Origin: Chloroflexota bacterium
GTDB taxonomy: Bacteria > Chloroflexota > UBA6077 > FW602-bin22
DNA length: 43,607 bases
Direction of reading: 5' to 3'
Assembly: GCA_016875715.1 (NCBI GenBank)
Contig: VGOZ01000023.1
Coordinates: 1 to 43,607 of the forward strand
Under the pieces are notes generated by a model. It made no database searches. It had not been told where the DNA came from and saw only the letters and a list, made by a program, of their open reading frames with translations. The translations under genes and the position numbers were made by a program. This document shows, one piece after another, positions 1 through 43,607 of this stretch. Positions within the stretch are counted from its first letter, which is position 1, and every line of letters begins with the position of its first letter.

Positions 1-78
1 GCTGAGCTCCGCCTGTTGAGATCGCTTGAAAGCTCCGCCCACTCTCTACCAGCCTGCCGACGGTTCCTTTACTCAATC

Positions 79-151
79 TGAACCGCCCCGGGAAAAGTGA
101 AGGCTCCATGCCATGAGAGGATGGAGCCTTCACTTTTCCCGGGGCGGTTCA
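79..151. repeat. 31-bp perfect inverted repeat (long hairpin)
   Basis: The arm at 79-109 is the exact reverse complement of 121-151, separated by an 11-base loop (110-120). The left arm contains CCCCGGGAAAAGTGAAGG. RNA from either strand would fold into a very stable hairpin. No T-run follows either arm, so it is not a textbook intrinsic terminator. It could be a terminator of another kind, a REP/MITE-like repeat, or a processed RNA structure. Only one copy was noticed in this window. Confidence 0.9.
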
Positions 152-529
152 TGGCGACCGCGATCAGATCGCTCGGTGGGACTGATCGCCCCGCCCTGCT
201 AGCTCCAGTCACACCCGCAATCGGCCTAGACGACGACCGCGACGCCGCCTGTCGCTCGGGCGGTGACGAGAATGGAGTCGTTTCGTTTCGTGCTGATGAC
301 CTTCGGTCGTAAAGGTTCACTGGCCCCGACTAGATCAGGTTCCTGCGCGGCGGGCCTCCGCGATGAGACTGGGCACACCCTCGAAGGTGACGGGCCGACC
401 GCCCAACGCCGCGAAGATTCTCAGCATCGAACTGATCCACAATTAACCCCGGCCCTGCTGCCCTCCGCCCCGCGCCGAGACGTGACGAAAAATGCCGGGT
501 CGTCGCCACGCGCAGCATCGGCGGCCGGT
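152..529. other. Intergenic region, no gene recognised
   Basis: This stretch between the long inverted repeat and the 3' end of the alpha-hydroxy-acid oxidase has several short open frames. None encodes a recognisable domain or has a convincing ribosome binding site. No tRNA, terminator with a T-run, or repeat was seen in it. Confidence 0.5.
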
Positions 530-1684
530 CTAGCAGCCGGTGGAGAAGCGCAGATTCTCGCGACCCACCTGCGACAGGGACGGTACGCCAATTAGGGCAA
601 GGCATCGGTCGATCTCGTCCTTGAGGATGCGGAAGACGTGGTCGACGCCCTCCTCGCCGGACGCACCCAGGCCGTAGACGTAGGCGCGCCCGACGAGCAC
701 CGCTCGAGCTCCGAGCGCGAAGGCCTTGACGATGTCGCTGCCGCGGCGGACACCGCTGTCCAGGTACACCTCCGCTCGGTCAGCGCAAGCGGCGACAATC
801 TCGGGCAGCACCTCGATCGACGCCGGGGCGTAGTCAAGTTGGCGCCCGCCGTGGTTCGAGACGATGAACCCGTTCACGCCGACGTCGAGCGCCCGAGCCA
901 CGTCTCGGGTCGACGTGATGCCCTTCAGCAGCATCGGGCCCCGCCAGCGCGCCCGAAACTGCTCGAGGTCGCGCCACGACACACTCGGATCGAGTTCCCG
1001 CGCGACACGGTTGCCAAGCTCGACGAATTGGCTGGCGGTCAGCGCCGCGACGCTCGGCGTGTTTGCGAGCGTCGGTCGCGGTCCCTTCAGGAACCGGTGC
1101 AGCCAACCAGGATGCGAAGCGAAGTCGAGCACGTTGGCGAGGGTGATCCTTGGCGGCGACTGGTAACCGTTGCGGATGTTCCGCTCGCGCATGCTCGGAA
1201 GCTGGGTGTCGACCGTGACCGCGAGCGCCTGGTAACCCGCCGCCTGCGCGCGATCGATCAGATCGAGCGTCCAGGCGCGGTTCTTGGTGACGTAGAGCTG
1301 GAACCACCGCGGCCCGACGCCTGTGCCGGCGATCTCTTCGATCGAGTTCGAGGCGAACGTGCTCAGCGCGAACCCGGCGCCCGCACGCCCTGCCGCCCGC
1401 GCTGCGAGTAGCTCGGCATTCGGCCAAGCGATGCTCGTGAGGCCTGTCGGGGCGACGAGAATGGGCGTCTCGAGCCTTTGCCCGAAGACGGTGGTGGACT
1501 GATCGCGGCTGGAGACGTCGACCAGTACCCGAGGATCGAACATGATCCGCTCGAACGCGGCCTGATTCCGTCGCTGCGTCCACTCGTCGTTTGCCCCGCC
1601 GTCGACGAAGTCGAACATTGCTCGCGGCATATTCGCCTTCGCCGCCCGGCGAAGATCCTCGACGTTGACGAACTTCGTGGACAT
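530..1684 (-). CDS. FMN-dependent alpha-hydroxy-acid oxidase/dehydrogenase
   Basis: A 384-residue protein of the glycolate oxidase / L-lactate dehydrogenase (LldD) / lactate monooxygenase family, which oxidises small 2-hydroxy acids to 2-oxo acids using FMN in a TIM barrel. Family residues seen are the QLY motif (WFQLYVTK), an Asp in TVDTQ, the RERN arginines, Lys in MLLKGI, and the catalytic His and Arg in SNHGGRQLD. The tyrosine that in spinach glycolate oxidase is Tyr24 aligns with Phe here (FDFVDGGAND). The ATG is preceded by GGGAGGGGG at good spacing. The substrate cannot be read from the sequence. It is monocistronic as far as the window shows. Confidence 0.92.
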   Translation of the reverse strand: MSTKFVNVEDLRRAAKANMPRAMFDFVDGGANDEWTQRRNQAAFERIMFDPRVLVDVSSRDQSTTVFGQRLETPILVAPTGLTSIAWPNAELLAARAAGRAGAGFALSTFASNSIEEIAGTGVGPRWFQLYVTKNRAWTLDLIDRAQAAGYQALAVTVDTQLPSMRERNIRNGYQSPPRITLANVLDFASHPGWLHRFLKGPRPTLANTPSVAALTASQFVELGNRVARELDPSVSWRDLEQFRARWRGPMLLKGITSTRDVARALDVGVNGFIVSNHGGRQLDYAPASIEVLPEIVAACADRAEVYLDSGVRRGSDIVKAFALGARAVLVGRAYVYGLGASGEEGVDHVFRILKDEIDRCLALIGVPSLSQVGRENLRFSTGC

Positions 1685-2055
1685 CCCAGCCCCCTCCCGT
1701 AATGCGGCGTTCCGCCGTGTCAGGGTAGCCAGTTCGCCAGCCCCGCCGTGCAGGCTTATTGGCCCCTCGACCGGGGGAGCGCATAGCAGCGGTCGCCGTT
1801 TCGGTCAGCGCGCGGCACAGTCTCGTTCTGGTGAAGCTGCCGCGTGCCTGCGGTCGAGTTGCATCTAATCCGTGGGTGCCATCGGCCGAATCACCAGAAC
1901 TGCCTATCTCGGCAGCGCCTCAGCCGTCGCAGAGTCCCTCGTACGACCGGATGGCGCTTCCGCTCGTCCGAGTTCGATTTCCGACCAAGGGACGTTCGCT
2001 CCCTTGGTCACTTTGCTCATGGAGAGCAAGGGACTCAACTATTGTGATCTCAAGG
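1685..2055. other. Intergenic region between oxidase start and tRNA 3' end
   Basis: No gene is supported here. It should hold the promoter of the oxidase (leftward) and the 3' flank of the tRNA. Next to the oxidase start there is a small inverted repeat (CGGCG-GAA-CGCCG). The only strong structure is the hairpin at 1983-2009, listed separately. No -35/-10 pair was convincing. Confidence 0.5.
1983..2009 (-). terminator. Hairpin downstream of the tRNA, possible terminator
   Basis: A perfect 10-bp stem (GACCAAGGGA / TCCCTTGGTC) with a 7-base loop lies about 45 bases beyond the tRNA 3' end on the tRNA strand. There is no T-run after it, so a terminator role is inferred. The left arm with its two preceding bases, CCGACCAAGGG, also occurs inside the tRNA gene at 2079-2089, so the element might derive from a tRNA fragment. 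Confidence 0.4.
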
Positions 2056-2127
2056 TGGCAGGGGGGAGATTTGAACTCCCGACCAAGGGCTTATGAGTCC
2101 CCTGCTCTACCACTGAGCTACCCTGCC
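2056..2127 (-). tRNA. tRNA with CAU anticodon, probably elongator tRNA-Met
   Basis: Read on the minus strand, the gene folds as a cloverleaf. The acceptor stem is GGCAGGG/CCCTGCC with discriminator A, the D stem is GCTC/GAGC, the anticodon loop is CTCATAA, and the T arm is GGGAG-TTCAAAT-CTCCC. The 3' CCA is not fully encoded (the discriminator is followed by CCT). The anticodon stem has an A-G apposition next to the loop, which is tolerated in some tRNA-Met genes. A CAU anticodon could also be lysidine-modified tRNA-Ile2. The acceptor is fully paired at position 1-72, so an initiator tRNA is unlikely. Confidence 0.93.
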
Positions 2128-2157
2128 GCGATCCCGGAGTTTAGCAGCGCCCTTCGA

Positions 2158-2496
2158 TCAGGACTCCGCAAGCAGGCGATCCACCCGCGCGGCCATCACG
2201 AAGTCCGCCTCGCTCAGGTTCTTGATCGCATGGGTCGTGAACTCGATGATCAGTCGGCCCCAGTGCACGTGGAGGTCGGGGTGGTGGCCCGATTCCTGGG
2301 CCAGTGCCCCGATCCGCTGCGCCATGGCCAGCGGTCCGGCGAAGTCGCGATGGCGGATGACGCGACGGAGGAGCCGGTCCTCCACCAGCGACCACGCTGG
2401 ATCGAGATCGGCCAGGAGCGCCGCACGCTGCTCGCGCGGTACCGGCAGGGTGTGGACGGTGCACGGAACGCAGATGCGCGCCGCCAGATCGGCCAT
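2158..2496 (-). CDS. Pterin-4a-carbinolamine dehydratase family protein
   Basis: A 112-residue protein with the PCD/DCoH signature: ESGHHP (His71, His72, Pro73), then His89 in TTHA and Asp98 in SEAD, in the usual spacing. PCDs dehydrate 4a-hydroxytetrahydrobiopterin during pterin recycling. In bacteria that lack aromatic amino acid hydroxylases they are also linked to molybdopterin metabolism. The reading frame stays open far upstream, but the ATG at 2496 gives the normal family length and avoids overlapping the divergent gene that starts at 2521. No phenylalanine hydroxylase is in the window, so the pathway is not fixed. Confidence 0.9.
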   Translation of the reverse strand: MADLAARICVPCTVHTLPVPREQRAALLADLDPAWSLVEDRLLRRVIRHRDFAGPLAMAQRIGALAQESGHHPDLHVHWGRLIIEFTTHAIKNLSEADFVMAARVDRLLAES

Positions 2497-2520
2497 GGCG
2501 GAGATGTTGCCTATAACTGA

Positions 2521-3408
2521 GTGAGCATGTCCAGAGCCACGCTCCGCCTGAAACGACGCGGCTTCGTCGGCCTCGCGCTGGCGGCGCCGGTGGTTCTCGC
2601 GGCGTGCTCGCCACCTGTACTGCCGACGCAGACGATCCCCATCCGAGACCCTGCCGGCTGGACGCCAATCCTCCCCTCCTCCGACCTGGCCATCGGCCCG
2701 GGCCGCTTCACCTATGCCGTGCTCGATGAACGAAATCGGCCCATCCTGGACGCCGCGGTCCATCTGCGTTTCTTCGACCTTACGAGTGGAGAGGACGCAC
2801 CCACGTTCGCGGCGGATGCGCCTTTCCGTGGCTATGGACTGGGCGAGCGCGGGGTGTATGTCGCGCGCGTCACATTTCCGCGGGCCGGCGCGTGGGGTGT
2901 CGAGGCCCGCATCCACCGTCCGGCGGCCGTTGAGAGAGTCCTGCGCACCCGGTTCGACGTCCGGGAGACCGCGCGGACGCCCGCGATCGGTGCCGCCGCT
3001 CCCTCGTCACGCCAGCATCTGATGGCCGGTGCGCCCGAACCTCGTCTCATATGCACGCGCCAGCCCGCCTGCCCGCTCCACGACGTCACGATCGCGGACG
3101 CGATCGCGCGGGGAAGACCCAGCCTCGTGATCTTCGCGACCCCGGCATTCTGTACCAGTGCGGTGTGCGGACCGGACCTCGAAGCCGGGCTAGGCCTGAT
3201 GCCGCGTTACGGCGACCGAGTCCAGTTCATCCACGTCGAGATCTACGCGAACCTGGAGCTAACCGCGGCGCACCCAACGGTGCTCGAATGGGGACTGCCC
3301 AGCGAGCCGTGGGCGTTCCTGATCGATGGACAGGGGCGCATCGCCGACAAACTGGAGGGAGGCATTACGCCCGAAGAGCTCGCGGAGGCCGTCGAACGGG
3401 TCGCCTGA
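2521..3408 (+). CDS. Tat-type lipoprotein with thioredoxin-like C-terminal domain
   Basis: A 295-residue exported protein. The N-terminus has a twin-arginine-like stretch (LKRRGFVG, residues 10-17), a hydrophobic segment and a lipobox LAAC with Cys29, so it should be anchored outside the membrane. Residues about 55-150 look like an all-beta domain. From residue 200 there is a thioredoxin-type fold: a beta strand, FCTSAVC (Cys211 and Cys216, a CX4C spacing), and SEPWAF with a probable cis-Pro near 263. The spacing differs from thioredoxin CXXC and SCO CX3C. A further pair of cysteines (CTRQPAC) lies just before it. The likely role is thiol redox or copper handling outside the cell, by inference only. 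The start is GTG. Confidence 0.75.
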   Translation: MSMSRATLRLKRRGFVGLALAAPVVLAACSPPVLPTQTIPIRDPAGWTPILPSSDLAIGPGRFTYAVLDERNRPILDAAVHLRFFDLTSGEDAPTFAADAPFRGYGLGERGVYVARVTFPRAGAWGVEARIHRPAAVERVLRTRFDVRETARTPAIGAAAPSSRQHLMAGAPEPRLICTRQPACPLHDVTIADAIARGRPSLVIFATPAFCTSAVCGPDLEAGLGLMPRYGDRVQFIHVEIYANLELTAAHPTVLEWGLPSEPWAFLIDGQGRIADKLEGGITPEELAEAVERVA

Positions 3409-3413
3409 TCGGG

Positions 3414-3698
3414 TTGGGCTTGTTCGCCTTCCTGCTGGCGTGTGCCGCCGAGGAGCGCGTCCGCGGTGTGGTGATCGACGTGACGTCCTCTGGCGTGCTC
3501 GTGACCGAGGAGATCGCGCTGCGCACGAGCGACGGAGCGGTGATGCGCTTCATCGTCGGTGGCGAGGCGCAGCGATCCGCCCACGCGCCATCGCCGGGCC
3601 ATCTCCGGAGTCACATGGTCGACGGCACACTTGTGCACGTCACATTCCGGCGAGAGAGTGGCAGTCTCGTCGCACTTCGGATCGAGGATGAACCGTAG
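3414..3698 (+). CDS. Small putative lipoprotein, function unknown
   Basis: About 95 residues. The N-terminus is a short hydrophobic run ending in FLLAC, which reads as a lipobox. The rest (GVVIDVTSSGVLVTEEIALRT onward, about 85 residues) looks like a small beta-rich domain with no family I recognise. The start is uncertain. TTG at 3414 gives a very short signal. CTG at 3405 would overlap the preceding stop (CTGA), give a better signal length and suggest translational coupling with the thioredoxin-like lipoprotein. No ATG, GTG or TTG lies closer upstream in frame. Confidence 0.6.
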   Translation: MGLFAFLLACAAEERVRGVVIDVTSSGVLVTEEIALRTSDGAVMRFIVGGEAQRSAHAPSPGHLRSHMVDGTLVHVTFRRESGSLVALRIEDEP

Positions 3699-3713
3699 CT
3701 AGAATCCGTTGCC

Positions 3714-4214
3714 ATGGATGCGGCGCCGTACGACATTCGCCTGGCGACGGCGGCGGATAGCGCCGGACTGCGTGCGATCAAGCGAACACTTACGAACCCC
3801 GACGGCGCTCCGCGTCGCCGCTCGTTCACCGACGCGATCGATCGCGGGGAGCTCCTCGTCGTGGCGCGTCGCGTGCGCGATGGTGGCCAGGCGGTAGATG
3901 CCTACATCGAGTGGCACAGCCGGGTTGATGGGATGGTGACCATCCGGGAGATTGGGTCGGAGGGCGAGGAGCCAAACAACAGCCATGTGAAGCGGCTGGT
4001 CCGCGAGTTGCTGCGGATGGCCAGCCCACCGCTCGCGACGCTGAAGGTTGATCGCGATGCGAAGGTGTGGAATCAATTGCTGGCCGAGGTGGGCGGTTTC
4101 CGTCTCGAGGGGCAGGAGTACTCGCGGCCGCGCTATCGCAACATCTGGTCGTGGACCCCGGCCACCGAGGCCGAGGACCGCCAGCGAGCGCTCCGCTCGG
4201 CCCCGCGTCGCTGA
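3714..4214 (+). CDS. GNAT-like acetyltransferase fold protein, divergent
   Basis: A 166-residue protein beginning YDIRLATAADSAGL, the usual first strand and helix of GNAT N-acetyltransferases. It continues with a strand that reads LLVVAR and a central helix HVKRLVRELLRMA. The acetyl-CoA pyrophosphate loop (R/Q-x-x-G-x-G/A) is not evident where expected; SEGEEPNNS stands there instead. Acetyltransferase activity is therefore doubtful, and this may be a GNAT-fold protein with another role. It lies 15 bases after the small lipoprotein gene and shares a TGATG stop/start overlap with the next gene. Confidence 0.6.
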   Translation: MDAAPYDIRLATAADSAGLRAIKRTLTNPDGAPRRRSFTDAIDRGELLVVARRVRDGGQAVDAYIEWHSRVDGMVTIREIGSEGEEPNNSHVKRLVRELLRMASPPLATLKVDRDAKVWNQLLAEVGGFRLEGQEYSRPRYRNIWSWTPATEAEDRQRALRSAPRR

Positions 4215-4852
4215 TGGCGAAGCGGAACAAGCTCAGCCGGAGCAGCCTCCTCTGGTTCATCCGCAGCCGCTCGTACGTCCCGGTGCCGGAACTGCGCCGC
4301 CGCTTCGATCTGGATGGTATTGACGAGATCCGTGTGATCCAGACCGGGGACGGTCCGGCCTACGTTGGGCTGCCTGAGCGCGCCGCCCAGTTCGTCGAGG
4401 CCCTCACACGTGAGAGCCGCCTCGGGCTCAATTTCGCGCCCGATCTTACCGGCCGCATTGTCCAGGGCATTTATGCCCACGAACCCGTGCGCGTCCCGGT
4501 CGGCCTGCAGGGGTCGGCCAGGGCGAACGAAGCACCTCCGGATGAACCGGAGGGTGACGATGCGGAGGACGGGGAGTCAGCGGTTCGCAACCAGGCCGTA
4601 ACGATCGTTCGGCGACCGCTGCCGCGCCCGATGCGCGCTGGCGGGCATTTCCGCGGTGCGCCCGATCGACTGCCCGAGGCAAACGCCTTGGCGACCAACG
4701 ATCCCTTGGCTGTCGATGCGTCGCGGACTCAGGCCGCTGGCGAGGATGTTAGACCGCCGCAGGGGCGCCGGCGTGGGCGCCGACGGGGGCGCCGGGGTTC
4801 AGGTTCGGGCGCGCCGGCTGGCGAAGCGCCACCATCGCCTCCAGAGCCCTGA
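4214..4852 (+). CDS. Uncharacterised protein with possible winged-helix N-terminus and Arg/Gly-rich tail
   Basis: 212 residues, no recognised family. Residues 1-70 (SLLWFIRSRSYVPVPELRR, then a short beta-hairpin-like DEIRVIQTGDGPAYVGL) resemble a winged helix-turn-helix. Residues 100-185 are low complexity with an acidic patch (EPEGDDAEDGE). The C-terminus has a basic RG-type repeat (RRRGRRRGRRGSGSG) ending in Pro-rich sequence. Such tails usually bind RNA or DNA, so a nucleic-acid role is inferred. The start ATG overlaps the stop of the upstream gene (TGATG). Its last 104 bases overlap the 3' end of the opposing glycosyltransferase gene. Confidence 0.6.
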   Translation: MAKRNKLSRSSLLWFIRSRSYVPVPELRRRFDLDGIDEIRVIQTGDGPAYVGLPERAAQFVEALTRESRLGLNFAPDLTGRIVQGIYAHEPVRVPVGLQGSARANEAPPDEPEGDDAEDGESAVRNQAVTIVRRPLPRPMRAGGHFRGAPDRLPEANALATNDPLAVDASRTQAAGEDVRPPQGRRRGRRRGRRGSGSGAPAGEAPPSPPEP

Positions 4853-6332
4853 CCGCCGAGGCCAGATCACCGGACGCCTGATAGGCGTCCGCGAGCGCGT
4901 GGAGGTACTCGGCTCTGAGGCGCGGTGCGGCCGACGCGAACTGTGGTGTTTCGATCGCCGCGTCGAGGACTCGTGTGGCGATCGCGGGTTCCCTTCCGGC
5001 CAGAAGCGCCCGGGCCAGTTCCACTCGCAGGGGCAACAGGTAGGGCGCCACGACGACAGCCTCACTGAGACGGTCGACGGCCTCCTGCAGTCGATTCTCT
5101 TGGCGATCGAGTCGCGCCCGTGCGATCACCAGCGCGGGGTTCTCGGGTGTCCGCGCGAGCGCCCGCTCCAGCAGGTCGCGCGCGCCGACCGGATCCGCGT
5201 GGGCGATCGCCTCGGCGCGATGGAGGGCGATCTCCGCGGACAAAGGGAGGATCGCCGCGGCGCGATCGAAATAGTCCAGTGCCAGCGAGACGTCGCCACG
5301 GCGTCGGCCGATCTCTCCGCGAAGTAGCAGCAGGCGGACGCGCGAACCCTCGCGCGGAGAGATATCCGCGACTCTCGGAGCACGGGAATCCGCAAGTGCG
5401 AGGCCGGCCTCGGCGATCGCGTCGGCCCGCGCGAAGTCCCCTTCATGCACGGCGGCCGACGCGGCGAGGGCATGCAGAGCGAGGCTGCCCGTGTGCGCCG
5501 CCACGCGCGCGGCAAACTCGGCCGCCTCGCGATATTCGCCCGAGCTCACCAGAGCGATCGCGTACGACTGGCAGGCGTACATCCAGGCTTCGGCGGGCAG
5601 TTCCCGCTCGAATGCTGCCAGATGGTCGCGATAGATCTCCAGCGCCTGGGCGTTGCGTGCCTGGGCTGCGTACTCCTGGGCCAGGTAGAAGAGCGTGATC
5701 GTTCGCTCGCCGCCCGAACGCAACTGTTCGTAGAGGAGACGGAGGTTGCGGTCCCACTTCTCCTGGCGCGTGCGCTCCGACGCGGTGTAGCCGTGGTGGA
5801 GCACCTCGATCGCATCGACGTGCCCGACCTCGATCGGTCGGTCGAGCAGATCGATTCGCCACTCCTCGTGCACCGGTCGAGCGTACCGCAGTCCCGGAGT
5901 GTTGCTGGCCAGGCGGCGTAACCTCGCCTGATGCAAGTCCCCGTAATCGTCCACGGAAGAGACGGTGACCGTGAGCAGAGTCGGACCGGACGGATCGCGC
6001 GCGACGATCGCGCGGAGGGGTTCAATTGAGGCGGCTGTGAGTTCCTCGTCCGCGTCGAGGATCAGCAGCCAGGCCCCGTGCGCCTGGTTGATGGCGGCGT
6101 TGCGCGCGTGGCTGAAGTCGTTTTGCCAGGCGATCTCGAACACGCGCGCACGGTGCGCGCGCGCGACCTCGCGGGTGCGGTCAACCGAGCCAGTGTCCAC
6201 AACGATCGTCTCGTCGGCAATACCGCGAACGCTACGGAGGAGGCGGGGAAGGTTACGCTCCTCGTTCTTTGCAATGACGCACAGCGAGAGGCGAGGCGAA
6301 GCGGCGGCGCTGCGCCGGCGCGCCTCACCCAC
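4749..6332 (-). CDS. GT2 family glycosyltransferase with C-terminal TPR-like repeats
   Basis: A 527-residue protein. Residues 15-240 form a GT-A domain: LSLCVIAKNEE start, DTGSVDRT (46-53), and metal-binding DADEE (DxD at 93-95). The remainder is alpha-helical with repeated TPR-like segments rich in Ala and Leu (for example AADAYQASGDLASAVRALEA near the end), typical of GT2-TPR proteins that glycosylate proteins or build surface glycans. The start is GTG. It sits 54 bases downstream of fliS and points the same way as flagellin and fliS, so it probably shares their transcript and may modify flagellin. The 3' end overlaps the convergent gene by 104 bases. Confidence 0.85.
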   Translation of the reverse strand: MGEARRRSAAASPRLSLCVIAKNEERNLPRLLRSVRGIADETIVVDTGSVDRTREVARAHRARVFEIAWQNDFSHARNAAINQAHGAWLLILDADEELTAASIEPLRAIVARDPSGPTLLTVTVSSVDDYGDLHQARLRRLASNTPGLRYARPVHEEWRIDLLDRPIEVGHVDAIEVLHHGYTASERTRQEKWDRNLRLLYEQLRSGGERTITLFYLAQEYAAQARNAQALEIYRDHLAAFERELPAEAWMYACQSYAIALVSSGEYREAAEFAARVAAHTGSLALHALAASAAVHEGDFARADAIAEAGLALADSRAPRVADISPREGSRVRLLLLRGEIGRRRGDVSLALDYFDRAAAILPLSAEIALHRAEAIAHADPVGARDLLERALARTPENPALVIARARLDRQENRLQEAVDRLSEAVVVAPYLLPLRVELARALLAGREPAIATRVLDAAIETPQFASAAPRLRAEYLHALADAYQASGDLASAVRALEAMVALRQPARPNLNPGAPVGAHAGAPAAV

Positions 6333-6386
6333 GGCGATACGCCTGGCGATGCGTCACACGCTGACTATCGGCCGGGTCGAGACCGG

Positions 6387-6803
6387 TCAGCAGTGCCGGT
6401 CGAGAGACGGCCGAGCGACCGCGGGCTTCGGCGGACCGGACGGGAGCGCGATCGACTCCCACGCGCCGAGGAGTTCGCGAAGGTGCCTGATCGCCTCATC
6501 GATCGAGGCGATCTGCTTCTCGATGTTCGCCTGGTAAAGCTGCTGGTAGATGTAGTTGTGGAGCGCGAAGAGATCCTGCGTAATCTGCTCCGTCCCCGGC
6601 CGAAAGCCGATCATCAGCTCGATGACAATCTCCTGCGCGCGGAGCAGGCTGCGGTGACTGCCCTGGACGTCGCGGCTGGCCATCTGCATCCTGGCCTTGG
6701 TGGCGAAGCGAATAGTCCCGCGATACAGCATCACCACGAGCTCGGCCTGACTGCTGCTCACTGCTTGGGCGCGCGCGTACGCATTCACAGAAAGGGGGGC
6801 CAT
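6387..6803 (-). CDS. fliS: Flagellar secretion chaperone FliS
   Basis: 138 residues from the ATG at 6803, beginning MAPLSVNAYARAQ. Family features are the ELVVMLYRGTIRF helix, the HRSLLRAQEIVIELM helix, and the LFALHNYIYQQLYQANIEK helix that packs the flagellin C-terminus. FliS binds newly made flagellin, stops premature polymerisation and delivers it to the export gate. An upstream in-frame ATG exists, but GGAGG nine bases before this ATG decides the start. The C-terminal 20 residues are Pro-rich. It lies directly downstream of flagellin, as expected for a chaperone and its client. Confidence 0.93.
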   Translation of the reverse strand: MAPLSVNAYARAQAVSSSQAELVVMLYRGTIRFATKARMQMASRDVQGSHRSLLRAQEIVIELMIGFRPGTEQITQDLFALHNYIYQQLYQANIEKQIASIDEAIRHLRELLGAWESIALPSGPPKPAVARPSLDRHC

Positions 6804-6945
6804 CAGGAGCCTCCGTTCGCGCATCGATCGGCGCATCCCCAACCCCACGGGGTTTCCCCTAAAGGAATGCGCCGCCCGTTCCGATAATGACCGCGTGGCC
6901 CGAGTGGCCAGCGATTAACAGGTGAAGAGATCGTCCTACGGTTCC

Positions 6946-7773
6946 TTACTGAAGGAGCTGGAGGACGAACTGGGTCGAGAAGTTGGCCGCCGACAGGGCA
7001 GCGGCGCCGGCTTGCTGCTTGATCTGATTGGCGACCAGGTTGCTCACCTCGAGGGCGACATCGGCGTCTCGCACGCGTGCGCGGGCCTCGGAGTTCGACA
7101 CGACGGACACTTCGTTCGCGTTCTGCAGGGCTTCGAGTGACGTGATGACGGCTCCCAGCCTCGACCGGCCATCGGCCACGTCGGTGAGCGCGGTGTCGAG
7201 ATTTCCTATCGCGGTGACGGCGTTGGCCTTCGAGGTGATCACGACCGCAGCACCCAAACTGAGATCGTCCGCGGTGTAGCCCATATCCGAGAAGGTAAAT
7301 GTTTGCGTCGCCGCGGCGGTGGCGCCCACCTGCAGGCTGATCGTCGTCAGCGTACCGTCGAGGAGAGCGGTTCCGTTGAACGTGGAGCCTGACGCGATCT
7401 GCGTCAGCGACGAGCGCAGAGCCTGAAACTCAGCGTTCAGGTGTACGAATTCCTCGGCGCTGTTCATGGAGTTGTTCGCCTGAACGGCCAGTTCGCGCAT
7501 GCGCTGGATCACATCGTAAATGTTAGAAAGGTCGGCGTCGGCCACCTGCGCCGCCGACATTGACATCTGGATATTCAGGTTGGCCGCTTGGGCTCCCCGG
7601 ATCGCCGAGGTCAGCGATTCGGCCATGAAGATCCCCGCAGGATCGTCGGCGGAGCTGTTGATGCGCAGCCCTGACGACAGTCGCTCCGTCGTCCGCGCCA
7701 GGGCGTTGTTGGTGATGTTCAACAACCGCGCGCTGTTGATGGACGAGATATTGGTGTTCAGCGAAAGGACCAT
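6946..7773 (-). CDS. fliC: Flagellin (short form)
   Basis: 275 residues with the conserved D0/D1 ends: SLNTNISSINSARLLN at the N-terminus, LSSGLRINSSADDPAG, and NLVANQIKQQAGAA with a C-terminal coiled-coil ending FVLQLLQ. The middle domain is small (about residues 130-200), so the D2/D3 outer domains are missing and the filament surface should be smooth. RBS GGAGG lies nine bases before the ATG. There are many Ser, Thr and Asn residues in the central part, possible glycosylation targets. No hook, basal body or motor genes are in the window, so the rest of the flagellar regulon lies elsewhere. Confidence 0.96.
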   Translation of the reverse strand: MVLSLNTNISSINSARLLNITNNALARTTERLSSGLRINSSADDPAGIFMAESLTSAIRGAQAANLNIQMSMSAAQVADADLSNIYDVIQRMRELAVQANNSMNSAEEFVHLNAEFQALRSSLTQIASGSTFNGTALLDGTLTTISLQVGATAAATQTFTFSDMGYTADDLSLGAAVVITSKANAVTAIGNLDTALTDVADGRSRLGAVITSLEALQNANEVSVVSNSEARARVRDADVALEVSNLVANQIKQQAGAAALSAANFSTQFVLQLLQ

Positions 7774-7813
7774 GTCGCCTTGCCTCCTGCTCTCTTCTGT
7801 GAGACCTGAGGCC

Positions 7814-7862
7814 AGTATGCGGGCGTGTTCTCGGAAGGTGAACCCTTAGGGAGTTCCCTTAG
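7814..7862 (-). promoter_or_regulatory. Putative flagellin promoter with tandem CTAAGGG repeats
   Basis: On the flagellin strand a TTCACC (7837-7842), 17 bases, CATACT (7814-7819) arrangement matches the sigma-70-type consensus at 4 of 6 positions in each box. Two CTAAGGG copies 13 bases apart (7856-7862 and 7843-7849) abut the -35 box, where an activator would sit. They also form a small palindrome AGGGA-AC-TCCCT. No clear sigma-28 promoter was found. This is inferred from spacing only. Confidence 0.4.
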
Positions 7863-7953
7863 CGGTCGGTCAGAAACGGCTGCACACTCGATTCAGGCAG
7901 AACTTCACCACCTCCGCGCCTGCGGAGATTTCATAGGCGCGCGAACAGCAAGA

Positions 7954-7974
7954 ACTTCCGATCTCTTCGGAAGT
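7954..7974. repeat. 8-bp inverted repeat upstream of transposase-like gene
   Basis: ACTTCCGA (7954-7961) and TCGGAAGT (7967-7974) form a perfect 8-bp stem with a 5-base loop, 32 bases before the ATG of the transposase-like gene. It is in the divergent region shared with flagellin. It could be an operator for a dimeric regulator or a binding site of the transposase-like protein itself. Confidence 0.5.
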
Positions 7975-8006
7975 ACCGGACTCGCGGGTTGAGGAGGATC
8001 GAGGCG

Positions 8007-9179
8007 ATGCAGGATCTGGCGCGGCGCTATCGCGTCCTGACGATGGTGCTGCTCGGCGCGATCTCCATCGCCGAGGCGGGGCGGCGACTGTCGCTGTCGT
8101 ACCGCCAGACGTGGACCCTCTATGGCAGGTTCCGCGATGCGGGCGGCAGCCTGGACTCACTGCGGTTCCAGCGCGAGCATCCCGCGCCGAATCGCACGTC
8201 GGACGCCGTTCGCGAGGCGGTGTTTCGTCTTCACGAGCGTTACCCGGATGCTGGCCATACTGCCCTGGCGGAGATCCTCGCAGGTGATGAGGGCGTGCGC
8301 ATCAGTCCGCAGACGGTGCGGCGCATCCGCATGCAGGCGCCGACACCGCTTGGCCGCATCACCCCCATCCGGCGCGCGCGGAACTATCCCTCCCACGATG
8401 CGCGTCTCCTTCGCCTCGAGCGGCTCTGGGTACCGGCGGCCGGCCGCCGCCACGTCTTTCAGTTGATCGAGGATGACGTCTCGGGGCGACCGCTCGTCGG
8501 ACGAGTCTTCGACCGAGGCGGAGCGCTCGATAGCCTGATGCTGGTGCGCTGGATGCTCGAACAGCACGGTGCGCCGGATGTCCTGTTCCTCGCCGATCCC
8601 GCGTCGTTCCACATGCCCAGAACCGACTACGCGCACGAGACCGAGTACCGCCGCGAGATGCTCGGCCTTCGGGCGCAGGTCCACCAGCTCCTGCTCGAAC
8701 TGGGCACGCGTGTCGAAATGCCACGCGGGTCGGAGAGTCCGCGCACCGAGCAGTGGGCCTCGTTCGCCCGCGACGCGCGCCGTGCGACGAGCCTCGCCGA
8801 GGCGAATGCGATCCTGCAGCGGCACATCGAGGTGCTCGCCGGCGGCCGTTACGGAGCGGCCCCCGCGCAGGCCAGCCCGCGACGGGTTCAAGCGCGCTTC
8901 ACGCCCGTTCCCGAGCAGTACGCGCTCGACGATGTGTTCTGCGTCTACCTGCGGCGCAGAGTCGCCACGGATGGCTCCTTCATCGTCGATGGGGTGCCCT
9001 ACCGCGTCAGTCGCGGACTCGGGTATCGCGGTTGGGCCGGCATCGAACTGGGAATCCGCGTCTCACCAGGACGCTCGCTAACGTGTTTCTTCCAGGGCGA
9101 GCAGATCGAGGAATACGCCATCGCGACCGCAGACGCGTCGGCCAGGTTCGACGAGAGGACCATCGGCGCGAACGGATAA
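8007..9179 (+). CDS. Solitary transposase-like protein (ISNCY/integrase-core type), probably catalytically degenerate
   Basis: 390 residues. Residues 1-55 form a helix-turn-helix (ISIAEAGRRLSLSYRQTW), followed by a second HTH-like region. Residues about 135-280 resemble the RNase H-fold core of ISNCY-type transposases: FQLIEDDVSGRPL, LFLADPASFHMP and SPRTEQWASF align with the family's IDDATG, SDRHSIF and GRVERLW segments. SLAEANAILQ and the final LDDVFCVYL/VPYRVSRG match the family C-terminus. The first catalytic Asp (family motif QIDGS) falls on Leu-rich sequence (LLRLERLW), and the lysine-glycine before the last Glu is replaced. The ATG at 8007 is chosen because AGGAGG lies nine bases upstream; an earlier in-frame TTG would bury that site. 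No terminal inverted repeats or target duplications were found around it. Confidence 0.7.
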   Translation: MQDLARRYRVLTMVLLGAISIAEAGRRLSLSYRQTWTLYGRFRDAGGSLDSLRFQREHPAPNRTSDAVREAVFRLHERYPDAGHTALAEILAGDEGVRISPQTVRRIRMQAPTPLGRITPIRRARNYPSHDARLLRLERLWVPAAGRRHVFQLIEDDVSGRPLVGRVFDRGGALDSLMLVRWMLEQHGAPDVLFLADPASFHMPRTDYAHETEYRREMLGLRAQVHQLLLELGTRVEMPRGSESPRTEQWASFARDARRATSLAEANAILQRHIEVLAGGRYGAAPAQASPRRVQARFTPVPEQYALDDVFCVYLRRRVATDGSFIVDGVPYRVSRGLGYRGWAGIELGIRVSPGRSLTCFFQGEQIEEYAIATADASARFDERTIGANG

Positions 9180-9226
9180 GGAGTTCGCTGATTGCGGCCG
9201 CGGGACGCGATCTGACAGTATCAGCG

Positions 9227-10033
9227 GTGGTGCGTTGGACGATCGCGAGCCTGATTGTCGCGCTCGTGGCGGTGGGCTGCGGTCCGCAGTTCGTCGACGC
9301 GCCCGCGCCGCGTCCCGCCGAACCGATCGTCGTGGCCGCGGTGGGGCGGGTCGTCACGTCCACGCCCGTCGGCGTGCAGCCTCCACTGCCAACGCCCACG
9401 TTCAACGTCGGGTTCGGCGCGATCCTCACGCCGCTGGCCCAGACTCCGCTGCCCACGATCGCGATTCCGCCCACACCGACGGTCGCCCTGCTCCCCACCC
9501 GGACGCGGGCGCCGTCCGTGACGCCTTTTCCGACGATCTCCATCCCCCCCACCGCGACGCGGCCGCCGCTGCTCACCGCGATCCTTCCGCCCCGGCGACC
9601 GACGATCGCGCGATCGCCAATCCCCACCAATACTCCCGTTCCACCACCGACGGCGACGCCAGTGGACCCAAGCGAGCCGGCTGACGGTAACAACGATCTA
9701 TCGACAGCCGCCTTTGCGGATCTCGACACCGATATCCGCGGGATCATCAGTTCGCCGACGGATGTTGACGTCTACCGGTTCGACATCGTTGACGATTCCG
9801 ATGAGAACCAGATCGTGGTGACCCTCACCGCGCAGCAGATCAATCTCTACCAGCTGTTCCTCATCTCCCCGGGCCGACGATCCGCGGCCTACGGCACGCC
9901 GGTGGGTAGCGTTGCGCGGCACATCATCTACCCGGTTCGAGGCGAGGTGGGCACCTGGTACGTCGAGATCTCGACTCCCCCGGGGAAGCGCGTTCCCCAG
10001 GGCACGTACACACTGCGAGTCGAGACGCGATAG
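9227..10033 (+). CDS. Pro/Thr-rich lipoprotein with PPC-like C-terminal domain
   Basis: 268 residues from the GTG at 9227. Signal peptide WTIASLIVALVAVGC gives a lipobox with Cys18. Residues 19-150 are a long Pro/Thr/Ala linker with many TPTP-, IPPT- and TRPP-like units, suited to spanning a cell wall or glycan layer. Residues about 158-268 resemble a bacterial pre-peptidase C-terminal (PPC) beta domain: GIISSPTDVDVYRFDI, a hydrophobic strand, then GTWYVEI and GTYTLRV strands. The role is unknown, possibly surface binding. The open frame continues far upstream inside the preceding gene, but only this part reads as protein. The start is one of two adjacent GTG codons. Confidence 0.75.
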   Translation: MVRWTIASLIVALVAVGCGPQFVDAPAPRPAEPIVVAAVGRVVTSTPVGVQPPLPTPTFNVGFGAILTPLAQTPLPTIAIPPTPTVALLPTRTRAPSVTPFPTISIPPTATRPPLLTAILPPRRPTIARSPIPTNTPVPPPTATPVDPSEPADGNNDLSTAAFADLDTDIRGIISSPTDVDVYRFDIVDDSDENQIVVTLTAQQINLYQLFLISPGRRSAAYGTPVGSVARHIIYPVRGEVGTWYVEISTPPGKRVPQGTYTLRVETR

Positions 10034-10142
10034 CTCCTCAATCCGGCTCCGATAGAGTTCGAGGACGGGTGAGCCCACGAGCGCGCACGCGGAGCAAGGT
10101 GAAGAATCCCGACCGTGGGCCCGCTTGTGTCGCCCGTGGTCT

Positions 10143-13100
10143 TCAGCGACGCACCGCCAGTCGCACTTTCTCCCCCTGGAGCGCCACCTCTTCGACGAAG
10201 TCCGCCGAAGGTGAGATCTCCGGTTCGATCGCTGTCGCCAGAGTCTCGCCGCGGATGTAGGCGTCGTGTTCGGCGAAGACGCGTAGCGCGGTCTCGGCGC
10301 CCGAGAACGACACGGTGATCCGGTCGTCGATGCGGTAGTCCGCGGTCCGCCGCATCGTCTGGATGTGGTGGACGATCTCCCGCGCGTGCCCTTCATCGAC
10401 GAGACGCGGCGTCAGGCGCGTATCCACCGCCACGATGACGTCACCTTCGGCGGCCGCGCATAGCCCCTCACGATCGTGCGTGCGCAATTCGATCTCGTCG
10501 GGAAGGATCGCATGACCGGCGACCTGGATCGGCTCCCCGGCGCGCAGCAATCGCGCGGCGCTCTCCGCGTCGAGGTTGGCCAGTTCCGCCTGGATCGCGC
10601 GCAGCGCCGAGCCGTGCTTCGGTCCCAGGCGCGAGATCACGGGCCGCAGTTCGACACGCGAGATCGCGTCCGGCGCATCCAAGAACTCGATCGCGCGCAC
10701 GTTTAGTTCGTCGAGCACCTCGTCCTCGAGTCCGGTAAGGTCGTCGGACGATACACCGCAGACAAGGAGTCGCCCCAGCGGCTGCCGCACCTTGATCCCT
10801 GATCGACTCCGCGCCGCCCGGCCGAGGTTGACGACCCGCAGGACTCGCTCCATTCGCGCCTCGAGGCCGGGGTCGTCAAAGGTTTCGTCGGCGGTCGGAT
10901 AGTCGCGGTGGTGGACGCTCTCCGGCGCCGTCGAGTCCACGGATCGGACAAGGTTCTGGTAGAGCACCTCGGCAAGGAAAGGCTGGAACGGTGCCAGGAT
11001 CTCGGCGAACGTCACCAAGACGTGGTGGAGCGTGGTGTACGCGGCTGCCTTGTCCTCATCCGCCTCCGACTTCCAATAGCGTCGCCGGCCACGACGGACG
11101 TACCAGTTGGAGAGGTCCTCGACGAATTGCTCGATATCGCGGGCGGCGGTCATCGCGTCGTAGCGATCGAGCGCGGCGCGAACCGACCGGATCAACCGAT
11201 TGAGCCGCCCGAGGACCCAGCGATCGAGGGAACTCGGGCGTGAGGGGCCCCGCGAGGCGGAACCCGAGAATCCATCGAGCCGCGCGTACGTGACGAAGAA
11301 CGAGTAGACATTCCAGAGCGTGAGCAGGCGGCGCCGGACCTCGTTGGCGATGCCGTACCCGAAATTCATGTTCTGGGCTGGGTTCGTGCGGCAGTACATC
11401 CATCGCAGGATGTCTGCGCCCGCCTTCTCCGCGGCCTCGTCGAAGGGGATCGAGTTCCCCTTCGACTTATGCATATCCTCGCCGTGTTCGTCGCGCAGCA
11501 GCGCGTAGCCAAAACAGGTGCGGAACGGCGCGCGCTCGGCCATCACCGTCGATTGGGCGAGAAGGGCGTAGAACCAGTTCCGGAATTGACCCGGGAACGA
11601 CTCGGTGATGAAATCGGCGGGAAACCACTTCTCCCAGTCCGGGCTGCCGTGGCGGTAGCCGAGCGTGGAAAACGGCACGATGCCCGCGTCCAGCCAGGCG
11701 TTCCCGACGTCGGGGATCCTGTTCAACGGCTCAGCGCAGGTGCCGCACGCGATCTTGACGTGGTCGACCCATGGCCGGTGAGGCGAGTGCCCGACGAACT
11801 GATCCCAGCCGCTGATCGCCCGGCTCTCCAGTTCGGTCTCCGAGCCGATCACTTCGAAGTTTCCGCAGTGCGCGCAATCGAAGATTGGCAGCGCCAGACC
11901 GTAGTAGCGTTTTTTCGAGATCATCCAGTCGTCCATGTTCTTGAGCCAGTCGAGTTCGCGTTCCATCCCGAAGTCGGGGATCCACTCGATCTGACGCGTG
12001 ATCTCCGCGATCTCGTCACGCAGGAGGGTCGGGCGGGCGTCTGGCGCGTTCGGGCGGCGCGGGCCATCCATGGAGATGTACCACTCGTCCACCAGGCGGA
12101 AGACCAGTTCGGTCCCGCATCGCCAGCAGACTGGGTAGCGGTGGGTGTAATCCTGCGTCCGGTAGAGGATGCCCTTCTGATCCAGGTCCTCGATCACGTC
12201 GGCCACCACGTCGGCACTCTTCTGGCCGGTCAGCCAGCCGAAGCCCGGAAGGAACACGCCGAACTCGTCGATCGGCGCGATGCTCGGTAGTCCGAGCTCG
12301 CGCGCGAGCGCGAAGTCCTCGGCACCGCATCCCGGCGCGATGTGGACGATGCCGGTGCCCTCCGACTCGGAGACGAGATCCCACGCCACCACCCGATGAT
12401 CGATCCCGTGCTGCGGATCGAGTTCATCGAACGGTCCGCGATAGGCGAGGCCGACGAGATCCGATCCGCGCACCTCCTCTACGACCTCAAACGGGCCCGC
12501 GATTGCCGCGCCCAATGCCCCCTTCGACACGATGACGACCTGATCATCCTGGCGTACGCGCAGATAGGCCAATTCCGGATGCACGGCCGCCGCGACGTTC
12601 GAGGAGAGCGTCCACGGTGTGGTCGTCCAGACGAGCAATGACTCGCGAGCGCGGCCGATGATCGGAAACTTCAGGTAGATGCTGCGATGGGTGAGTTCCT
12701 GGTACCCCTCGGTGACGATCTCCATATTCGAGAGGCCGGTCGAGCAGCGCGGGCACCAGGGCATCACATCCTGCCCCTTGTAAATGAGCCCGCGCTCGTG
12801 GCACCGCTTCAGAAATGCCCAGATGGTGTAGTTGTTCTCGTCCGACATAGTCTGGTAGGAGTTATCCCAGTCCATCCAGTATCCGAGTCGGATCGACTGC
12901 TGGGTCTGAACGTCGGAGAAGCGCCGAACACGCTCCCTACACAGCTCGACGAACCGATCGACCCCGAACTCCTCGATATCCCGTTTCGAGGTGAAACCGA
13001 GCTGTCTTTCGACCTCGACCTCGATCCAGAGCCCCTGACCATCGAACCCGTTTTGATAGCGCTGATCGAATCCCAGCATCGCGTGGTAGCGCTGATAGAG

Positions 13101-13298
13101 GTCCTTGTAAGTGCGGCCCCAGGCGTGATGCACCCCCATGGGGTTATTCGCAGTGATCGGCCCATCGATGAACGACCAGCGGGACCGGCCGCGGTTCTTA
13201 GCGACGAGTTTCTCGAACGAGCGGTGCTCGCGCCAGAACGCGAGGATGTCGCGTTCCATTGCGGGAAAGTCGGGTCGTGGATCAACGGGATGGAACAC
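10143..13298 (-). CDS. ileS: Isoleucyl-tRNA synthetase
   Basis: 1051 residues, class Ia synthetase that charges tRNA-Ile and edits valine in a CP1 domain. Seen are the family start FPAMERDILAFWREH, the ATP-binding region NNPMGVHHAWGRTYKD (about residues 51-66), tryptophan-rich CP1 (VWTTTPWTLSSNVAAAVHP), SKKRYYGLALPIF, a CXXC pair (CAHC), and the second ATP motif MHKSKGNS (about residue 608). The canonical HIGH motif reads GVHH and KMSKS reads HKSKG, so this belongs to a variant lineage. The C-terminal anticodon-binding domain ends with the beta-rich junction. The GTG start follows GAAGAGGTGA. Expression is very likely controlled by the T-box leader just upstream. Confidence 0.96.
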   Translation of the reverse strand: MFHPVDPRPDFPAMERDILAFWREHRSFEKLVAKNRGRSRWSFIDGPITANNPMGVHHAWGRTYKDLYQRYHAMLGFDQRYQNGFDGQGLWIEVEVERQLGFTSKRDIEEFGVDRFVELCRERVRRFSDVQTQQSIRLGYWMDWDNSYQTMSDENNYTIWAFLKRCHERGLIYKGQDVMPWCPRCSTGLSNMEIVTEGYQELTHRSIYLKFPIIGRARESLLVWTTTPWTLSSNVAAAVHPELAYLRVRQDDQVVIVSKGALGAAIAGPFEVVEEVRGSDLVGLAYRGPFDELDPQHGIDHRVVAWDLVSESEGTGIVHIAPGCGAEDFALARELGLPSIAPIDEFGVFLPGFGWLTGQKSADVVADVIEDLDQKGILYRTQDYTHRYPVCWRCGTELVFRLVDEWYISMDGPRRPNAPDARPTLLRDEIAEITRQIEWIPDFGMERELDWLKNMDDWMISKKRYYGLALPIFDCAHCGNFEVIGSETELESRAISGWDQFVGHSPHRPWVDHVKIACGTCAEPLNRIPDVGNAWLDAGIVPFSTLGYRHGSPDWEKWFPADFITESFPGQFRNWFYALLAQSTVMAERAPFRTCFGYALLRDEHGEDMHKSKGNSIPFDEAAEKAGADILRWMYCRTNPAQNMNFGYGIANEVRRRLLTLWNVYSFFVTYARLDGFSGSASRGPSRPSSLDRWVLGRLNRLIRSVRAALDRYDAMTAARDIEQFVEDLSNWYVRRGRRRYWKSEADEDKAAAYTTLHHVLVTFAEILAPFQPFLAEVLYQNLVRSVDSTAPESVHHRDYPTADETFDDPGLEARMERVLRVVNLGRAARSRSGIKVRQPLGRLLVCGVSSDDLTGLEDEVLDELNVRAIEFLDAPDAISRVELRPVISRLGPKHGSALRAIQAELANLDAESAARLLRAGEPIQVAGHAILPDEIELRTHDREGLCAAAEGDVIVAVDTRLTPRLVDEGHAREIVHHIQTMRRTADYRIDDRITVSFSGAETALRVFAEHDAYIRGETLATAIEPEISPSADFVEEVALQGEKVRLAVRR

Positions 13299-13328
13299 CG
13301 GTCACCTCTTCAACAGTCGGCGACGGGA

Positions 13329-13560
13329 CGGGAAGAACTCTTCCCGCGGTACCACCCGCGTTAGTGCCGTCGGCACTCCCTCAGTCGGGCGCCAGCACGC
13401 CCGCGCCGCTGATAACGGGTGGCGACCCCGGCCACGCCTCGGCGGAACCTCGGCGCGACAGCTCAGGAGTGATCTTCGGCACCTCTCACGCATCCGCCTC
13501 GCACCATTCGCGGACTCTCTGAGCGCTACAGCGTGCCTACTGTCTCCGTCGTCGCTCTCT
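13329..13560 (-). promoter_or_regulatory. T-box riboswitch leader of ileS, isoleucine specifier
   Basis: On the minus strand the stem I base pairs GCGAC (13555-13551) with GTCGC (13459-13455). Inside are the AGACAGTAG-like S-turn region, the distal AGAGAG/TGGTG loops, and the specifier AUC (13473-13471) in the canonical setting GATCACTCCTGAG. The T-box proper, GGGTGGTACCGCG (13357-13345), has the TGGT bulge that pairs with an ACCA tRNA end. A hairpin CGGGAAG-AGTT-CTTCCCG (13346-13329) follows and shares bases with the antiterminator helix. There is no T-run, so control could be transcriptional or translational by masking the ileS ribosome binding site. Uncharged tRNA-Ile would raise ileS expression. 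Confidence 0.95.
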
Positions 13561-13582
13561 TTCTCTGTGTGAGTCCAGTCTA

Positions 13583-15358
13583 TCAGGTCCGTTCGGCAGG
13601 AAGGCGAGGACGGATGTGAATGTCGTCGAGGTCTGCCTCGGACACCGCGGCCGGTGCACCCGTCATCGGTTCGAGTCCACTCTGGGTCTTGGGGAACGCA
13701 AATGTCTCCCGCAGCGAACTCGCACCGGCCAGGATCATCAGCCAACGATCGACGCCTGAGGCGATGCCGCCGTGGGGCGGCGTACCGTATTCGAACGCCT
13801 CCAGCATATGGCCGAAGCGCGCCCGCGCTTCATCGTCGGTCATGCCCAGGACGCGGAAGATGCGCTCCTGGATATCGCGGCGGTGAATTCGGATCGAGCC
13901 TCCGGCGAGTTCGTATCCATTGCACACGCAGTCGTACTGCTGCGCTCGAACGAGCGAGGGATTGGTTTCGAGCAGGGGAAGATCATCTGGAGCGGGCGCG
14001 GTGAACTGGTGGTGCTTGGCGACGTACTGACTTGCCTTCTCATCCCACTCGAACGCGGGCATGTCGAGCACCCAGCAGAAGGCGAGCTCGTCCGGGTCCG
14101 CCAGACCCAGCCGACGGCCCATCTCGCTCCGGAGATCTCCCAACACGGTCGAGGTGGTGCTGGCCTTCTCCGCGACCAGGAGGATGAGATCCCCGGGCGC
14201 CCCGCCTACGGCGCCAGCGAACCGTGCCAGTGCCTGGGGATCGAAGAAACGGTTCAGCGGGCCGCGGATCTCGGTGTCGGCGACAGCGAGCGTGACCAGT
14301 CCGCTCGCTCCGCGGGCACGCGCGAAGGCCACGAGCTCGTCCAGTTCCCGTCGCGAGTACCCGGCGCACCCGGGCGCGAGAATCGCTCGGACCACCCCAC
14401 CTTCGGCGCGGGCTCGATCGAACGGGGGAAAGCCCGCCGGCACTGCATCGGTCAAGTCGACGATCTCCATCGCGAAACGTAGATCGGGCTTGTCCGTGCC
14501 GTACCGGTCCATAGCTTCCTGGAAGGTCATCCGGGGGAAGGGGACCTCGCGCAGGCGGCGATCGGGGGAGATCGCGCGAACGATCGCAAGCGCCAGATCC
14601 TCGAAGAGCGCGAGGATGTCCTCCTGCTCGATGAACGACATCTCAATATCGATCTGCGTGAACTCCGGCGCCCGATCCGCACGCGGATCCTCGTCCCGGA
14701 AGCAGCGTGCGATCTGGTAGTAGCGGTCCAGTCCCGCGACCATCAACAGTTGCTTGTACTGCTGGGGTGACTGCGGCAACGCATAGAACGATCCCGGGCT
14801 CAGGCGGCTCGGGACGAGAAACTCTCGAGCTCCGCCGGGGGTCCGAGCGACCAGAATCGGTGTTTCCACCTCCACGAATCCGCGCCCGTCCAGATGATCG
14901 CGCACGGTCCGAGCGAGGCGATGCCGCGAGAGGAGGATGTCGCGCATCCGCTCGCGACGCAGATCGAGATAGCGGTGCCGGAGCCGCAGGTTCTCATCGA
15001 TCTCCGACTCCTGATTGATCTCAAACGGCGGTGTCCGCGCGCTGTTGAGGATTTCGATCGCGTCCGCCCGGACCTCGACTTCGCCGGTGGCCAGGCCCGG
15101 GTTGGTCGTGCCTTCAGGCCGTCGCGCGACCGCGCCGCGGACGCTGATCACGTACTCGGAGCGGAGGTCCTCAGCGGCGGCGTGGGCGGCGCTCGATTCC
15201 TCCGCGTTGGCGACCACCTGGATCAGTCCATAGCGGTCTCGAAGATCCAGAAAGGTGAGCCCGCCGTGCGTCCGCCGACGATGAACCCAGCCCACGAGCG
15301 TGACGGGGGTACCCACGTGCGCAGCGTGCAGTTCGCCGCACGTATGGGAGCGTCTCAC
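13583..15358 (-). CDS. aspS: Aspartyl-tRNA synthetase, bacterial type, possibly non-discriminating
   Basis: 591 residues. N-terminal OB-fold anticodon domain (VGWVHRRRTHGGLTFLDLRD), class II motifs with RHRYLDLRR, the FRDEDPRADRAPEFTQ motif 2 loop, a bacterial GAD insertion domain, and motif 3 SGVDRWLMIL. The OB fold has His in RRTHGG and Gly in RPEG. In Pseudomonas AspRS the equivalent His31 and Gly83 are tied to relaxed recognition of tRNA-Asn, so a GatCAB partner is expected (inference). The GTG start overlaps the selA stop (GTGA). Confidence 0.97.
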   Translation of the reverse strand: MRRSHTCGELHAAHVGTPVTLVGWVHRRRTHGGLTFLDLRDRYGLIQVVANAEESSAAHAAAEDLRSEYVISVRGAVARRPEGTTNPGLATGEVEVRADAIEILNSARTPPFEINQESEIDENLRLRHRYLDLRRERMRDILLSRHRLARTVRDHLDGRGFVEVETPILVARTPGGAREFLVPSRLSPGSFYALPQSPQQYKQLLMVAGLDRYYQIARCFRDEDPRADRAPEFTQIDIEMSFIEQEDILALFEDLALAIVRAISPDRRLREVPFPRMTFQEAMDRYGTDKPDLRFAMEIVDLTDAVPAGFPPFDRARAEGGVVRAILAPGCAGYSRRELDELVAFARARGASGLVTLAVADTEIRGPLNRFFDPQALARFAGAVGGAPGDLILLVAEKASTTSTVLGDLRSEMGRRLGLADPDELAFCWVLDMPAFEWDEKASQYVAKHHQFTAPAPDDLPLLETNPSLVRAQQYDCVCNGYELAGGSIRIHRRDIQERIFRVLGMTDDEARARFGHMLEAFEYGTPPHGGIASGVDRWLMILAGASSLRETFAFPKTQSGLEPMTGAPAAVSEADLDDIHIRPRLPAERT

Positions 15359-16728
15359 CGAGCCAGCGATTCTAGGAGAAGGCTCACGACCACATCGTCC
15401 GAGCGAGGATCGATCGTGCGTGGGTCGATCACCAGCGCGCCCCGTTCGATCCGGCCGACCAGCGGCGTATCGGCCAGGCGCAGACGACGAGCGAGGCCCT
15501 CCGGATCGTCACCGGGGATGGCCAGAGCGAACGTCGGCAGGGTCTCGCCGGGAAGAGATCCCCCTCCCACGGCCGTGTCCGTTTCGATCACCGATACACC
15601 AGGGCATAGCTCCAGAAGACGCGCTCGCCAGCCTTCGGCCCGCGACCGAAGCGAGTCTCGTGTGGCGGAGATCATTCGCCACACGGGCACCGCAGTGGAC
15701 CACTCGTCGTGGATGTAGTGGCGTAGCGTCGCGGCGAGGGCGGCCACACTGGTCTTGTCCAAGCGTACGGCGCGCGCGAGCGGGTCCTGGCGGATGCGGC
15801 CGATGAGGTCGCGGCGTCCAACAATGATCCCGGCCTGTGGCCCGCCAACGAGTTTGTCGCCGCTGAAGCACACCAGGCTCGCGCCTGCGTCCACGCTCGC
15901 CTGCACCATCGGTTCACGCGTTAGTCCGAACGTCGCAGTATCGACGAGTGCGCCCGAGCCGAGGTCATCGATGACCAGAAGATCGTGCTTGCGGCAGAGC
16001 GCGGCGAGATCGGCGATGGTCGCCTCCGCGGTGAATCCGACCATCCGGAAGTTGCTGGAGTGCACGCGAAGGATTGCCGCAGTCGCGGGGGTGATCGCGC
16101 GAGCATAGTCTGCGACATAGGTCCGATTGGTTGTACCGACCTCGACCAGGTCTGCCCCGCTCTGATTCAGAATGTCGGGGACCCGTACCCCGCCGCCGAT
16201 CTCGACGAGCTGTCCGCGAGAGATCAGAACCTGTCGGCCGTCGCACAGCGCGCGCAAGGTGAGGAGGAGGGCCGCGGCGTTGTTGTTGACGGCCGTTCCC
16301 GCCTCGGCACCGCTCACCGCGACCAGCAAGTCCTCGAGGTGGGCGTGGCGGGAGCCACGCTCGCCCGTCTCCAGATCGAACTCGAGATCGGAGTACCCGC
16401 TCGCGACGGACTGGACCGCAGCGATCGCCGCGTCAGAGAGCGGTGCCCTGCCAAGGTTGGTGTGGAGGATCACCCCCGTGCCGTTCAGGACGTGTCGCGG
16501 ACGCGCTGCCCGATCGCGACGCACCTGCTTCACGACGGCCGCGACGATGCTCTCCGCTCCGGGTACTTCTTCCGCGGACGCTCGTACACCCGCGAGGACT
16601 GCACGGATCGCCTCGACTGTCGCGCCCCGCCCGAATTCCTGCACTGTTTGCCGGAGTCGCGCGTGACCGAGCAGGCGATCGACGCCGGGAATCGCCGCGC
16701 GTCCGGTGCGCCCGGCCGACGCCGTCAC
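15355..16728 (-). CDS. selA: L-seryl-tRNA(Sec) selenium transferase
   Basis: 457 residues, a PLP enzyme (fold type I) that turns Ser-tRNA(Sec) into Sec-tRNA(Sec) using selenophosphate. Seen are IPGVDRLLGH near the N-terminus, LNGTGVILHTNLGRAPLS, YSDLEFDLETGERGSRH, NNNAAALLL, VHSSNFRMVGF, the DDLGSG motif and the PLP lysine in FSGDKLVGGPQAG. The start was set at GTG 16728 because it overlaps the upstream stop as GTGA, matching other junctions in this run; an earlier GTG at 16764 is in frame. selB, selD and a tRNA-Sec gene are not in the window. Its presence implies the organism makes selenoproteins. Confidence 0.95.
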   Translation of the reverse strand: MTASAGRTGRAAIPGVDRLLGHARLRQTVQEFGRGATVEAIRAVLAGVRASAEEVPGAESIVAAVVKQVRRDRAARPRHVLNGTGVILHTNLGRAPLSDAAIAAVQSVASGYSDLEFDLETGERGSRHAHLEDLLVAVSGAEAGTAVNNNAAALLLTLRALCDGRQVLISRGQLVEIGGGVRVPDILNQSGADLVEVGTTNRTYVADYARAITPATAAILRVHSSNFRMVGFTAEATIADLAALCRKHDLLVIDDLGSGALVDTATFGLTREPMVQASVDAGASLVCFSGDKLVGGPQAGIIVGRRDLIGRIRQDPLARAVRLDKTSVAALAATLRHYIHDEWSTAVPVWRMISATRDSLRSRAEGWRARLLELCPGVSVIETDTAVGGGSLPGETLPTFALAIPGDDPEGLARRLRLADTPLVGRIERGALVIDPRTIDPRSDDVVVSLLLESLAR

Positions 16729-17669
16729 CGCGGGATCGGTGCCCGCACTCGATCGCGGAACCACGCGACGGTGCGCTCGGTCCCCTCTTCAAATGTGGTG
16801 CGGGGAGACCAAGCCAGGACCTCAGCTGCGCGTGCGGGATCGAGCCGTACGCTCGGGACATCACCGGCGCGTGGCGGACCGTGGATGCGTGCGCCCCGGT
16901 ACCCGGTGAGGACCCGCAGGCGCTCGAAGATCGCCACGACGTTCGTGCCCACGCCCGAACCGATGTTGACGCATTCGTTGTCCCCTCGCGTTGCGGCGGC
17001 GACGTTCGCTTCGGCGACATCACCGACGAAAACGTAGTCGCGATCGTCCAGACCATCCCCATTGATGATGGGATCGCCCTCACCGAGCATGCGGCGGGAG
17101 AAGATCGCGATCACACCGGCCTCGCCGTGGGGATCCTGCCGCGGACCGTAGACGTTCGCGTAGCGAAGACTCGTGAACGCCATCCCGTAGAGGAATTGGT
17201 AGGCGCGCAGGTAGTGTTCGACGGTGTGCTTGCTGACCGCGTACGGCGAAACCGGGTCGAGTGGATGCGCCTCATCGATGGGAAGGTACCGAGGAACTCC
17301 GTACGTCGATCCGCCGCTTGCCGCGTAGATGATCTTGCGCACGCCGTGCCGCCTCGCCGCATCCATCAGCCTGAGCGAACCGACGATGTTGAGCATCGCA
17401 TCGCCAACCGGGTTCTTGACGCTGCCCGGAACGCTCGCCTGGGCCGCGTGATGGCTGATGAGATTCGGCCGAAATCGCTGAATGACCCCCTCGATATCGC
17501 CATCGCGGAGATCACAGACGACGTACTCGCCGTCGGACCGCGGATTCCTTCGGTCGGCAGGCGACCGGATGTCCAGACCCAGAACCGAGTACCCTGCGGT
17601 GGCGAATGCGTCCACCACCCACGATCCGATGAAGCCATCCGCGCCGGTGACAAGAACCCGCTCAGCCAT
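16725..17669 (-). CDS. NAD-dependent nucleotide-sugar epimerase/dehydratase (GalE-like SDR)
   Basis: 314 residues, extended SDR family. TGADGFIGS near the N-terminus binds NAD, DLRDGD contacts the adenine, HHAAQASVPGSV is typical of GalE-like enzymes, and the catalytic set is Ser-Gly-Gly-Ser with YAVSK (Tyr-x3-Lys). RYANVYGPRQDP follows. It probably acts on UDP- or dTDP-sugars, but the exact reaction is not readable. It overlaps the RmlC-like gene by 8 bases and selA by 4 bases, so the sugar pair and the translation genes share a transcript. Confidence 0.9.
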   Translation of the reverse strand: MAERVLVTGADGFIGSWVVDAFATAGYSVLGLDIRSPADRRNPRSDGEYVVCDLRDGDIEGVIQRFRPNLISHHAAQASVPGSVKNPVGDAMLNIVGSLRLMDAARRHGVRKIIYAASGGSTYGVPRYLPIDEAHPLDPVSPYAVSKHTVEHYLRAYQFLYGMAFTSLRYANVYGPRQDPHGEAGVIAIFSRRMLGEGDPIINGDGLDDRDYVFVGDVAEANVAAATRGDNECVNIGSGVGTNVVAIFERLRVLTGYRGARIHGPPRAGDVPSVRLDPARAAEVLAWSPRTTFEEGTERTVAWFRDRVRAPIPR

Positions 17670-18198
17670 TCCGCGGTTCCCAGATCGACGGCAGAATGCA
17701 ATCCCAGGGGAACTTGAACTCGTCGGCCGGGTCGTAGACGTGGCTTTGGAAGTTGACGACGATCGCCTCGGGCGGCGCCAGCGCCTTCCATCCGTGGACG
17801 ATCCCCGGGGGAATCTGGATCATCAGCGGTCGTTGGATACCGAGCGTGAAGCTGTTCACATCGCCGAACGTTGGCGAGCCGACCCGGGTATCCGCGAGAA
17901 CCACCTGAAGCTTCCCGCGCGTGCAGGTGAATTGATCGGTGTGGGTCTCGTGAAGGTGCCACGCCTTGACGACTCCCGGGTCGGTCGCGGACTGATACGC
18001 GTGCCGCGCCGGGATGACGCCGCTGGCCAACCAGGACTCGCTCCAGAGTTCGATGACATCCCCGCGTCCGTCGAGGTGGGTCACCAGCGGCCGGACCAGG
18101 ACCCCGGCGATGGTCGGACCACGTCCGACGCCCTTCGTGGAGAAGGTGACGTCGCGCAGCCAGTCGACGGTCATATCTCGAGGGAGCACTGCGGGCAT
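17662..18198 (-). CDS. dTDP-4-dehydrorhamnose 3,5-epimerase-like cupin
   Basis: 178 residues with an RmlC-type jelly roll: DGRGDVIEL, a histidine cluster (KAWHLHETHTDQF, His81, His83, His86), RGKLQVVLADTR, SPTFG, and PPGIVHGW. RmlC enzymes epimerise dTDP-4-keto-6-deoxyglucose. The sequence departs from the classical RmlC motifs around the active site, so it may be a non-catalytic or differently specific sugar epimerase/isomerase of the superfamily. Paired with the downstream epimerase, it suggests a deoxysugar step for surface glycan or flagellin glycan. The start is ATG at 18198; ATG nine codons in is an alternative. Confidence 0.8.
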   Translation of the reverse strand: MPAVLPRDMTVDWLRDVTFSTKGVGRGPTIAGVLVRPLVTHLDGRGDVIELWSESWLASGVIPARHAYQSATDPGVVKAWHLHETHTDQFTCTRGKLQVVLADTRVGSPTFGDVNSFTLGIQRPLMIQIPPGIVHGWKALAPPEAIVVNFQSHVYDPADEFKFPWDCILPSIWEPRNG

Positions 18199-18232
18199 AC
18201 TAGATCGAGGCCGCGCAACCCAACAAGCGATC

Positions 18233-19126
18233 TCAGTTCAGTCGAACGTCCCGCAATCGAATCCCGATCGGGTCCGACTCAACATCCAGATCCTGGAGCG
18301 CGATGTCGGCCGCCTCGGCGAGGACGGACTCCTTCCCGTTTCGCACGCGCACCAGTTCGTCCCGGGCATCCGCTCCGCCGATTGCACCCAGCGCGGCGAT
18401 CGCGGCGAGACAGACCTCGCGATCGTCATCGCGGACGAGTCTGATCAGGAGTGGCACCGCTCGCGGGTCTTCGATCTCGCCGGCGGCCTGCGCCGCCTCA
18501 AATCGGATCTCCGGATCAGCATTCGCGCACTCCACCAGCACGGTCTCTACCCAGCGGCGATCGCACGTCCTTCCCATCGCCCGGATCGCCCCGGCACGCA
18601 GCGATGCCTCTCGCGATCGATAGGCGAGCAGTATCAGATCGATCGACTGTTCGTCATTGACATAACCCAGGTGTTCCACCGCGCGACGGCGAATCGCGGA
18701 AGGGCTGTTTGGACCCGCCGCGGCTATCAGCGTCGCACGGACCCTGTGGCCGAGGCGAGGGCTCAGGTCTCCGAGCGCGAGGCGATAGGCGAAACGTCCG
18801 ATCCCCGTGACCGCCGCCGCGCGCACCGTGACCTCGCGATCGCGCTCCGAGAGCGCGATGAGCCGATCGAGGGTGGCCGGGCGATCGTCCTCCCAGAGCC
18901 CATCCACAGCGGTTGCGCGCACTACGGGATCGGAGTCTTCGAGAACGCTGATCAAGATGTCGGCAAAGTTGAGTTCGACATCTTCCTCACCCATGTCCTT
19001 CAGCGCGTGAATCGCGCGGCGGCGTTCCGGCGCTGAGAGCCGATCGAGGACCGATCGGAATTCACTGACCCGGCTGGCATCGGCGTTGGTGAACTTCGCG
19101 AGCGCGGCGTGGGTGAGCCGTTCCAT
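18233..19126 (-). CDS. HEAT-repeat protein
   Basis: 297 residues made almost wholly of HEAT/PBS-lyase-type helical repeats of about 31-33 residues. Examples are DSDPVVRATAVDGL, DREVTVRAAAVTGI, ADPEIRFEAAQAAGEI and DDREVCLAAIAALGAI. There are no signal peptide, membrane segments or catalytic motif. Such proteins are scaffolds, and bacterial ones are sometimes linked to phycobilin lyases, but nothing here supports lyase activity. It lies 12 bases after yraN and 34 bases before the RmlC-like gene. Confidence 0.85.
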   Translation of the reverse strand: MERLTHAALAKFTNADASRVSEFRSVLDRLSAPERRRAIHALKDMGEEDVELNFADILISVLEDSDPVVRATAVDGLWEDDRPATLDRLIALSERDREVTVRAAAVTGIGRFAYRLALGDLSPRLGHRVRATLIAAAGPNSPSAIRRRAVEHLGYVNDEQSIDLILLAYRSREASLRAGAIRAMGRTCDRRWVETVLVECANADPEIRFEAAQAAGEIEDPRAVPLLIRLVRDDDREVCLAAIAALGAIGGADARDELVRVRNGKESVLAEAADIALQDLDVESDPIGIRLRDVRLN

Positions 19127-19138
19127 CGGAGGCCGATT

Positions 19139-19429
19139 CTACGAGTCCATCACGGCGTTTCTCAGATGGGAAATGCGCGGTCCGGCTGGTCCGAGGTCGA
19201 TCGCGATCACATCGATGCGGCAAGCGCCGCCATGACCCGTCGTCTGGAGATACTGATCGGCCAGAAGTCGTAGCTGCCGTTGCTTTCGCGGTCCCACGGA
19301 TTCCACGGCCGAACCGCGATCGCCGGCGGACCGCAGCCGGACCTCAACGAACACGAGCGCGCCCGAGTCCTCCGCAACGATGTCGATCTCGCCGAACCGC
19401 GTGCGCCAGTTGCGCTGCCTGATTCGCAT
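19139..19429 (-). CDS. yraN: YraN/UPF0102 family nuclease-like protein, start unclear
   Basis: The frame encodes the UPF0102 core: NWRTRFGEIDIVAED, VFVEVRLRS, and IDVIAIDL, a restriction-endonuclease-like fold with Asp/Glu/Glu. From the ATG at 19429 the protein is 96 residues, shorter than the usual ~120. The missing N-terminus is present in the same frame upstream: GRSGEDVAAAYLERIG is read from about 19461 down to 19430, the standard family opening. But no ATG, GTG, TTG or CTG lies between that block and the frame's upstream stop. A GCG codon at 19498-19496, overlapping the rnhB stop, sits exactly where a GTG would give a GTGA-type coupled start. The true start is therefore unresolved. Confidence 0.8.
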   Translation of the reverse strand: MRIRQRNWRTRFGEIDIVAEDSGALVFVEVRLRSAGDRGSAVESVGPRKQRQLRLLADQYLQTTGHGGACRIDVIAIDLGPAGPRISHLRNAVMDS

Positions 19430-19490
19430 CCCGATACGCTCGAGATACGCGGCCGCGACGTCCTCACCCGACCGGCCAGCAGCGGGACGA

Positions 19491-20147
19491 TCAGTCGCGC
19501 TCGTCGTCCATCACCAGGTCTTCGATCGCCGGCAATCGGCTCTGAAAGGTCGTCCACGTTTGCCGGTGGTACGGTGTGGCGCCCAGGCGCCGCACTGCCT
19601 CCAGATGTTCAACGGACGCATACCCCTTGTTGCGCTCCCATCCGTACGCGGGATATCGGCGCGCGAGCCCTTCCATGAGGCGGTCGCGAACGACCTTTGC
19701 GACGATGGACGCACACGCGATCGAGTAACAGAGGGCGTCACCATCCACGATGAACTGGCTCTGGGAGAATCGGTCGTATTTGCTCCTCTTGCCATCAGCG
19801 AGGACGAAATCCACCGGTCCCAGCCGCGAGACCGCGCGCGCCATCGCCAGCCGAGAGGCGCACAGGATGTTGTGCACCTCGATCTCGCGGACGGACGCCG
19901 CTCCCACGGCGACCGCGGCCACCGTGCGCCGGATCTCGATCGCCAATTCCTCTCGCTGGAGGCGGGCCAGAGTCTTGGAATCGCGTACGCCCGGAATCAA
20001 GGGGGTGCCGGGATGGATGATCACGGCGGCGCTCACTACGGGCCCGCAGATCGGGCCCATCCCCACCTCATCGACGCCGGCAACGCGAGACAGCCCTCGA
20101 GCCCAGTACTCGTGCTCTCGCGAGCAGTCAGGATCGCACCCGGCCAA
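19491..20147 (-). CDS. rnhB: Ribonuclease HII with altered GRG motif
   Basis: 218 residues. RNase HII removes ribonucleotides from DNA and degrades RNA-DNA hybrids. The catalytic set DEDD is present: VDEVG (Asp, Glu), FVLADGKR (Asp) and AKVVRDRLM (Asp). The family motif GRG, which reads the ribose 2'-OH, is GMG here (DEVGMGPICGPVV), close to the DEVGTG of RNase HIII. Length and the ERNKGYASVEHLEA region fit HII. It lies 24 bases downstream of rplS. Confidence 0.93.
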   Translation of the reverse strand: MAGCDPDCSREHEYWARGLSRVAGVDEVGMGPICGPVVSAAVIIHPGTPLIPGVRDSKTLARLQREELAIEIRRTVAAVAVGAASVREIEVHNILCASRLAMARAVSRLGPVDFVLADGKRSKYDRFSQSQFIVDGDALCYSIACASIVAKVVRDRLMEGLARRYPAYGWERNKGYASVEHLEAVRRLGATPYHRQTWTTFQSRLPAIEDLVMDDERD

Positions 20148-20171
20148 CAGCCGACACCCGGACCCGCGCGA

Positions 20172-20519
20172 TCAGTCCCGGCGTTCCTTGATCCGCGCGG
20201 CTCTTCCAGTCAGACCGCGAAGGAAGTAGATCTGCGCGCGTCGCACCCTGCCGCGTCGGACCACCTCGACGCCTTCGACCCGCGGCGAATGGAGGAGGAA
20301 GGTCCGCTCGACTCCGATACCGTGGGTGACCCGGCGAACGGTGAACGTCTCGTTGACGCCACCGTGACGACGCCGCATCACGACCCCCTCGAAGGCCTGG
20401 GTTCGCTCGCGCTGACCCTCGCGAATGATGACCTGGACCCGGACCGTATCGCCAACCGTGAACTCCGGAACATCGGCCTTGAGGTGCTCGGCCTCTACCG
20501 CGCGCAGAAGATCGATCAT
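20172..20519 (-). CDS. rplS: Ribosomal protein L19
   Basis: 115 residues, the usual size. Recognised by [53 protein letters not shown] and the conserved [13 protein letters not shown] end. L19 sits at the interface of the two ribosomal subunits. The usual partners trmD and rimM are not adjacent here; instead it follows a glutaredoxin-like gene and precedes rnhB. A strong hairpin lies in its 5' leader. Confidence 0.97.
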
Positions 20520-20547
20520 CCAAGGGCTCCAGATCTGTCAAACGGTG

Positions 20548-20575
20548 TCACGGTGGCCGAATCCGCCCACCGTGA
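20548..20575 (-). promoter_or_regulatory. Hairpin in the rplS 5' leader, possible L19 autoregulatory site
   Basis: On the rplS strand, TCACGGTGG and CCACCGTGA form a perfect 9-bp stem with a 10-base loop, ending 29 bases before the rplS ATG. It sits in the 75-base gap after the glutaredoxin-like gene. No T-run follows. Other bacteria have L19 leader RNAs; whether this is one is inference from position. Confidence 0.45.
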
Positions 20576-20594
20576 ATGGGAACGAGAGGCGAGA

Positions 20595-20918
20595 CTATAG
20601 CAGCGACCTAGCCTCGCTCCCACGTATGCTCGCGCACAACGCCTTCCCGAGGCCTGCGATTGCCCGCGGAGTACGTGGGAGACCCAGTGCGCGTCGAAGT
20701 TGGAAGTCGCTCACACGCCCGGCCTGAACCACGTGACCCTCCACCGCGATGACCGGAACCGTGGCGCCGTACCGCGTTCGCAGAGCCTCGCTGCTGTCGA
20801 CATCGACGACCTGCATCGTGAGACCATAGTCGGCGGCGGCCGCGGAAACGATCGCATGGGCACGCTCGCACAGATGGCAGTCGTGGCGTGTGTACAGGAC
20901 GATCGCGTGGTCAGCCAA
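20595..20918 (-). CDS. Glutaredoxin-like thiol-disulfide protein
   Basis: 107 residues with a thioredoxin fold: AIVLYTRHDCHLC (active-site CHLC at Cys14 and Cys17), VVDVDSSEALRTRYG, and the cis-Pro strand TVPVIAV. It should reduce disulfides or carry out S-glutathione-like (or bacillithiol/mycothiol) exchange in the cytoplasm. The open frame extends upstream to an ATG inside lgt, but TTG at 20918 is preceded by GGGAAGG at 7 bases and overlaps the lgt end by 8 bases, so it is taken as the start. Confidence 0.85.
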   Translation of the reverse strand: MADHAIVLYTRHDCHLCERAHAIVSAAAADYGLTMQVVDVDSSEALRTRYGATVPVIAVEGHVVQAGRVSDFQLRRALGLPRTPRAIAGLGKALCASIRGSEARSLL

Positions 20919-21705
20919 TGCGGGGCCTTCCCTGAGCCGAGCGAAGATTGACGATAAGGAGCACAGTGCAGACCGCAATCGTCGCGAGACCGAGCACCTG
21001 AGCCTGCTGTAATCCGGCGAGCACGGTCACCTCGAGGCGCAAGAACGTCAACACGAATCGACCGAGCGAGTACAGGATCGCCGCGGTCAGGAACAGCATG
21101 CCCGATGGCAATTGCCGCGTTCGGAGCCACCACACCAGTGTGAAAACGATCCCGTTCCAGAGGACCTCATACAGGGGATAGGCGTGGGTGGTAATGCCCA
21201 GATCTGGAATCATCGCATCCGCGTGCAGGTAGACGAGGCCGAACGGCAGGTCGACCGGGGCGCCGTACGCATCGCCGTTGATAAGGCACCCAAGGCGCCC
21301 CACAATCAGGCCCAGCAACATCGCCGGGGCAACCGCATCCGCGAGCTTTCCGACGGGAGTGCGAGTCACGCGCGCGTAGAAGAGCCCGACTGTGGAGCCC
21401 ACGAGCAGGCCGCCCCAGATCGCCAGGCCTGCCTGACTTCCGGTCAGCATTAGTTGAGGGTTCTGCAAGTAGAAGTCGAGCCGATCCACGATGTGGAAGA
21501 GCCGTGCCCCCGCGAGCGCGGTTAGGATGCTCCAGAAAGCACACCCCACGATCGCGTCCTCGGAGATGCCGAGCCGTCGTGCCTCGCGAATTGCGAACAG
21601 AATCGATACTCCCAGAGCCACCGCGATCATCAGACCGTACCAGTGGAGGCTGATCCATCCGAGGTCAATCGCCCTGGGATCGATCGCGATCTCGATGCCG
21701 TTCAC
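20911..21705 (-). CDS. lgt: Prolipoprotein diacylglyceryl transferase, variant active site
   Basis: 264 residues, about seven membrane segments. Lgt moves a diacylglyceryl group from phosphatidylglycerol to the lipobox cysteine of exported prolipoproteins, so it would serve the lipoproteins at 2,521, 3,414 and 9,227. The signature is GRLGCLINGDAYG: the Arg and final Gly are kept, but the Asn essential in E. coli (Asn146) is Cys and the Glu is Asp. The region corresponding to HGG reads WGG. HAYPLYE and GRFVLTFLR motifs are present. It is 22 bases after fabD. Confidence 0.93.
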   Translation of the reverse strand: MNGIEIAIDPRAIDLGWISLHWYGLMIAVALGVSILFAIREARRLGISEDAIVGCAFWSILTALAGARLFHIVDRLDFYLQNPQLMLTGSQAGLAIWGGLLVGSTVGLFYARVTRTPVGKLADAVAPAMLLGLIVGRLGCLINGDAYGAPVDLPFGLVYLHADAMIPDLGITTHAYPLYEVLWNGIVFTLVWWLRTRQLPSGMLFLTAAILYSLGRFVLTFLRLEVTVLAGLQQAQVLGLATIAVCTVLLIVNLRSAQGRPRIG

Positions 21706-21727
21706 AGGTTCGGCACGTCGCCGCCGA

Positions 21728-22696
21728 TCAGACTCGTGACTGCTCGATGGCGCGAAGCCTGCCCGGGAACGCAGTCAACGCCTCCACGCTGTTGATGGAG
21801 AGCGCATGCAGATCGCGTGACACGCGTCGTGACAGCCCGGCGAGCGCATCACCCGGTCCGACTTCGACAATGGTGTGTACGCCGTGCTCGGCCATCGCGC
21901 GGACGCTTTGAGACCACCGCACGGATCCGGTGATTTGATCCACGATCTCGCGGCGTAGATCCTCGGCGGAGGTGATCGCGCTGGCGGTGAGGTTGGCGAT
22001 TACCGGCACAGAAGCGTCGGTCAAGCGCGTTGCATGCAGCGCCTGGGCAAACCCCTCAGCCGCGCGCTGCATCAGCGGCGAGTGAGAGGCGATCGATATT
22101 GCGAGGCGGACGACCTTCCGCGCGCCGATCTCAAGCGCCAACTGCATGGCCGCAGTGAGCGCGGGAACCTCGCCTGAGATGACGGTCTGCCCCGGGGAGT
22201 TGAAGTTCGCCGGGCGCACAAGGCCGAGATGCGAGGCGCGTTCGCACACCCTCTCCAGTTCGTGCTCGTCCAGGCCGATGATCGCGGCCATGCCTCCAGG
22301 ATTCGCATCGCCCTCCGCCTTCATGAGGCGTCCCCGTTCCCGAGCAAGGCGGACCGCCTCGCGGAACTCGAGCGAACCCGCCGCCACCAGCGCGGTCAGT
22401 TCACCCATGCTGTGGCCGGCAAAGAAGCGAGGCTGAACCTGCTGCCCGAGGGAGGCGAGGTTCTCCTTCAGCGCCTCCCAAAACGCAACGCTCACCGTCA
22501 GGATGGCCGGCTGCGCATTGATTGTCTCGCGCAGGAGGTCTTCCGGTCCCTCCCAGCAGAGCCTCTTGATGTCGAGACCGAGTGCCTCCTCGGCCTGATG
22601 AAAGATCGCTCGGGCCACGGCGGACACCTCATAGATGTCGCGTCCCATCCCGACGTGCTGGGAGCCCTGCCCCGGGAAGACAAACGCTATTGACAT
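21728..22696 (-). CDS. fabD: Malonyl-CoA:ACP transacylase
   Basis: 322 residues from ATG 22696, opening MSIAFVFPGQGSQ. Active-site serine in GHSMGEL, oxyanion GQGSQ, and catalytic His in SIASHSPLM. It loads malonate onto acyl carrier protein for fatty acid synthesis. The frame stays open upstream to a spurious Met, but family N-termini begin at this methionine. It lies 13 bases downstream of fabG. Confidence 0.96.
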   Translation of the reverse strand: MSIAFVFPGQGSQHVGMGRDIYEVSAVARAIFHQAEEALGLDIKRLCWEGPEDLLRETINAQPAILTVSVAFWEALKENLASLGQQVQPRFFAGHSMGELTALVAAGSLEFREAVRLARERGRLMKAEGDANPGGMAAIIGLDEHELERVCERASHLGLVRPANFNSPGQTVISGEVPALTAAMQLALEIGARKVVRLAISIASHSPLMQRAAEGFAQALHATRLTDASVPVIANLTASAITSAEDLRREIVDQITGSVRWSQSVRAMAEHGVHTIVEVGPGDALAGLSRRVSRDLHALSINSVEALTAFPGRLRAIEQSRV

Positions 22697-22709
22697 AACG
22701 GCGCTCAGT

Positions 22710-23468
22710 TTACATGGCGAGGCCGCCGTCCACAACCAGGACGTGCCCGGTAATGTAGGCGGACCCCTCGTCGACGAGGAATACGACCGCGGCGGCCACT
22801 TCGTCCGGCGTTCCGAACCGCGCCTGCGGAACCTGCGCCCGGATCTGCTCCTTCACTTTCTCGGGAAGACCCGCGGTCAACTCGGTGGAGATGAAACCCG
22901 GGGCGACCGCGTTGACCGTGACGTTCCGGCTGGCGGCCTCGCGGGCGGCGGCTTTGGTAAGGCCGATCAGGCCAGCTTTGGCCGCGGAATAATTCGCCTG
23001 ACCGGCGTTGCCCATCACACCCGACACCGAACTGACGTTGACGATCCGACCGAATCGTTGTCGGAGCATTGGGCGCAGAGCTGCCCGCGTGCAAACGAAT
23101 GCGCCCCGGAGGTTCGTCTCGATAACCGTATCCCAGTCATCGTCCGACATCCGAACCAGGAGCGTATCGCGGATGACTCCGGCATTATTCACGAGGATGT
23201 CGAGTCGCCCCAGAGCCTCGATCGCCCGGCGCACGACGTCCTCCGCCTGAGCGGGTACCGCCACATCTCCCTGAAGCGCAACCGCCGAAGCCCCCATCTC
23301 TTGGATCTCGGTCACGACCTCTTGCGCCGCCGCGTCGTTGCGGACGTAGTTGACGGCGACACTCGCTCCCCGGCTCGCCAGACGAAGGCAAATGGCGCGA
23401 CCGATGCCGCGGGACCCACCCGTCACCAGGGCGGTCTTTCCGGCAAGCGTCAGATCTGCCACGCTCAC
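22710..23468 (-). CDS. fabG: 3-oxoacyl-ACP reductase
   Basis: 252 residues, classical [12 protein letters not shown] binds NADPH, NNAG is present, and the catalytic set is Ser in VSSVSG with YSAAK. It reduces 3-oxoacyl-ACP in fatty acid elongation. The frame extends upstream inside fabH, but the GTG at 23468 forms a GTGA overlap with the fabH stop and gives the family's normal N-terminus ([15 protein letters not shown]). Confidence 0.96.
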
Positions 23469-24577
23469 GCTCGATCGGCGATCGCGAGCGCACGCCGTGC
23501 CACGGACAGAGCGCGCGCGGCGCGTTCGGTCAATCCCTGGTGGACGACGGTCTGCCACGGCATGGTGGCAGGAACCCGCTGCGGGACGCCCCACTGAAAG
23601 AGCGCGGTACCCCACGTGAGTCCTGCGCCGAAACCGCTCATGAGTATGTTATCGCCCGGGTGCAGACGTCCCCCTTCGATCGCCTCGGTCAACGCGATGG
23701 GAATGGAGGCGGCCGACGTGTTGCCGTACCGATCGAGGTTGATGAACACACGGTCGGAGGGCAGTTCGAGCGTGCGTACCGCAGCGTCGATGATCCGTCT
23801 ATTGGCTTGATGCGGAACGAAGAGGTCTACATCCTCAACGGTCAGGTGCGCCGCATCGAGAACCTCGCGCGTCGAGTCGACGATGATCTGCACCGCGAAG
23901 CGGAACACGGCCGGTCCATCCATCTGGATGTAGTGCGCTCCGCGAGCGAGCGTATCGTTGGTAGGCAGGCAGGCGGTACCACCTGCTGGGACGTGGAGCA
24001 GATCGGCGCCCGAACCGTCGGCGCGCAGGACCGAGGCGAAGAGGCCGGTCGGAAGGTCGCTCGCCTCGAGAAGCACCGCCCCGGCGCCGTCGCCGAACAG
24101 GATTGAGACTCGTCGATCTTTCCAGTCCATCCAGCGCGTGAGCGTATCTGCCCCGACCACGAGGATCCTGCGGTGAGTACCGGACGCGATCAGTCCGTTC
24201 GCGGTGACCAGCGCGTACATGAATCCCGCACAGGCCGCGTTCATGTCGACGGCCCCGGAGGATGTGGCGCCGAGCGCCTGCTGCACGATCGGCGCGGCGC
24301 CAGGAAGAAGACGATCGGCCGTGCAGGTCGCCACCAGGATGAGATCGATCCGTCGTGGATCGATGTCGGCGACGGCGATCGCCTGCCGTGCGGCCGCGAT
24401 CGCCAACGAGGTGGTCGTCTCCCCCTCTCCCGCGACGCGACGTTCGACGATGCCGGTGCGGGTCCGGATCCACTCGTCGCTCGTGTCGACCAGAGACTCG
24501 AACTCGCGATTGTGCATCGACCGCGCGGGTAACGCCTTGCCCCAACCGACGATCTGCGCGTATCGGCGGGGGCTCAC
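23465..24577 (-). CDS. fabH: 3-oxoacyl-ACP synthase III
   Basis: 370 residues, thiolase fold. Catalytic Cys in [11 protein letters not shown], His in PHQANRRI and Asn in YGNTSAAS. FabH condenses acetyl- or branched acyl-CoA with malonyl-ACP to start fatty acids, so it sets chain-start type. The body is normal, but about 40 extra residues (from GVPQRV to the end) extend past the usual C-terminus as an Ala/Arg-rich helix. It overlaps fabF by 4 bases. Confidence 0.96.
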
Positions 24578-25830
24578 TCCTCGTACCGCCGGAAGACGAT
24601 GCTGGAGTTGTGCCCACCTAGCCCGAGCGAGTTCGACATCGCGACCCGCACTGGCCGCCGACGGGCCACCCCGGGGGCGTAGTCGAGGTCACAGTCGGGG
24701 TCCGGAACCTCCAGGTTGATGGTGGGTGGGATAACGCTCTCCACGATGGTCTTGACGCACACCAGCGCCTCGATCGCGCCGGCCGCACCCATCATGTGTC
24801 CGGTCATTGATTTGGTCGATGTGACGACCAGGTTGTCGGCGGCCGCGCCAAACACGTGCCGGATCGCGGAAGTCTCGAAACGATCGTTGAGGGGCGTGCC
24901 CGTCCCGTGGGCATTGATGTAGTCGACATCCTCTGGCCCGATCCCCGACCGTCGGAGCGCTCGCGCCATGGCGCGGCCGGCGCCCTCACCGTTGTCGGAC
25001 GGGGCGGCCAGGTGGTACGCGTCGTTTGTCGACCCGTACCCGAGCAGTTCGGCATAGATACGGGCCCCCCGGGCTCGCGCGTGGTCGAGATCCTCCAGGA
25101 TCATCATCGCGCAGCCCTCCGACATCACGAAACCCTGGCGCCGCGCGTCGAACGGTCGCGAGGCCTGGGCCGGGCAGGTGCTCTCGAGGCTCAGCGCACG
25201 CATGTTCGTGAACCCGGCGAGCACCAGCGGTACGATTGCGGCCTCCGTGCCGCCCGCGACCATCGCGACGGCATCTCCCCGTCGGATGGCTTCCGCCGCC
25301 TCGCCCAACGCATGACCACCGGTGGCACAGGCCGAGACCACGGCCATGTTGTGGCCTCGGACGCCGAAGGAGATCGCGATTTGGCCCGACGCCGTGTCGG
25401 GAATCAGGTTCTGGAGCACGAACGGTCCGACACGGTCGGGTCCCTTCGCAGCGAGCAACATCTGCCCGTCGATCAATGTGCGGATGCCGCCGACCGCGGT
25501 CCCGCAAACGCACCCGATGTCATCCATGTTCTCGGGAGTGATGGCCAGGCCGGAATCGGCCAGTGCTTCACCCGCAGCAGTCACCGCGAAATGCACGTTG
25601 CGGTCGATGCGACGCGCTTCTTTCGTGTCAATGATGGGCGACGGCTGGAAGTCCTTCACCTCGCCAGCGATCTTGACGGCGAACCCGTCGGAGTCGAACA
25701 ACGTGATCCAGTCGATGCCGGATCGGCCCGCTACCAGGCTCTCCCATGTTGCGGCGACGGTATTCCCCACCGGCGAAACCGCGCCAAGCCCGGTCACGAC
25801 GACACGGCGTCGTCCGCACAGTTCATTCAC
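24574..25830 (-). CDS. fabF: 3-oxoacyl-ACP synthase II
   Basis: 418 residues from GTG 25830. Thiolase-fold KAS II: RRVVVTGLGAVSPVG, catalytic Cys in SACATGGHA, His in NAHGTGTPLND and KSMTGHMMGAAG. It elongates acyl-ACP chains. An upstream TTG (25863) is in frame but lies in a small inverted repeat (ACGGC-ATT-GCCGT). The GTG, with AGAGG 12 bases ahead, gives a more normal N-terminus. It is the first gene of the fab cluster after a 104-base gap from rpsI. Confidence 0.95.
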   Translation of the reverse strand: MNELCGRRRVVVTGLGAVSPVGNTVAATWESLVAGRSGIDWITLFDSDGFAVKIAGEVKDFQPSPIIDTKEARRIDRNVHFAVTAAGEALADSGLAITPENMDDIGCVCGTAVGGIRTLIDGQMLLAAKGPDRVGPFVLQNLIPDTASGQIAISFGVRGHNMAVVSACATGGHALGEAAEAIRRGDAVAMVAGGTEAAIVPLVLAGFTNMRALSLESTCPAQASRPFDARRQGFVMSEGCAMMILEDLDHARARGARIYAELLGYGSTNDAYHLAAPSDNGEGAGRAMARALRRSGIGPEDVDYINAHGTGTPLNDRFETSAIRHVFGAAADNLVVTSTKSMTGHMMGAAGAIEALVCVKTIVESVIPPTINLEVPDPDCDLDYAPGVARRRPVRVAMSNSLGLGGHNSSIVFRRYEE

Positions 25831-25934
25831 TGCGAGTGATTGCCTCTCATCGGGGCACGGCAATGCCGTCCCACAGTCGCATGGATCAACACCGGCTCGC
25901 GCCGAGAGGTACGTAAGAGAAGTTGCCCCGCTTC

Positions 25935-26327
25935 CTAACGCTTGGTGTACTGAGGCGCCTTGCGTGCGCGCTTGAGCCCGTACTTCTTCCGCTCCTTCAC
26001 CCGCGCGTCACGCGTGAGGAGCCCCGCGCTTCGAAGTGCCGGGCGCAATTCGGCATCGGACTTGACGAGGGCGCGAGCGAGAGCGTGGGAGATTGCGCCC
26101 GCCTGACCGGCGATACCACCACCGGCGACCCGGCAGAGTACGGCAAAGCGCGCTCCGCCAACGGCTCGGAAGGGTTGTGTCGCCACGTACTGCAGGGTTG
26201 CCCGCGGAAGGGCGACGTTGAGCGGCCGCCCGTTGACCGTGATCTGGCCGTTTCCAGGCTGTAGCAGGACGCGCGCAACCGCGGTCTTCCGGCGTCCGAC
26301 CGCAATGATCTTCTCCCCGACTGCCAC
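25935..26327 (-). CDS. rpsI: Ribosomal protein S9
   Basis: 130 residues. GRRKTAVARVLLQPGNG at the N-terminus, GGGIAGQAGAISHALARAL and the terminal KARKAPQYTKR, whose basic tail reaches the decoding site and touches P-site tRNA. It follows rplM after 2 bases, the usual rplM-rpsI pair. It is the last ribosomal gene before the fatty-acid cluster. Confidence 0.98.
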   Translation of the reverse strand: MAVGEKIIAVGRRKTAVARVLLQPGNGQITVNGRPLNVALPRATLQYVATQPFRAVGGARFAVLCRVAGGGIAGQAGAISHALARALVKSDAELRPALRSAGLLTRDARVKERKKYGLKRARKAPQYTKR

Positions 26328-26329
26328 GT

Positions 26330-26791
26330 TCAGTTCTTCCCTTCAGTTGTCTGCTGGACCGAGACCTCCGTCCAGGGTCGCGGCTGCTGAGACAGATGTG
26401 GATGGCTCGCCCCGGCATAGACGTGGAGCTTGCGGTACATCTGCCGCCCCAGCGCGTTCTTCGGCAACATACCCTTGATCGCGTGCTCCAGCACCCGCTC
26501 AGGGAACGTGGACCGCACGGCCGCAAGATTGCGGGTTCGGAGCGATCCCAGGTAGCCGGAGTGGGTGCGATACTGCTTGTCCGACTCCTTCGCCCCTGTG
26601 ACGCGAATGCCTGATGCGTTGACGATCACCACGTGATCGCCGACATCCAGATGCGGGCTGAAGATGGTCTTGTGTTTCCCGCGCAACAGGTTCGCGACCT
26701 GGCTCGCCAGACGACCGAGCACCTGACCCTGCGCATCCAAGACGTACCAGTCTCGCTCGATGTCGGCCTCTTTGACGGCGTAGGTCTTCAT
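26330..26791 (-). CDS. rplM: Ribosomal protein L13
   Basis: 153 residues from ATG 26791 (MKTYAVKEADIERDWYVLDA). Recognised by LGRLASQVANLLRGKHK, GDHVVIVNA, KGMLPKNALGRQMYRKLHVYAG. Early-assembly large-subunit protein. Its ATG overlaps the truA stop (ATGA), so the two are translationally coupled. The longer open frame to 26824 is not needed. Confidence 0.98.
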   Translation of the reverse strand: MKTYAVKEADIERDWYVLDAQGQVLGRLASQVANLLRGKHKTIFSPHLDVGDHVVIVNASGIRVTGAKESDKQYRTHSGYLGSLRTRNLAAVRSTFPERVLEHAIKGMLPKNALGRQMYRKLHVYAGASHPHLSQQPRPWTEVSVQQTTEGKN

Positions 26792-27522
26792 TGACGCTCT
26801 CCAAAGTGTACTCGTACGAGGCAAAGTCCGTGCGGCGGCGCGGTTGGACCGGCTGCCGAGCGGTCTCGGCGCTCGAGAACATCGCGGATGCTGTCCGCAT
26901 CGGCAGTGCCACGCCCGATCGGAACGATTGTTCCAACGATATTGCGGACCATGTGCGGCAAGAATGCGTTCGCGGCGATCTCGACAACGATGTGTCCATC
27001 GTCACGTCGGCAGTAGGCCGACGTGATCGTCCGCACCGTCGAACGCCGTGGTCCGGCCGACCGACCGCTGAAGCTGCTGAAGTCATGCGTCCCGATGAGG
27101 TGGCGCAGCGCCCGGTCCATTGCTTCGACGTCCAGAATTCCGGCGACGTGCCAGACGTACTGTCGGCCGATGGCTGTCCGAGTGGGACCGTCCCGCAGCG
27201 TATACCGATACACCCGTGTGATGGCCCGATAGCGCGGATTGAACGGTCCGTCGTAGTGCCACGCCTCGCGCGCCGCAATGGTTGGGGGCAACAAGTCGTT
27301 CAGCGCCCGAACCCAGATTTCCGGGCTCAGATCCCGCGCCGTTGTGAAACTGATGACCTGAGCCATGGCGTGAACTCCCGCGTCGGTGCGGCCCGCAACG
27401 ACCACGGTTACGGGCCGCCCTTCAATGCGGCCTGCGGCGGTCTCGATCGCTTCCTGAACTGTCATCTGATTGCGCTGTCGCTGAAACCCGGAAAAGTCCG
27501 TGCCGTCGTACTCGATGGTCAC
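26788..27522 (-). CDS. truA: tRNA pseudouridine synthase A
   Basis: 244 residues. Makes pseudouridine at positions 38-40 of tRNA anticodon arms. IEYDGTDFSGFQRQ, the catalytic Asp in GRTDAGVHA, NPRYRAITRVYRYTL and FLPHMVRNIVG are all present. The start is GTG, giving a slightly short N-terminus before the first strand. It sits between rplQ and rplM, its common location. Confidence 0.97.
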   Translation of the reverse strand: MTIEYDGTDFSGFQRQRNQMTVQEAIETAAGRIEGRPVTVVVAGRTDAGVHAMAQVISFTTARDLSPEIWVRALNDLLPPTIAAREAWHYDGPFNPRYRAITRVYRYTLRDGPTRTAIGRQYVWHVAGILDVEAMDRALRHLIGTHDFSSFSGRSAGPRRSTVRTITSAYCRRDDGHIVVEIAANAFLPHMVRNIVGTIVPIGRGTADADSIRDVLERRDRSAAGPTAPPHGLCLVRVHFGERQ

Positions 27523-27548
27523 GACGAGCGACCGCGTGTGATCCCCCG

Positions 27549-27902
27549 CTAGTCGACCAGCTCGATGAGCGCCATCTCGGCACTATCGCCGAGCCGCCGA
27601 CCTAGCCGGGTGATCCGGGTGTAGCCGCCTGGCCGATCGGAGAATCGTGGCCCGAGAACGTGGATCGCCTTGTTGACGGTCTCCTCCCCGTACAGTCGAG
27701 CGAGCAACTGCCGTCGGGAGTGCAGATCGCCGCGGCGGGCGATAGTGATCAGGCGCTCGGCGATGGGACGGATCTCCTTCGCCTTGGGCAGCGTCGTCTG
27801 GATACTCTCGCGTTCGAACAGGCTCGTGACGAGCCCACGATAGAGCGCACGCCGCTCGCCACTCGGCCTTGAAAAGGCGCGGCCACTTCGACCGTGTCGC
27901 AC
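27549..27902 (-). CDS. rplQ: Ribosomal protein L17
   Basis: 117 residues. MRHGRSGRAFSRPSGERRAL, LVTSLFERESIQTTLPKAKE and GGYTRITRLGRRLGDSAEMALIEL identify L17, which lies near the exit tunnel. It follows rpoA by 9 bases, standard for the alpha operon. Length and ends are normal. Confidence 0.98.
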   Translation of the reverse strand: MRHGRSGRAFSRPSGERRALYRGLVTSLFERESIQTTLPKAKEIRPIAERLITIARRGDLHSRRQLLARLYGEETVNKAIHVLGPRFSDRPGGYTRITRLGRRLGDSAEMALIELVD

Positions 27903-27911
27903 TGTTCGCTC

Positions 27912-29213
27912 CTATCGTCGCCGCGACACGCGGGGAGGCCGCCCCTCGGGCTCGTCTTCGGCTTCCTCATCCTCGAACTCTTCGAAGGTATGCGCGTCGT
28001 AGTCGGGGCTGACATCTTCTTCTTCGACAGCGACCGCGGGGGCTGGGGTGGGACGGTACCGAGGTGCGCCACGACGCGCCGCCGATGGCGATCGGGTGAA
28101 ATCCTCGAGTTCCTCATCATCTGACACCGTCAGCGGACGCGGTCGGACTGTGTCAAAGCGCGGAGAGGCATCGACCGACTCGGCGGCTGCGCCCGGCTCG
28201 GACTCCTCATCGGCGCTCTCATCCGGCCACGCCTGGCCCTCCGGAGCAACGACGCTCGTGGCGAGTGAACCGGCAAGCCGCGAATTCTCGAGGAATCCCC
28301 GCTCGGCCAATCGCTCGACGAGTTCGTCCAGTGACTTCTTGCCGAAGTTGCGGACTCCGAGCAGGTCATCTTCGGTCATCTCGAGGACCTGGCCGACCTT
28401 GGTGAGACCGGCTCGCTTGAGGCAGTTGTACGCCCGAACTGTCAGTTCGAGATCCTCAATCGGTACGTCGAAGAGCTTCTGCGATATCGTGTGGGCAGGC
28501 ACGGCCTGCTTCTCGAACCGTGCCGTTGGCTGGGCAACGAGCTCAGTGAGCAGTTCGAAATGCCGAATCAGGATCTGGGCGCTCTGAGCCACCGCGTCGT
28601 CCGGGCTTGTCGTGCCGTCGGTCCACACTTCCAGGACCAGGCGCTCAAAGTCCGTCGCACTTCCCACGCGGACTGGCTCGACCGCGTAGTTGACGCGGCG
28701 GGTCGGCGTGAACACGGCATCGACCGGAATGACGCCAATCGCGGACCCGTCGCGCTGCTCCGCAGGGATGTACCCCTTGCCGCGCTCGGCGACCATCTCG
28801 ATCACCAGGCTGGCGTCCTCACCATCGAGTTGTGCCAGGTGCAGTTCTGGATTCACGATCTCAATATCTGGCGGGGCGATGATGTCCGCGGCGAGAACCT
28901 CCCCCGTTCCGCGCGCCTCGATGCGCAGTGTGACAGGTCTATCGGAGAACGAGCGAAGGCGTAGTTGTTTGAGATTGAGGATGAGCTCCGTCGTGTCCTC
29001 CTTGACCCCGGGGAGGGCGGAGAACTCGTGAAAGGCGCCCTCAATCTTGATCGACGTGACGGCGGCGCCAGGTAGAGAGGACAGCAGAACCCGACGAACC
29101 GCATTGCCCAGTGTCATGCCGAATCCGGGATCGAGTGGCTCGACGTGATACTTGCCGTAGTTTCCGTCTGTCGAAACGTTCTCGATCTTCGGGAGAGTCA
29201 TTTCTGTCAGCAA
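27912..29213 (-). CDS. rpoA: DNA-directed RNA polymerase alpha subunit with long acidic C-terminal tail
   Basis: 433 residues, against about 315-330 normally. The N-terminal dimerisation domain (residues 1-230) contains GFGMTLGNAVRRVLLSSLPG and GYIPAEQRD. The C-terminal domain (about 245-307, LELTVRAYNCLKRAG, NFGKKSLDEL) binds promoter DNA and activators. After it comes a 126-residue tail (308-433, coded by 27912-28292), rich in Glu, Asp, Pro and Ala with Arg patches, probably disordered. The TTG start at 29213 is favoured because AGGAGG lies 10 bases upstream; an ATG four codons later is 22 bases from that site. Confidence 0.97.
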   Translation of the reverse strand: MLTEMTLPKIENVSTDGNYGKYHVEPLDPGFGMTLGNAVRRVLLSSLPGAAVTSIKIEGAFHEFSALPGVKEDTTELILNLKQLRLRSFSDRPVTLRIEARGTGEVLAADIIAPPDIEIVNPELHLAQLDGEDASLVIEMVAERGKGYIPAEQRDGSAIGVIPVDAVFTPTRRVNYAVEPVRVGSATDFERLVLEVWTDGTTSPDDAVAQSAQILIRHFELLTELVAQPTARFEKQAVPAHTISQKLFDVPIEDLELTVRAYNCLKRAGLTKVGQVLEMTEDDLLGVRNFGKKSLDELVERLAERGFLENSRLAGSLATSVVAPEGQAWPDESADEESEPGAAAESVDASPRFDTVRPRPLTVSDDEELEDFTRSPSAARRGAPRYRPTPAPAVAVEEEDVSPDYDAHTFEEFEDEEAEDEPEGRPPRVSRRR

Positions 29214-29283
29214 CTTTGGTCAGCCTCCTGCGGCTCTAGGGCCGCGACGCGCGGTCGCAAATCGGTGCGCATTGCCCTCGGGA

Positions 29284-29910
29284 CTAGCGTGAATAGAACT
29301 CGACGATCAGTTGCTCCTGCAGACTGGTATCGATCTCCGAGCGCTGCGGGGTAGTCAGCACTCGGGCGCCTGCTTCTTCGACGTTGACGGACAGCCACGC
29401 CGGAATCGCCCGCCGCCCGATCTGCTCGAGCGCTGTCTTGAAGTGATCCATCGCGCGGCTCGACTCGCGGATGCCGATGACATCTCCCACGGCGACGAGC
29501 GCCGAGGGGATGTCTGTCTTGTGCCCGTTCAATGTGATGTGCCCGTGTGTGACAAGTTGCCGCGCCTGAGCCCGGGAATCGGCGAACCCGAGGCGATACA
29601 CCACGTTATCCAGCCGCATCTCGAGAATGCGGAGAAGGTTCTCGCCCGTTTGACCCGGTCGCCGATCGGCCTCCGCGAAATGGCGCCGGAACTGCCGTTC
29701 GAGCACCCCATAGGTGTGTCGCGCCTTCTGCTTCTCACGCAGCTGGACCGAATACTCGGAGACCTTCCTACGTCGGGTCGACTGCATGCCCGGAGGGGCC
29801 GGGCGGCGCTCGACGCCACACTTCGGCGTATAGCAGCGATCGCCCTTGAGGAAGAGCTTGACGCCTTCCCGACGGCAGAGCTTACAGACCGCGTCAACGT
29901 ATCGTGCCAC
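29284..29910 (-). CDS. rpsD: Ribosomal protein S4 (zinc form)
   Basis: 208 residues, GTG start. The N-terminus has a zinc ribbon of the C+ type: Cys9, Cys12, Cys26 and Cys31 (CKLC and CYTPKC). [20 protein letters not shown] and [13 protein letters not shown] form the S4 RNA-binding domain. S4 starts assembly of the small subunit and in many bacteria represses the alpha operon. It lies between rpsK and rpoA as usual. Confidence 0.98.
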
Positions 29911-29926
29911 TCTAAAGTAACCCTGC

Positions 29927-30331
29927 CTACACGCGCCGCCGCTTCGGTGGGCGGCAGCCGTTATGCGGAATCGGTGTCACATCGGTGATCGAACTGATGA
30001 ATAGACCGGCGGCCTGCAGCGATCGGATCGCCGCCTCACGACCGGAGCCAGGTCCCTTGACAAAGACCTCGACCTGACGGAGCCCGTGCTCCATTGCCCG
30101 CCGGGCGGCGGCCTCCGCGGCCATCCCTGCGGCGTACGGAGTGGACTTCCGCGAACCCTTGAAGCCGGCGGCGCCGGAGCTCGACCAGGAGAGAACACCG
30201 CCCGTCGGATCGGTGAGGGTGACCATCGTATTGTTGAACGTCGACTGGATGTACGCACGCCCGCGCGGGACGGACTTGCGCTCGCGTCGACGTCCACGGA
30301 CGGGCTTCTTCTTGGTCGTTTGTTGTGCCAT
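29927..30331 (-). CDS. rpsK: Ribosomal protein S11
   Basis: 134 residues. Basic N-terminal tail ([13 protein letters not shown]), then [36 protein letters not shown] and the C-terminal [20 protein letters not shown]. It forms part of the platform near the mRNA exit. It is 89 bases after rpsM, a wider gap than its neighbours. Confidence 0.98.
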
Positions 30332-30420
30332 CTACCTCGATCCACCTCGTTGCGCCATCGGGCGCATCACGCTGCGATTGGTCACCGAGAACCGCTCCCT
30401 GCTGGTTCCGGCACCGAGAA

Positions 30421-30804
30421 CTACTTCTTCGCGGCTGCCTTCCGCTTGCCCGCGACCGTCTTGCGCGGGCCCTTGCGCGTACGGGCATTCGTCCGGGTAC
30501 GCTGGCCGCGCACCGGCAGCCCCCGACGATGACGCAACCCCCGGTAGCACCCGATCTCGATCAATCTCTTGATATTCAGATTGATCTCGCGTCGCAGATC
30601 GCCCTCGACGCGATACTCGCGATCGATGACATCCCGTATGCGAGCGATCTCGTCTTCGGCCAGATCGCGCACCCGCGATGCAGGGTTGACCCGTGCCGTG
30701 TCGCAAATGCGCGCCGCGTACGTCGCCCCGATTCCATAGATGTACCGGAGCGCGATCCGTACGTGCTTGTCGCGCGGGATGTCGACTCCGGCAATACGCG
30801 CCAT
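30421..30804 (-). CDS. rpsM: Ribosomal protein S13
   Basis: 127 residues. [26 protein letters not shown], then [22 protein letters not shown] identify S13, which contacts the large subunit and P-site tRNA from the small-subunit head. The C-terminus is Lys-rich (KRKAAAKK). It follows rpmJ by 9 bases in the alpha operon. Confidence 0.98.
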
Positions 30805-30813
30805 GCGCTCTCT

Positions 30814-30927
30814 CTACCCCTGTTTCTGCTTATGCTTGGGATTGCTGCAGATCACCATGACGTTGCCGTGCCGAACGATCACGCGACACTTGTCGCAGCG
30901 CGGCTTGACAGACGCCCGGATCTTCAC
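30814..30927 (-). CDS. rpmJ: Ribosomal protein L36 (zinc form)
   Basis: 37 residues, GTG start, opening [14 protein letters not shown]. The zinc-binding set Cys11, Cys14, Cys27 and His32 is intact, so this is the C+ form. It ends KHKQKQG. L36 is the smallest large-subunit protein and lies here between infA and rpsM, its classic place. It is the first gene after the promoter at 30981-31010. Confidence 0.96.
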
Positions 30928-30980
30928 GTCAGTACTCCGTGGGCGCGGCAAACACCCGTGCCCGTGACACTCGAACTTCA

Positions 30981-31010
30981 AGTGTAGTTCGCTGCGCGGA
31001 GGAAGGTCAA
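30981..31010 (-). promoter_or_regulatory. Sigma-70-type promoter for the alpha operon
   Basis: In the 117-base gap between infA and rpmJ, the minus strand reads TTGACC (31010-31005), 18 bases, TACACT (30986-30981). This matches the -35 at 5 of 6 and the -10 at 4 of 6. Transcription from about 30974 would give a leader of some 47 bases before rpmJ and drive rpmJ-rpsM-rpsK-rpsD-rpoA-rplQ apart from the spc genes. Confidence 0.6.
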
Positions 31011-31044
31011 CCGAGATGTCTGCGTTTCCGCCCGCGTACCAGCC

Positions 31045-31263
31045 TCAGATCTGCGCCGAAACCCGTCGGACGATGCGCCCGCGCGACCGATCGTAGGCGG
31101 TCAACTCGACCTCGACGAGATCACCCGGCAGCGCTCGGACGTACGTCAGGCGCATCGCTCGCCCGATGTGCGCGATGACCGTCGAACCGTCCTCGAACTG
31201 GACGCGGTACAGCGCTCGCGGCAGCGCCTCGAGGATCCTTCCCGTTCGAGATTCCGACGTCAC
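31045..31263 (-). CDS. infA: Translation initiation factor IF-1
   Basis: 72 residues, the family's normal length. OB fold: GRILEALPRALYRVQFEDG, VIAHIGRAMRLTYVRALPGD and YDRSRGRIVRR. IF-1 blocks the A site during initiation. The GTG at 31263 overlaps the map stop (GTGA) and gives the standard length; the longer frame upstream is inside map. Confidence 0.97.
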   Translation of the reverse strand: MTSESRTGRILEALPRALYRVQFEDGSTVIAHIGRAMRLTYVRALPGDLVEVELTAYDRSRGRIVRRVSAQI

Positions 31264-32015
31264 GACGGTGGTTTCGTGAGGATTTCGGGAGAACCCATCG
31301 CGATCGCGACCGTGTGTTCGAAGTGCGCCGCCAGCGAACCATCCGCGGTCACGACCGTCCATCCATCCTCGTGGACTTGGGTCTGCCCCGACCCCAGGGC
31401 GAGCATCGGTTCGATCGCAAGCGTCATTCCGGGTCGCAGGAGCGGACCGCGCCCGGCTGCACCGAAATTCGGAACCGGCGGTGCTTCGTGGAGACGTTGT
31501 CCGATTCCGTGACCGACGTACTCGCGAACGACACCAAGCGTCCTCGCCACGGCATAGCTCTCAATCGCGTCGGAGATATCTCCGACGCGACCGCCGGCCA
31601 GTGCCCGCCCGATGCCGCGATCCAGCGCCGCTCGACCGCAGTCCAGCAGGCGCTGTGCCTCCGTGGTGACACGGCCGACAGGCAGAGTGACCGCGGCATC
31701 GGCGTACCAAGTGTCGATCAGCGCACCGAAGTCGAGCGAAACAATATCTCCCTCATCCAGCACACGTTCGGACGGGATTCCGTGGATGACCTCGTCGTTG
31801 GTCGAGACACAGATCGAGGCGGGGAATCCGTACAGCCCCTTGAACGCCGCCGTCGCGCCAAGCCGGGCGACGGTCTGCGCGGCGATCTCGTCCAACGCCC
31901 GCGTGGCGAGCCCGGGCCGGAGTTCCCGCTCGACAGCCTCTAGCACCTGGGCCACGACGATTCCCGCGCGGCGCATCGCCGCGATCTCATCGCGCGACTT
32001 GACTGTCACCACCAT
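31260..32015 (-). CDS. map: Methionine aminopeptidase type I
   Basis: 251 residues. Removes the N-terminal Met from new proteins. The five metal ligands are visible: Asp in SLDFGA, Asp in WYADAAVT, His in GHGIG, Glu in AIEPML and Glu in HFEHTVAI. No N-terminal zinc finger, so this is the short type Ia form. It lies four bases after adk and overlaps infA by 4 bases. Confidence 0.98.
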   Translation of the reverse strand: MVVTVKSRDEIAAMRRAGIVVAQVLEAVERELRPGLATRALDEIAAQTVARLGATAAFKGLYGFPASICVSTNDEVIHGIPSERVLDEGDIVSLDFGALIDTWYADAAVTLPVGRVTTEAQRLLDCGRAALDRGIGRALAGGRVGDISDAIESYAVARTLGVVREYVGHGIGQRLHEAPPVPNFGAAGRGPLLRPGMTLAIEPMLALGSGQTQVHEDGWTVVTADGSLAAHFEHTVAIAMGSPEILTKPPS

Positions 32016-32019
32016 CGCG

Positions 32020-32679
32020 TCAGAAGCTGCCCTTGGTCATGCCGAGGGCAGCGAACATGTCGCGCGTGACTCCCTCGGGAGGCTGCCCGCCGTCGATGAT
32101 CGAAAGGACCCCGGCTTCGTCGTAGTAGGTGATGAGCGGTTCAGTGTTCTCGTGGTACATGCGTAGCCGCGTCCGAACCGTCTCCGGCTGATCGTCGACG
32201 CGTCTCACCAACGTTGCACCGCACCGATCGCACAATCCCTGTCTTCGAGGCGGCGCGATCCGATCGTGATAAGTCGTCTGGCAACTCGGGCACATCGAGC
32301 GACCGGCGAGCCGTTCGACCAGCGCCTCTGTATCGACATTCAGGTCGATGACCCGATCGAGGTGCTGTCCGCGGCGCGCGAGAATGCGATCCAGTTCCTC
32401 GGCCTGGCGGACCGTTCGGGGAAACCCATCCAGGACGTGCCCGTCGCGTGCGTCCGCCGCCCTCAGCCGTCGTTGCAGGAGGGCGATCGTGGTCTCGTCC
32501 GGAACGAACTGTCCCGCATCCATATATGCGGCGACGCTGCGACCGAGCGCCGAGCCCGAGGCCATCTCCTCGCGGAAGAGATCGCCCGTGGAGATGCGTG
32601 GCACTCCCAGCGACTCAGCGAGCAGGCGGGCCTGGGTGCCCTTGCCCGCTCCCGGAGGCCCGAGGAGGATCACGAACAT
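32020..32679 (-). CDS. adk: Adenylate kinase (zinc LID form)
   Basis: 219 residues. Interconverts ATP and AMP with two ADP. P-loop GPPGAGKGTQ, TGDLFRE and DGFPRTVRQAEE. The LID has four cysteines (CPSC and CDRC) that bind zinc. RBS GGGGGA lies just ahead of the ATG. It sits between secY and map, its usual spc-operon place. Confidence 0.98.
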   Translation of the reverse strand: MFVILLGPPGAGKGTQARLLAESLGVPRISTGDLFREEMASGSALGRSVAAYMDAGQFVPDETTIALLQRRLRAADARDGHVLDGFPRTVRQAEELDRILARRGQHLDRVIDLNVDTEALVERLAGRSMCPSCQTTYHDRIAPPRRQGLCDRCGATLVRRVDDQPETVRTRLRMYHENTEPLITYYDEAGVLSIIDGGQPPEGVTRDMFAALGMTKGSF

Positions 32680-32693
32680 CTCGCGTCCCCCGT

Positions 32694-33977
32694 TTACTTG
32701 ATGAAGCCCTCGTAGTTTCGCATGAGCATCTGCGCTTCAAGTTGTTTCATCGTGTCCAACACCACACCAACAACGATGAGCAGGCCGGTACTCGAGAGCG
32801 TGAGAGTCTGTCCCAGGAAGAACTGACCCAGAAAGGGGAGAACCGCGACGAGCCCGAGGAAGATGGCGCCGAGCCATGTGATCCGGAACAGGACCGATGA
32901 CAGGTATTCGGCTGTGGGCCGGCCCGGCCTGATCCCCGGTATGAATCCGCCGTACCGCTGAAGATTCTCCGGAAGATTCTGCTGCTGGAACATGACCATC
33001 GCGTAGAAGAACGTGAAGCCCACGACCAGCGTGAAGAAGAGACCCCAGTAGAGTGGGCTCGTCGTCTGGAAGACCGCGTAAAAGAAACGGGCGACGCTGC
33101 CGACCCAGTCACCGGCCGCCAGGAAGTAACTCGCGACTGTTCCGGGGAAGAGCATGATCGACATCGCGAAGATGATGGGGATCATGCCCGCGGAGTTCAC
33201 ACGAAGTGGGATATGCGTGCTCTGCCCGCCAACCAGGCGCGAGCCACGGATGCGCTTCGCATACTGAACAGGGATGCGTCGCTGCGCCTCCTGGACGACC
33301 ACAATCGCGGCAACGGTGAGGACGCCGATGATGATGAACGCCCCGAAGGCAATGAAGTTCCCATTACCGATGAGGCCCTGGCCCATGATCTGAGGGATCT
33401 GCGAGACGATGCCACCAAAGATGATGATGGAGATCCCGTTCCCGATCCCGTTCTCGGTGATCAGTTCGCCGAGCCAGACGAGCAGGATCGTGCCCGCGGT
33501 CATGGCCACCAGGATGGTCACTGTCCGCAGGACGTCGGAGCCCTCACCGAACCCGAACCCACTGATCACCTGCGCGTTCTGGAGGAGGATCGCGGTTGCG
33601 TAAGCCTGCAGGAAGGCGAGAGGCACGGTCAGGACGTGGGAGTAGATGTTTAGGCGCGCTCGACCGGCATCCCCTTCCTTCGAGAGTTCCTCCAGGTGGG
33701 GAACCAAGGGCTGCAGCAGCTGCATGATGATCGTGGCGGTGATGTATGGGTACACGCCCATCGCCGCTATCGAGAAGTTGGTCAGGGCGCCGCCGGAGAA
33801 GAGGTCGAGCATCCCGGCCAACTGATTCGAGTCGAAGAACCCGGCAAGCGCGTTGGCGTCGACACCGGGCACGGGAACGTGCGCGATGAACCGAAACACC
33901 ACCAGCATCGCAGCGGTGAACAGGAGCTTGCGCCGGAGATCGGGAAGCGCCCAGGCTCGCCGTAGCGCGTCCAGCAC
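32694..33977 (-). CDS. secY: Protein translocase channel subunit SecY
   Basis: 427 residues with ten hydrophobic membrane segments. IAHVPVPGVDANAL, FSGGALTNFSIAAMGVYPYI and the plug-region motifs, then GIRPGRPTAEYL and the C-terminal GVVLDTMKQLEAQMLMRNYEGF are family hallmarks. It forms the channel for secreted and membrane proteins with SecE and SecG. It is 4 bases after rplO and 14 before adk. Confidence 0.98.
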   Translation of the reverse strand: MLDALRRAWALPDLRRKLLFTAAMLVVFRFIAHVPVPGVDANALAGFFDSNQLAGMLDLFSGGALTNFSIAAMGVYPYITATIIMQLLQPLVPHLEELSKEGDAGRARLNIYSHVLTVPLAFLQAYATAILLQNAQVISGFGFGEGSDVLRTVTILVAMTAGTILLVWLGELITENGIGNGISIIIFGGIVSQIPQIMGQGLIGNGNFIAFGAFIIIGVLTVAAIVVVQEAQRRIPVQYAKRIRGSRLVGGQSTHIPLRVNSAGMIPIIFAMSIMLFPGTVASYFLAAGDWVGSVARFFYAVFQTTSPLYWGLFFTLVVGFTFFYAMVMFQQQNLPENLQRYGGFIPGIRPGRPTAEYLSSVLFRITWLGAIFLGLVAVLPFLGQFFLGQTLTLSSTGLLIVVGVVLDTMKQLEAQMLMRNYEGFIK

Positions 33978-33981
33978 TGGA

Positions 33982-34566
33982 CTACTCCGGCGACGTCGCG
34001 GCGGGCGCGCTCGTGCGGGTCGCGGCTCGACTGCCTGGCTTCCTCACGCGGGGAGGCTCTCCATGGAGGATCGCCACGTCACGCAGTTGAATATCCCGAC
34101 GCTTCCCCTGCACTGTCTTGGTCCCTAGTTCAACCACCGTTCCACCAGCGCTCTCGATCTTCGCGCGAGCCGTAGCGGATACTCGGTGCGCCGTAACGGA
34201 AAGCGGAATCTTAATCTCACCAGTGCCGAGCACTTTGATGGGTAGGTTCGTCGTCCGCATACCTCGTTCGCGAAGAACGTCGTGATCAATCGTATCCTGC
34301 GCCGAGAAGAGCCGCCCGAGGAGCCCGATGGGGAAGGTCTCGTACTCAACCCGCCACTGATTCGTGAATCCACGGCGATGGGGCAGCCGCTTGATCATCC
34401 GGATCTGGCCACCCTCGAAACCGGGGATCATCCGAATGCCCTGGCGCGCCTTTTGCCCCTTGGTGCCCTTCCCGGCCGTGACACCGCGGCCGGAACCCAG
34501 GCCGCGTCCGATTCGCCGGGACGGGAGGCGCGCCCCCTGGTCGGGGGCGAGGTCGTGCAGCTTCAC
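33982..34566 (-). CDS. rplO: Ribosomal protein L15 with C-terminal tail
   Basis: 194 residues against about 147 in many bacteria. Gly/Arg-rich N-terminus (RIGRGLGSGRGVTAGKGTKG), FEGGQIRMIKRLPHRRGF, and a GGTVVEL core. After about residue 155 a tail rich in Arg, Ala, Thr and Pro follows. The GTG start overlaps the rpmD stop (GTGA). Confidence 0.97.
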   Translation of the reverse strand: MKLHDLAPDQGARLPSRRIGRGLGSGRGVTAGKGTKGQKARQGIRMIPGFEGGQIRMIKRLPHRRGFTNQWRVEYETFPIGLLGRLFSAQDTIDHDVLRERGMRTTNLPIKVLGTGEIKIPLSVTAHRVSATARAKIESAGGTVVELGTKTVQGKRRDIQLRDVAILHGEPPRVRKPGSRAATRTSAPAATSPE

Positions 34567-34757
34567 TCTGCCTGCTCCTCGACTGTCTCAACGCTCACCA
34601 GATGCCGTACCGCGTCGACCATCCCTCGATTCACCGGGGTGTCGGCCACGACGACTGTATGGTGGAGGCGTCGAAGTCCAAGACTTCGGATGGTCTCCTT
34701 CTGACGGGCGCGGTATCCGATCGCACTCTTGACGTACGTGACCCGCAATCTGCTCAT
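34563..34757 (-). CDS. rpmD: Ribosomal protein L30
   Basis: 64 residues. [20 protein letters not shown], then [20 protein letters not shown] identify L30, which binds 23S rRNA at the large subunit base. The ATG overlaps the rpsE stop by 4 bases and its stop overlaps rplO by 4 bases, so three genes are tightly coupled. Confidence 0.97.
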
Positions 34758-35428
34758 TGACTTGCTCCACCCGAATCCGCCGCCACCGGCTGTTCGCTGC
34801 TTGGTGCGCCAGAGCGTCCCGAGCGAGAGCCCCGCGCCCCGACTCGCCCCGCGCCGGGGCGCCCACTTCTCTGGCCGCCTCTATCGTCGCGTCGAACTTG
34901 CCGCACGGGTGCCTCTGGCGCGGAGAGACGGACCGCGCCAGGGATGTGCTCTCGCCCGCGTTTCGCCGCCTCGAGGTCGGGATCGCGCAGCCCCTCCAGA
35001 CCCACCAGTGTCGCCTGGGCGACGTTGATGGAGTTGGCGCTGCCCAATGACTTCGTCAGGATGTCACGAATGCCAGCGGCCTCGATGACGGCACGGACGG
35101 CGCCGCCGGCGATGACGCCAGTACCGGGGGCCGCGGGGCGCATGATGACCTGCGCCGCGCCGAATCGGGCATTCACATCGTGCGGGATCGTGTTTCCAGC
35201 CAGAGGCACCTGAACGAGGCGCTTGCGCGCGTCTTCGGAACCTTTGCGAATCGCGTCGGGTACCTCGTTGGCTTTGCCGAGTCCGACACCGACATGCCCC
35301 ATGCCGTCGCCGATCACGACGACAGCGCTGAAACTGAATCGCCGGCCGCCCTTGACGACCTTGGCGACGCGGTTGACATTGACAACCCGTTCTTCGAGGT
35401 TGAGATCAGACGTATCAAGTCTCGGCAA
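34754..35428 (-). CDS. rpsE: Ribosomal protein S5 with Arg/Gly/Ser-rich tail
   Basis: 224 residues. [40 protein letters not shown] and [19 protein letters not shown] are S5 hallmarks. The core ends near residue 160; a 60-residue tail of Arg, Gly, Ser and Pro follows. The start is TTG at 35428: AGGAGG at 35435-35440 is 6 bases upstream, while the longer open frame runs back into rplR. S5 shapes decoding accuracy and mRNA entry. Confidence 0.96.
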
Positions 35429-35438
35429 GCGGATCCTC

Positions 35439-35804
35439 CTAGAACTCCAGACCGCCGGCACGCGCACCATCGGCCAGCGCCTTCACGCGACCGTGATACA
35501 GGTTGCCGCCCCGATCGAAAACGACCTTTCTGATACCGGCGGCGAGAGCGCGTTCGGCGACCACGCGCCCGACGAGATCGGCCTGGGCCACCTTCTTCAG
35601 GCCCTCGAGCCGATCGCGGACATCCTTCTCGGTTGTCGAGGCCGAGGCCACCGTCCGCCCTCGATCGTCGTCGATGACCTGGGCATACACGTGCGTCAGG
35701 CTTCGGAAGACCGCAAGGCGCGGCCGATCCGAACGTCCCACGACCCGATTGCGGATGCGGCGATGCCGGCGCAAGCGAGCCTCGCGCGGCGTCAAATTAC
35801 CCAT
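35439..35804 (-). CDS. rplR: Ribosomal protein L18
   Basis: 121 residues. [42 protein letters not shown] and [22 protein letters not shown] are typical. L18 binds 5S rRNA with L5. It is one base after rplF and its stop codon lies within the ribosome binding site of rpsE. Confidence 0.98.
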
Positions 35805-35805
35805 C

Positions 35806-36387
35806 CTACTTACTGCCCTTTCCCGCAGCCTTGCCCGCCTTGCGGCGAACGGTTTCGCCTACGTACCGGACGCCTTTGCCCTTATAAGGCTCTGGCTCAC
35901 GGAGTGCACGGATATCGGCCGCGAACTGGCCCAACCGCTCCTTGTCGTAACCGCGCAGCGTGAACCGGGTCGAAAGCCAGCCGTTCGCCTGCGTGGGCGA
36001 GAAGGTCTGGATCTCAGCGACCTCCAGTCCCGGTGGGGGATGGATCTCGATTGGGTGAGAGAACCCGAGAGCCAGGACCAGTCGCTCACCCTGCTTCTGC
36101 CCGCGGTAGCCGACGCCGTAGATTTCCATCGACCGTGTGAACCCGGTGTGGACGCCGGTTACCATGTTCGCGACCAGCGTGCGCGTGAGTCCGTGAAGCG
36201 ATCGGTGTTCCCGACTATCGGAAGGACGACGGACGTGAAGGTGGCCGTTCTCCCGCTCGATCGTGATCGCGGGATGGATCTCACGGCTGAGTTCACCGCG
36301 CGGACCCTTCACCCGGACGCGTGAGCCGACGACTTCCACCTCGACTCCTGCAGGGACGGGGATGGGCGAACGCCCGATACGAGACAT
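35806..36387 (-). CDS. rplF: Ribosomal protein L6
   Basis: 193 residues. [32 protein letters not shown] and [21 protein letters not shown] identify L6, which lies near the factor-binding centre. The C-terminus carries about 12 extra Lys/Gly/Ala residues. It is 9 bases downstream of rpsH. Confidence 0.98.
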
Positions 36388-36396
36388 TGTGCGCTC

Positions 36397-36792
36397 CTAC
36401 CATACGTAGCAGAGGACCTCGCCGCCCACATTGGCGCGGCGGGCCTCGTTCGCGGTCATCAGTCCCCGCGGCGTCGAGACGATTGCGACCCCCAGTCCGC
36501 CAAGGATACGCGGCATCTCGCGACTCTTGACATAAATGCGGAGTCCAGGCTTGCTCACGCGCTTTATCCCCGAAACTACGGGTTCGCGCTTGCCGCTGTA
36601 GCGCAGGCGGATCTTCAGGTCGCGATGCGCATTATCCGCTGTCTCGAAGTCCTCGATGAACCCTTCGCTCTTGAGAATGCGGGCGATCTCACGCTTGATG
36701 CGCGACGACGGCACGGTAACCGTCTCGTGACGCGCGGTCTGTGCGTTGCGGACCCTGGTGAACATGTCGGCGATCGGATCGGTCATTGTCAT
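36397..36792 (-). CDS. rpsH: Ribosomal protein S8
   Basis: 131 residues. [32 protein letters not shown], and the end [31 protein letters not shown], all family hallmarks. S8 is a primary 16S binder and in E. coli represses the spc operon. Two ATGs (positions 1 and 3) are possible starts. It is 10 bases after rpsN. Confidence 0.98.
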
Positions 36793-36802
36793 GGGCGTTC
36801 TC

Positions 36803-36988
36803 CTACCAGCTCGCCTTCACGACGCCAGGGATCTCACCTTTGAGCGCCAGTCCGCGGAAGCAGATGCGGCAGAGGCCGAATTTCCGGATATACGCGCGCG
36901 GACGTCCGCACGTATAGCAGCGGTTATGCTGCTGGACGGGGAATTTCGCCTTCCGTCGCGACTTCACAATCATCGAGATCTTTGCCAC
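36803..36988 (-). CDS. rpsZ: Ribosomal protein S14 type Z (zinc form)
   Basis: 61 residues from GTG 36988 ([16 protein letters not shown]). The zinc set is Cys24, Cys27, Cys40 and Cys43 (CYTC and CRIC), so this is the short C+ form found in Gram-positives and relatives. The frame opens earlier inside rplE, but this start gives the exact family length. It sits between rplE and rpsH. Confidence 0.97.
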
Positions 36989-36998
36989 GGTTCCTCTC

Positions 36999-37538
36999 CT
37001 AGTTGCGGAACGGCATGCCGAGCAGTTGAAGCAGCCGCCGTCCCTCCTCATCGGTCCGCGCCGAGGTCGAAATCGTCACCTGCATCCCGCGTACCCGATC
37101 GATACTGTCGTAGTCGATTTCCGGGAAGACGAGTTGCTCGCGCAGCCCGAGGCTGTAGTTCCCTCGCCCATCGAACGCATTGGCGGAGACTCCCTGGAAA
37201 TCACGCACCCGCGGCAGCGCGACGCTGATCAACTTGTCCACGAAGTCGTACATGCGCTCGCCGCGCAGGGTCACCATCAAACCGATCGCCATGCCGGCAC
37301 GCAGTTTGAAAGCGGCGACCGACTTCTTCGCCCGGGTGATAACCGGTTTCTGCCCGGTGACGGTCATCACGTCGCGCGTTGCAGCGTCGAGGGCTTTGGC
37401 GTTCTGAATCGCCTCGCCTAGGCCGATGTTCACGACGACCTTCATCAGGCGAGGAGCCTGCATCACGCTGCGGTAGCCAAACCCTTTCACGAGTTCCGGC
37501 ACGATTTCCTGTCTGTACCTTTCCTTGAGACGCGACAT
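36999..37538 (-). CDS. rplE: Ribosomal protein L5
   Basis: 179 residues. [54 protein letters not shown] and [21 protein letters not shown] mark L5. It binds 5S rRNA and P-site tRNA. It is 8 bases after rplX. Confidence 0.98.
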
Positions 37539-37546
37539 CTGTCGTT

Positions 37547-37876
37547 CTACTCCGGCTTTGGTGAGGCGATAACCTCGCCACTCTTTCGTGCCACGCGGAC
37601 CTTCGTGCCATCGGCTTCAATGCGAAAGCTGACTCGCGTCGCCTTGCCCGTCTGCGGATCCACCAATGCGACGTTGGAGATGTGGAGGGAGGCTTCCTTA
37701 TCGATGATGCCGCCGGGAATCCCAGGCCGCGCCTTGGTATGACGCTTGACGAGGTTCACCCCCTCGACCAGAACGCGGTTTGCCTCGCGGTCGACCAAGC
37801 GCACGCGCCCAGTCTTGCCGCGCTCTCGCCCCGCGAGGACGATGACGCTGTCGCCCGATCGAATGCGGGATGCCAC
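37547..37876 (-). CDS. rplX: Ribosomal protein L24
   Basis: 109 residues with a KOW domain: [20 protein letters not shown], then [15 protein letters not shown] and [15 protein letters not shown]. An early assembly protein at the tunnel exit. The GTG shares one base with the rplN stop (TAGTG), so translation is coupled. Confidence 0.98.
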
Positions 37877-38241
37877 TAGATGACCTCCGGGGCGAGGGAG
37901 ACAATGCGCATGAACTGCCTATCGCGCAGCTCGCGCGCGACCGGCCCAAAAATGCGCGTGCCGCGCGGATTCGACGAGTCGGCCAGAATCACCGCGGCGT
38001 TATCGTCGAACCGGATTGTCGACCCGTCCGCCCGGCCATACTCCTTGGCCGTCCGGACGATGACGGCGCGAACGACGTCCCCCTTCTTGACCGATCCGCC
38101 CGGTGCCGCCTGCTTGACGGTCCCCACGATGAGATCGCCCACATGCCCGATCTTGGCGCCCTGCTTGATGACCCGCACGCACATGATCTCGCGGGCACCG
38201 GTGTTATCCGCGACTTTGAGACGACTCTGTGTCTGAATCAT
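37876..38241 (-). CDS. rplN: Ribosomal protein L14
   Basis: 121 residues from ATG 38241 ([19 protein letters not shown]). Then [36 protein letters not shown] and the end [10 protein letters not shown]14 lies at the subunit interface. The ATG overlaps the rpsQ stop (ATGA). The longer frame to 38334 is inside rpsQ. Confidence 0.98.
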
Positions 38242-38573
38242 GGCGTGTCGCCTTCTCCTGTCGGGGTTGTCTCCGGATCCGACAGTTCCACAAAGGAGCC
38301 TGCGCTTCGGTGAAGCACCTCGGTGACACGCCATCGCTTGAGGCGCGAGAGGGGACGCGTCTCCTCGATCCGCACCGTGTCGCCGATGGCGAGTTGATCG
38401 GTCTCGTCATGCGCGTAGTACTTGCGCGTGACACGGATGGCGCGCTTGTAGAGCCGATGATGCTGGATCTTCTGCACCGCGACTACCACGGTCTTCTGCA
38501 TCTTGTTTGACACGACGCGTCCAACCATGGCACGGCGGTGGGACGTGCGTTGCGCGATTGTCTCTTCAGTCAC
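38238..38573 (-). CDS. rpsQ: Ribosomal protein S17
   Basis: 111 residues against about 85. [47 protein letters not shown] make up the OB-fold core. A ~25-residue acidic Thr/Pro/Gly tail and a ~15-residue N-terminal lead are extra. The GTG start overlaps the rpmC stop (GTGA). Confidence 0.97.
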
Positions 38574-38776
38574 CGGGCTCCACCTCGACTCAGTTCGCGC
38601 TCGCGCTGGATCGTCAGCAGGCGAGCGATCGTCCGACGGACGACGGCGAATCGCGCCGTGTTCTGCAGTTGATGGGTTGCGTGCTGGAATCGCAGGTTGC
38701 GCAGTTCGGCACGCGCTTCGCCGATCTGATCGGCCAGCGCACCATTGTCGAGTTCTCGCGCCTCATTCGGTCGCAA
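38570..38776 (-). CDS. rpmC: Ribosomal protein L29
   Basis: 68 residues, two long helices: [42 protein letters not shown] and [16 protein letters not shown]29 docks trigger factor and SRP at the tunnel exit. TTG at 38776 is chosen: AGGAGG (38783-38788) is 6 bases upstream, the same arrangement as rpsE. It overlaps the rplP end by 14 bases. Confidence 0.95.
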
Positions 38777-39230
38777 GTGATTCCTCCTGCTCGGGCGCCG
38801 CGGGTGCGGCGTCGTCGCCATCGACGGGCCTCGTGATGATCCGGGTGCGAATCGGCAGTTTGTGACTCGCTACTTTCAACGCGCTCTGGGCCGATGCATC
38901 GTCGATGCCGCCGATCTCGAACAGGATGCGCCCCGGCTTCACGACAGCCACCCAATGGTCCGGCGCGCCCTTGCCGCTGCCCATGCGCGTCTCGGCCGGC
39001 TTGGCCGTCACCGGCTTATCGGGAAAGATGCGGATCCAGACCTGCCCGCCTCGCCGGATCGACCGAGTCATCGCGATCCGTGCAGCCTCGATCTGACGGC
39101 TGTCGATCCACGCGGCCTCGAGTGCCTGCAGGCCGGCGGAGCCGAACGCCATCGTACTACCAGCGTGCGCCTTGCCCCGGCGATGGCCGCGGTGGTGCTT
39201 GCGGAACTTGACGCGCTTGGGCATCAACAT
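38763..39230 (-). CDS. rplP: Ribosomal protein L16
   Basis: 155 residues. [41 protein letters not shown] and [20 protein letters not shown] are L16 hallmarks near the peptidyl transferase centre. About 18 extra acidic Ala/Pro/Glu residues follow the core. The ATG shares a base with the rpsC stop (TGATG). Confidence 0.98.
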
Positions 39231-39973
39231 CAGTTCTTCTCCGGCGGCGGGCCATCCACAGGCGCGGCGAGCGCGTCCTGCAGCGCATCGGCATCCGCAT
39301 CAGTTGCTGGCGCGGGTCGCGGCGCCTGCCGCTGACCCCGCCGCCGATCGGGGATGATCTCGCCGCGGAAGATCCACGCCTTCACTCCGATGACGCCGAA
39401 CGTGGTGTGGGCCTCCGCGAGTCCGAAGTCGATGTCGGCCCGAAGCGTGTGTAGCGGCACCGAACCTGCTAGCTCACGCTCCCGCCGGGACATCTCCGAG
39501 CCACCGAGACGCCCCGCGATGACGATGCGGACGCCCTTGGCTCCGCGCTGCATCGAACGCTGTGCCGTCTGCTTGATCGCGCGGCGAAAGGCGACTCGTC
39601 GCTCGATCTGTTCTGCAACCGATCGGGCGACGAGCGTCGCGTCCAGTTCGGGCTGCCGGATCTCCTGGATGTTGATGCGCACCCGCTTGCTGGTGCGCTC
39701 CTCGAGGGTCTTGCGGAGTTCTTCGACCTTCGCGCCCGATTTGCCGATGACGATGCCGGGCTTCGCGCTGTGGATCGTGACCGAGACCTGGTTCGAGGAC
39801 CGCTCGATGTCGATCCGTGGCACGCCCGCGTCCTTCAGGCGCGCCCGGATGAGCTTTCGGATGTCGATATCCTCGTGCAGCATCCTCTTGTAGTCCCTGC
39901 CGGCGTACCAGCGGGATTCCCAGTCGCGGATGATGCCGAGGCGCATTCCGATGGGGTGAGACTTGTGACCCAT
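39230..39973 (-). CDS. rpsC: Ribosomal protein S3
   Basis: 247 residues from ATG 39973 ([18 protein letters not shown]). KH domain ([18 protein letters not shown]) and C-terminal domain ([29 protein letters not shown]). A Pro/Ala/Asp tail of ~35 residues ends the protein. S3 surrounds the mRNA entry tunnel. The ATG shares one base with the rplV stop (TAATG). Confidence 0.98.
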
Positions 39974-40314
39974 TAGCGCGCCTCCTGATCGTCGACGATC
40001 ACCGTGACGTGGCTCGATCGGCTCAAGAGCGGACTGACCCGACCGTGCCCGCGCGGGCGCCAACGCTTCAGCGTGCGCGCCTCGTTCGCCCAGATGCGTG
40101 AGATGACGAGAGATCCGCGATCCAGGCTGTAGTTGTTCTCCGCGTTCGCTGCGGCCGAACTGACCGCTTTGTAGACATCCCTGGCGGCCTTCTGCGGCAT
40201 AAGGCTCAGGAGAGCGAGCGCACGCTCGACCGGCTTGCCTCGAACGGCATCGACGATCAGACGCACCTTTCGAGGCGCGATCCGGACGTTACGCGCATGA
40301 GCCACGACTTCCAT
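39973..40314 (-). CDS. rplV: Ribosomal protein L22
   Basis: 113 residues. VRIAPRKVRLIVDAVRGKPV, AARDVYKAVSSAAANAENN, then the tunnel-lining hairpin WANEARTLKRWRPRGHGRVS. Mutations in that hairpin affect macrolide binding in other bacteria. It is 2 bases after rpsS. Confidence 0.98.
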   Translation of the reverse strand: MEVVAHARNVRIAPRKVRLIVDAVRGKPVERALALLSLMPQKAARDVYKAVSSAAANAENNYSLDRGSLVISRIWANEARTLKRWRPRGHGRVSPLLSRSSHVTVIVDDQEAR

Positions 40315-40316
40315 CG

Positions 40317-40610
40317 CTATTTCTTCACCGCGGTGGTGCGCTCGGTAGCGCGGCTGCCCGCATGTCCGCGGAAGAGACGGGTCGGCGCGAACTCGCCGAG
40401 CTTGTGGCCAACCATGTTCTCCGTGATGTAGATGGGCACGTGCCTGCGCCCGTCATACACCCCAATGGTGTGGCTGACCATCTGCGGGAAGATGGTCGAG
40501 TCGCGCGACCAGGTCTTCAGGACTCGCTTTTCGCCAGCCCGATTCATGCGTTCGACGCGGCCGAGAAGCCGCACATCGACGTAGGGGCCCTTCTTCAGGG
40601 ATCGTGACAT
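40317..40610 (-). CDS. rpsS: Ribosomal protein S19
   Basis: 97 residues. [40 protein letters not shown] and [20 protein letters not shown] identify S19, which forms the small-subunit head with S13. It is 16 bases after rplB. Confidence 0.98.
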
Positions 40611-40626
40611 GTGCCGTACGCCTCCG

Positions 40627-41457
40627 TTACGCCGACCGACGCCTGATAATCAGGCTGTCGCTCGCCTTCTTCGACTTGCGCGTCCGCACGCCGTAGGCGG
40701 CCTTGCCCCAGCGCGTCTTCGGACCAGGATGCCCGATCGGCGCCTTACCCTCACCACCACCATGCGGATGGTCGCGCGGCGTCATCGCCGAACCGCGGAC
40801 GACCGGTCGTCGCCCCAGTTGGCGAGTCTTCCCCGCCTTGCCGCGCACGATCTGCTCGTGCTCCGGATTGCCGACCTGGCCGATCGAGGCGAGGCAGTTC
40901 GCCGGCACACGCCGCGTCTCACCCGAGGGTAGTCGCACCGTCACGTAGGCCTCATCCTTTGCCATCAGTTGCGCCGATCCACCGGCGCTCCGAACCATCG
41001 AGGCTCCCTGGCCGGGGCGCAGTTCGATGGCATGGATGGTCGTCCCCACCGGGATGTTCGTGAGCGGCAGAGCATTCCCAGGTCGAATCTCCGCGTCGGC
41101 ACCGAATCGCACCCGATCGCCCTGCGAAAGCCCCACCGGCGCGAGGATGTAGGCGCGAGGTCCGGTGGTGAACTGAACGAGCGCGATGCGGGCCGAACGG
41201 TTGGGGTCGTATTCGATCGACACAACCTGACCGTCCACGCCCCGCACAGTGCGCTTGAAGTCGATGAGGCGCAGGCGGCGCTTGTGACCGCCCCCGCGAT
41301 GGCGGATGGTGATGCGTCCCTGATCATTACGGCCGGCGCGCTTGCGGAGCGCCACGGTCAACGTCCGATCGGGCTCCGATCGCGTGACCTCGGCGAAGTC
41401 GAACGCGCTGGCGCGACGACGTCCTGGAGAGGTGGGCTTGAGTTGCTTGATCGGCAT
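40627..41457 (-). CDS. rplB: Ribosomal protein L2
   Basis: 276 residues. [55 protein letters not shown] and the catalytic-region [19 protein letters not shown] with the conserved His. L2 is needed for subunit joining and peptide-bond formation. It is 17 bases after rplW. Confidence 0.99.
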
Positions 41458-41474
41458 CGTTCGCTCCCGTCTCG

Positions 41475-41759
41475 CTAGCTCGCCTCGAAAGCGTCGATCT
41501 TCTGATCCGCTTTCAAGGTCACGACGGCCTTCTTGGTTGGTGACGTCATGCCGTAACTCGTCCCGACGCGGCGCAACTTGCCGGGCGTACGGATCACGCG
41601 GACACTGACGACGTCGACGGCGAACAGTCGCTCGACCGCCGCTTTGACGGCGCGCTTGTCCGCGCGTGGATCGATGTCGAAGGTGTACTTGCCCGCCACG
41701 CCAAGCATGGTGTTCTTCTCGGTGATCCGGGGGCGGATCAGCACGTCAATCTCGCTCAT
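41475..41759 (-). CDS. rplW: Ribosomal protein L23
   Basis: 94 residues. [36 protein letters not shown] and [15 protein letters not shown] mark L23 at the tunnel exit, where SRP and trigger factor dock. The ATG overlaps the rplD stop (ATGA). Confidence 0.97.
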
Positions 41760-42502
41760 GCGTCGCTCCTTGCCGACCGTCGGCGTCGCGGCGCGGGAGC
41801 ATCGGTGGGTGCGTCCGACTCGGTCTCAATGGCGGGCGCAGCCGTTTCGTCGCTCCCCTGCTCCTCTGTCGCAGCGAAGCCCGTGCCCAGCCAACGCTCG
41901 ACCGTGCGGATGGCACCGACGGTCGCGATCAGGTAATCGTGGTTAAGGAGCGTATAGGCGTTGAGCGCCCGGGCAGGCGCCGTGTGTACCAAGGGGATAT
42001 TCCGCGCCGAGAGAACGACGCTCGGGTTTGCCGATTCCAGACTCAGAAGCAAGCGCCCGGAGACGGGCAATCTGCCGAGTAGCGTCACCATCGCCGATGT
42101 CTGAGGGCGCTCGAAGGCGAGTTCCTCCAGAACGATGATGCCTTCCCCCGCGGCCTTCGCCGACAGGGCGGAGCGGACTGCGCCAAGGCGCATCTTGCGG
42201 GGCATCCCTTGCTCGTAGCTGCGCGGCCGGGGCCCATGGATCACACCACCGCCACGCCACGAACCAACCTTTTGCGAGCCGTGCCGCGCACGCCCGGTGC
42301 CCTTCTGGCGGTACATCTTCTTCGTCGTCCCGGCTACCTCGGCGCGAGTGCGCGCCATCGCCGTACCGGTCCGTGCGTTCGCCAGTTGGCGAACGACGGC
42401 CTGATGCAACAGGCCGCGATTCGGCACCGTGCCGAAAACGCGATCGTCCACATCGATGGTTCCTCGCGGCTCGCCCGTCTGGCTGTAAAGAGGAAGCTTC
42501 AC
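41756..42502 (-). CDS. rplD: Ribosomal protein L4 with acidic/basic tail
   Basis: 248 residues against ~205. [38 protein letters not shown] and the tunnel loop [15 protein letters not shown], then an N-acetyl-free core. A ~35-residue tail with Glu/Asp/Pro then RRRRSARS ends it. In E. coli L4 represses the S10 operon. The GTG start overlaps the rplC stop (GTGA). Confidence 0.97.
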
Positions 42503-43131
42503 GATCGGGCCTTTCGCGCTCGACGGACGAGCAGCAGTCCATTGCGTGCCCCAGGGACAGCACCTCGCAGAAGGAGCAGGTTGCGCTCGGCGTCCGCCTG
42601 AACGACCTGGAGATTCTGAACCGTCGTCTTGGCCGCACCCATTTGTCCGGCCCGACGCGTGCCCTTGAAGACACGCCCCGGCGTGGTCGTCGACCCCGAA
42701 GACCCAGGCGCACGCTCGCGGTCCGACTGCCCGTGCGTACGCGGTCCGCCGCGGAAATGGTGCCGCTTGACGACTCCGGCGAAACCCTTGCCCTTCGACG
42801 AGCCGATCACGTCGACGAACTCGCCCGCGCTGAAGACTGACGCGTCGATTCTCTGCCCGAGCGAGACATCCTGGAGGTCGGTCGCGCGCAACTCGCGGAG
42901 GTATCGCATGCCGGAAACGTTCGCGGTCCGAAGGTGCCCGGCCTCGGCACGGGATAGGCTGCGCGCCACGCCGAACCCGATCTGGACCGCCTCGTAGCCG
43001 TCGCGCTCACGCGTGCGGATCTGCGTGACGAAGCACGGACCCGCTTCGACGATCGTGACGGGCATCACCGTGCCGTCGGAGGAGAACACCAGTGTCATCC
43101 CGATCTTGCGACCGAGCAACCCTTCGATCAT
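42499..43131 (-). CDS. rplC: Ribosomal protein L3
   Basis: 210 residues. [52 protein letters not shown] and [14 protein letters not shown] are L3 hallmarks. It binds near the peptidyl transferase centre and starts large-subunit assembly. It is 9 bases after rpsJ. Confidence 0.98.
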
Positions 43132-43140
43132 GGTCCGATC

Positions 43141-43449
<309 letters not shown>

Positions 43450-43479
43450 CGAATACCTCGCGAAATGGGATGCGCCGGA

Positions 43480-43607
43480 CTACTGGAGGATTTCGGCGAT
43501 AACGCCGGCGCCGACGGTGCGACCGCCCTCGCGGATGGCGAAGCGTAGGCCTTGTTCGCAGGCGACGGGTTCGATGAGGGAGATGGTCATTTGGACGTTA
43601 TCGCCGG
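43480..43607 (-). CDS. tuf: Elongation factor Tu, C-terminal end only
   Basis: The last 41 residues of EF-Tu: [36 protein letters not shown] and the end AEILQ, in domain 3. EF-Tu brings aminoacyl-tRNA to the ribosome. The 5' part lies beyond the right edge of the window. tuf next to rpsJ is the str-S10 junction order, so fusA, rpsG and rpsL should follow outside. Confidence 0.97.

Follow-up and report, generated by a model that had tools for sequence, protein, structure and literature searches.

DDE transposases exapted as gene regulators are well documented in eukaryotes; to our knowledge, bacterial ones with a defined regulon are scarce, and searches of the open-access literature showed no case of an IS1202/ISNCY transposase exapted as a regulator among the papers listed. 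The IS1202 family, once classed as a group within ISNCY, includes TnpAjo2, and the available text of PMC10132070 describes its transposases as combining two N-terminal helix–turn–helix (HTH) bundles, an RNase-H core and a beta barrel. The same text gives D142, D203 and E247 as the DDE residues of TnpAjo2, with a Gln seven residues after the Glu, and ISAjo2-type ends as 24–26-bp terminal inverted repeats (TIRs) with an extra internal transposase site. RAG1 is described, in the part of PMC10045372 available, as a domesticated eukaryotic DDE transposase, and the TldR proteins, in the accessible text of PMC13418256, as TnpB-derived, nuclease-dead, RNA-guided repressors beside flagellin.

Here we analysed a window of 43,607 nt, contig C23 of a Chloroflexota assembly (G000; 3.38 Mb in 171 contigs, 94% complete, 5.5% contamination), in which a gene at 8007–9179 (plus strand) encodes a 390-aa protein that profile searches, alignments, synteny and copy number point to as a domesticated IS1202/ISNCY-type transposase derivative. 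Its frame is open from the ATG at 8007 to the stop at 9179, with an in-frame TTG at 7989 and 'GAGGAGG' before the ATG, which is the likely start because two orthologs share protein from MQDLARRY. A flagellin gene (6946–7773, minus strand; Flagellin_N and Flagellin_C) is divergent from the same gap. The intact frame with its ribosome-binding site and the divergent flagellin thus stand as the first-pass annotation of this DNA had read them.

Descent from the IS1202 (ISNCY) family, which that annotation had also proposed, is secure as far as sequence comparison reaches, because profile–profile alignment (hhalign) to four canonical ISNCY transposases from same-phylum genomes gave a probability of 99 over 350 columns; yet the NCBIfam ISNCY profile NF033594 scored only 55.4 bits with the window protein and 60.5 bits with its ortholog, far under the cut-off of 250. 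The window protein's alignment with canonical IS1202 transposases takes in the HTH region, the core and the C-terminal beta-rich part, and divides the protein into an N-terminal HTH region, an RNase-H-like core that appears to lack the first catalytic Asp, and a C-terminal beta-rich domain. Unlike them, it is without the first Asp, the Lys-Gly and the E+7 Gln, no TIRs were found, and it is single copy. Pfam matches to PF13565 (HTH_32, 1e-6) and PF13384 (HTH_23, 0.087) were both under the Pfam cut-off, and plasmid ISNCY relatives shared about 25–28% identity among the matches listed (15 of 1094). Two AlphaFold2 models, from two-sequence and single-sequence inputs, had mean pLDDT values of 38.2 and 38.9, both below 40; a PDB sequence search with the protein gave one chance-level match (E 0.48), and one with the ISNCY profile gave two weak matches.

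On balance, we lean towards the reading that an exapted IS1202-family transposase now regulates itself, two accessory flagellins and a methyltransferase through a shared motif. An IS1202-family (ISNCY) DDE transposase would have lost its transposition chemistry and kept end-type DNA binding, and its descendant would be a sequence-specific transcription regulator that binds the motif. The predicted sites are a motif pair that sits both in the promoter region of its own gene and behind the promoter of the divergent flagellin, a single motif near the start of an unlinked second flagellin gene, and a pair upstream of the methyltransferase gene; the protein would thereby control its own gene and coordinate the two accessory flagellins with a possible modifying enzyme, separately from the remaining, motif-less flagellins. 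By analogy, TldR is the nearest functional parallel, with a different ancestry. As far as the available TldR text goes, both are transposon-derived and lie beside a flagellin gene, and TldR has lost nuclease activity and keeps DNA targeting, as proposed here; TldR derives from TnpB, is guided by RNA and, in its flagellin clade, resides in prophages, whereas the window protein is a DDE relative, presumably protein-guided, encoded between flagellin and ileS/aspS. Pfam and NCBIfam searches gave only HTH domains and DDE transposase families, and no TnpB homology. The protein resembles RAG1 as a host gene product derived from a DDE transposase, and differs from it, catalytic as RAG1 is in the text available, by its degenerate core and its bacterial host. 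If this reading is true, TnpB and a DDE transposase, which are unrelated, would have been independently disarmed and placed next to flagellin genes, a pattern suggesting that recruits of this kind are favoured time and again in flagellin switching. Given the operator set, the idea of a regulator could be tested directly with a single protein and three short pieces of DNA.

The motif, with consensus TGAAGTTCTTCCTGTCAC and partial dyad symmetry (GGAAG-TT-CTTCC), was present in both G000 and the genome of another genus that carries the ortholog (G001), with two copies in the flagellin/transposase gap, one upstream of the unlinked second flagellin and two upstream of an orthologous methyltransferase gene. 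Both window copies are on the minus strand: copy 1, GAAGTTCTTGCTG, lies at 7946–7958 (24-mer scored, 7938–7961), overlapping the left arm of a palindrome, and copy 2, GAAGTTCTGCCTG, at 7894–7906 (24-mer scored, 7886–7909), 52 bp from copy 1. The gap of the ortholog (L008) holds GAAGTTCTTCCTG and GAAGTTCTGTCTG, 51 bp apart; aligning the two gaps showed all four copies as repeated conserved blocks. Because spacings of 52 and 51 bp are about five helical turns, two bound proteins could share one face of the DNA. At the second flagellins, which are orthologous and syntenic, the motif was noticed by eye and ends 30 bp (G000) and 29 bp (G001) before the start codon; this is the expected position of a core promoter and would suit repression of this gene.

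The gap and second-flagellin sites were spotted by eye before they were counted; the methyltransferase sites were the only ones to emerge from a scan made afterwards. The best local match between the gap and the region upstream of the second flagellin was equalled in 0 of 200 shuffles for G001 and 12 of 200 for G000; among six other gap–flagellin comparisons, one (L057a) shared another word with the gap and was equalled in 5 of 200, outdoing the second flagellin of G000, and five were unremarkable. Genome-wide, the pattern GAAGTTYTKNCTG occurred at four places in G000 (two in the gap, one at the second flagellin and one inside a GTPase-like frame) and at three in G001 (two in the gap and one at the second flagellin), with 0 and 1, respectively, for reversed-pattern controls; these counts show rarity elsewhere rather than discovery, because the pattern was written from those six sites. 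Ten operator sites were scored in all, including one from the first pattern (G001_gap2) and one picked by eye (G001_mt2), neither of which passes the one-mismatch pattern. When each locus was left out in turn, nine of the ten ranked first or second in their 9–44-kb stretch, and the tenth ranked third in the window. Held-out scores were 18.2–22.1 bits for six sites and 13.0–14.1 bits for four, against 10.1–13.1 bits for the best other match; the four low sites are little above their background of 11.7–13.1 bits.

The later scan, with GAAGTTYTTCCTG and one mismatch allowed, returned 6 places in G000 and 13 in G001, barely more than the 4 and 8 of the controls, and the case for the motif therefore rests on its placement at orthologous genes. 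Two G000 places, 65 bp apart, lie upstream of a methyltransferase-like open reading frame (ORF) on G000:C54, and one G001 place lies upstream of the orthologous gene on G001:C37, where a second copy, 53 bp away, was picked by eye. The two methyltransferases are orthologous at only 43% identity, and by our own arithmetic the chance of a G001 place lying in the 300-bp stretch upstream of one particular ortholog is about 1 in 1000. Among the other 11 non-flagellin places (1 in G000, 10 in G001), 10 are inside a listed ORF and L147 is outside. The G000 methyltransferase sites overlap a long antisense ORF (L151, 948–1715), so calling them intergenic is a judgement, and the G000 methyltransferase frame (in L151, 1–2000) carries, in the stretch coding for the N-terminus, an in-frame stop by comparison with G001 (in L152, 4500–5610). 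A YceI-like gene is divergent from the methyltransferase gene in G000, and the frame upstream of the G001 gene is one that we take to be PIN-like.

At 14 flagellin places of six related genomes without the transposase-derived gene, the best score was 11.5 bits, against 22.5–32.0 bits in-sample here; the 14 places comprise ten (14 overlapping loci) and four in G004, several are fragments, and one (G004:C360) starts at a contig end and has no upstream sequence. The other flagellin matches in G000 and G001, four in each, had no motif site nearby, and the best match in their stretches (17.5 bits) was more than 3 kb from its flagellin. The exact motif pattern was not enriched across the remaining 11 genomes of the order, with 20 places against 28 in controls; none of the 20 shares a contig with a flagellin match, and one, inside a long reading frame, scores 24.8 bits, equal to some gap sites.

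The motif was also compared with the ends of IS1202-type elements, in which an end motif, in Chloroflexota about CTGTTCTGTGATTnTGTCA, recurs as direct copies ahead of the transposase gene; the canonical ISNCY members showed repeated end motifs, in line with the extra binding sites in the available text of PMC10132070. GTTCT followed by TGTCA is common to the operator and the Chloroflexota end motif, with the two blocks separated by 3 in the operator versus 7 in the ends. Three element subsets were put to a permutation test of this two-block likeness, and all three are given here. Permuting IS columns and operator columns equalled the likeness in 6 and 0 of 1500 cases, respectively, for the Chloroflexota elements, in 2 and 1 of 1500 for Chloroflexota plus Paenibacillus, and in 71 and 47 of 1500 when all 30 end copies were pooled, which is weak. 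End copies were chosen by eye (16 + 13 for the position weight matrix (PWM), 30 for the permutations), a choice that can favour a tidy motif. Six single-frame Chloroflexota elements over the family cut-off were used (L062 and L075–L079), and two interrupted or split ones (L080 and L081) were omitted, as was a second copy from G197 that had no locus; of eight plasmid ISNCY elements, L130–L133 were used, and three that looked like L132 (L129, L134 and L135) and one that looked different (L136) were excluded. An operator identical to an unchanged IS end was rejected, as an ungapped PWM of IS ends misses the motif. The likeness of the motif halves to Chloroflexota IS1202-type ends is suggestive. 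Only tentatively do we go further and propose that the operators descended from, or were shaped like, IS ends with the spacer shortened by four bases, and that the transposase became a dedicated accessory-flagellin transcription factor, a protein-guided counterpart to TldR, which is guided by RNA; if so, the path from transposon end to host operator would be traceable base by base.

The strongest competing explanation, which we regard as unlikely but a serious contender, is that a dead transposase was domesticated for another cellular role, such as DNA architecture or a protein partnership, and that the flagellin motif belongs to an unrelated regulator. The evidence for exaptation given below does not by itself require transcription control, and partial dyad symmetry of the kind seen in the motif is typical of ordinary dimeric regulators. 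Against this, two motif copies lie within the gene's own promoter region, the motif was unseen at the 14 flagellin places of the six gene-less genomes, and each motif half is similar to part of the Chloroflexota IS1202-type ends. The regulatory part of the earlier proposal of a domesticated regulator gains only indirect support, through a conserved motif at the gene's own promoter region, two flagellins and a methyltransferase, and the domestication part stands on copy number, synteny and dN/dS.

The earlier observations that the first catalytic Asp and the Lys-Gly before the last Glu are missing were borne out in both orthologs. Canonical ISNCY cores read, in order, Q[I/A/T/V]DGS, IDD, the second Asp and SP[Q/E]AKGR[I/V]ERLW; the corresponding stretches in the window protein and its ortholog are WVP(A/T)AGR, EDDV(S/T)G, (A/P)D(P/S)AS and PR(T/M)EQW. 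Two sequence alignments put Ala145 at the position of the first catalytic Asp in both proteins, so that the DDE triad of the IS1202 family appears incomplete, and the loop after this position is shortened relative to canonical IS1202 members. Lys-Gly is absent before the Glu, and Arg255 occupies the E+7 position, where the family has Gln. The core is only partly degenerate, because both orthologs still have D197 as the second Asp and E248 as the Glu, 51 residues apart in the window protein versus 52 in the canonical member of G009. Between the two genera, 27 of 30 residues are identical over residues 121–150, which include the Asp-less stretch, and 29 of 30 over residues 1–30; since the loss of the first Asp is common to both orthologs, it predates their split. 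The protein is probably catalytically dead, as judged from these alignments. A recombinase that is still active with a rearranged site, in which E138 or D131 replaces the first Asp, and that acts at a fixed locus, for example by inverting flagellin DNA, is improbable: E138 and D131, near the missing Asp, are conserved in both orthologs together with D197 and E248, but Ala145 takes the place of the first Asp in both alignments, Lys-Gly and the family Gln are lost, and no convincing inverted repeats around the gene bound an invertible segment.

Domestication of the transposase-derived gene is well supported by comparison between genomes. Single matches were found in its own assembly and in G001; multiple near-identical copies flanked by inverted repeats, which by the first-pass annotation would have spoken against domestication, were not found. 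A search of 41 genomes, with its own among them, gave matches at E ≤ 0.001 in seven, and G001, of the same family but another genus, was the only ortholog carrier (72–74% amino-acid identity); among 13 genomes of the order and 29 of the class, strong full-length matches occurred only in G000 and G001, and G009, which matched weakly, did so with a canonical ISNCY transposase. A scan of an 84,980-species collection, in which seeding uses exact peptide patterns so that diverged relatives may escape, found one relative, SCUE01000037.1 (L008; Chloroflexi bacterium FW602_bin.22). Viral-contig scans gave no relatives apart from one ISNCY relative (L101), which was left unused, and phage records gave one weak match.

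The neighbourhood is retained gene for gene in the other genus, in the order lipoprotein, two small genes, family-2 glycosyltransferase with TPR repeats (GT2-TPR), FliS, flagellin, transposase-derived gene, lipoprotein, ileS, aspS and selA, with conserved synteny from the lipoprotein gene at 2521 through ileS, aspS and selA. In six other genomes of the order, flagellin, FliS, the transposase-derived gene and the lipoprotein were unmatched in the 4–10 kb downstream of ileS, and four of the six had an SDR-like match there. For the ortholog pair (72% amino-acid identity), the NG86 dN/dS of 0.161, at a dS of 1.30 that is near saturation, was the lowest of 11 gene pairs; the others ranged from 0.174 to 0.526, including ileS (0.174), aspS (0.176), FliS (0.210) and flagellin (0.221). 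The ortholog alignment has 3 gap columns in 389 codons, and 21 of 2000 frames remained open in a neutral simulation with substitutions only and half the divergence. These values indicate that the DNA-binding N-terminus and the rest of the protein are under strong purifying selection.

In line with the first-pass annotation, which had seen no terminal repeats, a search for IS ends around 8007–9179 found no convincing element ends, TIRs or extra internal transposase sites. A weak, right-end-like IS1202 match at 9213–9228 (minus strand), 34 bp past the stop, is not conserved in the ortholog and is possibly a right-end relic or chance. The gene thus combines, in the two genomes that carry it, a single copy, cross-genus synteny, purifying selection and no element ends. 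A recently stranded, decaying IS copy that is still unbroken, with which the missing ends, the lost first Asp and the right-end-like match at 9213 would agree, is highly improbable and largely refuted by the recurrence of the degenerate core and of the synteny in another genus, the dN/dS of 0.16 at a dS of about 1.3 with so few gaps, and the absence of that match from the ortholog.

The palindrome just upstream of the gene, ACTTCCGA-N5-TCGGAAGT (7954–7974; 8-bp arms), which had been put forward for binding tests, is real, but it is not conserved as such: the left arm is kept in the ortholog and the right arm is not, and a shorter dyad, CCGAT-TCGCG-ATCGG, was seen there by eye. It is the only exact copy in the 3.38-Mb assembly, with one further place at two mismatches, and we rejected it as a binding site on these two grounds, the conserved left arm alone and the lack of a second exact copy. 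On the minus strand of the window it also scores as a terminator-like hairpin (1 found; mean of shuffles, 0.3), and none was found in the ortholog.

Directly 3′ of the transposase-derived gene and on the same strand, a putative lipoprotein gene (9227–10033, plus strand), conserved in the ortholog and without a match in Pfam and NCBIfam searches, is possibly co-transcribed with it. On the flagellin side, a putative core promoter, TTCACC-N17-CATACT, was recognized by eye at 7814–7842 (minus strand), with hexamers and spacing identical in the ortholog; a strict sigma-70 scan of the flagellin/transposase gap found no promoter. Directly upstream of it, also by eye, lies a repeated element of the CTAAGGG type (7843–7862, minus strand), which in the gap of L008 is an 8-bp inverted repeat, CCTAAGGG/CCCTTAGG, and through which a second regulator may act on the window flagellin.

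Beyond the flagellin gene lie those for the flagellin chaperone FliS (6387–6848, minus strand; PF02561, 3.6e-28) and for the GT2-TPR protein (4749–6332, minus strand; assigned by domain search), the latter possibly a flagellin glycosyltransferase, from its position. The three genes (window 4749–7773) recur at another flagellin locus, G000:C1 and G001:C24 (L057 and L058), which gives the window block the appearance of a duplicated flagellin cassette. One main-locus flagellin per genome has, by eye, a sigma-28-like promoter instead of the motif. At the second flagellin locus (noted at L060, 6352–6398, and L059, 4961–5051), the flagellin is 295 aa long, and Pfam gives only Flagellin_N; by eye, no other flagellar gene was recognized in the 10–11 kb around it, and the gene divergent from it is presumably DUF1537-like. 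In a flagellated relative, locus L065 (G004:C159) has a DDE transposase frame followed by an AAA-ATPase-like frame, which we take to be a Tn7/Mu-type-like pair.
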